Source of the DNA: Muribaculaceae bacterium
GTDB taxonomy: Bacteria; Bacteroidota; Bacteroidia; Bacteroidales; Muribaculaceae
NCBI GenBank assembly: GCA_017940245.1
Contig: JAGAYZ010000067.1
Span: 1-43,854 of the forward strand
Direction: 5' to 3'
DNA: 43,854 bases
Part shown: positions 1 through 43,854 of the stretch, one piece after another
How positions within the stretch are numbered: the stretch's first letter is position 1
How the letters are laid out: every line of letters starts with the position of its first letter
The notes under the pieces: generated by a model
What the model was told of the DNA's origin: nothing
What the model saw: the letters and a program-made list of their open reading frames with translations, nothing else
Databases searched by the model: none
Made by a program: the position numbers and the translations under genes

Positions 1-51
1 TCACAGCTCGGTCTTTACCTCATGAGAATCGAGTGTACAGACAAAACAAAG

Positions 52-90
52 AAAAAACAGCCGCCTGAAAAATATCCCATTCTCAGGCGG
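52..90 (-). terminator. Rho-independent terminator after the cupin gene
   Basis: An 8-bp perfect inverted repeat, CCGCCTGA at 61-68 and TCAGGCGG at 83-90, is followed on the minus strand by a run of six T (complement of 52-57). It sits about 70 bases beyond the end of the minus-strand cupin gene, as expected for its terminator. Bases 1-51 hold nothing I can assign. Confidence 0.7.
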
Positions 91-159
91 TTGATTTGCA
101 AAGAGAGTGAGCCATAACTGAATTATGACACACCCTCTTATCATTAGTTGGTTATAGGG

Positions 160-615
160 TTACCAGGTGAGAGCGTCGGGAAGGATGTCGCCGTCGGTCA
201 TGGGGCTGTCGGCCTCGGTGAAGGCATTGGCCTTATACTGAATGCAGAGCATCACCATGTCGGTAGTGCCGGTGTTCTTCAAGGCGCGCTTACCCTGAGG
301 CGACACACGCACGATGCTGCCTTCGCTCACGTTAATCATCTCGCCATCCACTTGATACACGCCTTCGCCCTTGAGGATGAAGTAGAGTTCTTCGTGGGTC
401 TTGTGGGTGTGCAGGAAACCGCTGTCCTGACCTGGAACCAGCGTCTGGAAACTCAATTCGCTGCCTGTAGTGCCAAGTGCCTGACCCACAAACACTTTAC
501 CTTTAATCACATTGGGTCCCATGGGCAATTCATGCTCTATAATCTGGTCCATGCGTCCCACATTCACTGTGGCATAATTCTTGCCGGTCTTGATGGTTTC
601 AATCTTTCTCATCAT
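160..615 (-). CDS. Cupin-domain protein
   Basis: Small single-domain cupin, 151 residues. The first cupin motif is clear: a Gly-rich turn, then HTHKTHEELYFILKGEG at about 69-85, with H69, H71 and E75/E76 in the metal-ligand positions. The second motif reads PQGKRALKN, so the usual third histidine (PxGxxH) is an alanine. Either the metal site is incomplete or another residue serves. Cupins cover enzymes and binding proteins, and the substrate cannot be read from the sequence. The start is one of two adjacent ATGs (615 or 612). The gene is divergent from an HxlR regulator whose likely operator lies in the shared spacer, so it is probably the regulator's target and may act on an electrophile, quinone or sugar-like small molecule (inference). 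Confidence 0.88.
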   Translation of the reverse strand: MMRKIETIKTGKNYATVNVGRMDQIIEHELPMGPNVIKGKVFVGQALGTTGSELSFQTLVPGQDSGFLHTHKTHEELYFILKGEGVYQVDGEMINVSEGSIVRVSPQGKRALKNTGTTDMVMLCIQYKANAFTEADSPMTDGDILPDALTW

Positions 616-653
616 GCTTTATTAATTTTATAATGTTAATTCGTTGTTCGCTG

Positions 654-685
654 CAAAATTACTCTGTTTGTTTAATTCCTGCAAG
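654..685 (-). promoter_or_regulatory. Bacteroidetes-type promoter of the cupin gene
   Basis: On the minus strand CTTG (complement of 682-685) is followed after 20 bases by TAATTTTG (complement of 654-661). This fits the Bacteroidetes sigma-ABfr consensus TTTG-N19-21-TAnnTTTG, with one mismatch in the -33 box. The predicted start of transcription is near 647, giving a leader of about 30 bases. Confidence 0.6.
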
Positions 686-707
686 TATAAACAAAATAGA
701 TAGTTAG

Positions 708-724
708 TTACTAAAAGGTAGTAA
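708..724. promoter_or_regulatory. Likely HxlR operator, TTACTA-N5-TAGTAA
   Basis: A perfect 6+6 inverted repeat, TTACTA-aaagg-TAGTAA, lies between the divergent cupin and HxlR genes. It contains TACT-N7-AGTA, the pattern described for the Bacillus HxlR-family repressor YodB. It lies upstream of the cupin promoter, not over it. A further TTACTA copy at 820-825 overlaps the -7 region of the regulator itself, which suggests autoregulation (inference). Confidence 0.55.
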
Positions 725-823
725 ATGCTGATAATGAAGATATTCTGTTTTTTAATTTAATAATCATTAACCATGTCAGTAAAAAATCTAGAATATTATT
801 TGGTTACTTTGAGAAACTATTAC

Positions 824-831
824 TAATTTTG
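824..831 (+). promoter_or_regulatory. -7 box of the HxlR gene, almost touching its ATG
   Basis: TAATTTTG matches TAnnTTTG. A TTTG at 799-802 could be the -33 box, with a spacing of 21. The ATG at 837 begins 5 bases after the box, so the transcript would begin at or next to the start codon. Confidence 0.4.
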
Positions 832-836
832 TGGTC

Positions 837-1199
837 ATGAATAAAGAATTACACGTGGAATATCTGTCGTGCCCCATCAGGCATGTGATAGGCCGTTTTG
901 GCGACAAGTGGTCGTTGCTGGTGCTGTATGCCTTGTGGCGCAGCGAGGGAGGAGTGATGCGATTTGGCGAGTTGCATCGGTTTATGGACGATTGCTCGCA
1001 GAAAATGCTTTCGCAGACGCTCAAAGCACTGGTCAAGAATCATTTGGTGAGCCGCAAGCAGTATGCCGAGATTCCACCCAGAGTGGAGTATTCGCTCACT
1101 GCACTGGGCCAGTCGCTCATGCCCCACGTCGAGGGACTCGTGGGCTGGAGCCTGGAGCATTTCCACGATGTGACCGAGGGAAAAGTCATCGTTAAATAG
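837..1199 (+). CDS. HxlR-family winged-helix transcriptional regulator
   Basis: Single-domain MarR/HxlR-type regulator of 120 residues from the ATG at 837; an in-frame GTG at 831 is possible. The family pattern is complete: the N-terminal Cys-Pro (SCPIRHVIGRFGDKW, C12), the recognition-helix region MRFGELHRFMDDCSQKMLSQTL, and the wing with PPRVEYSLTALG followed by a final helix. In well-studied relatives (YodB, HypR, CatR) the conserved N-terminal cysteine senses quinones, diamide or hypochlorite and controls a divergent detoxification gene. Here C12 and a second Cys in the DDCSQ segment are candidates for the switch. The divergent gene is a cupin, and an inverted repeat of the YodB type lies between them. 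Regulation of the cupin gene is therefore likely, though direct proof is absent. Confidence 0.9.
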   Translation: MNKELHVEYLSCPIRHVIGRFGDKWSLLVLYALWRSEGGVMRFGELHRFMDDCSQKMLSQTLKALVKNHLVSRKQYAEIPPRVEYSLTALGQSLMPHVEGLVGWSLEHFHDVTEGKVIVK

Positions 1200-1227
1200 A
1201 GGGATTACACTATCCCCCAAAAGCATC

Positions 1228-1274
1228 AAAATCTATGCAAATCTGCAATCCGATTGCAGATTTGCATAGATTTT
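1228..1274. repeat. 22-bp perfect palindrome, copy 1 of 2
   Basis: Two perfect 22-base arms (1228-1249 and 1253-1274) around the three-base loop CCG; the arms end in runs of A and T, so the RNA would be a bidirectional terminator. It follows the HxlR gene. The 56-base stretch 1224-1279 is repeated identically at 4592-4647, where it lies between the dockerin-protein gene and the convergent radical SAM gene. Confidence 0.85.
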
Positions 1275-1317
1275 CTTGTTGAAGAGCAATAATTTGCTCG
1301 GAACAATTTGTGGTAGA

Positions 1318-1391
1318 AATCAGTTGACCTGGATGGGTATGCCGGTGGCTTTGGCGATGCAGTCGCCGATGGCCGAGTCGAGTTTGAGGCT
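1318..1391 (-). pseudogene. Decayed 3' fragment of the radical SAM gene with an internal deletion
   Basis: Read on the minus strand this encodes LKLDSAI joined to GDCIAKATGIPIQVN and a stop. The same two segments in the intact gene at 4687-5466 are residues 143-149 and 245-259. Bases 1318-1370 match 4685-4737 and 1371-1391 match the sequence from 5023 onward, so 285 bases (95 codons) are missing and the frame is kept. The junction falls at a short shared ATGGCC-like sequence. The fragment has no start and is cut off upstream by the MITE-like element at 1392. It is a duplication remnant, not a gene. Confidence 0.85.
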
Positions 1392-1553
1392 GTTGCAAAA
1401 CTCGTTTCAGAGCTGTTTTTGAAAATTCTGTAGGGACGGTGCATGCATCATCAACTGAATTATTTGACTGAATCACAATGCTTTGACTCGACAGACTTGC
1501 ATGCTCCGTCCCTACATTCTGCTGACAATCTCATCATCCTAGAGTTTTGCAAC
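1392..1553. mobile_element. MITE-like element with terminal and internal inverted repeats
   Basis: 162 bases bounded by perfect 12-base inverted ends, GTTGCAAAACTC (1392-1403) and GAGTTTTGCAAC (1542-1553). Inside, a second pair at 1429-1447 and 1498-1516 (core TGTAGGGACGG, continuing into GCATGCA) pairs over 19 bases with one mismatch. There is no open frame of note. It interrupts the radical SAM gene fragment. Size and layout fit a non-autonomous miniature element or a large palindromic repeat; no target-site duplication is obvious. Confidence 0.6.
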
Positions 1554-1665
1554 ACCCCCACTTTGTTTTAAAGACCATGCAAGAACCCCGTTGGGGTTCG
1601 CAGCTTGGTCACCCGCAAAACCCTGTGTTTGGGATAGTCCTTATCCGAAGATGGGCGAGACTCTA
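1554..1665. other. Non-coding stretch with GAACCCC/GGGGTTC hairpin
   Basis: No gene is visible. GAACCCC at 1583-1589 and GGGGTTC at 1593-1599 form a 7-bp hairpin with a 3-base loop. Similar CCCC-GTT-GGGG hairpins are widespread between genes in Bacteroidales, in my experience. It fills the space between the MITE-like element and the first long direct repeat. Confidence 0.4.
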
Positions 1666-1798
1666 TAGAGGAAGAACTTTGTATCAATCACGCCTCTGCA
1701 TTCTCCATATCTTCTGCGTTTTTGATAAGCAAAGGTACATATTTTTGCTCTAATTGAGCCAACACATAAAATTTAACACACAGGATTTTGCAAGTGTC
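1666..1798. repeat. Long direct repeat, left copy, upstream of the dockerin protein
   Basis: 133 bases that match 4433-4547 almost throughout. The left copy carries an 18-base insertion after CTCTGC that ends again in a CTGC, so it may be a small local duplication. The end of the repeat supplies the -33 box of the promoter for the dockerin protein. Together with the right copy it brackets that gene as direct repeats. Confidence 0.85.
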
Positions 1799-1818
1799 CC
1801 AAGAAAATGATATATTTG
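1787..1818 (+). promoter_or_regulatory. Promoter of the dockerin-protein gene
   Basis: TTTG at 1787-1790, 20 bases, then TATATTTG at 1811-1818: a full match to the Bacteroidetes consensus. The leader is about 50 bases. The -33 box lies in the direct repeat and the -7 box just outside it, so the right-hand repeat copy keeps the TTTG but has no -7 box. Confidence 0.75.
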
Positions 1819-1876
1819 CAAATAAAACACCCATCATCGTGAAAACTATAGATAACACATACAAAAACTTAACGAT

Positions 1877-4369
1877 ATGAAAAAAATAACAACACTGCTG
1901 ATGACTTGCCTGGTGGCTATGACTGCGTTCAGCGCGATGGCTATTGAGACCAGCGACTTCGTGATTGACGAAGGCATGCCCATGGGCGACGTGACCGGCG
2001 ACAACAAGGTGGATGTGGAGGATGTGAACCTCGCCATCAACGTCATCCTGGGTCTGGAAACCGACAAGAATGTCAAGGCCAAAGCCGACGTGACCGGCGA
2101 CAACAAGGTGGATGTGGAGGATGTGAACGCTATCATCAACATGATTCTGGGCCTTTCCAGTGGTGGCACGACGGGCGGCTCGGTGATTAAGATGAGCGAT
2201 TTTGTACCTAACTCGGGTAGTACTACGAGCGATATGAATCACCAGTGGGCCGAGGGCGAAGTGATTTTCATTGCCGTGGATCCCGACTACACTAGTGCTT
2301 GCCAGAACGTTTATGCCATGGTGCGTACCGGCGGCAAGTGGGTGTTGAAAGATGTGAAAGGCAGCAACAAGCAGGGATTCAAAACCATTGGTGGCAAACT
2401 GTGTGCAGCCTATGTGCAGCATGCCGATTTGGAGAACTCCTACTATGACTACATTCCGCTCAAAGGCGATGTGGCCTGTGTGAATCGTGCAGCCAATTAC
2501 ACGGTGATTCCGAAGGACGGCAAGTTCTATATTAGAATCAATGACATTCTGCTTTATCACTTTGTGTCGAGAATTGATGTGAATGCGGCCTATGAGGGCG
2601 ACTACTTCTACAGTAGCGTGACACACCTGGATGCACTCACTCAAATCAGGTGGCAGCCGTTCTATTCTTATAGTGATTTTGAGAAGAGCCATCGTGCTCC
2701 GGTGATCGACATCAACAGCAATCACCAGGGATCGGCCTATGGTGTGTGGGAAAAAGGCACACGCGTGGACGACTGGCTCACATTGTACTATAACACCGCA
2801 AACAAAGGGTATTCCTATTTCTGGAACTATACTCAAGACGAACTCAAGCAAGGTTGCTACCTGAGCAGCATTTACTCTCCCTGGCAAAATGCCTGGAACC
2901 GCGACCTGTACATGAATTACTACAACGGCGACGAGCGAAAGAGCTACAGGCTCAATGCCGGCAGCGTCAGCGCTCAGAGTGTGAACATCAATGTGGGCAC
3001 CAACATCATCTTCCGACCCTGGGATGGTGTTACCAGCGACACCCGAGGCACCATGACGAGCGTCACCTCGTCGACCAACGGCATCCTCGACATCAACTAC
3101 GACAATACACAGGTGAGCGTCATAGCACACAAGGTGGGCACCACCACACTCACCATCAAGTTCAAGACCAAAGACGGCCTCAATACGGTCTATACTTATA
3201 ACGTGAAAGTCGACCCCACCGTGTGGGCAGCAGGAAAAACCAGTGACAACAAGCCCATGCTATGGCGCAACTGGGAGAGCAAGGGCATGTACCTGAGTGG
3301 TAGGGACAATTATACCAGTGCTAACGAGGTGATTGTGCGTGGCAGCACAGCCTATGTGATGATGCGCAAAGACGTTTCAAATACTAATACTGACTATTAC
3401 TCAGGTACAGCTGCGATTCTGAAGGCCACAGGGGCTCATGGTGGTGGTTATTTCAATGTGTATAAAGACGGGCTCACCGGTGCCTCAAAAATTTATTGCA
3501 AATTTCCCAAAGCAAATTCCACCCGTTACATAGCCGGTATTCCTCACCTATGGGTTACAAAGAATAATGATGTTTACTACACCACAGCCTACAGGGAGAA
3601 TTATTCCGACGAATACAACTGCATCGTCAGCACCGATATCTATAAAAACAGGTCTTTTTTGAGTAAAGCTTCTTCAAAGTTCATCAACGACCTCGTCACC
3701 GACGACAGCGGCAACCTGTATTATGCGGGTATTAATTCCAACATTGGATCCTACGACGAACTTCTTGCAATCCCATATATTTATCTTGGCGATGCCACCG
3801 GTTATCTTGCCAAACTTACAACCAGCAACAGTCTATCGGTTTACCCATGGATCCACTATTTGTTTAACCGATTGTTTGTCAAGGACGGCACAGTCTATGT
3901 TGATGCCTATGGATTCTATGAAAAAGGCAGTTATGAGACTTATTACTGGTCGTTTGGAAAGAATGTATTCCTGCGGTACACCTCATCGACAGGATTGCAA
4001 CTCTACACAGGCCAAGTGAGTGAGAACGGCTTGTCAATGCTGGGTTCCAACTATAATTCATACGGAACGCTGATAAATCCCGGTACATTCTTGCTTGAAG
4101 GAAACAAGTTCTACTATAGTGGCGGCATACGCACTTACCAGTTAGGTGCCAGCGAATCGACATCCTACACAGCCTATCCAAGCGGTGTCTCACCCTTAGG
4201 GTTCGACGTGAAAAACGGCTATATAGGCATGGTGCTCAAAACTGGCAATAACTCGGCCCACAAGGTGATGACAAGCACGCTTAACAGCTACAATGACGGC
4301 AAAGTTATGGAGAACTCGGCGGGGACAACTATCTATGACGTGTGGTTGCAGACCAGCCTCGACGACTGA
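1877..4369 (+). CDS. Large secreted protein with N-terminal dockerin-type repeats and Ig-like domain
   Basis: 830 residues. A signal peptide (MKKITTLLMTCLVAMTAFSAMA) is followed directly by two EF-hand-like dockerin repeats at about 37-93, each with the core GDVTGDNKVDVEDVN or its close copy and a trailing INVILG/INMILG helix. A BIG2-like bacterial Ig domain follows at about 365-450 (SVNINVGTNI through TTTLTIKFKT). The last 380 residues repeat a pattern of short beta strands (WESKGMYLSG, GSTAYVMMRKD, GNLYYAGIN) that suggests a beta-propeller, by feel only. Exported and probably calcium-binding; the ligand or substrate is unknown. Dockerins usually sit at the C-terminus, so an N-terminal pair is uncommon. 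The gene has its own promoter and lies between two direct repeats, next to a scar of the neighbouring gene, which suggests it arrived as a cassette (inference). Confidence 0.85.
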   Translation: MKKITTLLMTCLVAMTAFSAMAIETSDFVIDEGMPMGDVTGDNKVDVEDVNLAINVILGLETDKNVKAKADVTGDNKVDVEDVNAIINMILGLSSGGTTGGSVIKMSDFVPNSGSTTSDMNHQWAEGEVIFIAVDPDYTSACQNVYAMVRTGGKWVLKDVKGSNKQGFKTIGGKLCAAYVQHADLENSYYDYIPLKGDVACVNRAANYTVIPKDGKFYIRINDILLYHFVSRIDVNAAYEGDYFYSSVTHLDALTQIRWQPFYSYSDFEKSHRAPVIDINSNHQGSAYGVWEKGTRVDDWLTLYYNTANKGYSYFWNYTQDELKQGCYLSSIYSPWQNAWNRDLYMNYYNGDERKSYRLNAGSVSAQSVNINVGTNIIFRPWDGVTSDTRGTMTSVTSSTNGILDINYDNTQVSVIAHKVGTTTLTIKFKTKDGLNTVYTYNVKVDPTVWAAGKTSDNKPMLWRNWESKGMYLSGRDNYTSANEVIVRGSTAYVMMRKDVSNTNTDYYSGTAAILKATGAHGGGYFNVYKDGLTGASKIYCKFPKANSTRYIAGIPHLWVTKNNDVYYTTAYRENYSDEYNCIVSTDIYKNRSFLSKASSKFINDLVTDDSGNLYYAGINSNIGSYDELLAIPYIYLGDATGYLAKLTTSNSLSVYPWIHYLFNRLFVKDGTVYVDAYGFYEKGSYETYYWSFGKNVFLRYTSSTGLQLYTGQVSENGLSMLGSNYNSYGTLINPGTFLLEGNKFYYSGGIRTYQLGASESTSYTAYPSGVSPLGFDVKNGYIGMVLKTGNNSAHKVMTSTLNSYNDGKVMENSAGTTIYDVWLQTSLDD

Positions 4370-4432
4370 TAGCCCGCGAAAGGAACTTCTCGCATTACTA
4401 TTCTGTTTGCGTAGGGAGTGTTTTACAATATG

Positions 4433-4547
4433 TAGAGGAAGAACTTTGTATCAATCACGCCTCTGCGTTTTTGATAAAGCAAAGGTACATATTTTTGCTC
4501 TAATTGAGCCAATATACAAAATTTAACACACAGGTTTTGCAAGTGTC
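4433..4547. repeat. Long direct repeat, right copy, downstream of the dockerin protein
   Basis: 115 bases matching 1666-1798 except for the 18-base insertion of the left copy and a few substitutions. Bases 4370-4432 just before it carry no gene; GTAGGGAGTGTTTTACAA there vaguely recalls the ends of the MITE-like element. Confidence 0.85.
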
Positions 4548-4595
4548 TTGAAAAGTCCTTGTGAAATAACGGAATTCAATCGCTCCATGAACATC

Positions 4596-4642
4596 AAAAT
4601 CTATGCAAATCTGCAATCCGATTGCAGATTTGCATAGATTTT
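4596..4642. terminator. 22-bp palindrome, copy 2: bidirectional terminator
   Basis: Identical to 1228-1274: two 22-base arms (4596-4617, 4621-4642) with a CCG loop and A/T-rich ends. It lies between the convergent dockerin-protein and radical SAM genes and can end transcription from both sides. Bases 4643-4686 between it and the radical SAM stop codon hold nothing else. Confidence 0.8.
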
Positions 4643-4686
4643 CTTGTGGCGTGCACAAAGATTAGGGCCGCAAATCGTGTTCCGAA

Positions 4687-5466
4687 TCAGTTGACCTGGA
4701 TGGGTATGCCGGTGGCTTTGGCGATGCGGTCGCCGATAGCCTGCAGCTCGTCATGCTCAATTTTCACCAGATTCTCGGCGGGTGTTTTGCGGTCGATGGA
4801 GTAGAGCATCACTTCGCGCGGAGCAATCTCGCGATAGGCTTGAATGAGTGCCTCCACTTCGGCATCGGTGGTGTTGTCGATGTGGTGACCGTCGTAGTCG
4901 CCGCGCAGCATCATGGTCTGCACGATGCACTGCCCGGTGAACTGCTTCAGATCGGCAATGATGCCCTGCGGAATCACGTTGGGTGAGGTGGGGCGGTTCA
5001 GGGCTGTGAGGGTGGTGGCAATGGCCGAGTCCAGTTTAAGGATATTGTTATCCACCAGTTTGAGCGCGTCGGCCACGCTCTTCTTTCCTGCCATGGTGGA
5101 GTTGCTCAGCACGCTCACTTTGGCCTCGGGGTAGTAGCGGTCGCGCAGCATGATCACGTCGTGCACCACCTCGGCAAAATGAGGGTGCAGCGTGGGCTCG
5201 CCATTACCCGAAAATGTGATTACGTCAAGCCCGTCGCCGGCGGCCTTCATGGTCTCGAGTTTCTTTTTGAGTTGACGTTTCACGCTCTCGCGGCTGGGAA
5301 TTCCGTCTTTGCCGTGTCCTTGCGCGTTGAATCCGGCCTCGCAATAAAGGCAGTCGAACGAGCACACCTTGCCGTCGTTGGGCATGAGGTTAACGCCCAG
5401 TGAGATGCCTAGGCGGCGGCTGTGGATGGGACCAAAAATGGTGTTGTGAAAAAGAACAGTTTGCAT
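4687..5466 (-). CDS. Radical SAM protein (COG0731-type Fe-S oxidoreductase)
   Basis: 259 residues. The cluster motif is CSFDCLYC (C35, C39, C42), which is CX3CX2C, the usual radical SAM spacing. It is preceded by FGPIHSRRLGISLGVNLMP, the characteristic start of the COG0731 group (related to TYW1-like wybutosine proteins), and followed by the SAM-binding FSGNGEPTLHP at about 85-95. It binds a 4Fe-4S cluster and SAM and should make a 5'-deoxyadenosyl radical; the substrate is unknown. It is last in a tight minus-strand run: its ATG is 5 bases after the stop of the GT4 gene. A partial, internally deleted copy of its 3' end lies 3.3 kb away at 1318-1391. Confidence 0.88.
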   Translation of the reverse strand: MQTVLFHNTIFGPIHSRRLGISLGVNLMPNDGKVCSFDCLYCEAGFNAQGHGKDGIPSRESVKRQLKKKLETMKAAGDGLDVITFSGNGEPTLHPHFAEVVHDVIMLRDRYYPEAKVSVLSNSTMAGKKSVADALKLVDNNILKLDSAIATTLTALNRPTSPNVIPQGIIADLKQFTGQCIVQTMMLRGDYDGHHIDNTTDAEVEALIQAYREIAPREVMLYSIDRKTPAENLVKIEHDELQAIGDRIAKATGIPIQVN

Positions 5467-5471
5467 AGTGT

Positions 5472-6725
5472 CTATATTGATTGTTTGAAGTTGTTGTCGT
5501 TCAGGAGTGATTGATATAGCGTGAGATGCTGGCGGGCAATGACACTGGCATCGAAGTGGTCACGCACCCACTGGTGCTGGCTCTGGCGTGTGATGCCGGC
5601 ATCCAGCGCCCATTCTATGCCTTGAGCGATGTGTGCGGGATCGTGGCTGCCGGTGACAAAACCATTGTGCCGGTGCTTGACAATGTCTACTTGACCACCA
5701 TCGCCGGTGGTGACAGGAATGCAACCGCAAGCCATGCCCTCGACCAGTGTGTAGCCAAACGACTCGTAGCGCGAGGTGGAAAGTACCAGCCGTGCGTGTG
5801 AGTAGATGTTTTGCAGGTCGTGAACATATCCCAGATAGGTGTAGGGAAGTGCCAGTTGTTCCAGTAACGAAGAGTCGTGGATGCCCCCGTAAAGCACCAG
5901 ATGCAGTCGCCGTGCCAGCTCGGGTCGCTTGGTGGCGATGTGCTGCGTGGTGGCGATGAGCGTGTCCAGTCCCTTGACCGGGTCGTCGAGTCTCGCGGCT
6001 CCCATCACCATCACGCTGCGCCCTGATTCCACATTCCAGACGTTAGGAGCACTGGTGACGGGACTGAAGGATGTTGTGGGGAACGGGTTGGCAATGACGC
6101 TGATGTCGCAGTCGTGCATCACACTGCTGCGCCGGCAGCATTGCTCAAGCCAGTGGCTCACGGCTACAAAGTGAATGTGCGCGTCTTTATAGAGCATGCG
6201 CTTGCGGCGCTGGGTGCTGGACGATAAATCCTCGCCCTGCTTGCCCGTGAGCGGGCAACTGTGGCAAGTGCCTTCGTAGGCACGACATTGGGCGGCATGG
6301 TGACACACCCCGGTGCAGTTCCACATGTCGTGCATCACCCACACGACGGGTTTGCCCAGTGTGGTCAGACGCTTCACATCGTCGAGTGAAAGCATCGCCT
6401 GGTTCACCCATCCCAGCACCACCACGTCGGCCCAGTCGACCCAGGGGTGACCAATGATGTTCACGCCGTGTGTGGCGGTATCGATCTGGAACAGTGTGTC
6501 GCGATTCATCCCGTTGTGCAGGTAAATGCCCAGTCGCTCGGCCAGGAAACGGTAACGATTGCCCACCTTGCTGCCCACTGTCGCCACTTGCTGGTGCTCA
6601 CCACGCCGGTCAATGACCAGCATGCGCGCCTGGGCGCCTTGAGCGTTCAAGCCGTCCATGAGCCGTGTGGTGGCGATGGCCGCTCCACCCAGCAAATCGC
6701 TTCGGTTAATGAGCAGGATGTTCAT
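5472..6725 (-). CDS. Glycosyltransferase family 4 protein
   Basis: 417 residues with the GT-B layout. The N-terminal domain begins MNILLINRSDLLGGAAIATT, the GG-rich acceptor-side loop of GT4 enzymes. A Cys-rich insert at about 115-145 (WNCTGVCHHAAQCRAYEGTCHSCP) is typical of one Bacteroidetes GT4 subgroup and could bind a metal. The C-terminal half carries GAARLDDPVKGLD, YLGYVHD and the EX7E-like SRYESFGYTLVEGMACG sugar-nucleotide motif with its conserved glutamates. It transfers a sugar to a glycan or lipid acceptor in the cytoplasm. It follows rnhA by 24 bases and precedes the radical SAM gene by 5, so it is co-transcribed with both. Donor and acceptor cannot be told. Confidence 0.9.
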   Translation of the reverse strand: MNILLINRSDLLGGAAIATTRLMDGLNAQGAQARMLVIDRRGEHQQVATVGSKVGNRYRFLAERLGIYLHNGMNRDTLFQIDTATHGVNIIGHPWVDWADVVVLGWVNQAMLSLDDVKRLTTLGKPVVWVMHDMWNCTGVCHHAAQCRAYEGTCHSCPLTGKQGEDLSSSTQRRKRMLYKDAHIHFVAVSHWLEQCCRRSSVMHDCDISVIANPFPTTSFSPVTSAPNVWNVESGRSVMVMGAARLDDPVKGLDTLIATTQHIATKRPELARRLHLVLYGGIHDSSLLEQLALPYTYLGYVHDLQNIYSHARLVLSTSRYESFGYTLVEGMACGCIPVTTGDGGQVDIVKHRHNGFVTGSHDPAHIAQGIEWALDAGITRQSQHQWVRDHFDASVIARQHLTLYQSLLNDNNFKQSI

Positions 6726-6749
6726 GTGTGGCAGGTGATGATAGTCGGG

Positions 6750-7388
6750 TTATTTTCGTCCAAAATCGGCAGGGATTTCGCCCCACTTGTCGGTTTCCCA
6801 CTTGATGATGCGGTTTCGCCACGAGTGTGTGGCCAGCCATTGCTCGGCGCGGCCTATGAGTTCAAACACGCGCTCGTTATGGTCGGTGCGCTCCAACTTG
6901 GACTTGCACTTGCGGTCGCGCACCCATGCCATGGCCGTGCGGCTGTCGCTATAGATGGCGGTATGGTCGTTGGCCGTGTTGTAAAAGAAAGCCAGCGCGT
7001 GCACCAGTGCCAGAAATTCGCCCACGTTGTTGGTCGCGTCTTTGAAGGGTCCCTGGTGGAACAGTTCAGCTCCGGTCATGACGTCGACTCCGCGGTATTC
7101 CATGATGCCGGGATTGCCACTGCAAGCACCATCGACGGCGATGCTGTCGCGCACGATTTCGGGGATGGCTTCATAGTTGACCTGCAATTTAGGGGCTCGC
7201 GCGATGGCACGTATCAGGTCGCGGTCGGCAAAGCCTTCGCGAAAGGCGCGTATGGCGTCTTGCTGTGTGTTGAACGACTTGTACTGGGCATCGGGATAAC
7301 CCTTGACGCGGGCTTCACACTCGGCCCACGAGTCGCACACACCGGTTTCTGTGCCGCGCCACACGACATACCACTTCTTTCTAGCCAT
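6750..7388 (-). CDS. rnhA: Ribonuclease H with N-terminal viroplasmin-like domain
   Basis: 212 residues from the ATG at 7388; a longer open frame upstream has no homology-like content, and MARKKWYVVWRG is the natural start. Residues 4-50 form the small RNA:DNA-hybrid-binding domain seen in eukaryotic RNase H1 and many Bacteroidetes RNases H. The RNase HI domain covers about 82-212: D86 in AVDGACSGNPG, E124 in NNVGEFLALVHAL, D148 in IYSDSRTA, and a C-terminal Asp in the WGEIPADFGRK tail (D208, or D200 before it). It cuts the RNA strand of RNA-DNA hybrids. It lies between the coiled-coil protein and the GT4 gene in one run. Confidence 0.93.
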   Translation of the reverse strand: MARKKWYVVWRGTETGVCDSWAECEARVKGYPDAQYKSFNTQQDAIRAFREGFADRDLIRAIARAPKLQVNYEAIPEIVRDSIAVDGACSGNPGIMEYRGVDVMTGAELFHQGPFKDATNNVGEFLALVHALAFFYNTANDHTAIYSDSRTAMAWVRDRKCKSKLERTDHNERVFELIGRAEQWLATHSWRNRIIKWETDKWGEIPADFGRK

Positions 7389-7465
7389 GACTGAGACAGT
7401 TGATAGAACAGGCAACCGGGACGTGGCTGGCATCAGCCGCATCCCAGTTGCGCGTGCGTTGACGA

Positions 7466-7981
7466 TTAATCGAGTTTCTTGTGAGCCTTCTCGATGTTCT
7501 TGTTGCTCTTTTCGATTTTCTTGTTGATTTTGTCAATCTTCTTTTGCTGCTTGACTTGTTCGGCGAGCGTGGTCAAGGTGTTGAATTTGGCCTGTTCTTC
7601 GGCAAGTTCGGCACGATACTTCTCGAGTTTGCTGTTTTCCTCGTTGATGGTCTTGCGTGCTTTTTCTTGCTGCTCGGCTTTCTTTCTGGCTTTTTCGGCC
7701 TCCTTGGCCTGTTTCTTCATTTCTTTCTCGGCCTTCTTGGCTTCCTTAGCTTGCTTCTTGGCTGCCTTTTCGGCCTCTTTTTGCTGTTTTTGAGCTGCCT
7801 TTGCCGCTTCTTTTTGCTGCTTGATGAGTTTTTCTTGTTCCTTGAGTGCTTTCTTTTGTGCTTCTATTTGTTCTTGAGTGAGCACCACATTTTGAGGACT
7901 GGTCACTGCCTTTGCCTGGGTGGCCACAACACCGCCACACAGCAGTGCGGCACATGCGATGATGTTAATGAACTTTTTCAT
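7466..7981 (-). CDS. Exported Lys/Glu/Ala-rich coiled-coil protein
   Basis: 171 residues. A signal peptide (MKKFINIIACAALLCGGVVATQAKA) is cut near residue 25. The rest is almost wholly helical: heptad-like blocks such as QKEAAKAAQKQQKEAEKAAK from about 40 to 105 and a second stretch at 110-171 with repeated KINKKIEKSNKNIEKAHKK. No enzymatic motif is present. Very high Lys gives a strong positive charge; it could be a periplasmic spacer or bind a polyanion such as polysaccharide or peptidoglycan (inference). It starts 18 bases after the stop of the GT2 gene. Low-complexity coiled coil makes any homology call weak. Confidence 0.8.
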   Translation of the reverse strand: MKKFINIIACAALLCGGVVATQAKAVTSPQNVVLTQEQIEAQKKALKEQEKLIKQQKEAAKAAQKQQKEAEKAAKKQAKEAKKAEKEMKKQAKEAEKARKKAEQQEKARKTINEENSKLEKYRAELAEEQAKFNTLTTLAEQVKQQKKIDKINKKIEKSNKNIEKAHKKLD

Positions 7982-7999
7982 AATTGTTACAATGATAAT

Positions 8000-8980
8000 T
8001 TATAGTTTGCGATTTGAGATATAGAGACGGTGAAACGCGAGTGTAAATACTCGTTTCCCCATCAATGAAGCCAGGATGCCGAGTTTGTTTTTGGCTCTCA
8101 CCTTGCCGTCGAGCAGGCATGGCCAGCGCAACTGGCATATAACATTCCAGCATCGCCGGGTGATGTCGTCATACTCTTTGCCCCCGGGACACAGGAGCAG
8201 GATGTTGAAGTGTGCGCTCAGTCGCCTGCTGCGCACGGCCGGCATCAGAATGGGCTCTTGCCGGGCCACAAGCTGCTCGGCGTGGTCGAGGATGTCGAGC
8301 ACGTCGGTGCGTTGCCGCTTGAAGTGTCCCAGAATGCTGGTCTTGCGATGCAGGTAGTTGTAAAGTTGCTGCTTGGCCAGCACCACCTTTGATGCACGTC
8401 CGTAGAGCGGGTAGGCGATAGCCAGGTCTTCGTAGAGCCGTCCTACAGGGTATCGAATTCCATCAAAGAGCTCAGCCCTGAACAGGCGGCCGCACGACGA
8501 GTGATTGATGGCCTGCTGATAGAAGATGCTTTCCAGCACCTGCTGGCGGCTGAACACTTCGTGTCCGCTTGCCTCAAGGGTGGCTTGAGGCTCTGAGGCT
8601 TGGCGCTCGTCGATTTCGTGCCAGCGACTCACGGCAATGTCGGCACCGGTGTCGTGCATCAGTCGCAGCAGCGTGGCGATGGCGTCGGTGTGCAGCCAGT
8701 CGTCGCTGTCTACCATCATCACCAGTGAGCCGTGCATCATGTCGAGACCCACGTTGCGCGCATCGCTGAGGCCGCCGTTGGCTTTGTGGACAACATGGAT
8801 GCGCTGGTCGCGTTGTGCCCACTGGTCGCACATGAGCCCACTGCCGTCGGTGCTGCCGTCATCAACCACGATGATTTCCAGATGGCTATAGGTCTGGCTC
8901 ACGATGCTCTGCAAGCACCGCGGCAGATATTGCTCCACGTTATATACCGGAACAATCACCGATACCAGTTCTTCTGCCAT
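8000..8980 (-). CDS. Glycosyltransferase family 2 protein
   Basis: 326 residues, GT-A fold. The N-terminal GT2 signature is complete: VSVIVPVYNVEQYLPRCLQS, then VVDDGSTDGSG, NGGLSDARNVGL and the metal-binding VDSDDW (DxD-like, about residues 90-96). The C-terminal third is of the kind seen in capsule and LPS glycosyltransferases such as the WaaV/EpsJ type. It adds a sugar from a nucleotide donor to a glycan, probably at the inner face of the membrane. It follows cysS by 66 bases, so it may be in the same transcript, although its function suggests links to the polysaccharide genes at 34018-42461. The exact sugar is unknown. Confidence 0.92.
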   Translation of the reverse strand: MAEELVSVIVPVYNVEQYLPRCLQSIVSQTYSHLEIIVVDDGSTDGSGLMCDQWAQRDQRIHVVHKANGGLSDARNVGLDMMHGSLVMMVDSDDWLHTDAIATLLRLMHDTGADIAVSRWHEIDERQASEPQATLEASGHEVFSRQQVLESIFYQQAINHSSCGRLFRAELFDGIRYPVGRLYEDLAIAYPLYGRASKVVLAKQQLYNYLHRKTSILGHFKRQRTDVLDILDHAEQLVARQEPILMPAVRSRRLSAHFNILLLCPGGKEYDDITRRCWNVICQLRWPCLLDGKVRAKNKLGILASLMGKRVFTLAFHRLYISNRKL

Positions 8981-9046
8981 CTATGAGGATGTTGTTAAAC
9001 CAACTTCAATTGTAACTAACGACTAGTGATCACAGCCTGTGTCGAG

Positions 9047-10525
9047 TTAGCGCACTTTCCACTCCACGCCGTCTTTTGTGTCCTTGATGTCGAAGCCGGC
9101 CTCGGCCAGGCGGTCACGAATCAAGTCGCTGGTGGCCCAATCTTTAGCAGCCTTGGCATTACGGCGCACTTCAAGCAGCAAATCCACGGCCTTTTGATAG
9201 GGGGTGAGATCCACTCCCGTGCCGGCACCGCTGGCGTTGTCGCGCAATCCCAGCACATCAAACAGGTAGGTGCTGAACACCTGCTTCAGTGTGTCGATGT
9301 CGGTTTGCGACAGCGTGGCACTGCCATCGTTGGCCTGGTTGATGACGCGGCAGGCGTCGAACAGTGTGGCGATGACCACCGGCGTGTTCAGGTCGTCGTT
9401 CATAGCCTCGGCACAGCGCGAGGCATAGTCGTCGAGGGTGATGCTCGACTGCGGAGCAGCCTTGAGAGCCTGCAGACGGTGCCATCCGTCCATCATGCGC
9501 TCGTAGGCCTTTTCGGCGGCCTGCAGGGCCTCGTTGGAGAAGTCTACGGTGCCGCGGTAGTGTGCCTGCAAGATGAAGAAGCGTATGGTCATGGGGCTAT
9601 AGGCTTGTGTGAGCGATTCATGTTCGCCGGTGAAGAACTGCTCCAGCGTGATGAAGTTGCCCAGCGACTTACCCATCTTTTGCCCGTTGATGGTGATCAT
9701 GTTGTTGTGCATCCAGTAGTGCACCATGTCGTCGCCCTGGCTGGCCACGGCCTGCGCGATTTCGCACTCGTGATGTGGAAAAACGAGGTCCATGCCACCG
9801 CCGTGGATGTCGAAATGGTTGCCCAGGTACTTGCGTCCCATGGCGGTGCACTCGCAGTGCCAGCCGGGGAACCCGTCGCTCCAGGGCGACGGCCAGCGCA
9901 TGATGTGCTCGGGTTGAGCCTTTTTCCACAGTGCAAAGTCGGCTTGATTGTGCTTCTCGCCCACTCCGTCCAGCTCGCGGCTGGCATTCTTCACGTCGTC
10001 GAGGTTGCGTCCGCTGAGTTTTCCGTAGTGGTGGTCGCGGTTATATTTTTCCACGTCGAAGTAGATGCTGCCATTGCTCTCGTAGGCGTAGCCGTTGGCC
10101 ATGATTTGCTTGACGAGTTCCTCCTGCTCGATGATGTGTCCGGTGGCGTGCGGCTCGATGCTGGGTGGCAGCACGTTGAGGGCTTCCATGGCGGCATGGT
10201 AGCGGCGCGTGTAATATTGTGCCACTTCCATGGGCTCGAGTTGCTCTAGCCGCGCTTTTTTGGCGATTTTGTCTTCGCCTTCGTCGGCATCATGCTCCAA
10301 GTGGCCCACATCGGTGATGTTGCGCACATAGCGCACCTTGTAACCCAATTGTTGCAGATAGCGGAACAGGATGTCGAAGGTGATGGCCGGGCGTGCGTGT
10401 CCCAGATGTGGGTCGCCATACACGGTGGGGCCGCACACATACATGCCCACCCGATTCTCGTCTAGTGGCACGAAGTGTTCCTTGTGGCGTGTGAGCGTGT
10501 TATAGATAAAAAGCGGATGGTTCAT
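9047..10525 (-). CDS. cysS: Cysteinyl-tRNA synthetase
   Basis: 492 residues, full length. It charges tRNA-Cys with cysteine. Seen: zinc ligand C31 in [10 protein letters not shown], the HIGH-type PHLGHARP at 39-46, WHCECTAMG and [10 protein letters not shown] with the further zinc ligands Cys, His and Glu, and the KMSKS loop as KMGKSLGNF. The Ser-to-Gly change in the loop is, I believe, common in Bacteroidetes CysRS. The start codon overlaps the stop of the DUF3467 gene (TAATG), so translation is probably coupled. CysRS is an essential housekeeping enzyme. Confidence 0.97.
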
Positions 10526-10845
10526 TATGCTTGTCCTTTAGGCAGGGGGAAATCCATGATTTGGGGGTTGCCAGCGGGCTTGCGTTGAGTGATCTCACCG
10601 AAGGTTTGCTCATATTTGCGGATGTTTTCGTTCAGGGCGATGAGCAGTTGCTTGGCGTTTTCGGGAGTCATGATGATGCGGCTCTGCACGCGTGCTTTGG
10701 GCGTGTTGGGGGCCATGAGAATCATGTCCAGGAAGAAATCGTTGGGGCCGTGGGTGATAACGGCCAGATTGGCATAGTTACCCTGCATTTGGTCGGCAGG
10801 AACTTCGATTTGGATCTGTTGCTGATTTTGTTTTTCGTTTGCCAT
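10525..10845 (-). CDS. DUF3467 protein
   Basis: 106 residues from the ATG at 10845; the open frame extends upstream but overlaps the neighbour's coding sequence, and [16 protein letters not shown] is the family's usual start. Family members are small cytosolic proteins of unknown function, with the core [20 protein letters not shown] and [21 protein letters not shown] seen here. No catalytic residues are evident. The end overlaps the cysS start as TAATG; the start is 29 bases after the NigD-like gene. Conserved Bacteroidetes linkage is plausible but its role is not known. Confidence 0.88.
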
Positions 10846-10874
10846 AATTCGATTTTTGTTTTGTGTGTTAATAA

Positions 10875-11564
10875 TCAGTTTGATTTTGTGAAGTCGCGGT
10901 AGGTGACTTCGGGCCTCACCAGGTCGTCGGCATGGAAGCGCAGCACCTGTTTGGGGTTGCGTTTCCATGTGGCCCCGATGTAGAACGAGGCATAAAATTC
11001 ACGCCAGTGCCGTGTGGTGTCGCCAAAGACGTTGTGCACCAGGTAGCAGTGCACGGTGTCGCGGTTCCACGTGGAGCTGTCGACCAGTAGATAGAAGTGT
11101 CGGCTCTTGCCGGTGTATTCCAACTGTCCGTGCAGGTTCAGGTAGTCGCCGGTGCGCCACACGGTGCGCAACTTCACCGGAGTGTTGTTCTGCAAATATT
11201 GTGCCACCGGCTTGAGCGTGTAGCGCATAGAGTCGCTGATGATAGCCGTTGCGGCATAGGCGTTGATGTGTCGTACCGAGTCGCCGGCGGCATCGGCGAA
11301 ATCGTAGCGCAGCAGCAATCTGCGTCCCGGGTTACTGCCTTGCGGGGCATGCGTGCCTGTGGCCAGCAGGGTGATGGCAGGATTGTCGTCGCGTCCCTGC
11401 AGGCGGAAAACTTCGTGAGACTCGTCGTCACAGCCCATGTATGTCACTATGTCATACCGATAGTCGGTATATGCGCGATCAATGTCATGACTGTCGTTGC
11501 ATGCCATGAGTGCTGCTATTAGTGCAATCAAGCTCCAGATGATATGTGGCAAGCGGTGGCTCAT
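10875..11564 (-). CDS. NigD-like lipoprotein
   Basis: 229 residues. A signal peptide ends in a lipobox (ALMAC, C22), so it is predicted to be lipid-anchored in the periplasm or on the surface. The C-terminal part ([21 protein letters not shown], then [22 protein letters not shown]) resembles the beta-sandwich of NigD-like proteins of Bacteroidetes; the function of that family is not established. The first base of its ATG overlaps the stop of the ABC ATPase gene (ATGA), so the two are translationally coupled. Such pairing with an ATPase of the lipoprotein-export type may hint at envelope trafficking (inference). Confidence 0.75.
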
Positions 11565-12229
11565 CCTACAATGCTGATGTTTTCAAAATTGCCGTCTTTC
11601 ATGCGCAGCGTGCGGTCGGCCTGGCTGGCCAGTGCCTCATCGTGCGTGACGATGACGAAGGTCTGTTGCATCTCATCGCGCAGTTTGAAGAATAACTGGT
11701 GCAACTCCTGCTTGTTGGCCGTGTCTAGGCTGCCGCTGGGTTCATCGGCAAGAATTACCTTTGGCTTGTTGACCAGTGCCCGGGCCACGGCCACTCGCTG
11801 TCGCTCGCCGCCACTCAGCTGTGCCGGTTTGTGGTCGAGACGTGCGGCAAGGCCCAGGTAGTCGAGCAATTCCTGCGCGCGGCGATAAGCCGTCTCTCGA
11901 CTTTCACCGCCGATGAGGGCCGGAATGGCCACGTTTTCCAGCGTGGTGAACTCTGGCAGTAGCTGGTGGAACTGGAACACGAATCCGATGTTCTTGTTGC
12001 GGAACCGAGCCAGCTCGTTGTCGCTCATGCGTGTCATGTCGGTGCCGTCGTAGGTCACGGTGCCTCTATCGGGCCGGTCGAGTGTGCCCAAGATTTGCAG
12101 CAGAGTGGTCTTGCCGGCTCCGCTGGGGCCTACTATCGACACCACCTCGCCTTGGGCGATGGACACATCCACGCCTCGCAACACCTGCAGCGAGCCATAG
12201 TTCTTGACGATGTTTTTTGCTTCAATCAT
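11561..12229 (-). CDS. ABC transporter ATP-binding protein, LolD/MacB type
   Basis: 222 residues from the ATG at 12229; a TTG two codons earlier is less likely. Complete nucleotide-binding domain: Walker [11 protein letters not shown] at about 36-45, Q-loop [16 protein letters not shown], signature [15 protein letters not shown], Walker [13 protein letters not shown], and the switch His in VTHDEAL. The [10 protein letters not shown] and DEPSGSLD segments are typical of the LolD/MacB/FtsE group, which power lipoprotein release or substrate extrusion without a transmembrane pore. No permease is adjacent, so it must work with one encoded elsewhere. It heads the nine-gene minus-strand run. Confidence 0.92.
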
Positions 12230-12251
12230 GCGCAAAGATGTTTTCTGAGTA

Positions 12252-12259
12252 CAAAATTA
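12252..12259 (-). promoter_or_regulatory. -7 box of the ABC-ATPase operon
   Basis: TAATTTTG on the minus strand fits TAnnTTTG; no convincing -33 box lies at 19-21 bases. The leader would be about 16 bases to the ATG at 12229. The divergent PAP2 gene starts at 12356. Confidence 0.4.
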
Positions 12260-12355
12260 ATGAATATTTTGCTCAAGCGTGCAGTTTGTTTGAAAAAAAA
12301 GTTGTAATTTTACAAACTTGATAATTATTAATAATTAAATCAATAAGTTTTCGGC

Positions 12356-13942
12356 ATGAGTGCGCGCATTTCTGTCATATTTTTACTAGCATGTTTATGG
12401 CCAATCGTGTCTCCGGCGCAGGATGTGTGGGAAAAGGATGTGTTGGGGCACTGGCTTGCGCCTTCATTTAATGCCTTTGCCGGTGCCGCATCGCTGCCTA
12501 ATGGCGTGAAATATCTCCCGTCACCTGTCGACACGACTCAGCTGACTTTTGCCGGCGATTTCTACCGCTGGCAGTGGGGAAAAATGATACGTGAGAACGC
12601 GCGCGGAACCAAGACCGTGCGTGGCAACCAGGCCTACTATGAGTCGCAGTACGGGCTCAACCGCATGTGCATCATCATGGCGCAGGCCATAGGGTTGACC
12701 ATCACCAATGCCGCTACCAATCCCCGCCGAACTCCCAAGATGGTTTATTTCATCTACCACACGGGCGAGACGGGAGCCGCGGCCAACCAGTATGCCAAGC
12801 AGAAATATATGCGTCGGCGACCGTTCGACCTGATGCACGAAACCACATGGGGAAAATACGACACCTATGAAGACCTGATGAAGCCCGGCAACGGCTCGTT
12901 CCCGTCGAGCCACACGTCGTTTGGCTGGGCGGTGGCTCTGTCGCTGGCCGAGATGATTCCCGAGCGCCAAGACACGATTCTCAGGCGTGGTTACATGTAT
13001 GGCGAGAGCCGCGAAATCGTGGGAGCCCACTGGCACACCGATGTGGATGCCGGGCGCCTCACAGCCTCGGCGGCAGTGGCCTATTTGCACTCGATGAGTT
13101 CCTACCGCGACAGCCTGAAAGTGACGCAAGAAGAATATTACTCGCTCAAGGGCGGCGAGCCCGACACTGATGCCGGATGGCCCAAGGGCCGTAAAATCAT
13201 GGACGGACCGGTGGATTCGCTCAGTGCCTTGTATTACGACGATGTGGCCGGCTATTGGCAGGCCAAGGCCGACCGCAACACCGACCGTGGCTTGACGGCC
13301 ATCGACGAGAACGATGACTCAGACTTATTCTTTCTGCGCAAGTTCTCTGAAATCATCGGCGACTCGCTCGATCCTGGTCTTAATACCTATATGGCGGCTG
13401 TGTTGTCGAGGGCACGCGAAGCCCTCGAACAATCGGCTCTGGAACTGCGCTCCACCGCTTTTCGCAAGCGACCCTATGTGCAGTTTGGCGAGCCCAGCCT
13501 CATTCCCCAAGACGAAGACTACTATGCGGCCACGTCGAGCTACCCGTCGGTCAAGGCTCAAGTGGGCTGGGGGTTGGCACTGCTCATGGTGGAGATGTTT
13601 CCCCAAAAAGGCAACGACTTGCTCAAGTGGGGCTACGACTATGGCTACAATCGCGTGGTGGCCGGTTACAACTATCCCAGCGACGTAATGGCCGGCCGCA
13701 TCCAAGCCTCCTCCGTGCTGGCGCGCTTGCATGCCGACGAAGACTTCAGAGAACTGATAGAACTGGCCAAGGAAGAATATGAATATCATCCCAAGCTCGT
13801 CACCGTGCTCGACGACGTGCCGGCCGCGCCCATCCGCGACGGCTACTGGTACACCACCACCGGCATCGCGCTCAAAGACCGTCCCACCCAGCCCGGCATC
13901 TACATCCACGCCGGCCGCAAAGTGTTTGTTAATCAAAGATAA
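12356..13942 (+). CDS. Tandem class A acid phosphatase (PAP2 family), second half catalytically dead
   Basis: 528 residues, with a signal peptide ending near PAQD (about 21). It is two PAP2-like halves. The first has the full class A pattern: K148-x6-R155-P156, PSSH with H186, and SR-x5-H-x3-D with R219, H225 and D229. It should hydrolyse phosphomonoesters in the periplasm through a phospho-His at H225 with H186 as general acid. The second half repeats the layout at 365-443, but K becomes R365, the PSSH His becomes K400 and the nucleophile His becomes N439, while R372 and D443 stay. It cannot use the known mechanism and may bind ligand or stabilise the first half. The tail (about 470-528) has a short beta-strand segment like a C-terminal sorting or binding domain. 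Confidence 0.88.
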   Translation: MSARISVIFLLACLWPIVSPAQDVWEKDVLGHWLAPSFNAFAGAASLPNGVKYLPSPVDTTQLTFAGDFYRWQWGKMIRENARGTKTVRGNQAYYESQYGLNRMCIIMAQAIGLTITNAATNPRRTPKMVYFIYHTGETGAAANQYAKQKYMRRRPFDLMHETTWGKYDTYEDLMKPGNGSFPSSHTSFGWAVALSLAEMIPERQDTILRRGYMYGESREIVGAHWHTDVDAGRLTASAAVAYLHSMSSYRDSLKVTQEEYYSLKGGEPDTDAGWPKGRKIMDGPVDSLSALYYDDVAGYWQAKADRNTDRGLTAIDENDDSDLFFLRKFSEIIGDSLDPGLNTYMAAVLSRAREALEQSALELRSTAFRKRPYVQFGEPSLIPQDEDYYAATSSYPSVKAQVGWGLALLMVEMFPQKGNDLLKWGYDYGYNRVVAGYNYPSDVMAGRIQASSVLARLHADEDFRELIELAKEEYEYHPKLVTVLDDVPAAPIRDGYWYTTTGIALKDRPTQPGIYIHAGRKVFVNQR

Positions 13943-13984
13943 AACTAAAACAATATAACGTTAACGAATTAATATCATTGGACT

Positions 13985-15157
13985 ATGAGAGGAAAAATGA
14001 AATTCGCCCTGAATATCCCCACCCGACTGGTGTTCGGTGCTGGGGAACTGAAGAACATTCATGAAATGGAACTGCCCGGAAGGCATGCCCTGGTGGTGAT
14101 TTCGTCGGGAACGGCCATGAAGAGTCATGGTTACCTGGACGTGTTGCTGGCCGGACTGAAACGTGCCGGAGTGGATGCCACCGTGTTCGACAAGGCATTG
14201 CCTAATCCCATCAAGGCACATGTGATGGAAGGCGCACAGTTGTGCACGAGCGTGGGCTGTGACTTCGTCATCGGCCTGGGTGGCGGCAGCTCCATCGACA
14301 CGGCCAAGGCCATCGCCATCACGGCGGTGATGGGCGGTGACTTCTGGGACTACGTGCAGGGTGGCACAGGCGGTGGCAAGCCCGTTACGCGTGCGTTGCC
14401 TATCGTGGCCATCCCTTCCACTGCCGGTACGGGCACCGAGATAGACTTGTGGGGTGTGATCACCAACGAGCAGACACAGGAGAAAATGGGTTTCGGCACG
14501 CCGCTCATCTACCCGCGGCTGGCCATCGTTGACCCCGAGTTGATGCTCACCATTCCTCCCATGCTCACGGCTTACCAGGGCTTTGACGCGTTTTTCCACG
14601 CTGCCGAGGGCTACATCAGCCAGGCCCACTCGCCCATCAGCGACCTCTATGCGCTGGAAGCCATCCGCCTGCTGTATAAGTACCTGCCGGTGGCCGTTGC
14701 CGACGGCAACAACATGTGGGCACGCATCAAGGTGGCCTGGGCCAGCACGCTGGCCGGCATGGTGGAGAGCACCAGTTGCTGCACCGGCGAGCACGCGCTG
14801 GAGCACGCCATGAGCGCATTCTATCCCAAGTTGCCCCACGGAGCCGGACTGATTGCCATCAGCGGTGCCTACTTCAAGACCTTCAAGAACGACGTGATGA
14901 AGCGCTACATGAAAATGGCCGAAAAGATGCGCCAAGTGAAGAGCGCGCGGCCCAGCGACTTCCTCGATGCGCTGGAGGTGATGAAACGCTCGTGTGGCGT
15001 GGACAATATCCGCCTCAGCGACTGGGGCATCACCATGGCCGACTTTGAGCGCTTTGCCGACAATGCCATCGCCACGGGCGGTGCCATGCTCGACCTGGAT
15101 CCGCGCTTCCTGAACCGTGAGGAGCTCATAGGCATCTACATGGACAGTTATAAATGA
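13985..15157 (+). CDS. Iron-containing alcohol dehydrogenase
   Basis: 390 residues from the ATG at 13985; the ATG at 13997 (MKFALNIPTRLVFGAG) is preceded by GAGAGGAAAA and is the family's typical start, so the protein may be 386 residues. Group III (iron-type) NAD(P)-dependent dehydrogenase. The GGGSSID nucleotide loop is at 99-105 and the four metal ligands fit D201, H205 (GFDAFFH), H270 (GEHALEH) and H285 (LPHG). It interconverts an alcohol and an aldehyde or ketone. It is nearest to butanol-dehydrogenase/YqhD types by look, but substrate and cofactor cannot be fixed. It follows the phosphatase by 42 bases. A strong hairpin lies between it and the AraC gene. Confidence 0.93.
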   Translation: MRGKMKFALNIPTRLVFGAGELKNIHEMELPGRHALVVISSGTAMKSHGYLDVLLAGLKRAGVDATVFDKALPNPIKAHVMEGAQLCTSVGCDFVIGLGGGSSIDTAKAIAITAVMGGDFWDYVQGGTGGGKPVTRALPIVAIPSTAGTGTEIDLWGVITNEQTQEKMGFGTPLIYPRLAIVDPELMLTIPPMLTAYQGFDAFFHAAEGYISQAHSPISDLYALEAIRLLYKYLPVAVADGNNMWARIKVAWASTLAGMVESTSCCTGEHALEHAMSAFYPKLPHGAGLIAISGAYFKTFKNDVMKRYMKMAEKMRQVKSARPSDFLDALEVMKRSCGVDNIRLSDWGITMADFERFADNAIATGGAMLDLDPRFLNREELIGIYMDSYK

Positions 15158-15167
15158 GAACTAGCAA

Positions 15168-15206
15168 GCGAGACCGCATGTCGCCCGTGAGGCGAGGCGG
15201 TCTCGC
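15168..15206 (+). promoter_or_regulatory. Strong two-part hairpin after the alcohol dehydrogenase
   Basis: A 10-bp outer stem, GCGAGACCGC (15168-15177) with GCGGTCTCGC (15197-15206), holds an inner TCGCC/GGCGA stem (15181-15185, 15191-15195) with the loop CGTGA. There is no U-run on the plus strand, so it is not a classical terminator. It could stabilise the 3' end, attenuate, or belong to the AraC leader. Confidence 0.55.
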
Positions 15207-15233
15207 CTCTCACATCTTGCATCCTTAACAAGA

Positions 15234-16115
15234 ATGATAACAGAATTGAGATTCCACGACGTGCCGTCGATGAGCGAATCGACACGTTATTACGACGGAG
15301 AACTGCTTTTTGCCGACAACATTACCAGTGTGCCCAAGCTGATGCGAGTGTTCAAGGTAGAGTTTATCGCCTTTGTCTTCTGCATGAGTGGTGAAATGGA
15401 ATTGAAACTGAATTCTAAACCCTATCGTATTAAGCAACACAATGCGCTGTTTGTCAATGCCAATACGGTGGTGGACCTGCTGGGGCACAGCGACGACTTC
15501 TCGTGTAAGGTGTGTGGACTAACGCCCGATAGTGGCCTGAGCTTCATCAACAAGAGCCTGTTTGAGACCATCATGCAGATTCATGAGCATCCGGTGGTGC
15601 AACTCACCGAAAGCGAGGTGACGCTGGTGATGAAGTATTATGAATTGCTCGACTTCAAGATGGCCAATCCCGAGATGAGCTACGACAAGGAAGCCATGTC
15701 GCTTATCGTCAAGGCATGTGCCTACGACCTGCTGGCCTGCGTGGGCCGGCACCTGGATGTGGAGAAGCAAGGCATGCTGCGACAGGGCGACAAGTTGTTC
15801 AGGCGCTTCCTGGCACTGCTGGCCGACAATGAAGATTGCTCGCGAAGCGTGAGCTCGTTTGCCGACGACTTGTGTGTCTCGCCTAAATATCTGACCACCA
15901 TCTGCCGCCAGCGCAGCAATAAGACTGCCGGCGAGCTCATTGCCCTGAGCATGGTGGGCCGCATCAAGCAGATGTTGCTCTACAGCGACTTGTCTATCAA
16001 GGAGATTTCGGCTCAGTTGGGATTCACTAATCTCTCGTTCTTCGGGAAATATGTCAAGAAACACTTGGGGCAATCGCCCAACGCCTATCGCCGCGCCAAC
16101 GGCTACGGCCGCTAG
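15234..16115 (+). CDS. AraC-family transcriptional regulator
   Basis: 293 residues. The last 100 residues are two helix-turn-helix units typical of AraC/XylS: SVSSFADDLCVSPKYLTTICRQRSN and LSIKEISAQLGFTNLSFFGKYVKKHLGQSPNAYR (the signature helix). Residues about 20-110 form a small cupin-like ligand-binding domain (FCMSGEMELKLNSKPYRIKQH). It probably activates a nearby gene in response to a small molecule. It lies between the alcohol dehydrogenase and the branching enzyme on the same strand; which of them it controls is not shown by the sequence. An alternative start lies at the Met in MSESTRYYD. Confidence 0.9.
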   Translation: MITELRFHDVPSMSESTRYYDGELLFADNITSVPKLMRVFKVEFIAFVFCMSGEMELKLNSKPYRIKQHNALFVNANTVVDLLGHSDDFSCKVCGLTPDSGLSFINKSLFETIMQIHEHPVVQLTESEVTLVMKYYELLDFKMANPEMSYDKEAMSLIVKACAYDLLACVGRHLDVEKQGMLRQGDKLFRRFLALLADNEDCSRSVSSFADDLCVSPKYLTTICRQRSNKTAGELIALSMVGRIKQMLLYSDLSIKEISAQLGFTNLSFFGKYVKKHLGQSPNAYRRANGYGR

Positions 16116-16182
16116 ACAGCAGACAACTAGCGAAACTCGAATGTAGTAAAATATCATCAAATAAGACAAATAGACCATCAGC

Positions 16183-18225
16183 ATGAAAAAGAAAAAACAG
16201 CTCGCCATCATCAAGGACGATCCGTGGCTGGAACCCTACGAGGAAGCTATCGTGGGCCGACATGAAGATGCCGTCAAGAAAATTGACGAACTCACCGGCG
16301 GCACCGGCCGTCTGGACGACTTTGCTAATGCCTACAACTATTATGGCCTGCATCGCGACGGCGATGAGTGGGTGCTGCGCGAGTGGGCACCCGGTGCCAC
16401 CGACATTTATGTGATAGGGCCGTTCAACGGCTGGCGCGAGTGCGCCCCCTATCGCATGCGTGCTGTGGGCGATGGAAACTGGGAATTGCGGTTGCCGTTG
16501 CGTGGCATGTCTCATGGCGACCTGTTCAAGTTGATGATGCACTGGCCCGGCGGGCAAGGCGAACGCATCCCCGCCTACGCCACCCGCGTGGTGCAGGACG
16601 AAGACACCAAGATTTTCTCGGCTCAAGTGTGGGCACCCGACGAGCCTTATGAGTTCCACATTCACGATTTTGTGCCACACACCTCGCCGCTGCTCATCTA
16701 CGAGTGCCACATCGGCATGGCGCAGAACAAAGAGGCTGTGGGCACCTACGAGGAGTTTCGCCTCAACGTGCTGCCGCGTGTGATTGAAGGCGGCTATAAT
16801 GCTATCCAGATTATGGCCATCCAGGAGCATCCCTACTATGGCTCGTTTGGCTACCATGTGTCAAGTTTCTATGCGGCATCGAGCCGTTTCGGCACCCCCG
16901 ACGAGCTCAAGCACCTCATCGACGATGCCCATGCCGCGGGCATCGCCGTGATCATGGACATCGTGCACAGTCATGCCGTGAAAAACGAGGTGGAGGGTCT
17001 GGCCCGGTTCGACGGCTCGCCCGACCTCTACTTCTATGGCGATCACCGGCGTGAGCATCCGGCATGGGACTCGCTCTGCTTTGATTATGGCAAGAATGCC
17101 GTGCTCAATTTCCTGCTGAGCAACTGCAAGTATTGGCTGGAACAGTATCACTTCGATGGTTTCCGCTTCGATGGCGTGACGTCAATGCTCTACTACAACC
17201 ACGGGCTGGGGCAGGCCTTTGGCTCCTACGACGACTATTATAATGGCGGTGAAGACACCAATGCCATCACCTACTTGACCATGGCCAACGTGCTCATTCA
17301 CCAGGTGAATCCGCACGCCATCACCATTGCCGAGGAAATGAGTGGCATGCCGGGGCTGGCGCGCCCGTTCAAGGACGGTGGCATAGGTTTCGACTACCGC
17401 ATGGCCATGGGCATCCCCGACTACTGGATCAAGACCATCAAGGAGCGCAAAGACGAGGACTGGAAACCCAGTTCCATCATTTGGGAACTCACCAACCGGC
17501 GTGCCGATGAGAAAACCATCAGTTATGCCGAGAGTCACGACCAAGCCCTGGTGGGCGACAAGACCATCATTTTCCGCCTGATCGACAAGGAAATGTACTG
17601 GCACATGATGACCGACGACGACAACGATGTGGTGGCACGCGGCATGGCACTGCACAAGATGATCAGGCTGGTGACTGCCGCCACCATCAATGGCGGCTAT
17701 CTCAACTTCATGGGCAACGAGTGGGGACACCCCGAGTGGATTGATTTTCCGCGCGAGGGCAATGGATGGAGCCACAAGTATGCCCGCCGCCAGTGGGATC
17801 TGGTGGATCGTGACGACCTCAAGTATAAGTATCTCAACAACTGGGACCGCGACATCATGCATCTCATCGGTGGCATCAATAATTTCCAGGCGTTGCCCAT
17901 CCGCAAGCTGTGGGACAAGGACGACGACCAGGTGCTGGCCTTCAAGCGTGGCAACCTGGTGCTGGTGTTCAATTTCAATCCCACTAAGTCGTTTGTCGGT
18001 TACGGCATCCTTGCTCCCGAGGGTGAATATGAGGGGGTGATGGACAGCGACAGCCCGCGCTATGGCGGCCGTGGCAACATCGACGAGCAGGTGCATCACC
18101 TCACGCAGCCCGATCCCCTCTATGCCACCTCTCACCTGGGCTGGCTTAAGCTGTATCTGCCCGCACGCTCGGTGCAGATTCTGCGGCTGCGTCCCCGCCG
18201 CAAGTCGCCGGCAAAACGCACTTGA
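16183..18225 (+). CDS. glgB: 1,4-alpha-glucan (glycogen) branching enzyme, GH13_8-like
   Basis: 680 residues. An N-terminal CBM48-like domain (about 50-160: WAPGATDIYVIGPFNGW) precedes the GH13 barrel. The nucleophile is D330 in DGFRFDGVTSM, the acid/base E384 in TIAEEMSGMP, and the third acid D453 in YAESHDQAL. The SMLYYNHG and GEDTNAITYL segments are those of the eukaryote-like branching enzymes found in Bacteroidetes. It cuts alpha-1,4 chains and re-attaches them as alpha-1,6 branches in cytosolic glycogen; there is no signal peptide. Starch-degrading exoenzymes lie 2-14 kb downstream on the other strand, so carbon uptake and storage genes are close, though in separate transcripts. Confidence 0.95.
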   Translation: MKKKKQLAIIKDDPWLEPYEEAIVGRHEDAVKKIDELTGGTGRLDDFANAYNYYGLHRDGDEWVLREWAPGATDIYVIGPFNGWRECAPYRMRAVGDGNWELRLPLRGMSHGDLFKLMMHWPGGQGERIPAYATRVVQDEDTKIFSAQVWAPDEPYEFHIHDFVPHTSPLLIYECHIGMAQNKEAVGTYEEFRLNVLPRVIEGGYNAIQIMAIQEHPYYGSFGYHVSSFYAASSRFGTPDELKHLIDDAHAAGIAVIMDIVHSHAVKNEVEGLARFDGSPDLYFYGDHRREHPAWDSLCFDYGKNAVLNFLLSNCKYWLEQYHFDGFRFDGVTSMLYYNHGLGQAFGSYDDYYNGGEDTNAITYLTMANVLIHQVNPHAITIAEEMSGMPGLARPFKDGGIGFDYRMAMGIPDYWIKTIKERKDEDWKPSSIIWELTNRRADEKTISYAESHDQALVGDKTIIFRLIDKEMYWHMMTDDDNDVVARGMALHKMIRLVTAATINGGYLNFMGNEWGHPEWIDFPREGNGWSHKYARRQWDLVDRDDLKYKYLNNWDRDIMHLIGGINNFQALPIRKLWDKDDDQVLAFKRGNLVLVFNFNPTKSFVGYGILAPEGEYEGVMDSDSPRYGGRGNIDEQVHHLTQPDPLYATSHLGWLKLYLPARSVQILRLRPRRKSPAKRT

Positions 18226-18256
18226 TAGGTGTGTGGCACGCCTATAGGGTGCAAAA

Positions 18257-18291
18257 TAAAAAAGGAGGCAGATGTTTCTGTCTCCTTTTTT
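18257..18291. terminator. Bidirectional terminator between glgB and the tRNAs
   Basis: GGAGGCAG pairs with CTGTCTCC (one G-U pair) around a short loop, flanked by runs of A and T on both sides. It serves glgB on the plus strand and the tRNA-Asn pair on the minus strand. Confidence 0.8.
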
Positions 18292-18292
18292 G

Positions 18293-18366
18293 CGCTTCAA
18301 GATGGACTTGAACCAACGACCCCATGATTAACAGTCATGTGCTCTAACCAACTGAGCTATTGAAGC
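18293..18366 (-). tRNA. tRNA-Asn (GTT), copy 1
   Basis: 74 bases on the minus strand. The acceptor stem GCTTCAA pairs with TTGAAGC, the discriminator is G, the anticodon stem CATGA/TCATG carries the loop CTGTTAA, so the anticodon is GTT, and the T loop has GGTTCAAGT. No CCA is encoded. Identical in sequence to the second copy 38 bases away. Confidence 0.96.
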
Positions 18367-18404
18367 ATGTGAGCAGTTTATAGTCCTGTGCCCGGGACTT
18401 TGAG

Positions 18405-18478
18405 CGCTTCAAGATGGACTTGAACCAACGACCCCATGATTAACAGTCATGTGCTCTAACCAACTGAGCTATTGAAGC
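18405..18478 (-). tRNA. tRNA-Asn (GTT), copy 2
   Basis: Same 74 bases as copy 1; it is the first of the pair on the minus strand, about 24 bases behind the predicted transcription start. Both copies probably come from one transcript ended by the terminator at 18257-18291. Confidence 0.96.
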
Positions 18479-18509
18479 AGTCACCTCTCGCCATGAGCGA
18501 AATGCGGTG

Positions 18510-18541
18510 CAAAGTTACGCTAGTTTTCTGAACTGACCAAA
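18510..18541 (-). promoter_or_regulatory. Promoter of the tRNA-Asn pair
   Basis: On the minus strand TTTG (complement of 18538-18541), 20 bases, then TAACTTTG (complement of 18510-18517): a full consensus match. Confidence 0.75.
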
Positions 18542-18610
18542 TTTTTTAGCGAAAAAAATTATTTTTTTTGTTAGAAATGGCAATTTGCGGAATTTTGCAG
18601 AATGAAAAGG

Positions 18611-18649
18611 GGGTGTGTCATCAATTCTACCATGCGTGATGACACACCC
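18611..18649 (-). terminator. Terminator after the small secreted starch-locus protein
   Basis: A perfect 13-bp stem, GGGTGTGTCATCA (18611-18623) with TGATGACACACCC (18637-18649), loop of 13. On the minus strand it is followed by CCTTTTCATT. It ends the transcript of 18686-19804. Confidence 0.75.
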
Positions 18650-18685
18650 ACTCCTATGTGTGTGCAATGATATCGTGTGTGCAGT

Positions 18686-19804
18686 TTAGCGAATCACCTT
18701 GGTGGCGGTGGTGGTGCCGTCGGCGTGAGTGGTGACCATGATGTTCACACCCTCAAAAGCGCGGTTGCTCACTTGGCCGGCCATGTTCACATATTTCACG
18801 CTGGTGACCTGAGCGTCGGTAGCGATGGTCTCGATGCCGGTGGCAACGGGATTCACCAGAGGCTCGTCGAAGGTGAGGATGAGCTTGTGCATGGGAGCTG
18901 CGTGGTCGCCCCAGCCGATGCTGGGATGATCGATGCGCAGCGTGGCGATGTTGTCGAAGGTGATGGTTTTCAGGTCTTCGGAAATGGTGCCGGTGATGGG
19001 GCCACCGATAGCATCGTCGTCTTCACTGAGCAGCACCGGAGAGATGTTGTACAGTGCATACTGGCGAGGCGTGGAGCCGGTGGTCATGAAAGTGACCTGC
19101 TCGGCGGGACTAGTGGCGGTGAGGTGGTCAAAGTTCAGTTCCAGTGCCATGCACGAACCCACCTCGTCGTAGTTGAGCACGTTGAGTGTGTACTCATCCT
19201 GCACAGCAGCTGCCAGTTTTTCGCCTTGGCTCACGTCTATCTTGTTCCATCCCAGGAAGTCCCAGTCGTCGCTCAGTTTCTCGTCCCAGATGCCCATGGC
19301 CACGGTGGTGTTGGGTTTCATCATGGAAGTGTTGATGTTGCGGCTGTAGAGCGTGCCCTTGTTCTGGCTGAAGCTCTGGTCCACCTTCACGATGTTCCAC
19401 TCGTTGAGGGTGATAACGCCGTCGGCATAAGTACCGGTAATGCGGTCGTTGGTAAAGTCCATGGGGCTTTTTTCTACCGATTCTGCCGGCACAAGCATGT
19501 AATAGACGGTCTCATAGGTGTCGTAGTCATAGTCGCTGCCCACCATCTGCGGAGCGATAGTGATAGCACCGTCGTCGGCGATGGTCATCTTCACGGTGCC
19601 ATATTCAATCTTGCGATCGAAGCCGGCTACTTCCCACATTCCCTCTACGCTGGTGCTGGGAGTGATGGTGAGTGTGTTGTTGCCGATGGAGGTCTCACCC
19701 CAGTAGTTGATGCCTAGAGTGATAGCGGCCATTTCGTCGGCGGTGGGGGCTGCGCTGGCAGTCATTGCGCCCATCAGGGCTACAGAAAGTAATAATTTCT
19801 TCAT
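18686..19804 (-). CDS. Secreted protein with T9SS-like C-terminal tail
   Basis: 372 residues. The signal peptide MKKLLLSVALMGAMTASA is cut before APTADEM. The body is beta-rich with lipocalin-like or calycin-like segments (EGMWEVAGFDRKIEYGTVKM, GTYADGVITLNEWNIVKVD), no enzyme motif. The last 40 residues, VKYVNMAGQVSNRAFEGVNI and on to ATKVIR, follow the type A sorting-domain pattern of the type IX secretion system and are nearly the same as the tails of the two largest starch proteins next door. It thus probably shares their route or place. It has its own -7 box (19866-19873) and terminator. The function is unknown. Confidence 0.82.
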   Translation of the reverse strand: MKKLLLSVALMGAMTASAAPTADEMAAITLGINYWGETSIGNNTLTITPSTSVEGMWEVAGFDRKIEYGTVKMTIADDGAITIAPQMVGSDYDYDTYETVYYMLVPAESVEKSPMDFTNDRITGTYADGVITLNEWNIVKVDQSFSQNKGTLYSRNINTSMMKPNTTVAMGIWDEKLSDDWDFLGWNKIDVSQGEKLAAAVQDEYTLNVLNYDEVGSCMALELNFDHLTATSPAEQVTFMTTGSTPRQYALYNISPVLLSEDDDAIGGPITGTISEDLKTITFDNIATLRIDHPSIGWGDHAAPMHKLILTFDEPLVNPVATGIETIATDAQVTSVKYVNMAGQVSNRAFEGVNIMVTTHADGTTTATKVIR

Positions 19805-19865
19805 ACTGATAAATTTTAAATGTTGATTTATATAATGCAGTTCTCACACTTGTTGATTTGGTGTG

Positions 19866-19873
19866 CAAAGGTA
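19866..19873 (-). promoter_or_regulatory. -7 box of the small secreted protein
   Basis: TACCTTTG on the minus strand fits TAnnTTTG; no -33 box at the right distance. Leader about 55 bases. Bases 19874-19920 are AT-rich micro-repeats (GAATTAAGAATTATGAAT) with nothing else. Confidence 0.45.
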
Positions 19874-19944
19874 GTAATTAATTATGAATTAAGAATTATG
19901 AATCAAGAATTATTTGGCACGGGTCATCACAGCCAGCTAAAGCA

Positions 19945-19977
19945 AAGCCGCCCGAGCGGTTAAGCTGCGGGCGGCTT
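19945..19977 (-). terminator. Terminator of the starch operon
   Basis: A perfect 10-bp stem, AAGCCGCCCG (19945-19954) with CGGGCGGCTT (19968-19977), loop of 13. On the minus strand TGCTTTAGC follows, a weak T-run. It stands 25 bases after the stop of the 1533-residue protein. Confidence 0.65.
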
Positions 19978-20002
19978 GAGAGTAAAAGTTATAGCCGATG
20001 GC

Positions 20003-23000
20003 TCAGCGCACCACCTTGGTAGTGGCGGTGGTGCCGTCGGTGTAGCGGGTGATGACGATGTTCACACCCTGGAACGGACGGTCGCTCACCTGTCCTGCCA
20101 CATTCACATATTGAACGCCGGCTATCTGGCGGGCGTCGGCCGTAGTGTTCAAGTCGCGCACCGCGGTGATGATGCTGCTCTCGTCCAGCGTGAGGTCGAT
20201 GGGCGACACCATGTAGGCCGATGTGCCGACGTTAGTCTTCCACGGGAACTCGTTGATGCCCACAACACGGCGCGGGGCTGCGGCAGGCGTTGTGGCCTGT
20301 TCGTCTTGTGTGGCCAGACGGATGATGCCCTTGAACTTGAACAGTTGACCTGTGTAGCTCTCCATGGCAGCGGGTTTGTCCATCATGTCCCAGCTCACGG
20401 GGAAATAGCCATTGAGGTTGAACCCGTTCATGTATTGGCGCTGACCATTGGTGTAGTCATAGCACTCGCGGGTGCACACGTAGAACTTGTCGTCGCCGCC
20501 ATATACGGCCCAGGTGACAGTGGCGTACTCCTGCGGCTTGGGAGTGACAAAGAAGAAGTCGAATTGTCTCTCATAGGGGTCGATACCCATTTGGTTGCCC
20601 AGAAAATTACAAGTGATAAACACGTTGGGATTGTCCTTGTAGTCGTTGGAGGCCAGTGAGCCGGCATCGGGCAGAGCGTCGTAGGCCAGGCGCATCTCCG
20701 GGTTACGGTTGTTCACCAGCTGTGCCTGCACCGTTTCGGCCGGCAGCACTTTGCCCACATAGTTGCGCAGCAGTGCCAGTTGGGCCTCTTTGTCTCCGGC
20801 CACATAGCCTTCGTACTGAGTGGAGAGGGTGAGTTTCACCCAGTCGCTTTGGTCGTAACGGTCCTTAATGGGCAGTCGGTTGTCGTTGTAGTAGGTCTGC
20901 ATGTAATCGACCTGGCCTTCTTTTTGGAGCGATTTTTCCACATATTGTGTGGTGACAAAGTTGTTCAAGTCTTTGCAGTAGAGTGCGCCGTAGAAAGTCA
21001 CCGGCTGTCCCTCGACTTGAATCGTGGTCTGGGCGTTCTCGTCGAAATAGACACCCACCAGGTCTTCCTCGATGGTATAGACCGGTCCATTGACCACACC
21101 GTTGCGGATGATGTTGTTGAGCGATCGTCCCAGCACAATCACGCCGCAATAGTCGTAGCACGTACCGTTGCTATAGGCAAAGTCGCCGGTCTGCTCCTTA
21201 TCGGCATCGGTTTCGGTGCCGGTGAAATAGTCCCACTTGGTGTCGCCGGGCTTGTCGATGCCGTTGTTGAACAGGATGCCACCATTAGGATAGGTGGTCA
21301 CGCCAGCCGCGGTCAGGTCGATGCGCCACACTTCGTAACCGTCCTTGTCATATCCCACCAGCTCGCACAATGCACCAGGATAACGCGGCGTGTTGAGTCC
21401 GTCGGGCGAGGTGGGCGGCGTGAGCAGGTCGTGGTTGTTGCCCTGCTCGTCGGTGTTCCATGCGTGGCAGAACACGTTGTCCCAGCCGGGAGTGTTGGTG
21501 AAATAGGCATACATGTGCCCCTCGATCATCACAGCGCAGTCGGCAGCCTCTTGCGCGGCTGCGGCATAATAGTCGCGGGTGTATTCGTCGAGAGCAGTGC
21601 CGCTGGAGGGCCATGTGAGGAAGAGTTCACCGGCCTTGCGCCACTGGATGTCGGTCATGTCGGCATTGGTCTCGTTGTGTCCATCGTAATGGTAGGGCTC
21701 GCGCGTGAACCAGAAGTCGGCAATGGCATTGTCCACTTCCCATGTCCACCACTTGCGGCCATCGGCAGTGGTTACTTCGTCCAGCACCTTAGGCGTGAGT
21801 TTGACGCGCGTGTTGTAAATCACATCGCGTGCGGGTCGATCTTCATGAATGCGTCCTCCGCCATTGGCCAGTGTTTCCTTGTCGTAGGCCCACAGCACAG
21901 GGTCGGTGACATTGCTGGTTTTCTCCAAGTGAATGATGGTCATGCCATCCAGCACTTGTGCCATGGGATAGAGTGCCAGGGTGCCGGCTGTGGGATTTAC
22001 CACCACACGATAGGTGCCTGCCGTGCCGTTTTCCATCTTGAAGTCTTTATGGCTGCCGGCCTTTAGGGCATTTTCCAGCACGATGCCTATTTCGCCGCTG
22101 GTGATGGTCCACCAGTCGCCTTCGGCATTGGATCCCAGTCGGTATTGATCGGCTGGCCACGTTGTGGCATTGCTGCCCAGCTGCTTGGTGAACTGGAAGG
22201 TGCCTTCGTCGTCGAGTTTCACATTCGAGAGCGTGTAGGTCTCACCATCGGTGGTGAACATGGGCACACCGGCATTAGGAGCCCAGTGGCTGCCATAGTA
22301 CATATAGAGCGCGTCGGATGCGCGTGTGATAGTCGCGGTCATTGTGCTCAGGTCCACGGTGATGTCGTAGAAAGCCGTCTCGTTCATGCGGAACGTCTTG
22401 TCGGCATCGGCCCACACTTGAATTCCCAGCGGAGTGGGGTTGTCCTTGTTGGTCATGGCACTGGTCACCAGCCATGAACCGTCGCTGGCATAGGAGTTGA
22501 AGCGGTACTGCTGCAGGGTGGTCCAGTCATCTTCGGTATTGGCCAGTTTGGCGGCGAAAGCGAAGGTGGCACCGGCAATGATCTGCACATTCTTGAGCGT
22601 GAAAGTCACATTGTCGGTAGAGGTCATCTTCAATCCGGTGTTGGCTGCCCAGGGGTTACCACCGGCCTTGCCGATGACATACATCTCGCCCGTGGGTGCC
22701 ATCGTGGTCTTCGTGTAGCCCGTGGTGCCATTGTAGTAGTAATAGGCCACAGGCTCTGATTGAGTGATGTCGCCGGTTTGTGATCCGTTACCATCGTGGA
22801 ACAGCAGATTGATGTTGTTGTCGTAGGTTTCATAGATCATCTTGTACCATGTGTTGCCGTCGGCTAGTGTCACGGCTTCACCCTGGGTACCCGTCCACTC
22901 ATAGCCGATATACTGGTTATTGTTATTCCATGCATAGATATAGGGCGCAGCATCGGCATGGACATAAACGGTGAAGGCGTTCTTCTGTTTCTGTACCTTT

Positions 23001-24604
23001 CCCTCGGGACAAGTGGTGGATGCGGTATAAGAGTGGTCGGTACTGTTATAAACAATGTAATAGTCACCAGGGGCAATATTAGTGATGTTGCTGGTCTGGC
23101 TGCTGCTGCCACCTAGGCTCACGATGGCGTTGATGGTGGCTGTGGCGGAGTTGAACGTCTGCACATACCATGTTTCGCCGGCTGCCGAGGTTTCGGTCTC
23201 GGTCATCTTAGCACCGGGGAAGTCGCCGTTCAGCTTGGTATCGCTACCACTCCAGGCATACAGGTAAGGTTGCTCTCCATTATAGTCAATCACGTGCAGA
23301 GTGAACGTGTTGGCTGCCAGGTCGCCAGTGCGGGTTGCTGTCCACTGATTGGTGATGATATTGTAGGTGAACGACCACACGCCGGCATTGGTCAGTTTGT
23401 AGGCATTGTTTCCGTCATGTACGGCAGTGCCCGAAGCTGTGGTGCCCGTAAACTCCTGGTCACCGTTGTTGCTGGTGTAGAAATTGGCGTTGTTCCAAGT
23501 GTCGGGCATGCTGGTGGCAAAAATGAAGAACGATGCTTCGTTCAGCGTGACACCGGCAATGCTGTAGTTGATGCCGTCGGTTGTGGTGAGCGTGGCCTGA
23601 GTCTTTCCCGACTGATAATTGGAGCTGGCGGGCCAGTAAATCAGGTTGCGGCGGTTGGGGTCGTAATCACTGCTCACAGCCTCGATAGAATATCCGTTGA
23701 AAGCGTAATAGTAGGTCTGACCATCGGCAGGGCTGGTGAGGGTTGCTGTGGTTGACCCGCCATTGCTGGCAATGGCTACCGAAGAGGGCAGTGTGGTGCC
23801 GCTGAATGTGTAGGTGTACCAGGTGCAGTTGGTGCCCGAGGTGGTGGCGGTGAGTGCTGTACCATTCACCGAAGGAGTACCGGTGGCATCATACACATTT
23901 ACCGTAAAACTATAGGTTGTCGCCGCTGGCTTCGTGGGCCAAGTGGTGACTACATAAGTGTCGCTCGTTGCTACTCCATTGCCATCGTTATTGGCAGATG
24001 TGATTGTGTAAAGTCTTCCACTCTTGACCGATGTGATGTCGCTGGTTTGATTCCATACGGTATTACGATTGCTGGGACTAACTCTCACGAAATTGAGTCC
24101 TGTGGGTGTACTTTGCGCGGTATAGACATAGATAGTTGTGCTCGACGAGCCGCCGGCAATGGCTGTTTCGGCTTGTCCTGGCCATGACGTAATTCCGTGC
24201 ATGTGGCAGTTAAACACGGCGTTATCGTTGGTCCACCAGCTACCGGCGGTCATGTAATTGCAGTAGGTGTAATCCTTTTGGTAAGTTAGGTTTACTCCCG
24301 TACCACTGCTATAATAGAAATAACTATTGCTGGAACTGGAGAATGGAATGGCCTTTGAAGCATTGCTGCCACTGGCGTTGGTGGCAAAAGTTACAGTTGT
24401 TCCACTGGTGACATCGGCATAATACCAGGTTACACCTCCAGCAGTGGTGCTGGAGGTCATCTGTGAGTAGGTGCCGCTGTCAATTTTGTAGTAGGGGGTC
24501 GCTGTTCCCTTGACAAACAAAGTAGAGGCAGAGGCCCATGTGCTTGCGAGGCCGACTAGCATCAGCAGGCATCGCAAGACGTTCATTTTTAATAAATTTC
24601 TCAT
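20003..24604 (-). CDS. Giant non-catalytic multimodular starch-binding protein
   Basis: 1533 residues with a signal sequence. No GH13 or other catalytic barrel is visible. There are several CBM25/26-like starch-binding modules, recognised by repeated aromatic patterns such as PYLYAWSG...FPG, PYIYAWNNNNQYIGYEWTG and ITSWPGQAE, each followed by GNTWYK and a TGDI-type strand. Two SusE/F-like modules follow at about 640-930 (MYVIGKAGGNPWAANTG, MYYGSHWAPNAGVPMF). About 400 residues (1050-1480) match the C-terminal part of the 1502-residue amylase and include FFFVTPKPQEYATVTWAVY. The T9SS-like tail ends the protein. It probably holds starch at the surface for the amylases. It lies 40 bases after the amylase gene with no promoter between. 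Confidence 0.85.
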   Translation of the reverse strand: MRNLLKMNVLRCLLMLVGLASTWASASTLFVKGTATPYYKIDSGTYSQMTSSTTAGGVTWYYADVTSGTTVTFATNASGSNASKAIPFSSSSNSYFYYSSGTGVNLTYQKDYTYCNYMTAGSWWTNDNAVFNCHMHGITSWPGQAETAIAGGSSSTTIYVYTAQSTPTGLNFVRVSPSNRNTVWNQTSDITSVKSGRLYTITSANNDGNGVATSDTYVVTTWPTKPAATTYSFTVNVYDATGTPSVNGTALTATTSGTNCTWYTYTFSGTTLPSSVAIASNGGSTTATLTSPADGQTYYYAFNGYSIEAVSSDYDPNRRNLIYWPASSNYQSGKTQATLTTTDGINYSIAGVTLNEASFFIFATSMPDTWNNANFYTSNNGDQEFTGTTASGTAVHDGNNAYKLTNAGVWSFTYNIITNQWTATRTGDLAANTFTLHVIDYNGEQPYLYAWSGSDTKLNGDFPGAKMTETETSAAGETWYVQTFNSATATINAIVSLGGSSSQTSNITNIAPGDYYIVYNSTDHSYTASTTCPEGKVQKQKNAFTVYVHADAAPYIYAWNNNNQYIGYEWTGTQGEAVTLADGNTWYKMIYETYDNNINLLFHDGNGSQTGDITQSEPVAYYYYNGTTGYTKTTMAPTGEMYVIGKAGGNPWAANTGLKMTSTDNVTFTLKNVQIIAGATFAFAAKLANTEDDWTTLQQYRFNSYASDGSWLVTSAMTNKDNPTPLGIQVWADADKTFRMNETAFYDITVDLSTMTATITRASDALYMYYGSHWAPNAGVPMFTTDGETYTLSNVKLDDEGTFQFTKQLGSNATTWPADQYRLGSNAEGDWWTITSGEIGIVLENALKAGSHKDFKMENGTAGTYRVVVNPTAGTLALYPMAQVLDGMTIIHLEKTSNVTDPVLWAYDKETLANGGGRIHEDRPARDVIYNTRVKLTPKVLDEVTTADGRKWWTWEVDNAIADFWFTREPYHYDGHNETNADMTDIQWRKAGELFLTWPSSGTALDEYTRDYYAAAAQEAADCAVMIEGHMYAYFTNTPGWDNVFCHAWNTDEQGNNHDLLTPPTSPDGLNTPRYPGALCELVGYDKDGYEVWRIDLTAAGVTTYPNGGILFNNGIDKPGDTKWDYFTGTETDADKEQTGDFAYSNGTCYDYCGVIVLGRSLNNIIRNGVVNGPVYTIEEDLVGVYFDENAQTTIQVEGQPVTFYGALYCKDLNNFVTTQYVEKSLQKEGQVDYMQTYYNDNRLPIKDRYDQSDWVKLTLSTQYEGYVAGDKEAQLALLRNYVGKVLPAETVQAQLVNNRNPEMRLAYDALPDAGSLASNDYKDNPNVFITCNFLGNQMGIDPYERQFDFFFVTPKPQEYATVTWAVYGGDDKFYVCTRECYDYTNGQRQYMNGFNLNGYFPVSWDMMDKPAAMESYTGQLFKFKGIIRLATQDEQATTPAAAPRRVVGINEFPWKTNVGTSAYMVSPIDLTLDESSIITAVRDLNTTADARQIAGVQYVNVAGQVSDRPFQGVNIVITRYTDGTTATTKVVR

Positions 24605-24644
24605 AAATATTGCTTTTTGTTTAGTCTAAATGAAAATTACATGT

Positions 24645-27600
24645 TTAGTGTATCACCTTGGTGGTGGCAGTGGAACCGTCGGTGTAGCGGGTGACGCGGA
24701 TGTTTACACCCTGGAACGGGCGGTCGCTCTGTAGGCCTGCCATGTTCACATATTTGACGCTGGCTACCTGCCGAGAAGTGGTCTGTGTGAGATCATCCAC
24801 GGCAGTGACGACGAGAGTGCCTTCGTAATTCCAGTTTACCAGACTCAGTGCTAAGTTGCCGCTGGGTTCACCGTCTTTGGGGGTAATGTGTCGTGGAGCG
24901 CTGTTGCCATTGCCGTTGCTCGTCTTCTTGATGATGCCGGTAAGTTCATACAGTTCACCGACGGAGAACGATGCGGGTTTCTGGCAAATGGCATTGTCTA
25001 TTGTCACATAGAGTGCACCCGACAAGTCTTGAGCATTCACGACCGTGGTGCCACGCTGTTGCTTCTCGGGCACTGCGAAGACGTGCCTGTTCTCGCCATC
25101 GGGACGCACATACACGGCCCAGACGACGTTGGCATACTCCTGGGGCTTGGGTGTGACGAAGAAGTAGGTGGGTTGCTTCACAAAGTTCGAGGGGATGTAG
25201 GTGTTGGGCACGTATGGCGACAGTTTTTTGCCAAAGATGGGCATCACCGAGAGTTGGATGGTGGGGTTGACGGCATCGGACAGACGACCAATCACGGTCT
25301 GCCCCAGCAGCAGGGTGTTCAACTCGTTGGCACTGATACCTTCAGGCAAGATGAGTTGCGCCCAGTTGCTCTGGTCGAAGTCACCATTGCGCTGACGGTT
25401 GAACTCGGTCGTGCCAGGATAGTATTGTTGTGTACTCTTAATGGCGCTGGGAGCGATGGCATCGCCGTCCAGGTCCTTGACCCAGACGTTCTGGTCGTCG
25501 GCGGCATGAACCAGTGTGAGGTCGTTGCTGATGATGAACTCCCGGCTGGTGTCGCCACTCTTGATGAGTCCCGCCAGCGAGGTGACATTGCTGTTCACTG
25601 TGCCGACCAGGCCGTCGGGAGTGTAATAGCCGCCGTTGACAAACGTCATTTGGCTGGTGGCATTGGCTCCGCCATCGCTGAATATCAGCGACGTGGGCGA
25701 TTGGCCGGTCTCGTGGCTCACCCAGCGATAAATGGCGTTGCCATCGGGCGAAGTGCCCACCAACTCGGCAAGCTGGTCGCCAGGCCATGAGAAACCGGAG
25801 AAGTTGTGGCTGTCGTTCCATGCCCAGATGCAGGGCGAAGCCATCGAGGTGGTGTTCTCAAAGTAGACGTATTGCGCATCGGGCACATGGGTTGCGCACG
25901 ACGGCAGCGTGTTTCCCGTCACGGGAGAATCCGGTTCCTGAATGGGATTTTCCAAATTGGCATTAATGGCATTTGCGCTCGATGGCCAGTAATTATCCCA
26001 GTCGTTGTTGTCTTTCGGATAATAATAGGCCATGCTTGTGCTTGTGCTCATGTCATTAGTATCCCATGCAGTATTATCACCTTTGCACAACTTGAAGTTG
26101 AGCGTGCCGCTATTGATAAAGGTCACATAGAACCAGGTGTTATCCTTCATGGGCATACTGCTGAACAGAATGCCGGGATATGAACCAAAATATTCTTGCG
26201 GGCTCCAAGTATAAAGATAGTTATTACCGTTCTTGCTGTCGTTGGTAAAACTCAGGGTGATGGCCGTGGCCGTGGTCGTGTGACGGCTGTCGGCGGTCAC
26301 ATCAATATAGCCATTATGGCCTGTATTGTGCGCTCCGGGATAGTAGTAATAATAGTAATCGCCGGCCGAAGTTATAGAGATATTGTTGGTTTGGTCTTTA
26401 CTGCCGGTGAGCATGAACAGCAGGTTCACCGATGAACGGTTGAACGTGTATTTATACCACGTCTGGCCGCAGTTGGTCGCAGTCTCGCTGAGAGTGGTAC
26501 CCTTATTGGCCCAAGTGCCTGTGAGCGGATTATCATTGTTGTCCCAAGCATAGATATGCGGGACCTCGCTGGTGCTCATGTTCTTGACATAGATGTTGAT
26601 GCGGTTGCCGGTGGCGCCGCTCACGAAGTAGGTGCGGGCCACCTCATTGATTACATTGCCGTCTTTGAGGATGGCGGCACGCAACTGGTGGGTGCCGTCG
26701 GTGTCGAATGAGATGGTGCCGCCTGTGGTCTGTGTGCTCGATGCTGTGGGAGCGACAGCGGGGCTGCTGGCGGTGCCGGTGGTATAGACAATGGTGGCGC
26801 CCTCCACGCTGGTGGTGAGCGTCACGGTGAGGTTGCCGCTATAGCGACCGCTAGCCTTGTCGATTGACACAAACGGGTCGTGCAGTGCGTTGACGTAGGT
26901 GGAAGTGACATCGGTGGCAATTCCGTTGCGGAACGTATAGAACACCTCATGATTCACATTATTGATGTTGTGGGTCTGGGACCCGCCATTTTCACTCAAA
27001 ATCATATTGAACTGTGATGCCGGGATAGTGGCTTCGCGCCAAGTGATGCCACCTATCTGCTTGGTATAGTTCATGGGCCAACCGGGAAAACTGCCTGTGT
27101 ACTGCTCATCCTGGTTGTCGCCGTTCCAGGCATAGATGTAGGGCGTAGCACCTGTGGGGTCGTAAACATACACCTTGATTTGGTCGCCGGTGGCCTGGTC
27201 GCTGCCTATAACATAGTTGTTGCTAACGATGCTGCCGTCAGCCACTTCACCGTCGAGCAGTACGCCCACGCGCAGGTTGGTGCTCTCATCGAAGGTGAGG
27301 TTAATGCCTTCGGTAGCTGTGATTCGCTTGCTCGCTGCCGTGGGGTCGCTGCCGTTGGTGGAATAAACCAGGGTGCAGCCTTCGCTCGACGGACGCACGT
27401 TCACGGTAACCGACGAGTTGTAACTGCCGCTGGGTTTGTCGAGCACGGGGTAACCATTGATGAGGTTGGGCTTGACGTTGTTGTAGATGTTATTGAAATC
27501 CACTGTCGAAGCCACATCGTTGCTCACGCACAGGCGGCACACGCTGCTCTTGAACACTTCGGTAAAAGTGCCGGAGTCGTAGCCCTGGTTCACGGCATCA

Positions 27601-29153
27601 CTGCCCAGTTGCAGCAAGAGTTTGCCCTTGGTGCCGTCAATGATCCACCACACGCCATTGCTGCCCACGTTGGAAGCACTCTCGATGTTGGCCTGATTGG
27701 TCACTCCGGCGGCCCGTCGTGCCAGAATCATGCGGCAGATGTCGTCGTGCCAGTCGGGGTGCATGAAGTGGGGCCAGAACAGGCATGGCGTGCCCGGCAT
27801 GGCCAGCAGGTAGGCATTGGCCTCGACGATGTTGCTGTTGGTGCGATTGGCGTAGTTGGGATTTGACGTGTCGGTGGGTAGATTCTTATTGGTGTCGTGA
27901 TTGGCGATAAAGTTCACGGCATAGCGTTTGAGCAGGTTGTCGTTGAGCATGCCGGCATCCTTCAAATCCTGGAAATAGCCGCTATTGAAACAGTTCTTGA
28001 TGATGTACATCAACTGGAAGTCGAATGCCGCACTGCGAATCATGCCATCCACGGCCGTGTTTTTGATCCAAGTCGAAGCCGGGTCACCGGTCCAGAACTC
28101 GCCCACGCTGAACGTGGGTGTTGTGGCCATGTTATATTGTGCGAAACGGCCCGGAGCCAGTCCGGCGGCATAATCGTAGCGGAATCCGGCATAGCCCAGT
28201 TCGTCTTTCAGATACTTGAGATAGTTGATAGTGTTGCGTTGTGCGTTTTGGCTGGTGTGAGCCACTTCGTTGGCCCATCCGCCGTAGTTGCCGTCGTCTT
28301 TACCCGTGCCTCCACCGGTGATTTGTTTTTCCTGGCTGGAGCCGTCGAGCGGCATATACCAGTTGGTCCATCCTCCGTTGCGATACACAAGTCCCACCAG
28401 GTCGTCCTTGGTCCAGTTGGTATTGGTCATAGATCCGGTTTCAGGGTCGCGGTAGTTCTCCTGGAACCAGAAGTCGCCGGCAAATCCCTTGTGATTGATC
28501 ACCACGTCTTCGATGGCGTAGGTGCCCATGGCCTTGTAGGCGGCAATCATCGATTTGAGCTCGGCTTCGGTGCCGAAGTAAGTCATCGATGTGTAGGGCT
28601 GTGCTACTCCGTTTATATAATAGGTGTAGTTTTCACCGCGGCCGTGATCAAACCACAGGTAGGGAACGAATCCGTTGGCATCGGGATTGGCTATCACGTC
28701 GCCGGGGTTGAAGTTCCACTGGGCACCGCCGCGCATGCCGCGTGTCTGAGTAGAGCCGTTGAACACGATGGTGGGCGGAGCAATGGTGGCACCGCTTTGC
28801 GGCAGCCACAGCAGGTCGATGAAGGGAGCCACTTTGTCCTTGACCAATTCTAGATTCACCCACGAGGTGAGGGGCACTTCCCAATCATCGGTTCCGGCGC
28901 CCCATCCGGCATCGTACATTGTGGCCCAGGTGTGGCGGATGTTGCTGCCCCAGGGATTGGTGTGCGGCACAATGCTGATGTGCCCAGCGTCGCGCTCGGC
29001 TTGAGTGCCGTTAGGGCCGAAGTCGGGGTTCTCCAAGTAACTGTCCCAAAAGAAGCCCTGAATCATTACGCCGCCATAGCCTGCGGGCCAGCCTTGTGCC
29101 TGTGCCAGCAGCGGCAACAGGGCGATGGTAAATATTAATGCCGTCTTTTTCAT
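24645..29153 (-). CDS. Multimodular extracellular alpha-amylase (GH13) with starch-binding modules and T9SS-like tail
   Basis: 1502 residues. Signal peptide (cut near AQAQ/GWPAGYGG), then the GH13 barrel to about 520: EDVVINH at 215-221, nucleophile D327 in GFRYDYAAG, acid/base E352 in FSVGEFW, and D420 in FIANHD. Next come two Ig-like chitobiase-C-type domains (PSGSYNSSVTVNVRPSSEG; ASGRYSGNLTVTLTTSVEG) alternating with CBM26-like modules (PYIYAWNGDN, PHIYAWDNND, LYTWSPQEYFG, CIWAWNDSHNFSG). An uncharacterised region of about 300 residues follows, shared with the 1533-residue protein, and the tail SVKYVNMAGLQSDRPFQG and on to KVIH. It cuts internal alpha-1,4 bonds of starch outside the cell. 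No promoter is seen in the 59 bases upstream, so it is probably read through from the 863-residue amylase. Confidence 0.92.
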   Translation of the reverse strand: MKKTALIFTIALLPLLAQAQGWPAGYGGVMIQGFFWDSYLENPDFGPNGTQAERDAGHISIVPHTNPWGSNIRHTWATMYDAGWGAGTDDWEVPLTSWVNLELVKDKVAPFIDLLWLPQSGATIAPPTIVFNGSTQTRGMRGGAQWNFNPGDVIANPDANGFVPYLWFDHGRGENYTYYINGVAQPYTSMTYFGTEAELKSMIAAYKAMGTYAIEDVVINHKGFAGDFWFQENYRDPETGSMTNTNWTKDDLVGLVYRNGGWTNWYMPLDGSSQEKQITGGGTGKDDGNYGGWANEVAHTSQNAQRNTINYLKYLKDELGYAGFRYDYAAGLAPGRFAQYNMATTPTFSVGEFWTGDPASTWIKNTAVDGMIRSAAFDFQLMYIIKNCFNSGYFQDLKDAGMLNDNLLKRYAVNFIANHDTNKNLPTDTSNPNYANRTNSNIVEANAYLLAMPGTPCLFWPHFMHPDWHDDICRMILARRAAGVTNQANIESASNVGSNGVWWIIDGTKGKLLLQLGSDAVNQGYDSGTFTEVFKSSVCRLCVSNDVASTVDFNNIYNNVKPNLINGYPVLDKPSGSYNSSVTVNVRPSSEGCTLVYSTNGSDPTAASKRITATEGINLTFDESTNLRVGVLLDGEVADGSIVSNNYVIGSDQATGDQIKVYVYDPTGATPYIYAWNGDNQDEQYTGSFPGWPMNYTKQIGGITWREATIPASQFNMILSENGGSQTHNINNVNHEVFYTFRNGIATDVTSTYVNALHDPFVSIDKASGRYSGNLTVTLTTSVEGATIVYTTGTASSPAVAPTASSTQTTGGTISFDTDGTHQLRAAILKDGNVINEVARTYFVSGATGNRINIYVKNMSTSEVPHIYAWDNNDNPLTGTWANKGTTLSETATNCGQTWYKYTFNRSSVNLLFMLTGSKDQTNNISITSAGDYYYYYYPGAHNTGHNGYIDVTADSRHTTTATAITLSFTNDSKNGNNYLYTWSPQEYFGSYPGILFSSMPMKDNTWFYVTFINSGTLNFKLCKGDNTAWDTNDMSTSTSMAYYYPKDNNDWDNYWPSSANAINANLENPIQEPDSPVTGNTLPSCATHVPDAQYVYFENTTSMASPCIWAWNDSHNFSGFSWPGDQLAELVGTSPDGNAIYRWVSHETGQSPTSLIFSDGGANATSQMTFVNGGYYTPDGLVGTVNSNVTSLAGLIKSGDTSREFIISNDLTLVHAADDQNVWVKDLDGDAIAPSAIKSTQQYYPGTTEFNRQRNGDFDQSNWAQLILPEGISANELNTLLLGQTVIGRLSDAVNPTIQLSVMPIFGKKLSPYVPNTYIPSNFVKQPTYFFVTPKPQEYANVVWAVYVRPDGENRHVFAVPEKQQRGTTVVNAQDLSGALYVTIDNAICQKPASFSVGELYELTGIIKKTSNGNGNSAPRHITPKDGEPSGNLALSLVNWNYEGTLVVTAVDDLTQTTSRQVASVKYVNMAGLQSDRPFQGVNIRVTRYTDGSTATTKVIH

Positions 29154-29212
29154 CGTTACTATTTTTAGTTATGGGCTACAAGTTACAAGTGCTCATCGTC
29201 TATAGCTCCCAG

Positions 29213-31804
29213 TCACTCTACCTTCAGGATGATGTTGATGATTTCGTTCACGTCGGCCACATCCACCTTGCCATCGCCGTTGACATCGGGTTGACCGGGA
29301 TAGTTGCTGGTGTTTTTTGTCTTGAGGATGATGTTGATGGTGGCGTTCACGTCGGCCACGTCCACCTTGCCGTCGCCGTCCACATCGCCCTTGATGGTGG
29401 CATTGACATCGGTCACAACCAGTGTGCGTGCCGCTAGGTCGAGGGTGAGGTTCCACTGTCCGGATCCAATCTTGAATGCAGTGCTTGTGCCGTCGGCACC
29501 CAGAGGCAGTGGCGTGCCCAGGCGGTCGGCGCTCACCAGAAAGTCGTCGTCGGCTTCAGCTCCAAATCGATATTCGGCGATTTCGTCCCAGTCGGTGGCC
29601 GTAGTGGCCAACTTCTTAGTGAAGCTGAAATAACTGTAACCGCTGTTCAGCCCACGAGTGGTGATGGTGGCGGTATAGGTGTGTCCGTCGTCGGCAAGAG
29701 TCATGAGCTCGCCCTTATTGGCATACCAGCCGCCCACCTGGTTCACCTCGCCCATGATATACACCTCGTCGGGCTCCGGTTCGGGTTCCTTTTCTAGAGC
29801 ACCGAGCAAGCCGTAGAGTGTGTAGTAACCGCCATTGACAAAGTCCATGTCTTCGGTCTGCGCGCCGCCGCTCTTGCTGTCGTTGAACACCAGGTAGTGA
29901 GGCGTGCCGGCCGTGGTGATTTCGCCACCGTCCCACAGCCATATCTTATTGCCTGTTACCGACGAGGTTCCGGCCAAGGTCAGCTTTTTCCCGGTCCAGG
30001 CACCGGTCCACTGCTTGCCGTCGTTGTCCCACATGTAGATGCTGGGCGTGGCCCACTCGTTGGTCTCGAGATAACAATACATGTGCCCCTCGATGGGAGT
30101 GGCTTCGGCGGGGATGCTGTAGCCGATGTAGGGTCGCACGGCTTCGGTCACATCCTTGTAGGCCGTGTAGTCGGTGCCGCTGTAGGTGAAGAATGAACTG
30201 GTGGTGATGTTTTTGATGTCGGCCGTCTGATTGGTCTCGCCGCCGGCGCCATTATTAAAGATTACGTTCACTGTGGCTTGGTCGAATGTTTTGTAATACC
30301 ACTTGGCGCCGGCCACATATGTGAAGGGCAGTGTGCGGATGGGTGTTCCGGGCCACTTCTCGCCGATGGGCTGGTCGCTGGTGTCCCAGGCATAGAGGTG
30401 GGTGCTCGACTGGTCGTCGGCCTTGACGAAGATGGTGACCTTGCCGTCTTGCGGCACTGCGGTGGGGGTGATGCTCTGTGGCACACCGCCGCCGCGCTTG
30501 ACGCTGTTTTTCCAGTTCAGTCCCGAAGATACAAAATACTTGTAGTTGGTGCCGCTCTGCACCAGCTGGAATCCCGAAGGAGTGCCGTTGCCAGTGGCTC
30601 CGCCCAGTTGCAGATACACCTTGCCGTCTTGCCCCTGCACCTCGATGATGTAGCCGCCGTTGCTTTCCTCTTGCACGGTGATGGGGCTCTGGTTGGTGAT
30701 GCGTGCGGCCCGACGTGCGTGAATCATGTTGCCGATGGCGGTCTTGTGCGCCTTGTAGTGCGGCAAGAACACGCAGGGTGTGCCCGGCAACGCCAGAATC
30801 AGAGCGTTGGCGGCGGGCACGTTGGCATCGTTGCTCATGCGCGAGTGGTTGCCTACTTGCCCGGTGTCGTGATTGTCCACGAAGGTCACCGCCCAGCGGT
30901 TATACCACACGTCGGCACACAGTCCCTTGTCGTTCAGTGCGCTGGCGTTGAACGATGAGCCGTTGAAAGCATCGTTGATGCGATATTTAAAGGCATAGTC
31001 AAAGGTGGCACTCTGAATCTGGCCTCCCCAACGCGTACCCTCGAGCCAGGTGCGCAACACGTCGGCGTTGCCGTCCCAGTATTCGCCCACGCTGAAGTAG
31101 GGGTGCGTCCAGTTGTTATACTTGCCCGTGTAACCGGGGCTGTAGCCCTTGGTCATGTCAATGCGATAGCCGCTGTAGCCGAGTTCGTTCTGCAAGAAGT
31201 CCATGTAGGTGCGCACGTTTTGCTGTGTGGTCACCGAAGTGTGGTCCAGGTCGCGTGCCCCGTCGTAGTCGTCGCCGGTGTCGGCCGCGCCAGTGGTCGT
31301 GTAACCCTTGTTGTTGCACTCATCGGTGGAGCAGATTTGGGCAAACGTTTCGTTGTCCCACTGCACGCTGTAGGTCTTGCCTGTCACCTGTCCGGTCACG
31401 GTTTCGTTGGCAAAATCCACCCAGCCGGTTTTCCCGTTTTTGTGGTTGATGACCAGGTCCATGAGGATGCCTGTGCCATGAGCACGATAGGCTTCTATCA
31501 TCGAACGCAACTGTGCCTCGGTGCCGAAGCACGTGTTGTGGTTGAGCCAGTACATGGGGCTGTAGCCCATCTGTTGCGAGGTGCCGCTGGCATCCACGCG
31601 GCCCGAGTTGGGAATCCATATCAGGTCGAACAAGTCGCCCAGTTCATCGGCCTGAGCGGTGAGCGTGCTCCACTTGGTGTCGGAGTAACTGTCCCAGTAA
31701 AAACCTTGCAGCATCACGCCGCCATAGTTTGCCGGCCACCCCTGGGCCACAGAAAGTAGGGGCAGTAGCACTGCCCACAACGTGAGATAGTATTTCTTTG
31801 TCAT
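29213..31804 (-). CDS. Extracellular alpha-amylase (GH13) with starch-binding modules and C-terminal dockerin
   Basis: 863 residues. Signal peptide cut near SVAQ/GWPANYGG. GH13 barrel at about 22-420: DLVINH at 116-121, nucleophile D216 in GYRIDMTKG, acid/base E241 in FSVGEYWDG, D313 in FVDNHDTG. Then CBM26-like modules (HLYAWDTSDQPIGEKWPG; SIYMWDNDGKQWTGAW), one SusE/F-like module (EVYIMGEVNQVGGWYANKGE) and a C-terminal pair of dockerin repeats (GDVDGDGKVDVADVN, DVNGDGKVDVADVN) that ends the protein. The first 100 residues resemble the 1502-residue amylase, so the two are paralogues with different tails. First gene of the starch run; a -7 box precedes it. Confidence 0.93.
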   Translation of the reverse strand: MTKKYYLTLWAVLLPLLSVAQGWPANYGGVMLQGFYWDSYSDTKWSTLTAQADELGDLFDLIWIPNSGRVDASGTSQQMGYSPMYWLNHNTCFGTEAQLRSMIEAYRAHGTGILMDLVINHKNGKTGWVDFANETVTGQVTGKTYSVQWDNETFAQICSTDECNNKGYTTTGAADTGDDYDGARDLDHTSVTTQQNVRTYMDFLQNELGYSGYRIDMTKGYSPGYTGKYNNWTHPYFSVGEYWDGNADVLRTWLEGTRWGGQIQSATFDYAFKYRINDAFNGSSFNASALNDKGLCADVWYNRWAVTFVDNHDTGQVGNHSRMSNDANVPAANALILALPGTPCVFLPHYKAHKTAIGNMIHARRAARITNQSPITVQEESNGGYIIEVQGQDGKVYLQLGGATGNGTPSGFQLVQSGTNYKYFVSSGLNWKNSVKRGGGVPQSITPTAVPQDGKVTIFVKADDQSSTHLYAWDTSDQPIGEKWPGTPIRTLPFTYVAGAKWYYKTFDQATVNVIFNNGAGGETNQTADIKNITTSSFFTYSGTDYTAYKDVTEAVRPYIGYSIPAEATPIEGHMYCYLETNEWATPSIYMWDNDGKQWTGAWTGKKLTLAGTSSVTGNKIWLWDGGEITTAGTPHYLVFNDSKSGGAQTEDMDFVNGGYYTLYGLLGALEKEPEPEPDEVYIMGEVNQVGGWYANKGELMTLADDGHTYTATITTRGLNSGYSYFSFTKKLATTATDWDEIAEYRFGAEADDDFLVSADRLGTPLPLGADGTSTAFKIGSGQWNLTLDLAARTLVVTDVNATIKGDVDGDGKVDVADVNATINIILKTKNTSNYPGQPDVNGDGKVDVADVNEIINIILKVE

Positions 31805-31826
31805 AAGGTTAAGTCGTTAAATCTTC

Positions 31827-31834
31827 CAAATTTA
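31827..31834 (-). promoter_or_regulatory. -7 box of the starch operon
   Basis: TAAATTTG on the minus strand fits TAnnTTTG; no -33 box of consensus sequence at 19-21 bases. The leader would be about 15 bases. An activator may be needed, as is usual for starch-utilisation genes (inference). Confidence 0.45.
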
Positions 31835-31885
31835 GAAACAAAATGCAATCTGTTGATTCGATAAAAAAGAAATTTAAACGAAAAG

Positions 31886-31907
31886 GCCGCGCAAACGATT
31901 GCGCGGC
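31886..31907 (-). terminator. Terminator after the preA-like gene
   Basis: A perfect 9-bp stem, GCCGCGCAA with TTGCGCGGC, and a four-base loop. T-rich on both sides (CTTTT on the minus strand, ATTTTTTT on the plus strand), so it can work both ways. Confidence 0.8.
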
Positions 31908-31935
31908 ACTATTTTTTTCCACTATTTTTGTCAAG

Positions 31936-33393
31936 CTATTTCTTCTCGATGCGTTTAGCCTGCTTGATGGCACCGGTGGGGCACACCAGAAGGCACAGGT
32001 GACATCCCACACACTTGCGGCCGTTGATGCTGGGCCTGCGCTGCTCGGTATCGAAACTGATGGCTTGGTGCCCGCCATCCATGCACGATGTGTAGCAGCG
32101 GCCGCAACCGATGCACATGTTGCGGTCGATCATGGGATAGACCACAGTAGTGCGATCCAACTCGCTAGGTGTGACGAAGTGCGGAATCTGTTCGCCTACG
32201 AGTTGCGCAAGCGAATGAATGCCTCGCTCGGCCATATAGCCTTGCAATCCCATCTTCAGGTCGTCGATGATGCGGTAGCCATATTGCATCACGGCCGTGC
32301 ACACCTGCACGTTGTTGCAACCAAGTTGAATGAATTCCAGCGCGTCGCGCCACGTCTCGATGCCGCCGATGCCGCTGAATTGCACATTCTTCATAATGGT
32401 ATTTTTAGCCATGTCGAGGATGAATCGCAGTGCAATGGGTTTCACTGCGCGCCCCGAGTAGCCCGACACCGTCTTCCTGTCGCTCACCGCGGCGCGGTCG
32501 TTCATCGTCACGCTTTTGATTGTGTTGATGGCCGAAATGGCATCGACTCCGGCATAATAGGATGCCATGGCCGGATCGTTGATGCGCGTGATGTTAGGTG
32601 TCATTTTGGCAATGACGGGAATGTTCACGATGCGCTTCACATAGGAGGTGTAGAACATCACCAATTCCGGGTTCTGGCCCACGTCGCTGCCCATGCCCGT
32701 GAGTCGCATCTGCGGGCATGAGAAATTCAGTTCCACGGCATCCACACCGCTGGCTTGCGCCATCTTAGCCAGCTCGACCCATTCCTCTTCGGTCTGTCCC
32801 ATGATTGACGCGACTACCACCTTCGACGGGTAGTTCTGTTTAAGGCGTTTCAAGATGTCGAAATCCACATCTACAGGATTCTCCGATAGCTGTTCCATGT
32901 TGCGGAAGCCGTAGAAATCGCCTGCGGCATGATCGCTCATGGCATCGAAACGCGGCGATACTTCGTTGATTTCCTGCAGACAGATGGTCTTATACATGAC
33001 GCCGGCCCATCCCATGTCGAATGCCCTGGCCACCATGTCGTAGTTGGTGCACACCGCGCTCGATGCGAGGAAGAATGGATTTTCGCACTTGATACCGCAA
33101 AAATCTATTTCAAGGCTGGGCAGCGGTGCCTGAACTCCGGTTTGTTCTGGCAGATGCTTGATGATTTCGCCGATGCGGATGGGGCGGTCGTAGTGGATAC
33201 AAGCCTGCTCGGCTGCATCAAGGTCGGCATCACTGCATGCGGCCACCCACTGCCGTGCCGTCTTGGCGTTGTCGAAACGCACGGCACGAATTGCTCGGGC
33301 GGGGTCGCCCGTTTGGCACGCCTGGCTACAGGGAGCGTCCACGCATAGCAGACATCTGGCTGCCTCCTCATCGATGTGAATTTGCTTGGTCAT
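31936..33393 (-). CDS. preA: PreA-like dihydropyrimidine dehydrogenase subunit with an extra N-terminal Fe-S segment
   Basis: 485 residues. From about residue 90 it follows E. coli PreA closely: DFCGIKCENPFFLASS, FNMEQ-like segment, NFSCPQMRLTGMGSDVGQNP (the substrate loop), FSGIGGIETW, and two C-terminal 4Fe-4S motifs (CIGCGRCYTSC, CVGCHLCLLVCP). PreA carries FMN and reduces uracil or thymine. The first 90 residues are extra: CLLCVDAPCSQAC (C14, C17, C22, C26) resembles the first cluster of the PreT/DPD N-terminal domain, and the second cluster is degenerate. No PreT (NADPH/FAD) subunit is adjacent, so the electron donor is unknown. Pyrimidine reduction is the best guess, not proven. Confidence 0.88.
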   Translation of the reverse strand: MTKQIHIDEEAARCLLCVDAPCSQACQTGDPARAIRAVRFDNAKTARQWVAACSDADLDAAEQACIHYDRPIRIGEIIKHLPEQTGVQAPLPSLEIDFCGIKCENPFFLASSAVCTNYDMVARAFDMGWAGVMYKTICLQEINEVSPRFDAMSDHAAGDFYGFRNMEQLSENPVDVDFDILKRLKQNYPSKVVVASIMGQTEEEWVELAKMAQASGVDAVELNFSCPQMRLTGMGSDVGQNPELVMFYTSYVKRIVNIPVIAKMTPNITRINDPAMASYYAGVDAISAINTIKSVTMNDRAAVSDRKTVSGYSGRAVKPIALRFILDMAKNTIMKNVQFSGIGGIETWRDALEFIQLGCNNVQVCTAVMQYGYRIIDDLKMGLQGYMAERGIHSLAQLVGEQIPHFVTPSELDRTTVVYPMIDRNMCIGCGRCYTSCMDGGHQAISFDTEQRRPSINGRKCVGCHLCLLVCPTGAIKQAKRIEKK

Positions 33394-33469
33394 AAGAGCT
33401 ATAAAAAGATGGTTATGTGTTGCCGTTATTAATCACTGGACATAACGACAAAAAGTGAGTTTACCTGTG

Positions 33470-33500
33470 CAAATTTACAGTGAACAAACGAAACCTCAAA
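33470..33500 (-). promoter_or_regulatory. Promoter of the preA-like gene
   Basis: On the minus strand TTTG (complement of 33497-33500), 19 bases, then TAAATTTG (complement of 33470-33477). Full consensus. The leader is about 70 bases. Confidence 0.7.
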
Positions 33501-33542
33501 ATTTTTTGCCCGAAAACACAGTGCAGTTTTATTGTTTTGCAG

Positions 33543-33550
33543 TATCTTTG
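33543..33550 (+). promoter_or_regulatory. -7 box of the small exported protein
   Basis: TATCTTTG fits TAnnTTTG; no clear -33 box. The leader is about 25 bases to the ATG at 33582. It is divergent from the preA promoter, with overlapping regulatory space. Confidence 0.5.
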
Positions 33551-33581
33551 CCACAATATAACATCAATCATTATTGGAAAG

Positions 33582-34004
33582 ATGAAAAAGACGTGGATTT
33601 TTGTGGTGCTGGCGGCGGCGTGTCTGCCAATGCTGGCACAAAACACAGCCGAAGTGAAAAATGCGGTGGAAACGACCGACACTGTGACTCACAACTATCA
33701 GCAGTTGAGTGGCAAGATAGGCCCTTACGCCGTGAAAATGTTCCTCGACATTTCGGGTGCCGAAGACGACACTGAGGTGGGCTATTACTATTACACGGCC
33801 TATCCCAAAACTCATTACAAACTGGTGCTTAAAAAGATGGTGGCCATCAATGCCCAGGGGAGCATGGACATGGTGCTCTATGAATACACCAAGGCTGGCG
33901 TTCACTCAGGCACTTTCGATGGCCAGTATGAGTGTCGGGGCGACTACTACTCCGGCACGTTTACCAATTCCAAGGGTAAGCGTTTCAAGTTCACTCTAGA
34001 GTGA
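33582..34004 (+). CDS. Small exported protein of unknown function
   Basis: 140 residues from the ATG at 33582; an upstream open frame extends to 33480 but lies over the promoter. A signal peptide (MKKTWIFVVLAAACLPMLAQ) is visible, with a weak lipobox-like LAAAC inside it. The mature part is beta-rich with repeated short strands and Gly turns (GPYAVKMFLDISG, GYYYYTAYPKTHYKLVLKK, GTFDGQYECRGDYYSGTFTNSKGKRFKFTLE). I have seen such G-x-Y-x-Y patterns in unnamed Bacteroidetes periplasmic proteins. No enzyme motif. The stop lies 13 bases from the stop of the convergent GT4 gene. Confidence 0.8.
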   Translation: MKKTWIFVVLAAACLPMLAQNTAEVKNAVETTDTVTHNYQQLSGKIGPYAVKMFLDISGAEDDTEVGYYYYTAYPKTHYKLVLKKMVAINAQGSMDMVLYEYTKAGVHSGTFDGQYECRGDYYSGTFTNSKGKRFKFTLE

Positions 34005-34017
34005 CGCGGCTTGCCCG

Positions 34018-35208
34018 CTACAGATGGCTCTGATACAGGTTGAGCAGGGCGCGGTAGTGGGTCTGCGGATGGAAACGGTGGTGGGCCTCGCGAGCGATGG
34101 CGGCGCGGTCCCATGCGGTGTCGGCGGCATGTTGCATGGCGCTTGCGAGGGCCTGGACATGGCCGGCGGGCACGATGATGCCGTTGCTGTTGTCGATGAG
34201 CTCGGGAATGCCACCCATGTCGGTGCCCACCACGGGCGTGCCGGCACTCAGCGACTCGATGATGCTGAGCGGATTGTTTTCCCACCACTGGCTGGGCGTG
34301 ACCGAGAATTGTGCCTGTCGCAGCAGGGCAGTCACCGCGTGTGCGTCTTGCCGGCCAAGAAATTCAATATTTTTGCTAGAAGCATACTGCTCGCGCAGTG
34401 GCGCGAGTAGAGGCCCGTCGCCTGCCACCTTGAGGGTGAACGGTAGTGAAGCGGCCGCCTGGAGCAGGGTGTCGACGCCCTTCTCGGCCGACAGGCGACC
34501 CACATAGCAGGCATATTGCGCGCGTCCCAGTGACACGGGTGCCGTGTCGCACCGCTCATCGGGAATGAAATTGGTGATGACGGCCAGTTTTTCTGCCGGA
34601 AATCCGGCTTGTTTCATCTTGAGGGCCATGAATCGGCTGGGACAAATAAACACGTCTACATATTGCGAGAGCAACGTGCTGTTCCATTTGGTGGCTTCAA
34701 TCAGACCGGCAATACTGGCAAGCAGCGACCCCTTCATGCACCGGTTCACCACCACGTCCATGGGATGCTCATTGCACTGGTCGCAGGGCTGGCCTTGGCG
34801 CAGGCACGAGTAGGCGGGGCATAGCAGCTTGTAGTCGTGCAGTGTCCACACCACACGGCATCCATGCTCGTGTGCCAGTTTGGCCACCACTGGCGATAGA
34901 TAGGAATGGATGTTGTGCAGGTGCACCACTTGTGGTTGGAAATCTCTGAGCAACTGCGAGAAGGCGCGTTTCACATCGCTGTCGCCCATTGAACGCCGCA
35001 CAGCGCGCAATTTCTGTGTGAAGGAGCCATCGAAATGCACCTGTGGCACGAAGCGGTCGTCGCCTGTGCATGCCACATTGTCGGGGTGCCGCATTGAAAA
35101 AATGGCTACCTCATGTCCCATGCGGCGCAGCAGATCGGCGGTGCTCATGGCCACCACGCAATCGCCACCGCGCGGATACCAAAACTTGTTGACAATGAGG
35201 GCTTTCAT
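34018..35208 (-). CDS. Glycosyltransferase family 4 protein
   Basis: 396 residues, GT-B. The N-terminus MKALIVNKFWYPRGGDC carries the GG acceptor loop; HNIHSYLSPVV and WTLHDYKLLCPAYSCLRQG follow with a Cys cluster at about 132-145 (CLRQGQPCDQC). The C-terminal domain has YVGRLSAEKGVD, KVAGDGP, LGRQDAHAV and PLSIIESLSAGTPVVG with the nucleotide-sugar glutamates. It adds a sugar in the cytoplasm during polysaccharide synthesis. It is last in the wza-wzy-wzz run, 38 bases after the Wzz-like gene, so it probably builds the repeat unit or its acceptor. Donor unknown. Confidence 0.93.
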   Translation of the reverse strand: MKALIVNKFWYPRGGDCVVAMSTADLLRRMGHEVAIFSMRHPDNVACTGDDRFVPQVHFDGSFTQKLRAVRRSMGDSDVKRAFSQLLRDFQPQVVHLHNIHSYLSPVVAKLAHEHGCRVVWTLHDYKLLCPAYSCLRQGQPCDQCNEHPMDVVVNRCMKGSLLASIAGLIEATKWNSTLLSQYVDVFICPSRFMALKMKQAGFPAEKLAVITNFIPDERCDTAPVSLGRAQYACYVGRLSAEKGVDTLLQAAASLPFTLKVAGDGPLLAPLREQYASSKNIEFLGRQDAHAVTALLRQAQFSVTPSQWWENNPLSIIESLSAGTPVVGTDMGGIPELIDNSNGIIVPAGHVQALASAMQHAADTAWDRAAIAREAHHRFHPQTHYRALLNLYQSHL

Positions 35209-35246
35209 ACTCTATATAGTGTTGATTCAAAAAGTGGGGAATGCTA

Positions 35247-37241
35247 TTATTCTTGCGTGAAAGCGATGATGCATCGCTGTGGAGCTACATGCTCCAGTGC
35301 GGCGAAAAGATCCTTGCGCCGGATGCAGGACGGACGCACCAGCACCAGCACAGGCTCGCTTTCGGGAGCCAGTTGCAGGCAAGAGGCGGCATGTTCCACA
35401 TCGGGCAACACGAGCCATCGCTGCTGTGCGACGGAGTCGTGGACGGCGTCGGCATATTCTTTGAAGTGGGTCGTGTGCTGTAGTTTGGCATGCACCCCTT
35501 GAGCGTTGAGTGCGGTCGAGAGCATCAGCAACCGGTCGTCATCATCGTCGCAATGTAAAACATGCACAGTGGTGCCGGCGGGCAGTTGGATCAACTTGGC
35601 TGCCAGGGGAGTGGTGTCGGCCGTGGTGATGTGTATGGCTTGCTGCTCGAGGGGCCGAGTGAGGTCGCATGGCGCCTCCACCCGGTCGCGGCGGTACATG
35701 CGCCACAATAGCAGGGCGGTGGGGCCGAGCAATGCCAGCAGCAGCGCGATGGCAAAGACGATGAGGGCCTTGGTGCTGTCGGGCTTCATCTTGCTATAGG
35801 CCTGGTCGAGCACGAAAGCCGGTGATGAGTTGGCATTGAGTTTGAGCAATGCGCTCTCTTTCTTCTCAAGCAGGAACACATAGAGGTCATTTTTTAGCTC
35901 GCGGTCGCGCAGCAGGTCGTAGTAGTCGTTCTCAATGCCTGGCAGCGACGAGAATTTTCCCTGAGCCTTGCCGGCTTGCGAATAGATGGCCCGCAGGCGG
36001 ATGCGTGCCGCCTCGGCATTTTTCTGAGCCCGTTGCATGATGCTCTCACGCAGTGGCTTGATTTGCTGGTCGAGGGCTTCCAGCGCGGCATTGCCCGGTG
36101 TGGCCGACTGCGCCAGCGCGCGCCGCTTGGCCATGAGTTCGTTGTACTCCATGATGTTGGGGTCGTTGATCACGGTGGGCAACATGGCGTCGTGCTGGCT
36201 ACCACTGAGTGTGGCCAGGAGCATTTCATAGGTAGTGATTTCGGCCTGTGCTTCGCTGGCTTGCGCTTGCGCCTCGGTAGAGGTGCGGAACCATCCCTGT
36301 GCTTCCAGCGCGGGGTTGTTGATGTTGTGTTTCTTTTTGAACTGCGCCACTTTGCCCTCGGCTTCCGAGAGGTCGCCTTGCAGGGCGGCAATGCGGTTGT
36401 TGACGAAATCCACCTCGGCCTGTGCGCGCTCGTTGCGCCTGCCGATACGTTTCTCGTTATAGGCGGCGATGATGGCGTTGACGATGTCTATTCCGCGCTC
36501 GCGGTTGTCCTTGATGGTGATGCGGATGGCATCGCTTTTCTTGTCGGGGATGTGAATGTCGGTCATGCGGAACAATTCCTGCGACATGGCCTGGTTGCTG
36601 AGCACGTTCACAAACATGTCGATTTGCTCCGTGGGCTTGTAATGTGCCGTTTTGAGCATCTGCATGGGGCCGCTGGGAGTGTTGATGGTGCAAGGCAACG
36701 CAGCTCCCTTTGTCGACCAGAATGTGGGTGCAAACCACCGGTGCGACTTCACGGTGATGTCGGCCTTGCCATCGTGCAGGCTCACGTTTATTCTGAAGCC
36801 CTCGGGCATGGTGTCGAACACGCTGTCGGGGGCATCGATGCGGATGGGACTGTTGTGGTAGAGCAACTCCTTGGAGCGCCATCCGGTCTTTTTTACATAG
36901 ACACGGTTCAGACTCAGTGCCTTGATGGCGCGCAGGCGCACGTCGTTGGAGTTGAGCACGGCATACTCGTTGTCGGCATTCGACGAGAACCCGCCCAGTG
37001 AAAACGAGCGCATCATTTGCGTCATGCCGCCCATGGCTTTCAGACCGGCGGTGCTTTCCTTTTCGTCTTCAATCAGCACCAAGCCCGAAATTTTGTACTG
37101 GTCTTGCTTGTTGCAGGCGTAGTAGGTGGCCAGGCCCAGCATCACTGCCAGTGCGAGCACGTACAGCGGCCATCCGCGACGCATGGCGCGCCAGTGGCGA
37201 CGCAGGTCGAGTGTTGAAGGGGTATTGTCGTTATAATTCAT
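35247..37241 (-). CDS. Wzz-type polysaccharide chain-length/co-polymerase protein with degenerate kinase-like tail
   Basis: 664 residues. A first membrane helix (about 25-43, LYVLALAVMLGLATYYAC), a large periplasmic domain with long coiled coils (about 250-440, NRIAALQGDLSEAEGKVAQF; AEAQAEITTYEMLLA), and a second helix at about 495-515 (ALIVFAIALLLALLGPTALL). This is the Wzz/PCP layout. The last 140 residues would be cytosolic, where BY-kinases have their P-loop domain; here no GxxxxGKT motif or tyrosine cluster is visible, and the place of the P-loop has the acidic run CDDDDDR. It sets chain length with the polymerase and the Wza-like exporter. The start overlaps the stop of the polymerase gene by 4 bases (ATGA). 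Confidence 0.86.
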   Translation of the reverse strand: MNYNDNTPSTLDLRRHWRAMRRGWPLYVLALAVMLGLATYYACNKQDQYKISGLVLIEDEKESTAGLKAMGGMTQMMRSFSLGGFSSNADNEYAVLNSNDVRLRAIKALSLNRVYVKKTGWRSKELLYHNSPIRIDAPDSVFDTMPEGFRINVSLHDGKADITVKSHRWFAPTFWSTKGAALPCTINTPSGPMQMLKTAHYKPTEQIDMFVNVLSNQAMSQELFRMTDIHIPDKKSDAIRITIKDNRERGIDIVNAIIAAYNEKRIGRRNERAQAEVDFVNNRIAALQGDLSEAEGKVAQFKKKHNINNPALEAQGWFRTSTEAQAQASEAQAEITTYEMLLATLSGSQHDAMLPTVINDPNIMEYNELMAKRRALAQSATPGNAALEALDQQIKPLRESIMQRAQKNAEAARIRLRAIYSQAGKAQGKFSSLPGIENDYYDLLRDRELKNDLYVFLLEKKESALLKLNANSSPAFVLDQAYSKMKPDSTKALIVFAIALLLALLGPTALLLWRMYRRDRVEAPCDLTRPLEQQAIHITTADTTPLAAKLIQLPAGTTVHVLHCDDDDDRLLMLSTALNAQGVHAKLQHTTHFKEYADAVHDSVAQQRWLVLPDVEHAASCLQLAPESEPVLVLVRPSCIRRKDLFAALEHVAPQRCIIAFTQE

Positions 37242-38497
37242 GTGCGATATGTGATGAGGTGATTAAGTTGAACAGAAGAAGGTTGAACGGCTCGGGTGGC
37301 AGGAGCTTGTGCCGCCACAAGGCCCATGATGGCCATAGCCAGCAGGCCCCACGTCTGCATGGGCATGGTGCTGGCAACGCTCTCAATGAGGATGAAGCAC
37401 ATTGCCAGTGCAGCGATTACGTAATGGTAGCGGTGACGTTGCGGGTCAAGGCGAAGCAGGCGGGTGGCGGGACGGAATGCCCACACAAGAAATGTGATGA
37501 AGAGCACCACACCCACCACTCCGAATTGTGCCAGCGACGGGTAGAAGGCATCGCAGATGAAGTCGGGGTAAGACTCCGACAGGCCGTAGATGTTGTTAAT
37601 CCCGTATTCGTAGTAGAGCGATGAATAGTGGGCCGATGATGCATAACTGGCAAACGATGCCAGCCCCGATCCCAGGGGAAAGTGGTCAAGCAATATCAGG
37701 CCGCTGGTGGCGTAAAGTACCGGGCGGGCAAATGTCTCGGCCACGGTAGGGTCGATGGTGTCGCCATTGCCGGTGAGAAAATAATAAGAAAACTTATTCC
37801 AGCTCACCATGCCCACGGCCACCAGCACCATGAGCGAGAGCAACCAGTGACCGGGTTTCACCCCGCGAGACATGCCCGGGCGGTAGAGCAACAAGAAAAA
37901 AATGGCCAGCACGGCTTCGCCGTAATACTTGGCGCGGGCGCATCCCAGCCCCACAACGAGCATGACCAGCACAGCGACCATGTCGGCTGGCGACACGTGC
38001 CCTTGCTCGTCGATGGAGGAATACAAATACACCAGCATGCTGATGAAACAGGTGGTACCCAAAAACATGAGGTGCAACTGCAAGGTGAATTTGCGAAAAG
38101 CGGGCATGGCATAGAGCACCAGCACCGTGATGATATTGACGATGGCGATGCCCTTGAGCACACGTCGCTCGGTTAGATTCAGTTGAGGCTTGATTACCAA
38201 AATCACCATGAATGGGACAAAGGGTTTCAGCTCGATGATAGCATCCATGACGATGTAGGGCAACGTGTTGAACCCCTTGAAAGTGGAATAGACCACGTAG
38301 CCCGCCATGATGGCGATGACCAGCAGTAGTGGCAGGTAGGCACGCCAGCGATGGTTGACAATGCAATCCATCAGCCCCACGGCCAGCAGAGTGTAACAGG
38401 CCATCTCATCGATGGGTTTCACCAGCGAGCCGCTCCAAATCATGCCGGCAAAGCACACGATGAGCGTCCAGATGCATATTTTGTCGAGCCTGATCAT
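37238..38497 (-). CDS. Wzy-like O-antigen/exopolysaccharide polymerase or ligase
   Basis: 419 residues from the ATG at 38497; a TTG at 38524 would overlap the upstream gene. About ten hydrophobic helices (LDKICIWTLIVCFAGMIWSG, LLAVGLMDCIVNH, PLLLVIAIMAGYVVYSTF, ...) with one long periplasmic loop near the middle to C-terminal part (about 260-330, GNGDTIDPTVAETF...). This is the usual layout of O-antigen polymerases. Sequence is poorly conserved in this family, so the call rests on topology and neighbours: Wza-like gene upstream (7 bases), Wzz-like gene downstream (overlap). Confidence 0.82.
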   Translation of the reverse strand: MIRLDKICIWTLIVCFAGMIWSGSLVKPIDEMACYTLLAVGLMDCIVNHRWRAYLPLLLVIAIMAGYVVYSTFKGFNTLPYIVMDAIIELKPFVPFMVILVIKPQLNLTERRVLKGIAIVNIITVLVLYAMPAFRKFTLQLHLMFLGTTCFISMLVYLYSSIDEQGHVSPADMVAVLVMLVVGLGCARAKYYGEAVLAIFFLLLYRPGMSRGVKPGHWLLSLMVLVAVGMVSWNKFSYYFLTGNGDTIDPTVAETFARPVLYATSGLILLDHFPLGSGLASFASYASSAHYSSLYYEYGINNIYGLSESYPDFICDAFYPSLAQFGVVGVVLFITFLVWAFRPATRLLRLDPQRHRYHYVIAALAMCFILIESVASTMPMQTWGLLAMAIMGLVAAQAPATRAVQPSSVQLNHLITYRT

Positions 38498-38504
38498 GCT
38501 CAAT

Positions 38505-39311
38505 TTATTTGATAGCCAGGGCAATCACCAACGAGGCTACAACGCTGGTGGCACTCACGATGGTAGAAATTACCGAGAGTTTGAAAGCGTTGTTCTGGTT
38601 ATACTTGGAGTTGTCAATCTTGATGCGGTTAGGTTCCACATATACAACATCGTTCTGCTGTAGATAGAATGCCGGCGATGCCATGAGTTGGCTGTCGGCC
38701 AGATTGAGGCGGTAGTAGGTGTTGGTACCATTATGCTCGCGAATGACGATGATGCCGCCGCGCTCGCCCCACTCGGTGAGGTCGCCGCAAGCGGCCAGGG
38801 CATCGAGCACGGTGAAACGTTCACGGGTCACCGTGAGGCGCTGAGGCAATTTCACTTCGCCCATCACATTCACGTAGAAGCCTAGCAGCTGCACCTGCAC
38901 ATAGGGGTCTTTCACGCTTTGTGCCACGCGTGTGGCAATGGCACGCTCGGCTTCGGCCGTGGTCATGCCTTGCACGTGAATGTTGCCCAGCACCGGCAGG
39001 CTGATGTCGCCCTGCTTGCTCACCACATGGGTGGCCAGGCGCGCAGTGGCACTCGTGTTCACATCGCCGCGCGGAGCCATATTGTTGAGTGGCGCGTTGA
39101 ACATGGCGGTGGCCTCGGGTATCATCGATGAGATGGTGATGCACAATTCATCATCGGGCTGAATGCGGATGTTGTTGCCCGGTGTGGTGGGGAGTGTGCC
39201 GGTGGCTTGCTCGGGAAGATTCTTGAAGTAGGCCAGGTTATTATCCTTGACCGAAGTGCACGACATCATGACCAAGCACAGCGCTAGTGTGAGGAATAGC
39301 TTCGTTTTCAT
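38505..39311 (-). CDS. Wza-like polysaccharide export lipoprotein
   Basis: 268 residues. Signal peptide with lipobox (VMMSC, C18). Residues about 50-130 are the poly-export domain (RIQPDDELCITISSMIPEA, ISLPVLGNIHVQGMTTAEAE), then an SLBB domain (VNVMGEVKLPQRLTVTRERF, VLDALAACGDLTEWGERGG). The C-terminus has a hydrophobic helix (LSVISTIVSATSVVASLVIAL), which could be the outer-membrane helix of Wza-type channels. It is an outer-membrane lipoprotein that forms the exit for capsule or exopolysaccharide. It heads the wza-wzy-wzz-GT4 run. Confidence 0.94.
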   Translation of the reverse strand: MKTKLFLTLALCLVMMSCTSVKDNNLAYFKNLPEQATGTLPTTPGNNIRIQPDDELCITISSMIPEATAMFNAPLNNMAPRGDVNTSATARLATHVVSKQGDISLPVLGNIHVQGMTTAEAERAIATRVAQSVKDPYVQVQLLGFYVNVMGEVKLPQRLTVTRERFTVLDALAACGDLTEWGERGGIIVIREHNGTNTYYRLNLADSQLMASPAFYLQQNDVVYVEPNRIKIDNSKYNQNNAFKLSVISTIVSATSVVASLVIALAIK

Positions 39312-39378
39312 TGTCCCAGTATATATAATTACATAACGATTTGTTATAGCAAATATTTTATTACTGGACGAAAAATAC

Positions 39379-39386
39379 TATCTTTG
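39379..39386 (+). promoter_or_regulatory. -7 box of the dockerin-SGNH gene
   Basis: TATCTTTG fits TAnnTTTG; no -33 box of consensus sequence at 19-21 bases. Leader about 30 bases. The divergent wza-like gene starts at 39311. Confidence 0.5.
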
Positions 39387-39420
39387 CATCGCTAAACAAT
39401 ATGATTAAAAAGATGTTGCG

Positions 39421-41070
39421 ATGAAAAAACCATTTCTCACCATATTATGGCTCGGCCTTTGCGCGATGGCGATATTGCCTTCGTGGAGCGTGACGCGAGG
39501 CGACCTCACTGGAAACGACATAGTTGATGTCGCAGATGTTAATGCAGTTATTAATATTATTCTAAAGAATAAATCAGCCGACTCCTACATTGGCAATGCC
39601 GATATGAATGAAGATGGCATTATTGATGTTTGTGATGTGAACACCATCATCAATATAATTCTCAAAATTGACACCGTCCCTGTCGATACCATCGAGCGAG
39701 GGTGGGTTCCGGTAATGCCGATGGATACCATCCAGAATCAAATGATTTCTACCGCTACAAATCTGATGACGCTGGGCAACTCACGCATGATGGTGTGTGC
39801 CGTGCGGCCCGGCGACAGCCTGCGCATAACCATCGACCATGATAACACGATAGCGGTCAACATGAAGTCGTGGGTGGTGTTTGACGGTGATAGTGCCAGT
39901 GAGTGGACATCGAGCCACGCGCTGACTCGAGGACCGAATTTGCGCGCTGTTGAAGGCCGGCAAGAATGCTGCCTCAAAGTGCCCGACGGAGCGAAAACCC
40001 TAGTGTGTAGCGGATATTTCATGAAGAATGGTCGCATAGGAGATGAAAGCACCGCGGTGAAGAACCCATTCACGGCCTTTAAGGTGGAGCGCTGGGACAC
40101 ACTGGCAAAAGCACCTGTGCGGCGCACACTCAAGGTGCTGGCTGTGGGCAACTCGTTCTCCTGCGATGAGCTCAGTTATCTGCCCTATGTGGCACAGTCG
40201 CTGGCACCCGATGTAGACCTCACATTGCGGCTGGAAATGCGACCTTCGGGCAACATTGTCGATTGGGCGGCCGATGTGGACGCCGACTCGGTGGGTAAGT
40301 ACTTCAATCGTTTTTATGAATGGAAGCCCTTCCCCGGCCGCTGGTCGCGCCGTGCCCCAGCCACACTGCGGCAGAGTGTAATGGCCGACGACTGGGATGT
40401 GATTGTGTTTCAGCAGGTTTCAACGTCGCCCTATTGGGCTACCGTAGACTCGTCGCTCACGGCACTCACCAGTTGGTTGCGCCATGATATGAATTACGAA
40501 GGGAAGATTGGCTGGTTGCTCACCCATGCCTATTCCGACTCGGATGTGGTTCATTCCGAGGAGTTTTATCCCACAATTAAGAGTAGCGACGAGATGTGGC
40601 GACTCAACGCTGCGCTGGCCGACTCGGTGATGCGCAGCGGACTGGTGGATGTGTTGATTCCCAGCGGAACTGCAGTGCAGATTGCACGACATTCCGACTT
40701 GAGCCGGTTCACCTACAACCAGTTGTGTGCTGGAGTGTGGAACGATTCCACATCGTTAGGCGACATTCATCTGCAGGAGGGTGTGGGTCCCTTTGTCGCC
40801 GCTTGTGCGGCGGCAGGTGTCTTGCTCAATCAGTCGCCTGTGGGGGCAAGGGTGGATTTGGGAAGCTGGTGGATGATTCCCAATGCTAATCCATCCTATA
40901 CCTCGCCGGGCAGTAATCCCACACTGGAAGTGATAGAGCAGTACTTGGGAGGGCTGGGCATGGATGATGCGTCGCAGCAGCTGGCCACCGAGTGTGCCGC
41001 CGCTGCCATAGAGCACCCTTATTCAATAGGAGAACCAGAAGAACCCGATTCCGACCCGGAAGTGGAGTGA
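39421..41070 (+). CDS. Secreted dockerin-tagged SGNH hydrolase (DUF4886-like)
   Basis: 549 residues. Signal peptide to about 22, then a pair of dockerin repeats at 27-83 (RGDLTGNDIVDVADVN..INIILK, DMNEDGIIDVCDVN..INIILK). Residues 95-230 form a beta-rich domain, and 236-470 an SGNH/GDSL-type hydrolase with the first block VLAVGNSFSCDE (S245 as nucleophile), DVIVFQQVS and the C-terminal DIHL (D448, H450). It should remove acyl (acetyl) groups from a sugar or other ester; the substrate is unknown. A place between wza and the flippase suggests it may act on the exported polysaccharide (inference). Its 3' end overlaps the flippase gene by 52 bases. Confidence 0.85.
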   Translation: MKKPFLTILWLGLCAMAILPSWSVTRGDLTGNDIVDVADVNAVINIILKNKSADSYIGNADMNEDGIIDVCDVNTIINIILKIDTVPVDTIERGWVPVMPMDTIQNQMISTATNLMTLGNSRMMVCAVRPGDSLRITIDHDNTIAVNMKSWVVFDGDSASEWTSSHALTRGPNLRAVEGRQECCLKVPDGAKTLVCSGYFMKNGRIGDESTAVKNPFTAFKVERWDTLAKAPVRRTLKVLAVGNSFSCDELSYLPYVAQSLAPDVDLTLRLEMRPSGNIVDWAADVDADSVGKYFNRFYEWKPFPGRWSRRAPATLRQSVMADDWDVIVFQQVSTSPYWATVDSSLTALTSWLRHDMNYEGKIGWLLTHAYSDSDVVHSEEFYPTIKSSDEMWRLNAALADSVMRSGLVDVLIPSGTAVQIARHSDLSRFTYNQLCAGVWNDSTSLGDIHLQEGVGPFVAACAAAGVLLNQSPVGARVDLGSWWMIPNANPSYTSPGSNPTLEVIEQYLGGLGMDDASQQLATECAAAAIEHPYSIGEPEEPDSDPEVE

Positions 41071-42461
41071 CGCAAGAGTGTGCGCCACGACTGCGGCAGC
41101 GAGAGAACGATGGCTGCTAGTGAAATGCAAGCAACGCCGGCAAAACACCACCATGGCATGGTGGTGTAAAGGCATGCGCCCACCAGGGCCACCATCGCCA
41201 CGGGCACCAGGGTGCGCCATGATGGAGTGAGAGTGAAATAACGCCGGGTGTCGGCATAACGATAGATGGCAAAAAAAGTGAACGACACCAGCGAGGCCGT
41301 CACCACACCCCAGGTGCCCCACAGGGGAGCCAGCAAGAGATTGAACACCACGTTGACCATGCCTGTGGCTATGCTGGCAGGCAAGGCGCGCCGTGTCTCA
41401 CGAGCGCACTGGTAGCCCATTTCCAGGAAATTGGCAAGGGAAAAAATGCCGGCAGCTATGGCCATGGGGAAGATGTATTGCAGGCTCGATGCGTAGTGGG
41501 CTTCCACAAGCCAGCCGTAGTTGAACTTCAACACCACCACATACACGATGACAACACCGCACACGGCATAGATGAACAGGGTGAATATTTGCGAGAAAAA
41601 GCGGTCGCGGTCAGCACTGCGAAATTGCAGAATGGCTGTCTCTTGCCAGGCTTGCTGCACAATGACGGTGAACGTGTAGATGGCACCGGTGAACCGCGCC
41701 GCCACGGCATAGATGCCGTTGGCCTCGGCTCCTGCAGCCCAGAGTACGAACCAGCGGTCGCCAAACGACAGCACCCACCAAATGACGATGGCCGGCAGCA
41801 ACGGCAGCGAGAAGCGCAGCAATTCGCGGGCTTGCGGCTTCCAGGCAACGCCTGCGTCGAAGTGGCGGGACACTAGCCGCAGTCGCAGTTCCACAACGGC
41901 GATGGGGAGCACGCGAGCCGCAATGTTGGCAATGAAAACCCCGGCGATGCCCATGTCCATCCAAGCCACGAGCACAATGCTCAGCAAGGCAATGAGAAGA
42001 GCCGTGGCAAGCCCCATGCCCACAAACACATGGTTACGCCCCAAGCCACGCACCGTCTGCCCATAAACCTCAAGCACAGCCACACTCAAGAGCAGTGCCA
42101 GCGTGAGCCACGAGTGCTCAATGGAGACAAAAAACGCCACAGCCAGCATGATGGCCAGCGACAATGCCAGCGTGCGAGCCAGCACCCGGCACGAGGCGGT
42201 GATAATCGTGCTGCGAGCCCGGTCGCTGTCGGCATCTAGCAAGTATCGGAACAAGCCGTCGCGCAGGTCCAGCGTGATGAGAGGGCTCAGCAGGAATGCG
42301 GCCGTCAAGCAGATGTCGAAGTATCCAAAAGCCGCCGTGTCGGGGATAAAATGCGTGTACAGCGGCACCATGAGGAAGGTGATCACCTTGGCCCCCACAT
42401 TGCCCACGCCATAGATGCCCACGTCGTGCACAAATTTTTTCCATCGTCTGCTCTGGTCCAT
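41019..42461 (-). CDS. Polysaccharide flippase (Wzx/MOP family)
   Basis: 480 residues with about 12-14 membrane helices, among them VGNVGAKVITFLMVPLYTHF near the N-terminus, which is the usual start of O-antigen flippases, and ELLRFSLPLLPAIVIWWVLS. It flips undecaprenyl-linked repeat units to the outer face of the inner membrane. With the Wzz, Wzy and Wza-like proteins at 35247-39311 it completes a Wzy-dependent pathway. Its ATG lies 4 bases behind a TAATTTTG -7 box. The last 52 bases overlap the opposing dockerin-SGNH gene, tail to tail. Confidence 0.92.
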   Translation of the reverse strand: MDQSRRWKKFVHDVGIYGVGNVGAKVITFLMVPLYTHFIPDTAAFGYFDICLTAAFLLSPLITLDLRDGLFRYLLDADSDRARSTIITASCRVLARTLALSLAIMLAVAFFVSIEHSWLTLALLLSVAVLEVYGQTVRGLGRNHVFVGMGLATALLIALLSIVLVAWMDMGIAGVFIANIAARVLPIAVVELRLRLVSRHFDAGVAWKPQARELLRFSLPLLPAIVIWWVLSFGDRWFVLWAAGAEANGIYAVAARFTGAIYTFTVIVQQAWQETAILQFRSADRDRFFSQIFTLFIYAVCGVVIVYVVVLKFNYGWLVEAHYASSLQYIFPMAIAAGIFSLANFLEMGYQCARETRRALPASIATGMVNVVFNLLLAPLWGTWGVVTASLVSFTFFAIYRYADTRRYFTLTPSWRTLVPVAMVALVGACLYTTMPWWCFAGVACISLAAIVLSLPQSWRTLLRHSTSGSESGSSGSPIE

Positions 42462-42465
42462 GGCG

Positions 42466-42473
42466 CAAAATTA
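42466..42473 (-). promoter_or_regulatory. -7 box adjoining the flippase start codon
   Basis: TAATTTTG on the minus strand, 4 bases from the ATG at 42461. No -33 box is visible because the upstream region is AT-only micro-repeats. If used, the transcript would have almost no leader. Confidence 0.4.
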
Positions 42474-42513
42474 CGAATTAATTAATAATTAAGAATTAAT
42501 AATTAAGAAATAT

Positions 42514-42548
42514 TTGCCACTGCCATTCAGCGGCAGAAGAAGTGGCAA
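42514..42548. other. Hairpin in the region before the flippase
   Basis: TTGCCACT (42514-42521) pairs with AGTGGCAA (42541-42548), with an inner TGCC/GGCA stem. It lies between divergent transcripts, so a terminator makes little sense; bases 42549-42698 hold nothing I can assign. Confidence 0.35.
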
Positions 42549-42698
42549 CACCGTTCACCAAATAATTCTGTCTTCCTGTTCAAAACCAAGAATAAAAGTT
42601 GTACCAAAGAGTGCGATGAGTTGAGTGAAGTGGAAACGCCGAACAGCCACCCCACACGCCCCTACACCGAAAAAAATTGTTAATATTCTCGCTCAATT

Positions 42699-42729
42699 AT
42701 TGCCGATTAACCAAAAAGTGCTACCTTTG
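42699..42729 (+). promoter_or_regulatory. Promoter of tRNA-Leu
   Basis: ATTG at 42699-42702, 19 bases, then TACCTTTG at 42722-42729. One mismatch in the -33 box. Transcription would begin a few bases before the tRNA. Confidence 0.6.
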
Positions 42730-42741
42730 CACCCGCTATGA

Positions 42742-42825
42742 GCCCAGATGGCGGAATCGGTAGACGCGTTGGTCTCAAACACCAATGGGGTAACACCCGT
42801 GCCGGTTCGACCCCGGCTCTGGGTA
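42742..42825 (+). tRNA. tRNA-Leu (CAA)
   Basis: 84 bases. Acceptor GCCCAGA/TCTGGGT (one G-U end pair), D arm, anticodon stem TTGGT/ACCAA with loop CTCAAAC so the anticodon is CAA, a long variable arm as in class II tRNAs (GGGGTAACACCC), and the T arm GCCGG-TTCGACC-CCGGC. Discriminator A; no encoded CCA. Confidence 0.95.
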
Positions 42826-42830
42826 CCGCA

Positions 42831-42872
42831 AGCACCTTGTAGATTGTTGATTTACAGGGTGCTTTTCTTTTT
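42831..42872 (+). terminator. Terminator of tRNA-Leu
   Basis: AGCACCTTGTA pairs with TACAGGGTGCT (one G-U pair), loop of about 11, then TTTCTTTTT. Confidence 0.8.
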
Positions 42873-42914
42873 GGGGGGAGGTGGTAAAAATGGCGTTGGT
42901 TTGAGTCACAAGCG

Positions 42915-43061
42915 TTATGTGGACAAGTAACCGGGAGATGGGTTGCAGCAGTCAAACGGCACACGCAACAACTCATTGAGTTTGTCCGTATGTTGGTAAA
43001 CCCCCTCAATCGTCCGAGTCTTATCCCACACCCCAATGGCAATCACCCCCCTCATCCGCAT
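42915..43061 (-). other. Possible 48-codon open frame, unassigned
   Basis: A short ATG-to-stop frame (MRMRGVIAIGVWDKTRTIEG...) on the minus strand between tRNA-Leu and vsr. The composition looks protein-like, but there is no promoter or recognisable family; it may be a remnant. The rest of 42873-43176 holds nothing I can name. Confidence 0.2.
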
Positions 43062-43176
43062 TGGCAAATGCCACAACGGGCACAGCCAAAACCTTCAAGT
43101 TTATCTGAATGCTTTTGCAGTCAAATGTCTAGTCTTCCTTACGGGTTGCTATTTCTTGTATGGTCATATTAACTAT

Positions 43177-43698
43177 TCAAACGTCATTTATATTCTTTTT
43201 ATTATAGTCGGCTATATCTTCTGCCGCCATCATAGGTTCTTCCTCTAGTATCTCATACTGCTTGACAGTCCTGTCTTGCAGAAAAATCTTATTGAGTGTA
43301 TATGCCAGCGATTCCAATGTATCTTCTCTTTTGACTGGTTTCAACTCACATTCCCAAATGGTGATAGAATGCCAGCCCATTGCGGCAAGTTCATGTTGAA
43401 CTTTCAAATCCCGTTCCTTGTTCCGCTTTACTTTGTTGACCCAAAACTCTGTATTGGTTTTCGGTATAGTGTAATAGCGACAGCCTTCATGCCCATGCCA
43501 AAAGCAGCCATTTACAAAGATGCAAGTTCTGTACTTCCGCATCACAATATCTGGCTTCCCCGGCAGTCGTGGATGATTAAGCCGATAACGGAATCCACGC
43601 CCCCATAGCCAGCGACGTACCACCATCTCCGGCTTCGTGTCCTTGCCGTGGATGGCCGCCATGTTGTTGTGCCGCTGCTGTGGTGAGAGCTCATCCAT
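43177..43698 (-). CDS. vsr: Very short patch repair endonuclease (Vsr family)
   Basis: 173 residues, a little longer than E. coli Vsr. Typical segments: N-terminal MAAIHGKDTKPEMVVRRWLW, then GFRYRLNHPRLPGKPDIVMR with the catalytic Asp, and CIFVNGCFWHGHEGCRYY with the active-site His and the zinc-type Cys/His. It nicks DNA at T:G mismatches left when methylated cytosine deaminates, next to a cytosine methyltransferase. Such a methyltransferase is not within the window. The start overlaps the end of the upstream gene by 8 bases, so the two are co-translated. This end of the window looks richer in A and T than the rest, which fits a transferred restriction-modification or defence cluster. Confidence 0.93.
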   Translation of the reverse strand: MDELSPQQRHNNMAAIHGKDTKPEMVVRRWLWGRGFRYRLNHPRLPGKPDIVMRKYRTCIFVNGCFWHGHEGCRYYTIPKTNTEFWVNKVKRNKERDLKVQHELAAMGWHSITIWECELKPVKREDTLESLAYTLNKIFLQDRTVKQYEILEEEPMMAAEDIADYNKKNINDV

Positions 43699-43854
43699 TC
43701 ATCAAACCAGTTAAATTCTCAAACGTAGTGTCAAGGAACGTATCCTTAATCATTCCGGCAGTCTTAATCTTCATGAAATCATCTGACAGACTCCGATTGT
43801 AAGTGAGTTCAAAGGCAAGCCGGATATCATCAGTCACGGCATCCGTTCCTTCCA
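43691..43854 (-). CDS. 3' end of an unrecognised gene upstream of vsr (partial)
   Basis: The last 53 codons on the minus strand, open to the window edge, ending MKIKTAGMIKDTFLDTTFEN and LTGLMNG before the stop. I do not recognise the family. Overlap with the vsr start (ATGGATGA) puts it in the same operon. In Bacteroidetes vsr genes often stand next to restriction enzymes, DNA methyltransferases or ATPases, so one of these is the first guess, without evidence from this short piece. Confidence 0.7.
   Translation of the reverse strand, partial: EGTDAVTDDIRLAFELTYNRSLSDDFMKIKTAGMIKDTFLDTTFENLTGLMNG

Follow-up and report, generated by a model that had tools for sequence, protein, structure and literature searches.

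The repeats that immediately bracket a dockerin gene in a Muribaculaceae bacterium are two decayed copies of an ISAon1-family insertion sequence (IS), non-autonomous because of internal deletion, and the palindrome outside them is a better candidate for a cassette boundary. The gene (1877-4369) lies within two nested pairs of direct repeats in the window, by which we mean the whole stretch of DNA that was analysed (43,854 nucleotides, contig JAGAYZ010000067.1). The account we favour, at somewhat better than even probability, is a layered insertion site made up of IS relics, a candidate hybrid promoter, an incoming dockerin gene and the palindrome as insertion point.

The locus and its dockerin gene

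The host genome is that of a rumen-type Bacteroidales. The features of the locus are as follows.

831..1199, plus strand: HxlR-type regulator gene, the left anchor (PF01638, E = 1.5e-25)
1224..1279: left copy of palindrome A (56 nt; the right copy is identical)
1280..1317: left spacer, unalignable with the right spacer (4648-4684)
1318..1395, minus strand: remnant of the radical SAM 3' end (1318-1374 plus ~20 nt from deeper in the gene)
1386..1555: small repeat element with inverted ends GTTGCAAAACTC / GAGTTTTGCAAC (limits set by eye)
1556..1612: piece of a ~130-nt repeat family with five more loci in the genome
1606..1800, minus strand: internally deleted ISAon1-family copy with both terminal inverted repeats
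1787..1818, plus strand: candidate hybrid promoter, TTTG (1787-1790, IS end), 20 nt, TATATTTG (1811-1818)
1877..4369, plus strand: gene for a predicted secreted protein with an N-terminal dockerin type I domain, 830 aa
4433..4547, minus strand: second internally deleted IS copy with the same junction, left end missing, right-end tip changed
4592..4647: palindrome A, right copy, ~37 nt past the radical SAM stop
4687..5466, minus strand: radical SAM gene, the right anchor (PF04055)

Both repeat pairs described in the original prediction are present. The outer block is identical in its two copies (56/56), and the next base differs on either side. Palindrome A has 23-bp perfect arms with 1 nt between them, and the right copy has 28-bp arms at 93%. 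As had been proposed, each copy is followed by the 3' end of the radical SAM gene (1318-1374 and 4685-4741, 55/57 identical). The spacers that precede these ends, 38 and 37 nt long, align no better than shuffled sequences (15% of 2,000 shuffles score equally). The left radical SAM end has been deleted internally, because the 27 nt at 1369-1395 are 85% identical to radical SAM positions 5021-5047, deeper in the gene. The inner pair (1666-1798 and 4433-4547) is 83% identical overall, with a best block of 62 nt at 94%. Several different repeat elements are packed into one 400-nt part to the left of the dockerin gene; stretches related to the small repeat element occur on contigs C78, C77 and C32, and in the piece of the ~130-nt family the bases GGTCAC continue into the IS terminal repeat. 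A search of Rfam with the window and the five other loci of this family returned three tRNAs and no other family.

The dockerin gene is a single open frame, and its product, predicted from the N-terminus to be secreted, matches dockerin type I at residues 37-91 (PF00404, 28.4 bits against a gathering score of 22.9). Of 101 genomes of the genus, 25 (its own included) match a 729-aa part of the protein, and 14 of the 24 others reach at least 50% identity across at least half of that part. No match was found in the ten genomes closest by radical SAM protein (G034, G068, G011, G072, G096, G022, G014, G009, G035 and G008). Completeness exceeds 90% only in G068 and G072 (97%), with G034 at 66% and G008 at 82%; since most of the ten are incomplete, some of these absences may reflect missing sequence. 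The top match, in G098, is 82% identical, and the radical SAM protein of that genome 66%. For CysS, G000 shares 84% identity with the larger of its two matching pieces in G098, so the dockerin value taken alone does not exceed the genome average, and the argument for a foreign origin rests on patchiness and the identity matrix rather than on the 82% alone. Orthologues sit at other genomic places, with incongruent identities. Because close relatives have no match and the identities do not track those of two other genes, the dockerin gene was, with good support, probably acquired by or relocated to this locus. Its patchy, incongruent occurrence thus bears out the proposal that it is the newcomer; none of this shows present-day mobility.

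Inner repeats and a candidate hybrid promoter

The left inner repeat reaches further leftward than originally described, to 1606, and forms a two-ended element. In the same genome, the ends of this family account for 16 contig ends (8 + 8), where contigs of the assembly run 136-140 nt into the IS and then break. The repeats in the window are shorter than this, so an assembly artefact is unlikely. The readable part of the genomic transposase, its C-terminal 33 aa, matches positions 295-326/327 of the ISAon1 model NF049917 (E = 2.6e-12; 46.5 bits for this fragment, against a whole-protein cut-off of 250 bits). In the copy at 1606..1800, the first codons of the transposase (MENA) are fused to the last (GVIDTKFFLYRVSPIFG), and the deletion junction is common to both window copies, as a result of which neither encodes a transposase now. 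The terminal inverted repeats of the left copy (GGTCACCCGCAAAACCCTGTG / GGGACACTTGCAAAATCCTGTG) and those of intact genomic copies (GGGTCACCTGCAAAAACCTGTG / GGGACACCCGCAAAAACCTGTG) are alike. The right copy has one IS end only, its tip altered. Among eight IS left flanks in the genome, five have an identical 8-bp partner among the right flanks, that is, a target duplication. The flanks of the window relics are rearranged; we found no 8-bp target duplication at either relic and none framing the pair.

MITE-like IS derivatives keep the terminal inverted repeats, have lost the transposase and have one deletion common to the copies. The window relics resemble them in that the left one keeps both ends and both lack the transposase through the same deletion. 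They differ in having only two copies in the genome, no target duplication and, in the right copy, one end missing.

The original prediction had these inner repeats as the recombination sites of a mobile cassette, a role that their identity as IS relics does not support. It had also suggested searching the genome for further copies around dockerin genes. The inner repeat is indeed not unique, recurring at 16 other places, all of them IS ends and none bracketing a dockerin gene. With 150 of 164 candidates scored, the genome has at least 142 dockerin-type matches, none within 3 kb of any of the 16 ends, and the inner repeat was accordingly rejected as a dockerin-cassette boundary.

The claim that the inner repeat ends in the -33 box of the dockerin promoter holds for a candidate promoter. 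The Bacteroides consensus is given in PMC9330008 as -33 TTTG / -7 TAnnTTTG. The left IS relic places TTTG at promoter spacing, 20 nt ahead of TATATTTG, the putative -7 box before the dockerin gene. The same arrangement arises at one of eight intact IS right ends (contig C3); the chance expectation is ~0.003 among 8-9 sites, for one fixed offset at the measured density. We infer that the dockerin gene uses this candidate promoter. IS-made fusion promoters are among the subjects reviewed in PMC9330008, whose reference titles include cfiA cases. There, as here, the -33 box comes from the IS end and the -7 box from the target DNA. The present case differs in the element, which belongs to another IS family and is cut down to 195 nt by internal deletion, in the gene driven, that of a dockerin protein, and in being a candidate read from the sequence alone.

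Palindrome A and AAA_14-DUF4143 ATPase genes

In its own genome, palindrome A occurs at the two window places only, which rules out a genome-wide REP-type repeat. Including this genome, it is present in 8 of 101 genomes of the genus when one arm is matched with up to 3 mismatches, and in 10 of 101 by a looser two-arm pattern. The palindrome pattern had no exact counterpart in viral contigs.

In relatives, the palindrome is found in one of two settings, neither of which includes the dockerin gene: flanked by HxlR on one side and the LRR end of a radical SAM cluster on the other, or placed where this cluster ends. The HxlR protein has its nearest relatives in G014 and G009 (89-90%). In G014, the palindrome follows HxlR by 194 nt, and the final bases of the contig were read by eye as the end of an LRR gene; the HxlR-LRR cluster adjacency depends solely on that reading of one contig. 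In G009 and G007, this LRR gene closes a radical SAM-HK-RR-LRR cluster. The palindrome follows the LRR gene in G009, G007, G022 and G072, and is single in G007, G009 and G014. Indirectly, G014, G009 and G007 thus support the proposed ancestral order of HxlR, palindrome and radical SAM side. HxlR directly beside radical SAM, which the original prediction would have counted as support, was found in none of the genomes examined, all of them from other species. A glycosyltransferase-radical SAM order is present in 17 of 20 relatives, and one of the other three is a contig that begins at radical SAM. Some contigs break off downstream of radical SAM; in 10 relatives whose contigs continue there, Rfam returned no family.

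Palindrome A is itself insertion-associated. In G072 it occurs twice at the corresponding genomic site, enclosing one AAA_14-DUF4143 ATPase gene, and 41 nt of the single site of G007 occur twice there. The cassette idea is therefore partly supported: it gains from the palindrome as boundary and loses the inner repeats. AAA_14-DUF4143 proteins combine an ATPase with a presumed nuclease domain of the PD-(D/E)XK type. Flanking palindromes accompany such genes in G072, G022 and a Treponema plasmid, and the window shares with G072 the same palindrome doubled around one gene. In the window, that gene is the dockerin gene, and tblastn with three such ATPases (E 1e-8) found no AAA_14-DUF4143 gene.

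DUF4143 ATPases have matches in 377 of 72,556 plasmid records. A palindrome stands just ahead of the start codon in 7 of 18 AAA_14-DUF4143 genes, hand-picked and non-random among the matches listed (16 of 377 plasmid and 2 of 8 phage-collection records), compared with none of the 26 control genes, which are neighbours on 13 of these stretches. G042, G027, G072 and G022 were left out of the 18 because they had been found via the palindrome. All three cut-offs tried are given here: 9 versus 3 genes at 8, 7 versus 0 at 9, and 6 versus 0 at 10 (Fisher p = 0.007, 0.0008 and 0.003). A rank test gave p = 0.018. Start codons were taken as annotated, save in three unannotated records; for two 'Bacteriophage sp.' records, start 1492 was used, an earlier ATG being found for one of them. 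A first null of random windows, which gave 9 of 18 at p < 0.05 and a combined p of 1e-7, was too lenient because it included coding DNA. A stricter palindrome definition within 200 nt, in a count that also took in G042, found 3 of 18 upstream and 3 of 18 downstream, against 0.03 per 200 nt elsewhere. The upstream palindrome differs in sequence between phyla. Eight plasmid ATPases showed no direct repeats between upstream and downstream flanks, no ATPase close to that of G072 turned up in viral contigs, and in the literature searched, one paper mentions DUF4143 and none joins it with a palindrome.

The palindrome could be the recognition and duplication site of a mobile AAA_14-DUF4143 unit that inserts at such palindromes with a whole 40-56-nt palindrome left on each side, the dockerin cargo having entered such a site or replaced the ATPase there. 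We regard this as unlikely.

How the locus may have arisen

In the layered history that we favour, the palindrome would be a preferred insertion point, present once and becoming two copies when a gene enters. The segment that holds the dockerin gene and the IS relics would have entered there, and a piece of the radical SAM 3' end would have been copied along. The step from one palindrome to two is modelled on the ATPase gene of one relative, G072, and rests on analogy because the window has no such gene. Against this history speak the unalignable spacer within the outer duplication, unexpected from a single duplication, and the lack of an 8-bp target duplication at the IS relics.

Single-crossover (Campbell-type) integration, in which the incoming dockerin gene brought a foreign palindrome and radical SAM 3' end, addresses the spacers directly: they differ because the two come from two strains. 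The order of repeats fits, with the truncated radical SAM end on the left, then the insert and the full gene on the right, and the spacers are equal in length, unlike in sequence. Also, at one of the two positions where the radical SAM ends disagree, the right end is like G034 and the left end like most other relatives. Divergence between strains, however, would not be expected to leave spacers unalignable beside a palindrome at 56/56 and a radical SAM end at 55/57, and no donor was found; we judge this course rather unlikely. An old tandem duplication of the radical SAM gene and its terminator, whose left copy decayed and received the repeats and the dockerin gene, would account for radical SAM pieces from two gene parts in the left fragment, as well as for the variety of repeat elements within the same 400 nt. 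Yet among the 96 genomes of the genus that match radical SAM, 92 do so only once, and in an old decayed copy 55 of 57 bases would not have survived next to a spacer that no longer aligns, which makes this quite improbable.

A composite transposon consists of two IS copies bracketing a gene, and like-oriented copies of a multicopy IS family with target duplications do flank the single dockerin gene. Had both relics once been complete, they might have moved it as a unit. Here the flanking copies lack a functional transposase, owing to the shared deletion, their outer ends are imperfect (altered in the right copy) and the pair has no 8-bp duplication around it; the locus thus lacks what defines a composite transposon, mobile flanking copies whose outer ends are intact and which share a target duplication. 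In relatives, moreover, the IS terminal repeat (up to 4 substitutions) was absent from all 19 stretches around dockerin orthologues, six of which overlap others, leaving 13 places in 12 genomes. Movement of the gene by such a transposon is no more probable than the tandem duplication.

The inner-repeat result is mostly ordinary, comprising IS debris beside a surface-protein gene that passes between species and a probable IS-made promoter, and is outweighed by the finding on ATPase palindromes. A palindrome that precedes the start codon of many of these genes, and is doubled around the gene in one species and single at the site in a relative, would make the role of DUF4143 ATPases testable, whether as site-specific binders or as gene movers.

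Insertion-sequence relics around the dockerin gene

The dockerin gene is enclosed by two nested pairs of direct repeats, whose positions in the original prediction were borne out when the coordinates were rechecked. The features of this part of the window are as follows.

1224–1279: outer repeat (palindrome), left copy
1386–1555: small element whose ends are inverted repeats (GTTGCAAAACTC), with a further inverted repeat, GTAGGGACGG..CCGTCCCTAC, inside
1556–1612: member of a ~130-nt repeat family (core GACCATGCAAGAACCCC..GGGGTTCGCAGCTTGGTC; short hairpins of CGAAGA), also in loci L030–L034
1606–1800: inner repeat, left copy
1877–4369 (plus strand): dockerin gene, 830 aa
4433–4547: inner repeat, right copy
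4592–4647: outer repeat (palindrome), right copy
4687–5466 (minus strand): radical SAM gene

The two palindrome copies are identical over 56 nt, and their neighbouring bases differ. Each is followed by the radical SAM gene end, with 55 of 57 bases matching between copies, across spacers of 38 and 37 nt that cannot be aligned. The ~130-nt family forms inverted pairs in some places and gave no Rfam family at threshold; stretches related to the small element occur on contigs C78, C77 and C32 of the same genome.

The inner pair shares 83% identity overall, with a best block of 62 nt at 94%. Besides two matches in the window, a search of the genome with window positions 1600–1860 found 16 others, 18 in all; each of the 16 lies within ~150 nt of a contig end. 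Eight of these share a sequence, GGGTCACCTGCAAAAACC..., that runs into the contig end, and the other eight share ...GTTTTTGCGGGTGTCCC; the two groups represent opposite ends of an element present in many copies, at which the assembly breaks. For five of the eight left flanks, a right flank carries the identical 8 bases beside the element. The left end encodes, on its minus strand, AESLNAKIKNFRAQVRGVVDTKFFLYRVSLIFG-stop, matching positions 295–326 of 327 of the ISAon1 family transposase (NCBIfam NF049917, E 2.6e-12), and the right end encodes the start MENAYKKLLGYILP. A search for the element interior, using the inner part of one end as query, matched only contig ends and the window.

At 1606–1800 both element ends are joined, the KNAEDMENA sequence running directly into the GVIDTKFFLYRVSPIFG-stop sequence in a different frame. 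This stretch is a 195-nt internally deleted insertion-sequence copy with both terminal repeats kept. The junction is shared by the copy at 4433–4547, in which the left end is missing, the tip of the right end is changed and a second small deletion is present. Neither window copy shows a target duplication, and the left one merges with another repeat at the common word GGTCAC. The inner repeats are thus firmly identified as insertion-sequence relics.

Candidate promoter and distribution of the dockerin gene

TTTG and TAnnTTTG make up the Bacteroides promoter consensus (PMC9330008). In the window, TTTG (1787–1790), the −33 box that the original prediction placed at the end of the inner repeat, falls within the insertion-sequence end and is separated by 20 nt from TATATTTG (1811–1818) in the flank. 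At the start of contig C3 (L009), the right end and flank likewise give TTTG, 20 nt and TACTTTTG, a second candidate hybrid promoter by sequence, found at one of eight intact right ends. The chance expectation at the measured density is ~0.003 for 8–9 sites at one fixed offset, a figure that AT-rich insertion targets raise. Of 13 orthologue copies in relatives, 9 carry TAnnTTTG 36–54 nt ahead of the start, so a borrowed −33 box may have joined a native −7 box. The hybrid promoter at 1787–1818 is firm as a candidate, and we infer that the dockerin gene uses it.

Pfam found only a type I dockerin (residues 37–91) in the protein. For the 729-aa part after this domain, 25 of 101 genus genomes, own included, show a match, with ≥50% identity over at least half its length in 14 of the 24 others; the ten species with the closest radical SAM proteins (81–88%) are all outside these 25. 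The gene is firmly patchy in distribution. In the carriers inspected, the orthologue occupies other places than in the window. It lies beside a MQIIDGKKISAEIKEEI gene, which we take to be FolD-like, in G076, G079, G070, G083 and G031, and in G098 and G037 between two genes that are presumably DprA-like and ribonucleotide-reductase-like. The identities of the three proteins are incongruent. G083 and G070 are 93% alike in radical SAM and CysS, and their dockerin proteins, next to the same gene, only 55%; for the window's genome and G070 the values are 69% (radical SAM), 86% (CysS) and 77% (dockerin protein). The family has evidently been exchanged or replaced between species. A search for the insertion-sequence end in 19 stretches around dockerin orthologues, six of which overlap others, did not find it.

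In G033 and G092 the orthologue adjoins a gene similar to it, and in G063 additional copies or fragments lie nearby (L207, L209, L211). With 150 of 164 candidates scored, the window's genome (80% complete) has at least 142 matches of dockerin type to this protein, nearly all confined to the dockerin residues.

The palindrome site in relatives

A radical SAM match occurs in 96 of 101 genus genomes. No HxlR gene was found on the 20 radical SAM stretches of relatives, several of which end <400 nt from the gene. In G009, HxlR and radical SAM face each other 9.2 kb apart, and both G009 and G007 have the order radical SAM, HK, response regulator, LRR gene, palindrome; G014 has the palindrome 194 nt past HxlR, and its contig stops in what reads as an LRR gene end. 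These orders make it probable that the palindrome already stood between HxlR and the radical SAM side before the dockerin gene was inserted, in line with the original guess. HK to LRR were probably lost in the window's lineage, or were never there.

Contigs end ≤460 nt past radical SAM in at least 18 genus genomes with a minus-strand match, and most of the 20 stretches differ from one another beyond the gene, which suggests that this downstream site is variable.

The palindrome was found in 8 of 101 genomes allowing ≤3 mismatches in one arm and in 10 with a looser two-arm pattern, together 13 genomes, own included, and about six distinct loci. That it is common to the window and relatives is firm. 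In G072, one AAA_14–DUF4143 ATPase gene (L282:3531–4916) lies between two copies, and 41 nt of the single palindrome site of G007 occur on both sides of it. In G022, a different AAA_14–DUF4143 gene (L281:5378–6967) lies between two copies (67 nt, 97%) of a second palindrome, 30–40 nt further on than the first and single in G072; a third, partial copy precedes the gene. G027 and G042 each have such a gene, starting 67–80 nt past the first palindrome; the palindrome served to choose these places, which biases the association.

The G072 and G022 ATPase genes occupy the same intergenic region, the other genome's palindrome being single in each. After the palindrome of G009, two stretches (L214, ~6619–6862 and 6997–7282) both align to one portion of the G022 interval, so G009 seems to hold two copies of a ~240-nt block.

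Palindromes before ATPase genes outside the genus

For a view beyond the genus, 18 ATPase genes on plasmids and gut contigs were picked by hand (L288–L305; pool of 377 plasmid and 8 phage-collection records with matches). A palindrome scoring ≥9 in the 70 nt ahead of the start was present in 7 of 18, compared with 0 of 26 neighbouring genes, and absent in the other 11. These palindromes of ~37–43 nt directly adjoin the start codons. Two gut contigs have nearly the same palindrome, TTTATGTAATTTTGCAGT...TTGCATAAA, and are possibly not independent; one Runella plasmid is alike, and the theme is that of the window's palindrome. A similar palindrome scores below the cut-off at an Emticicia gene, and those of Treponema, Runella rosea and Sphingobium are of other sequence. 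Like palindromes stand on both sides of the Treponema gene, and no flanking direct repeats were found around the eight ATPase genes tested.

Because the window holds no AAA_14–DUF4143 ATPase gene, the palindrome is the sole basis for tying it, by analogy, to this family. Genes would likely enter at the palindrome site, the palindrome becoming doubled as they do so.
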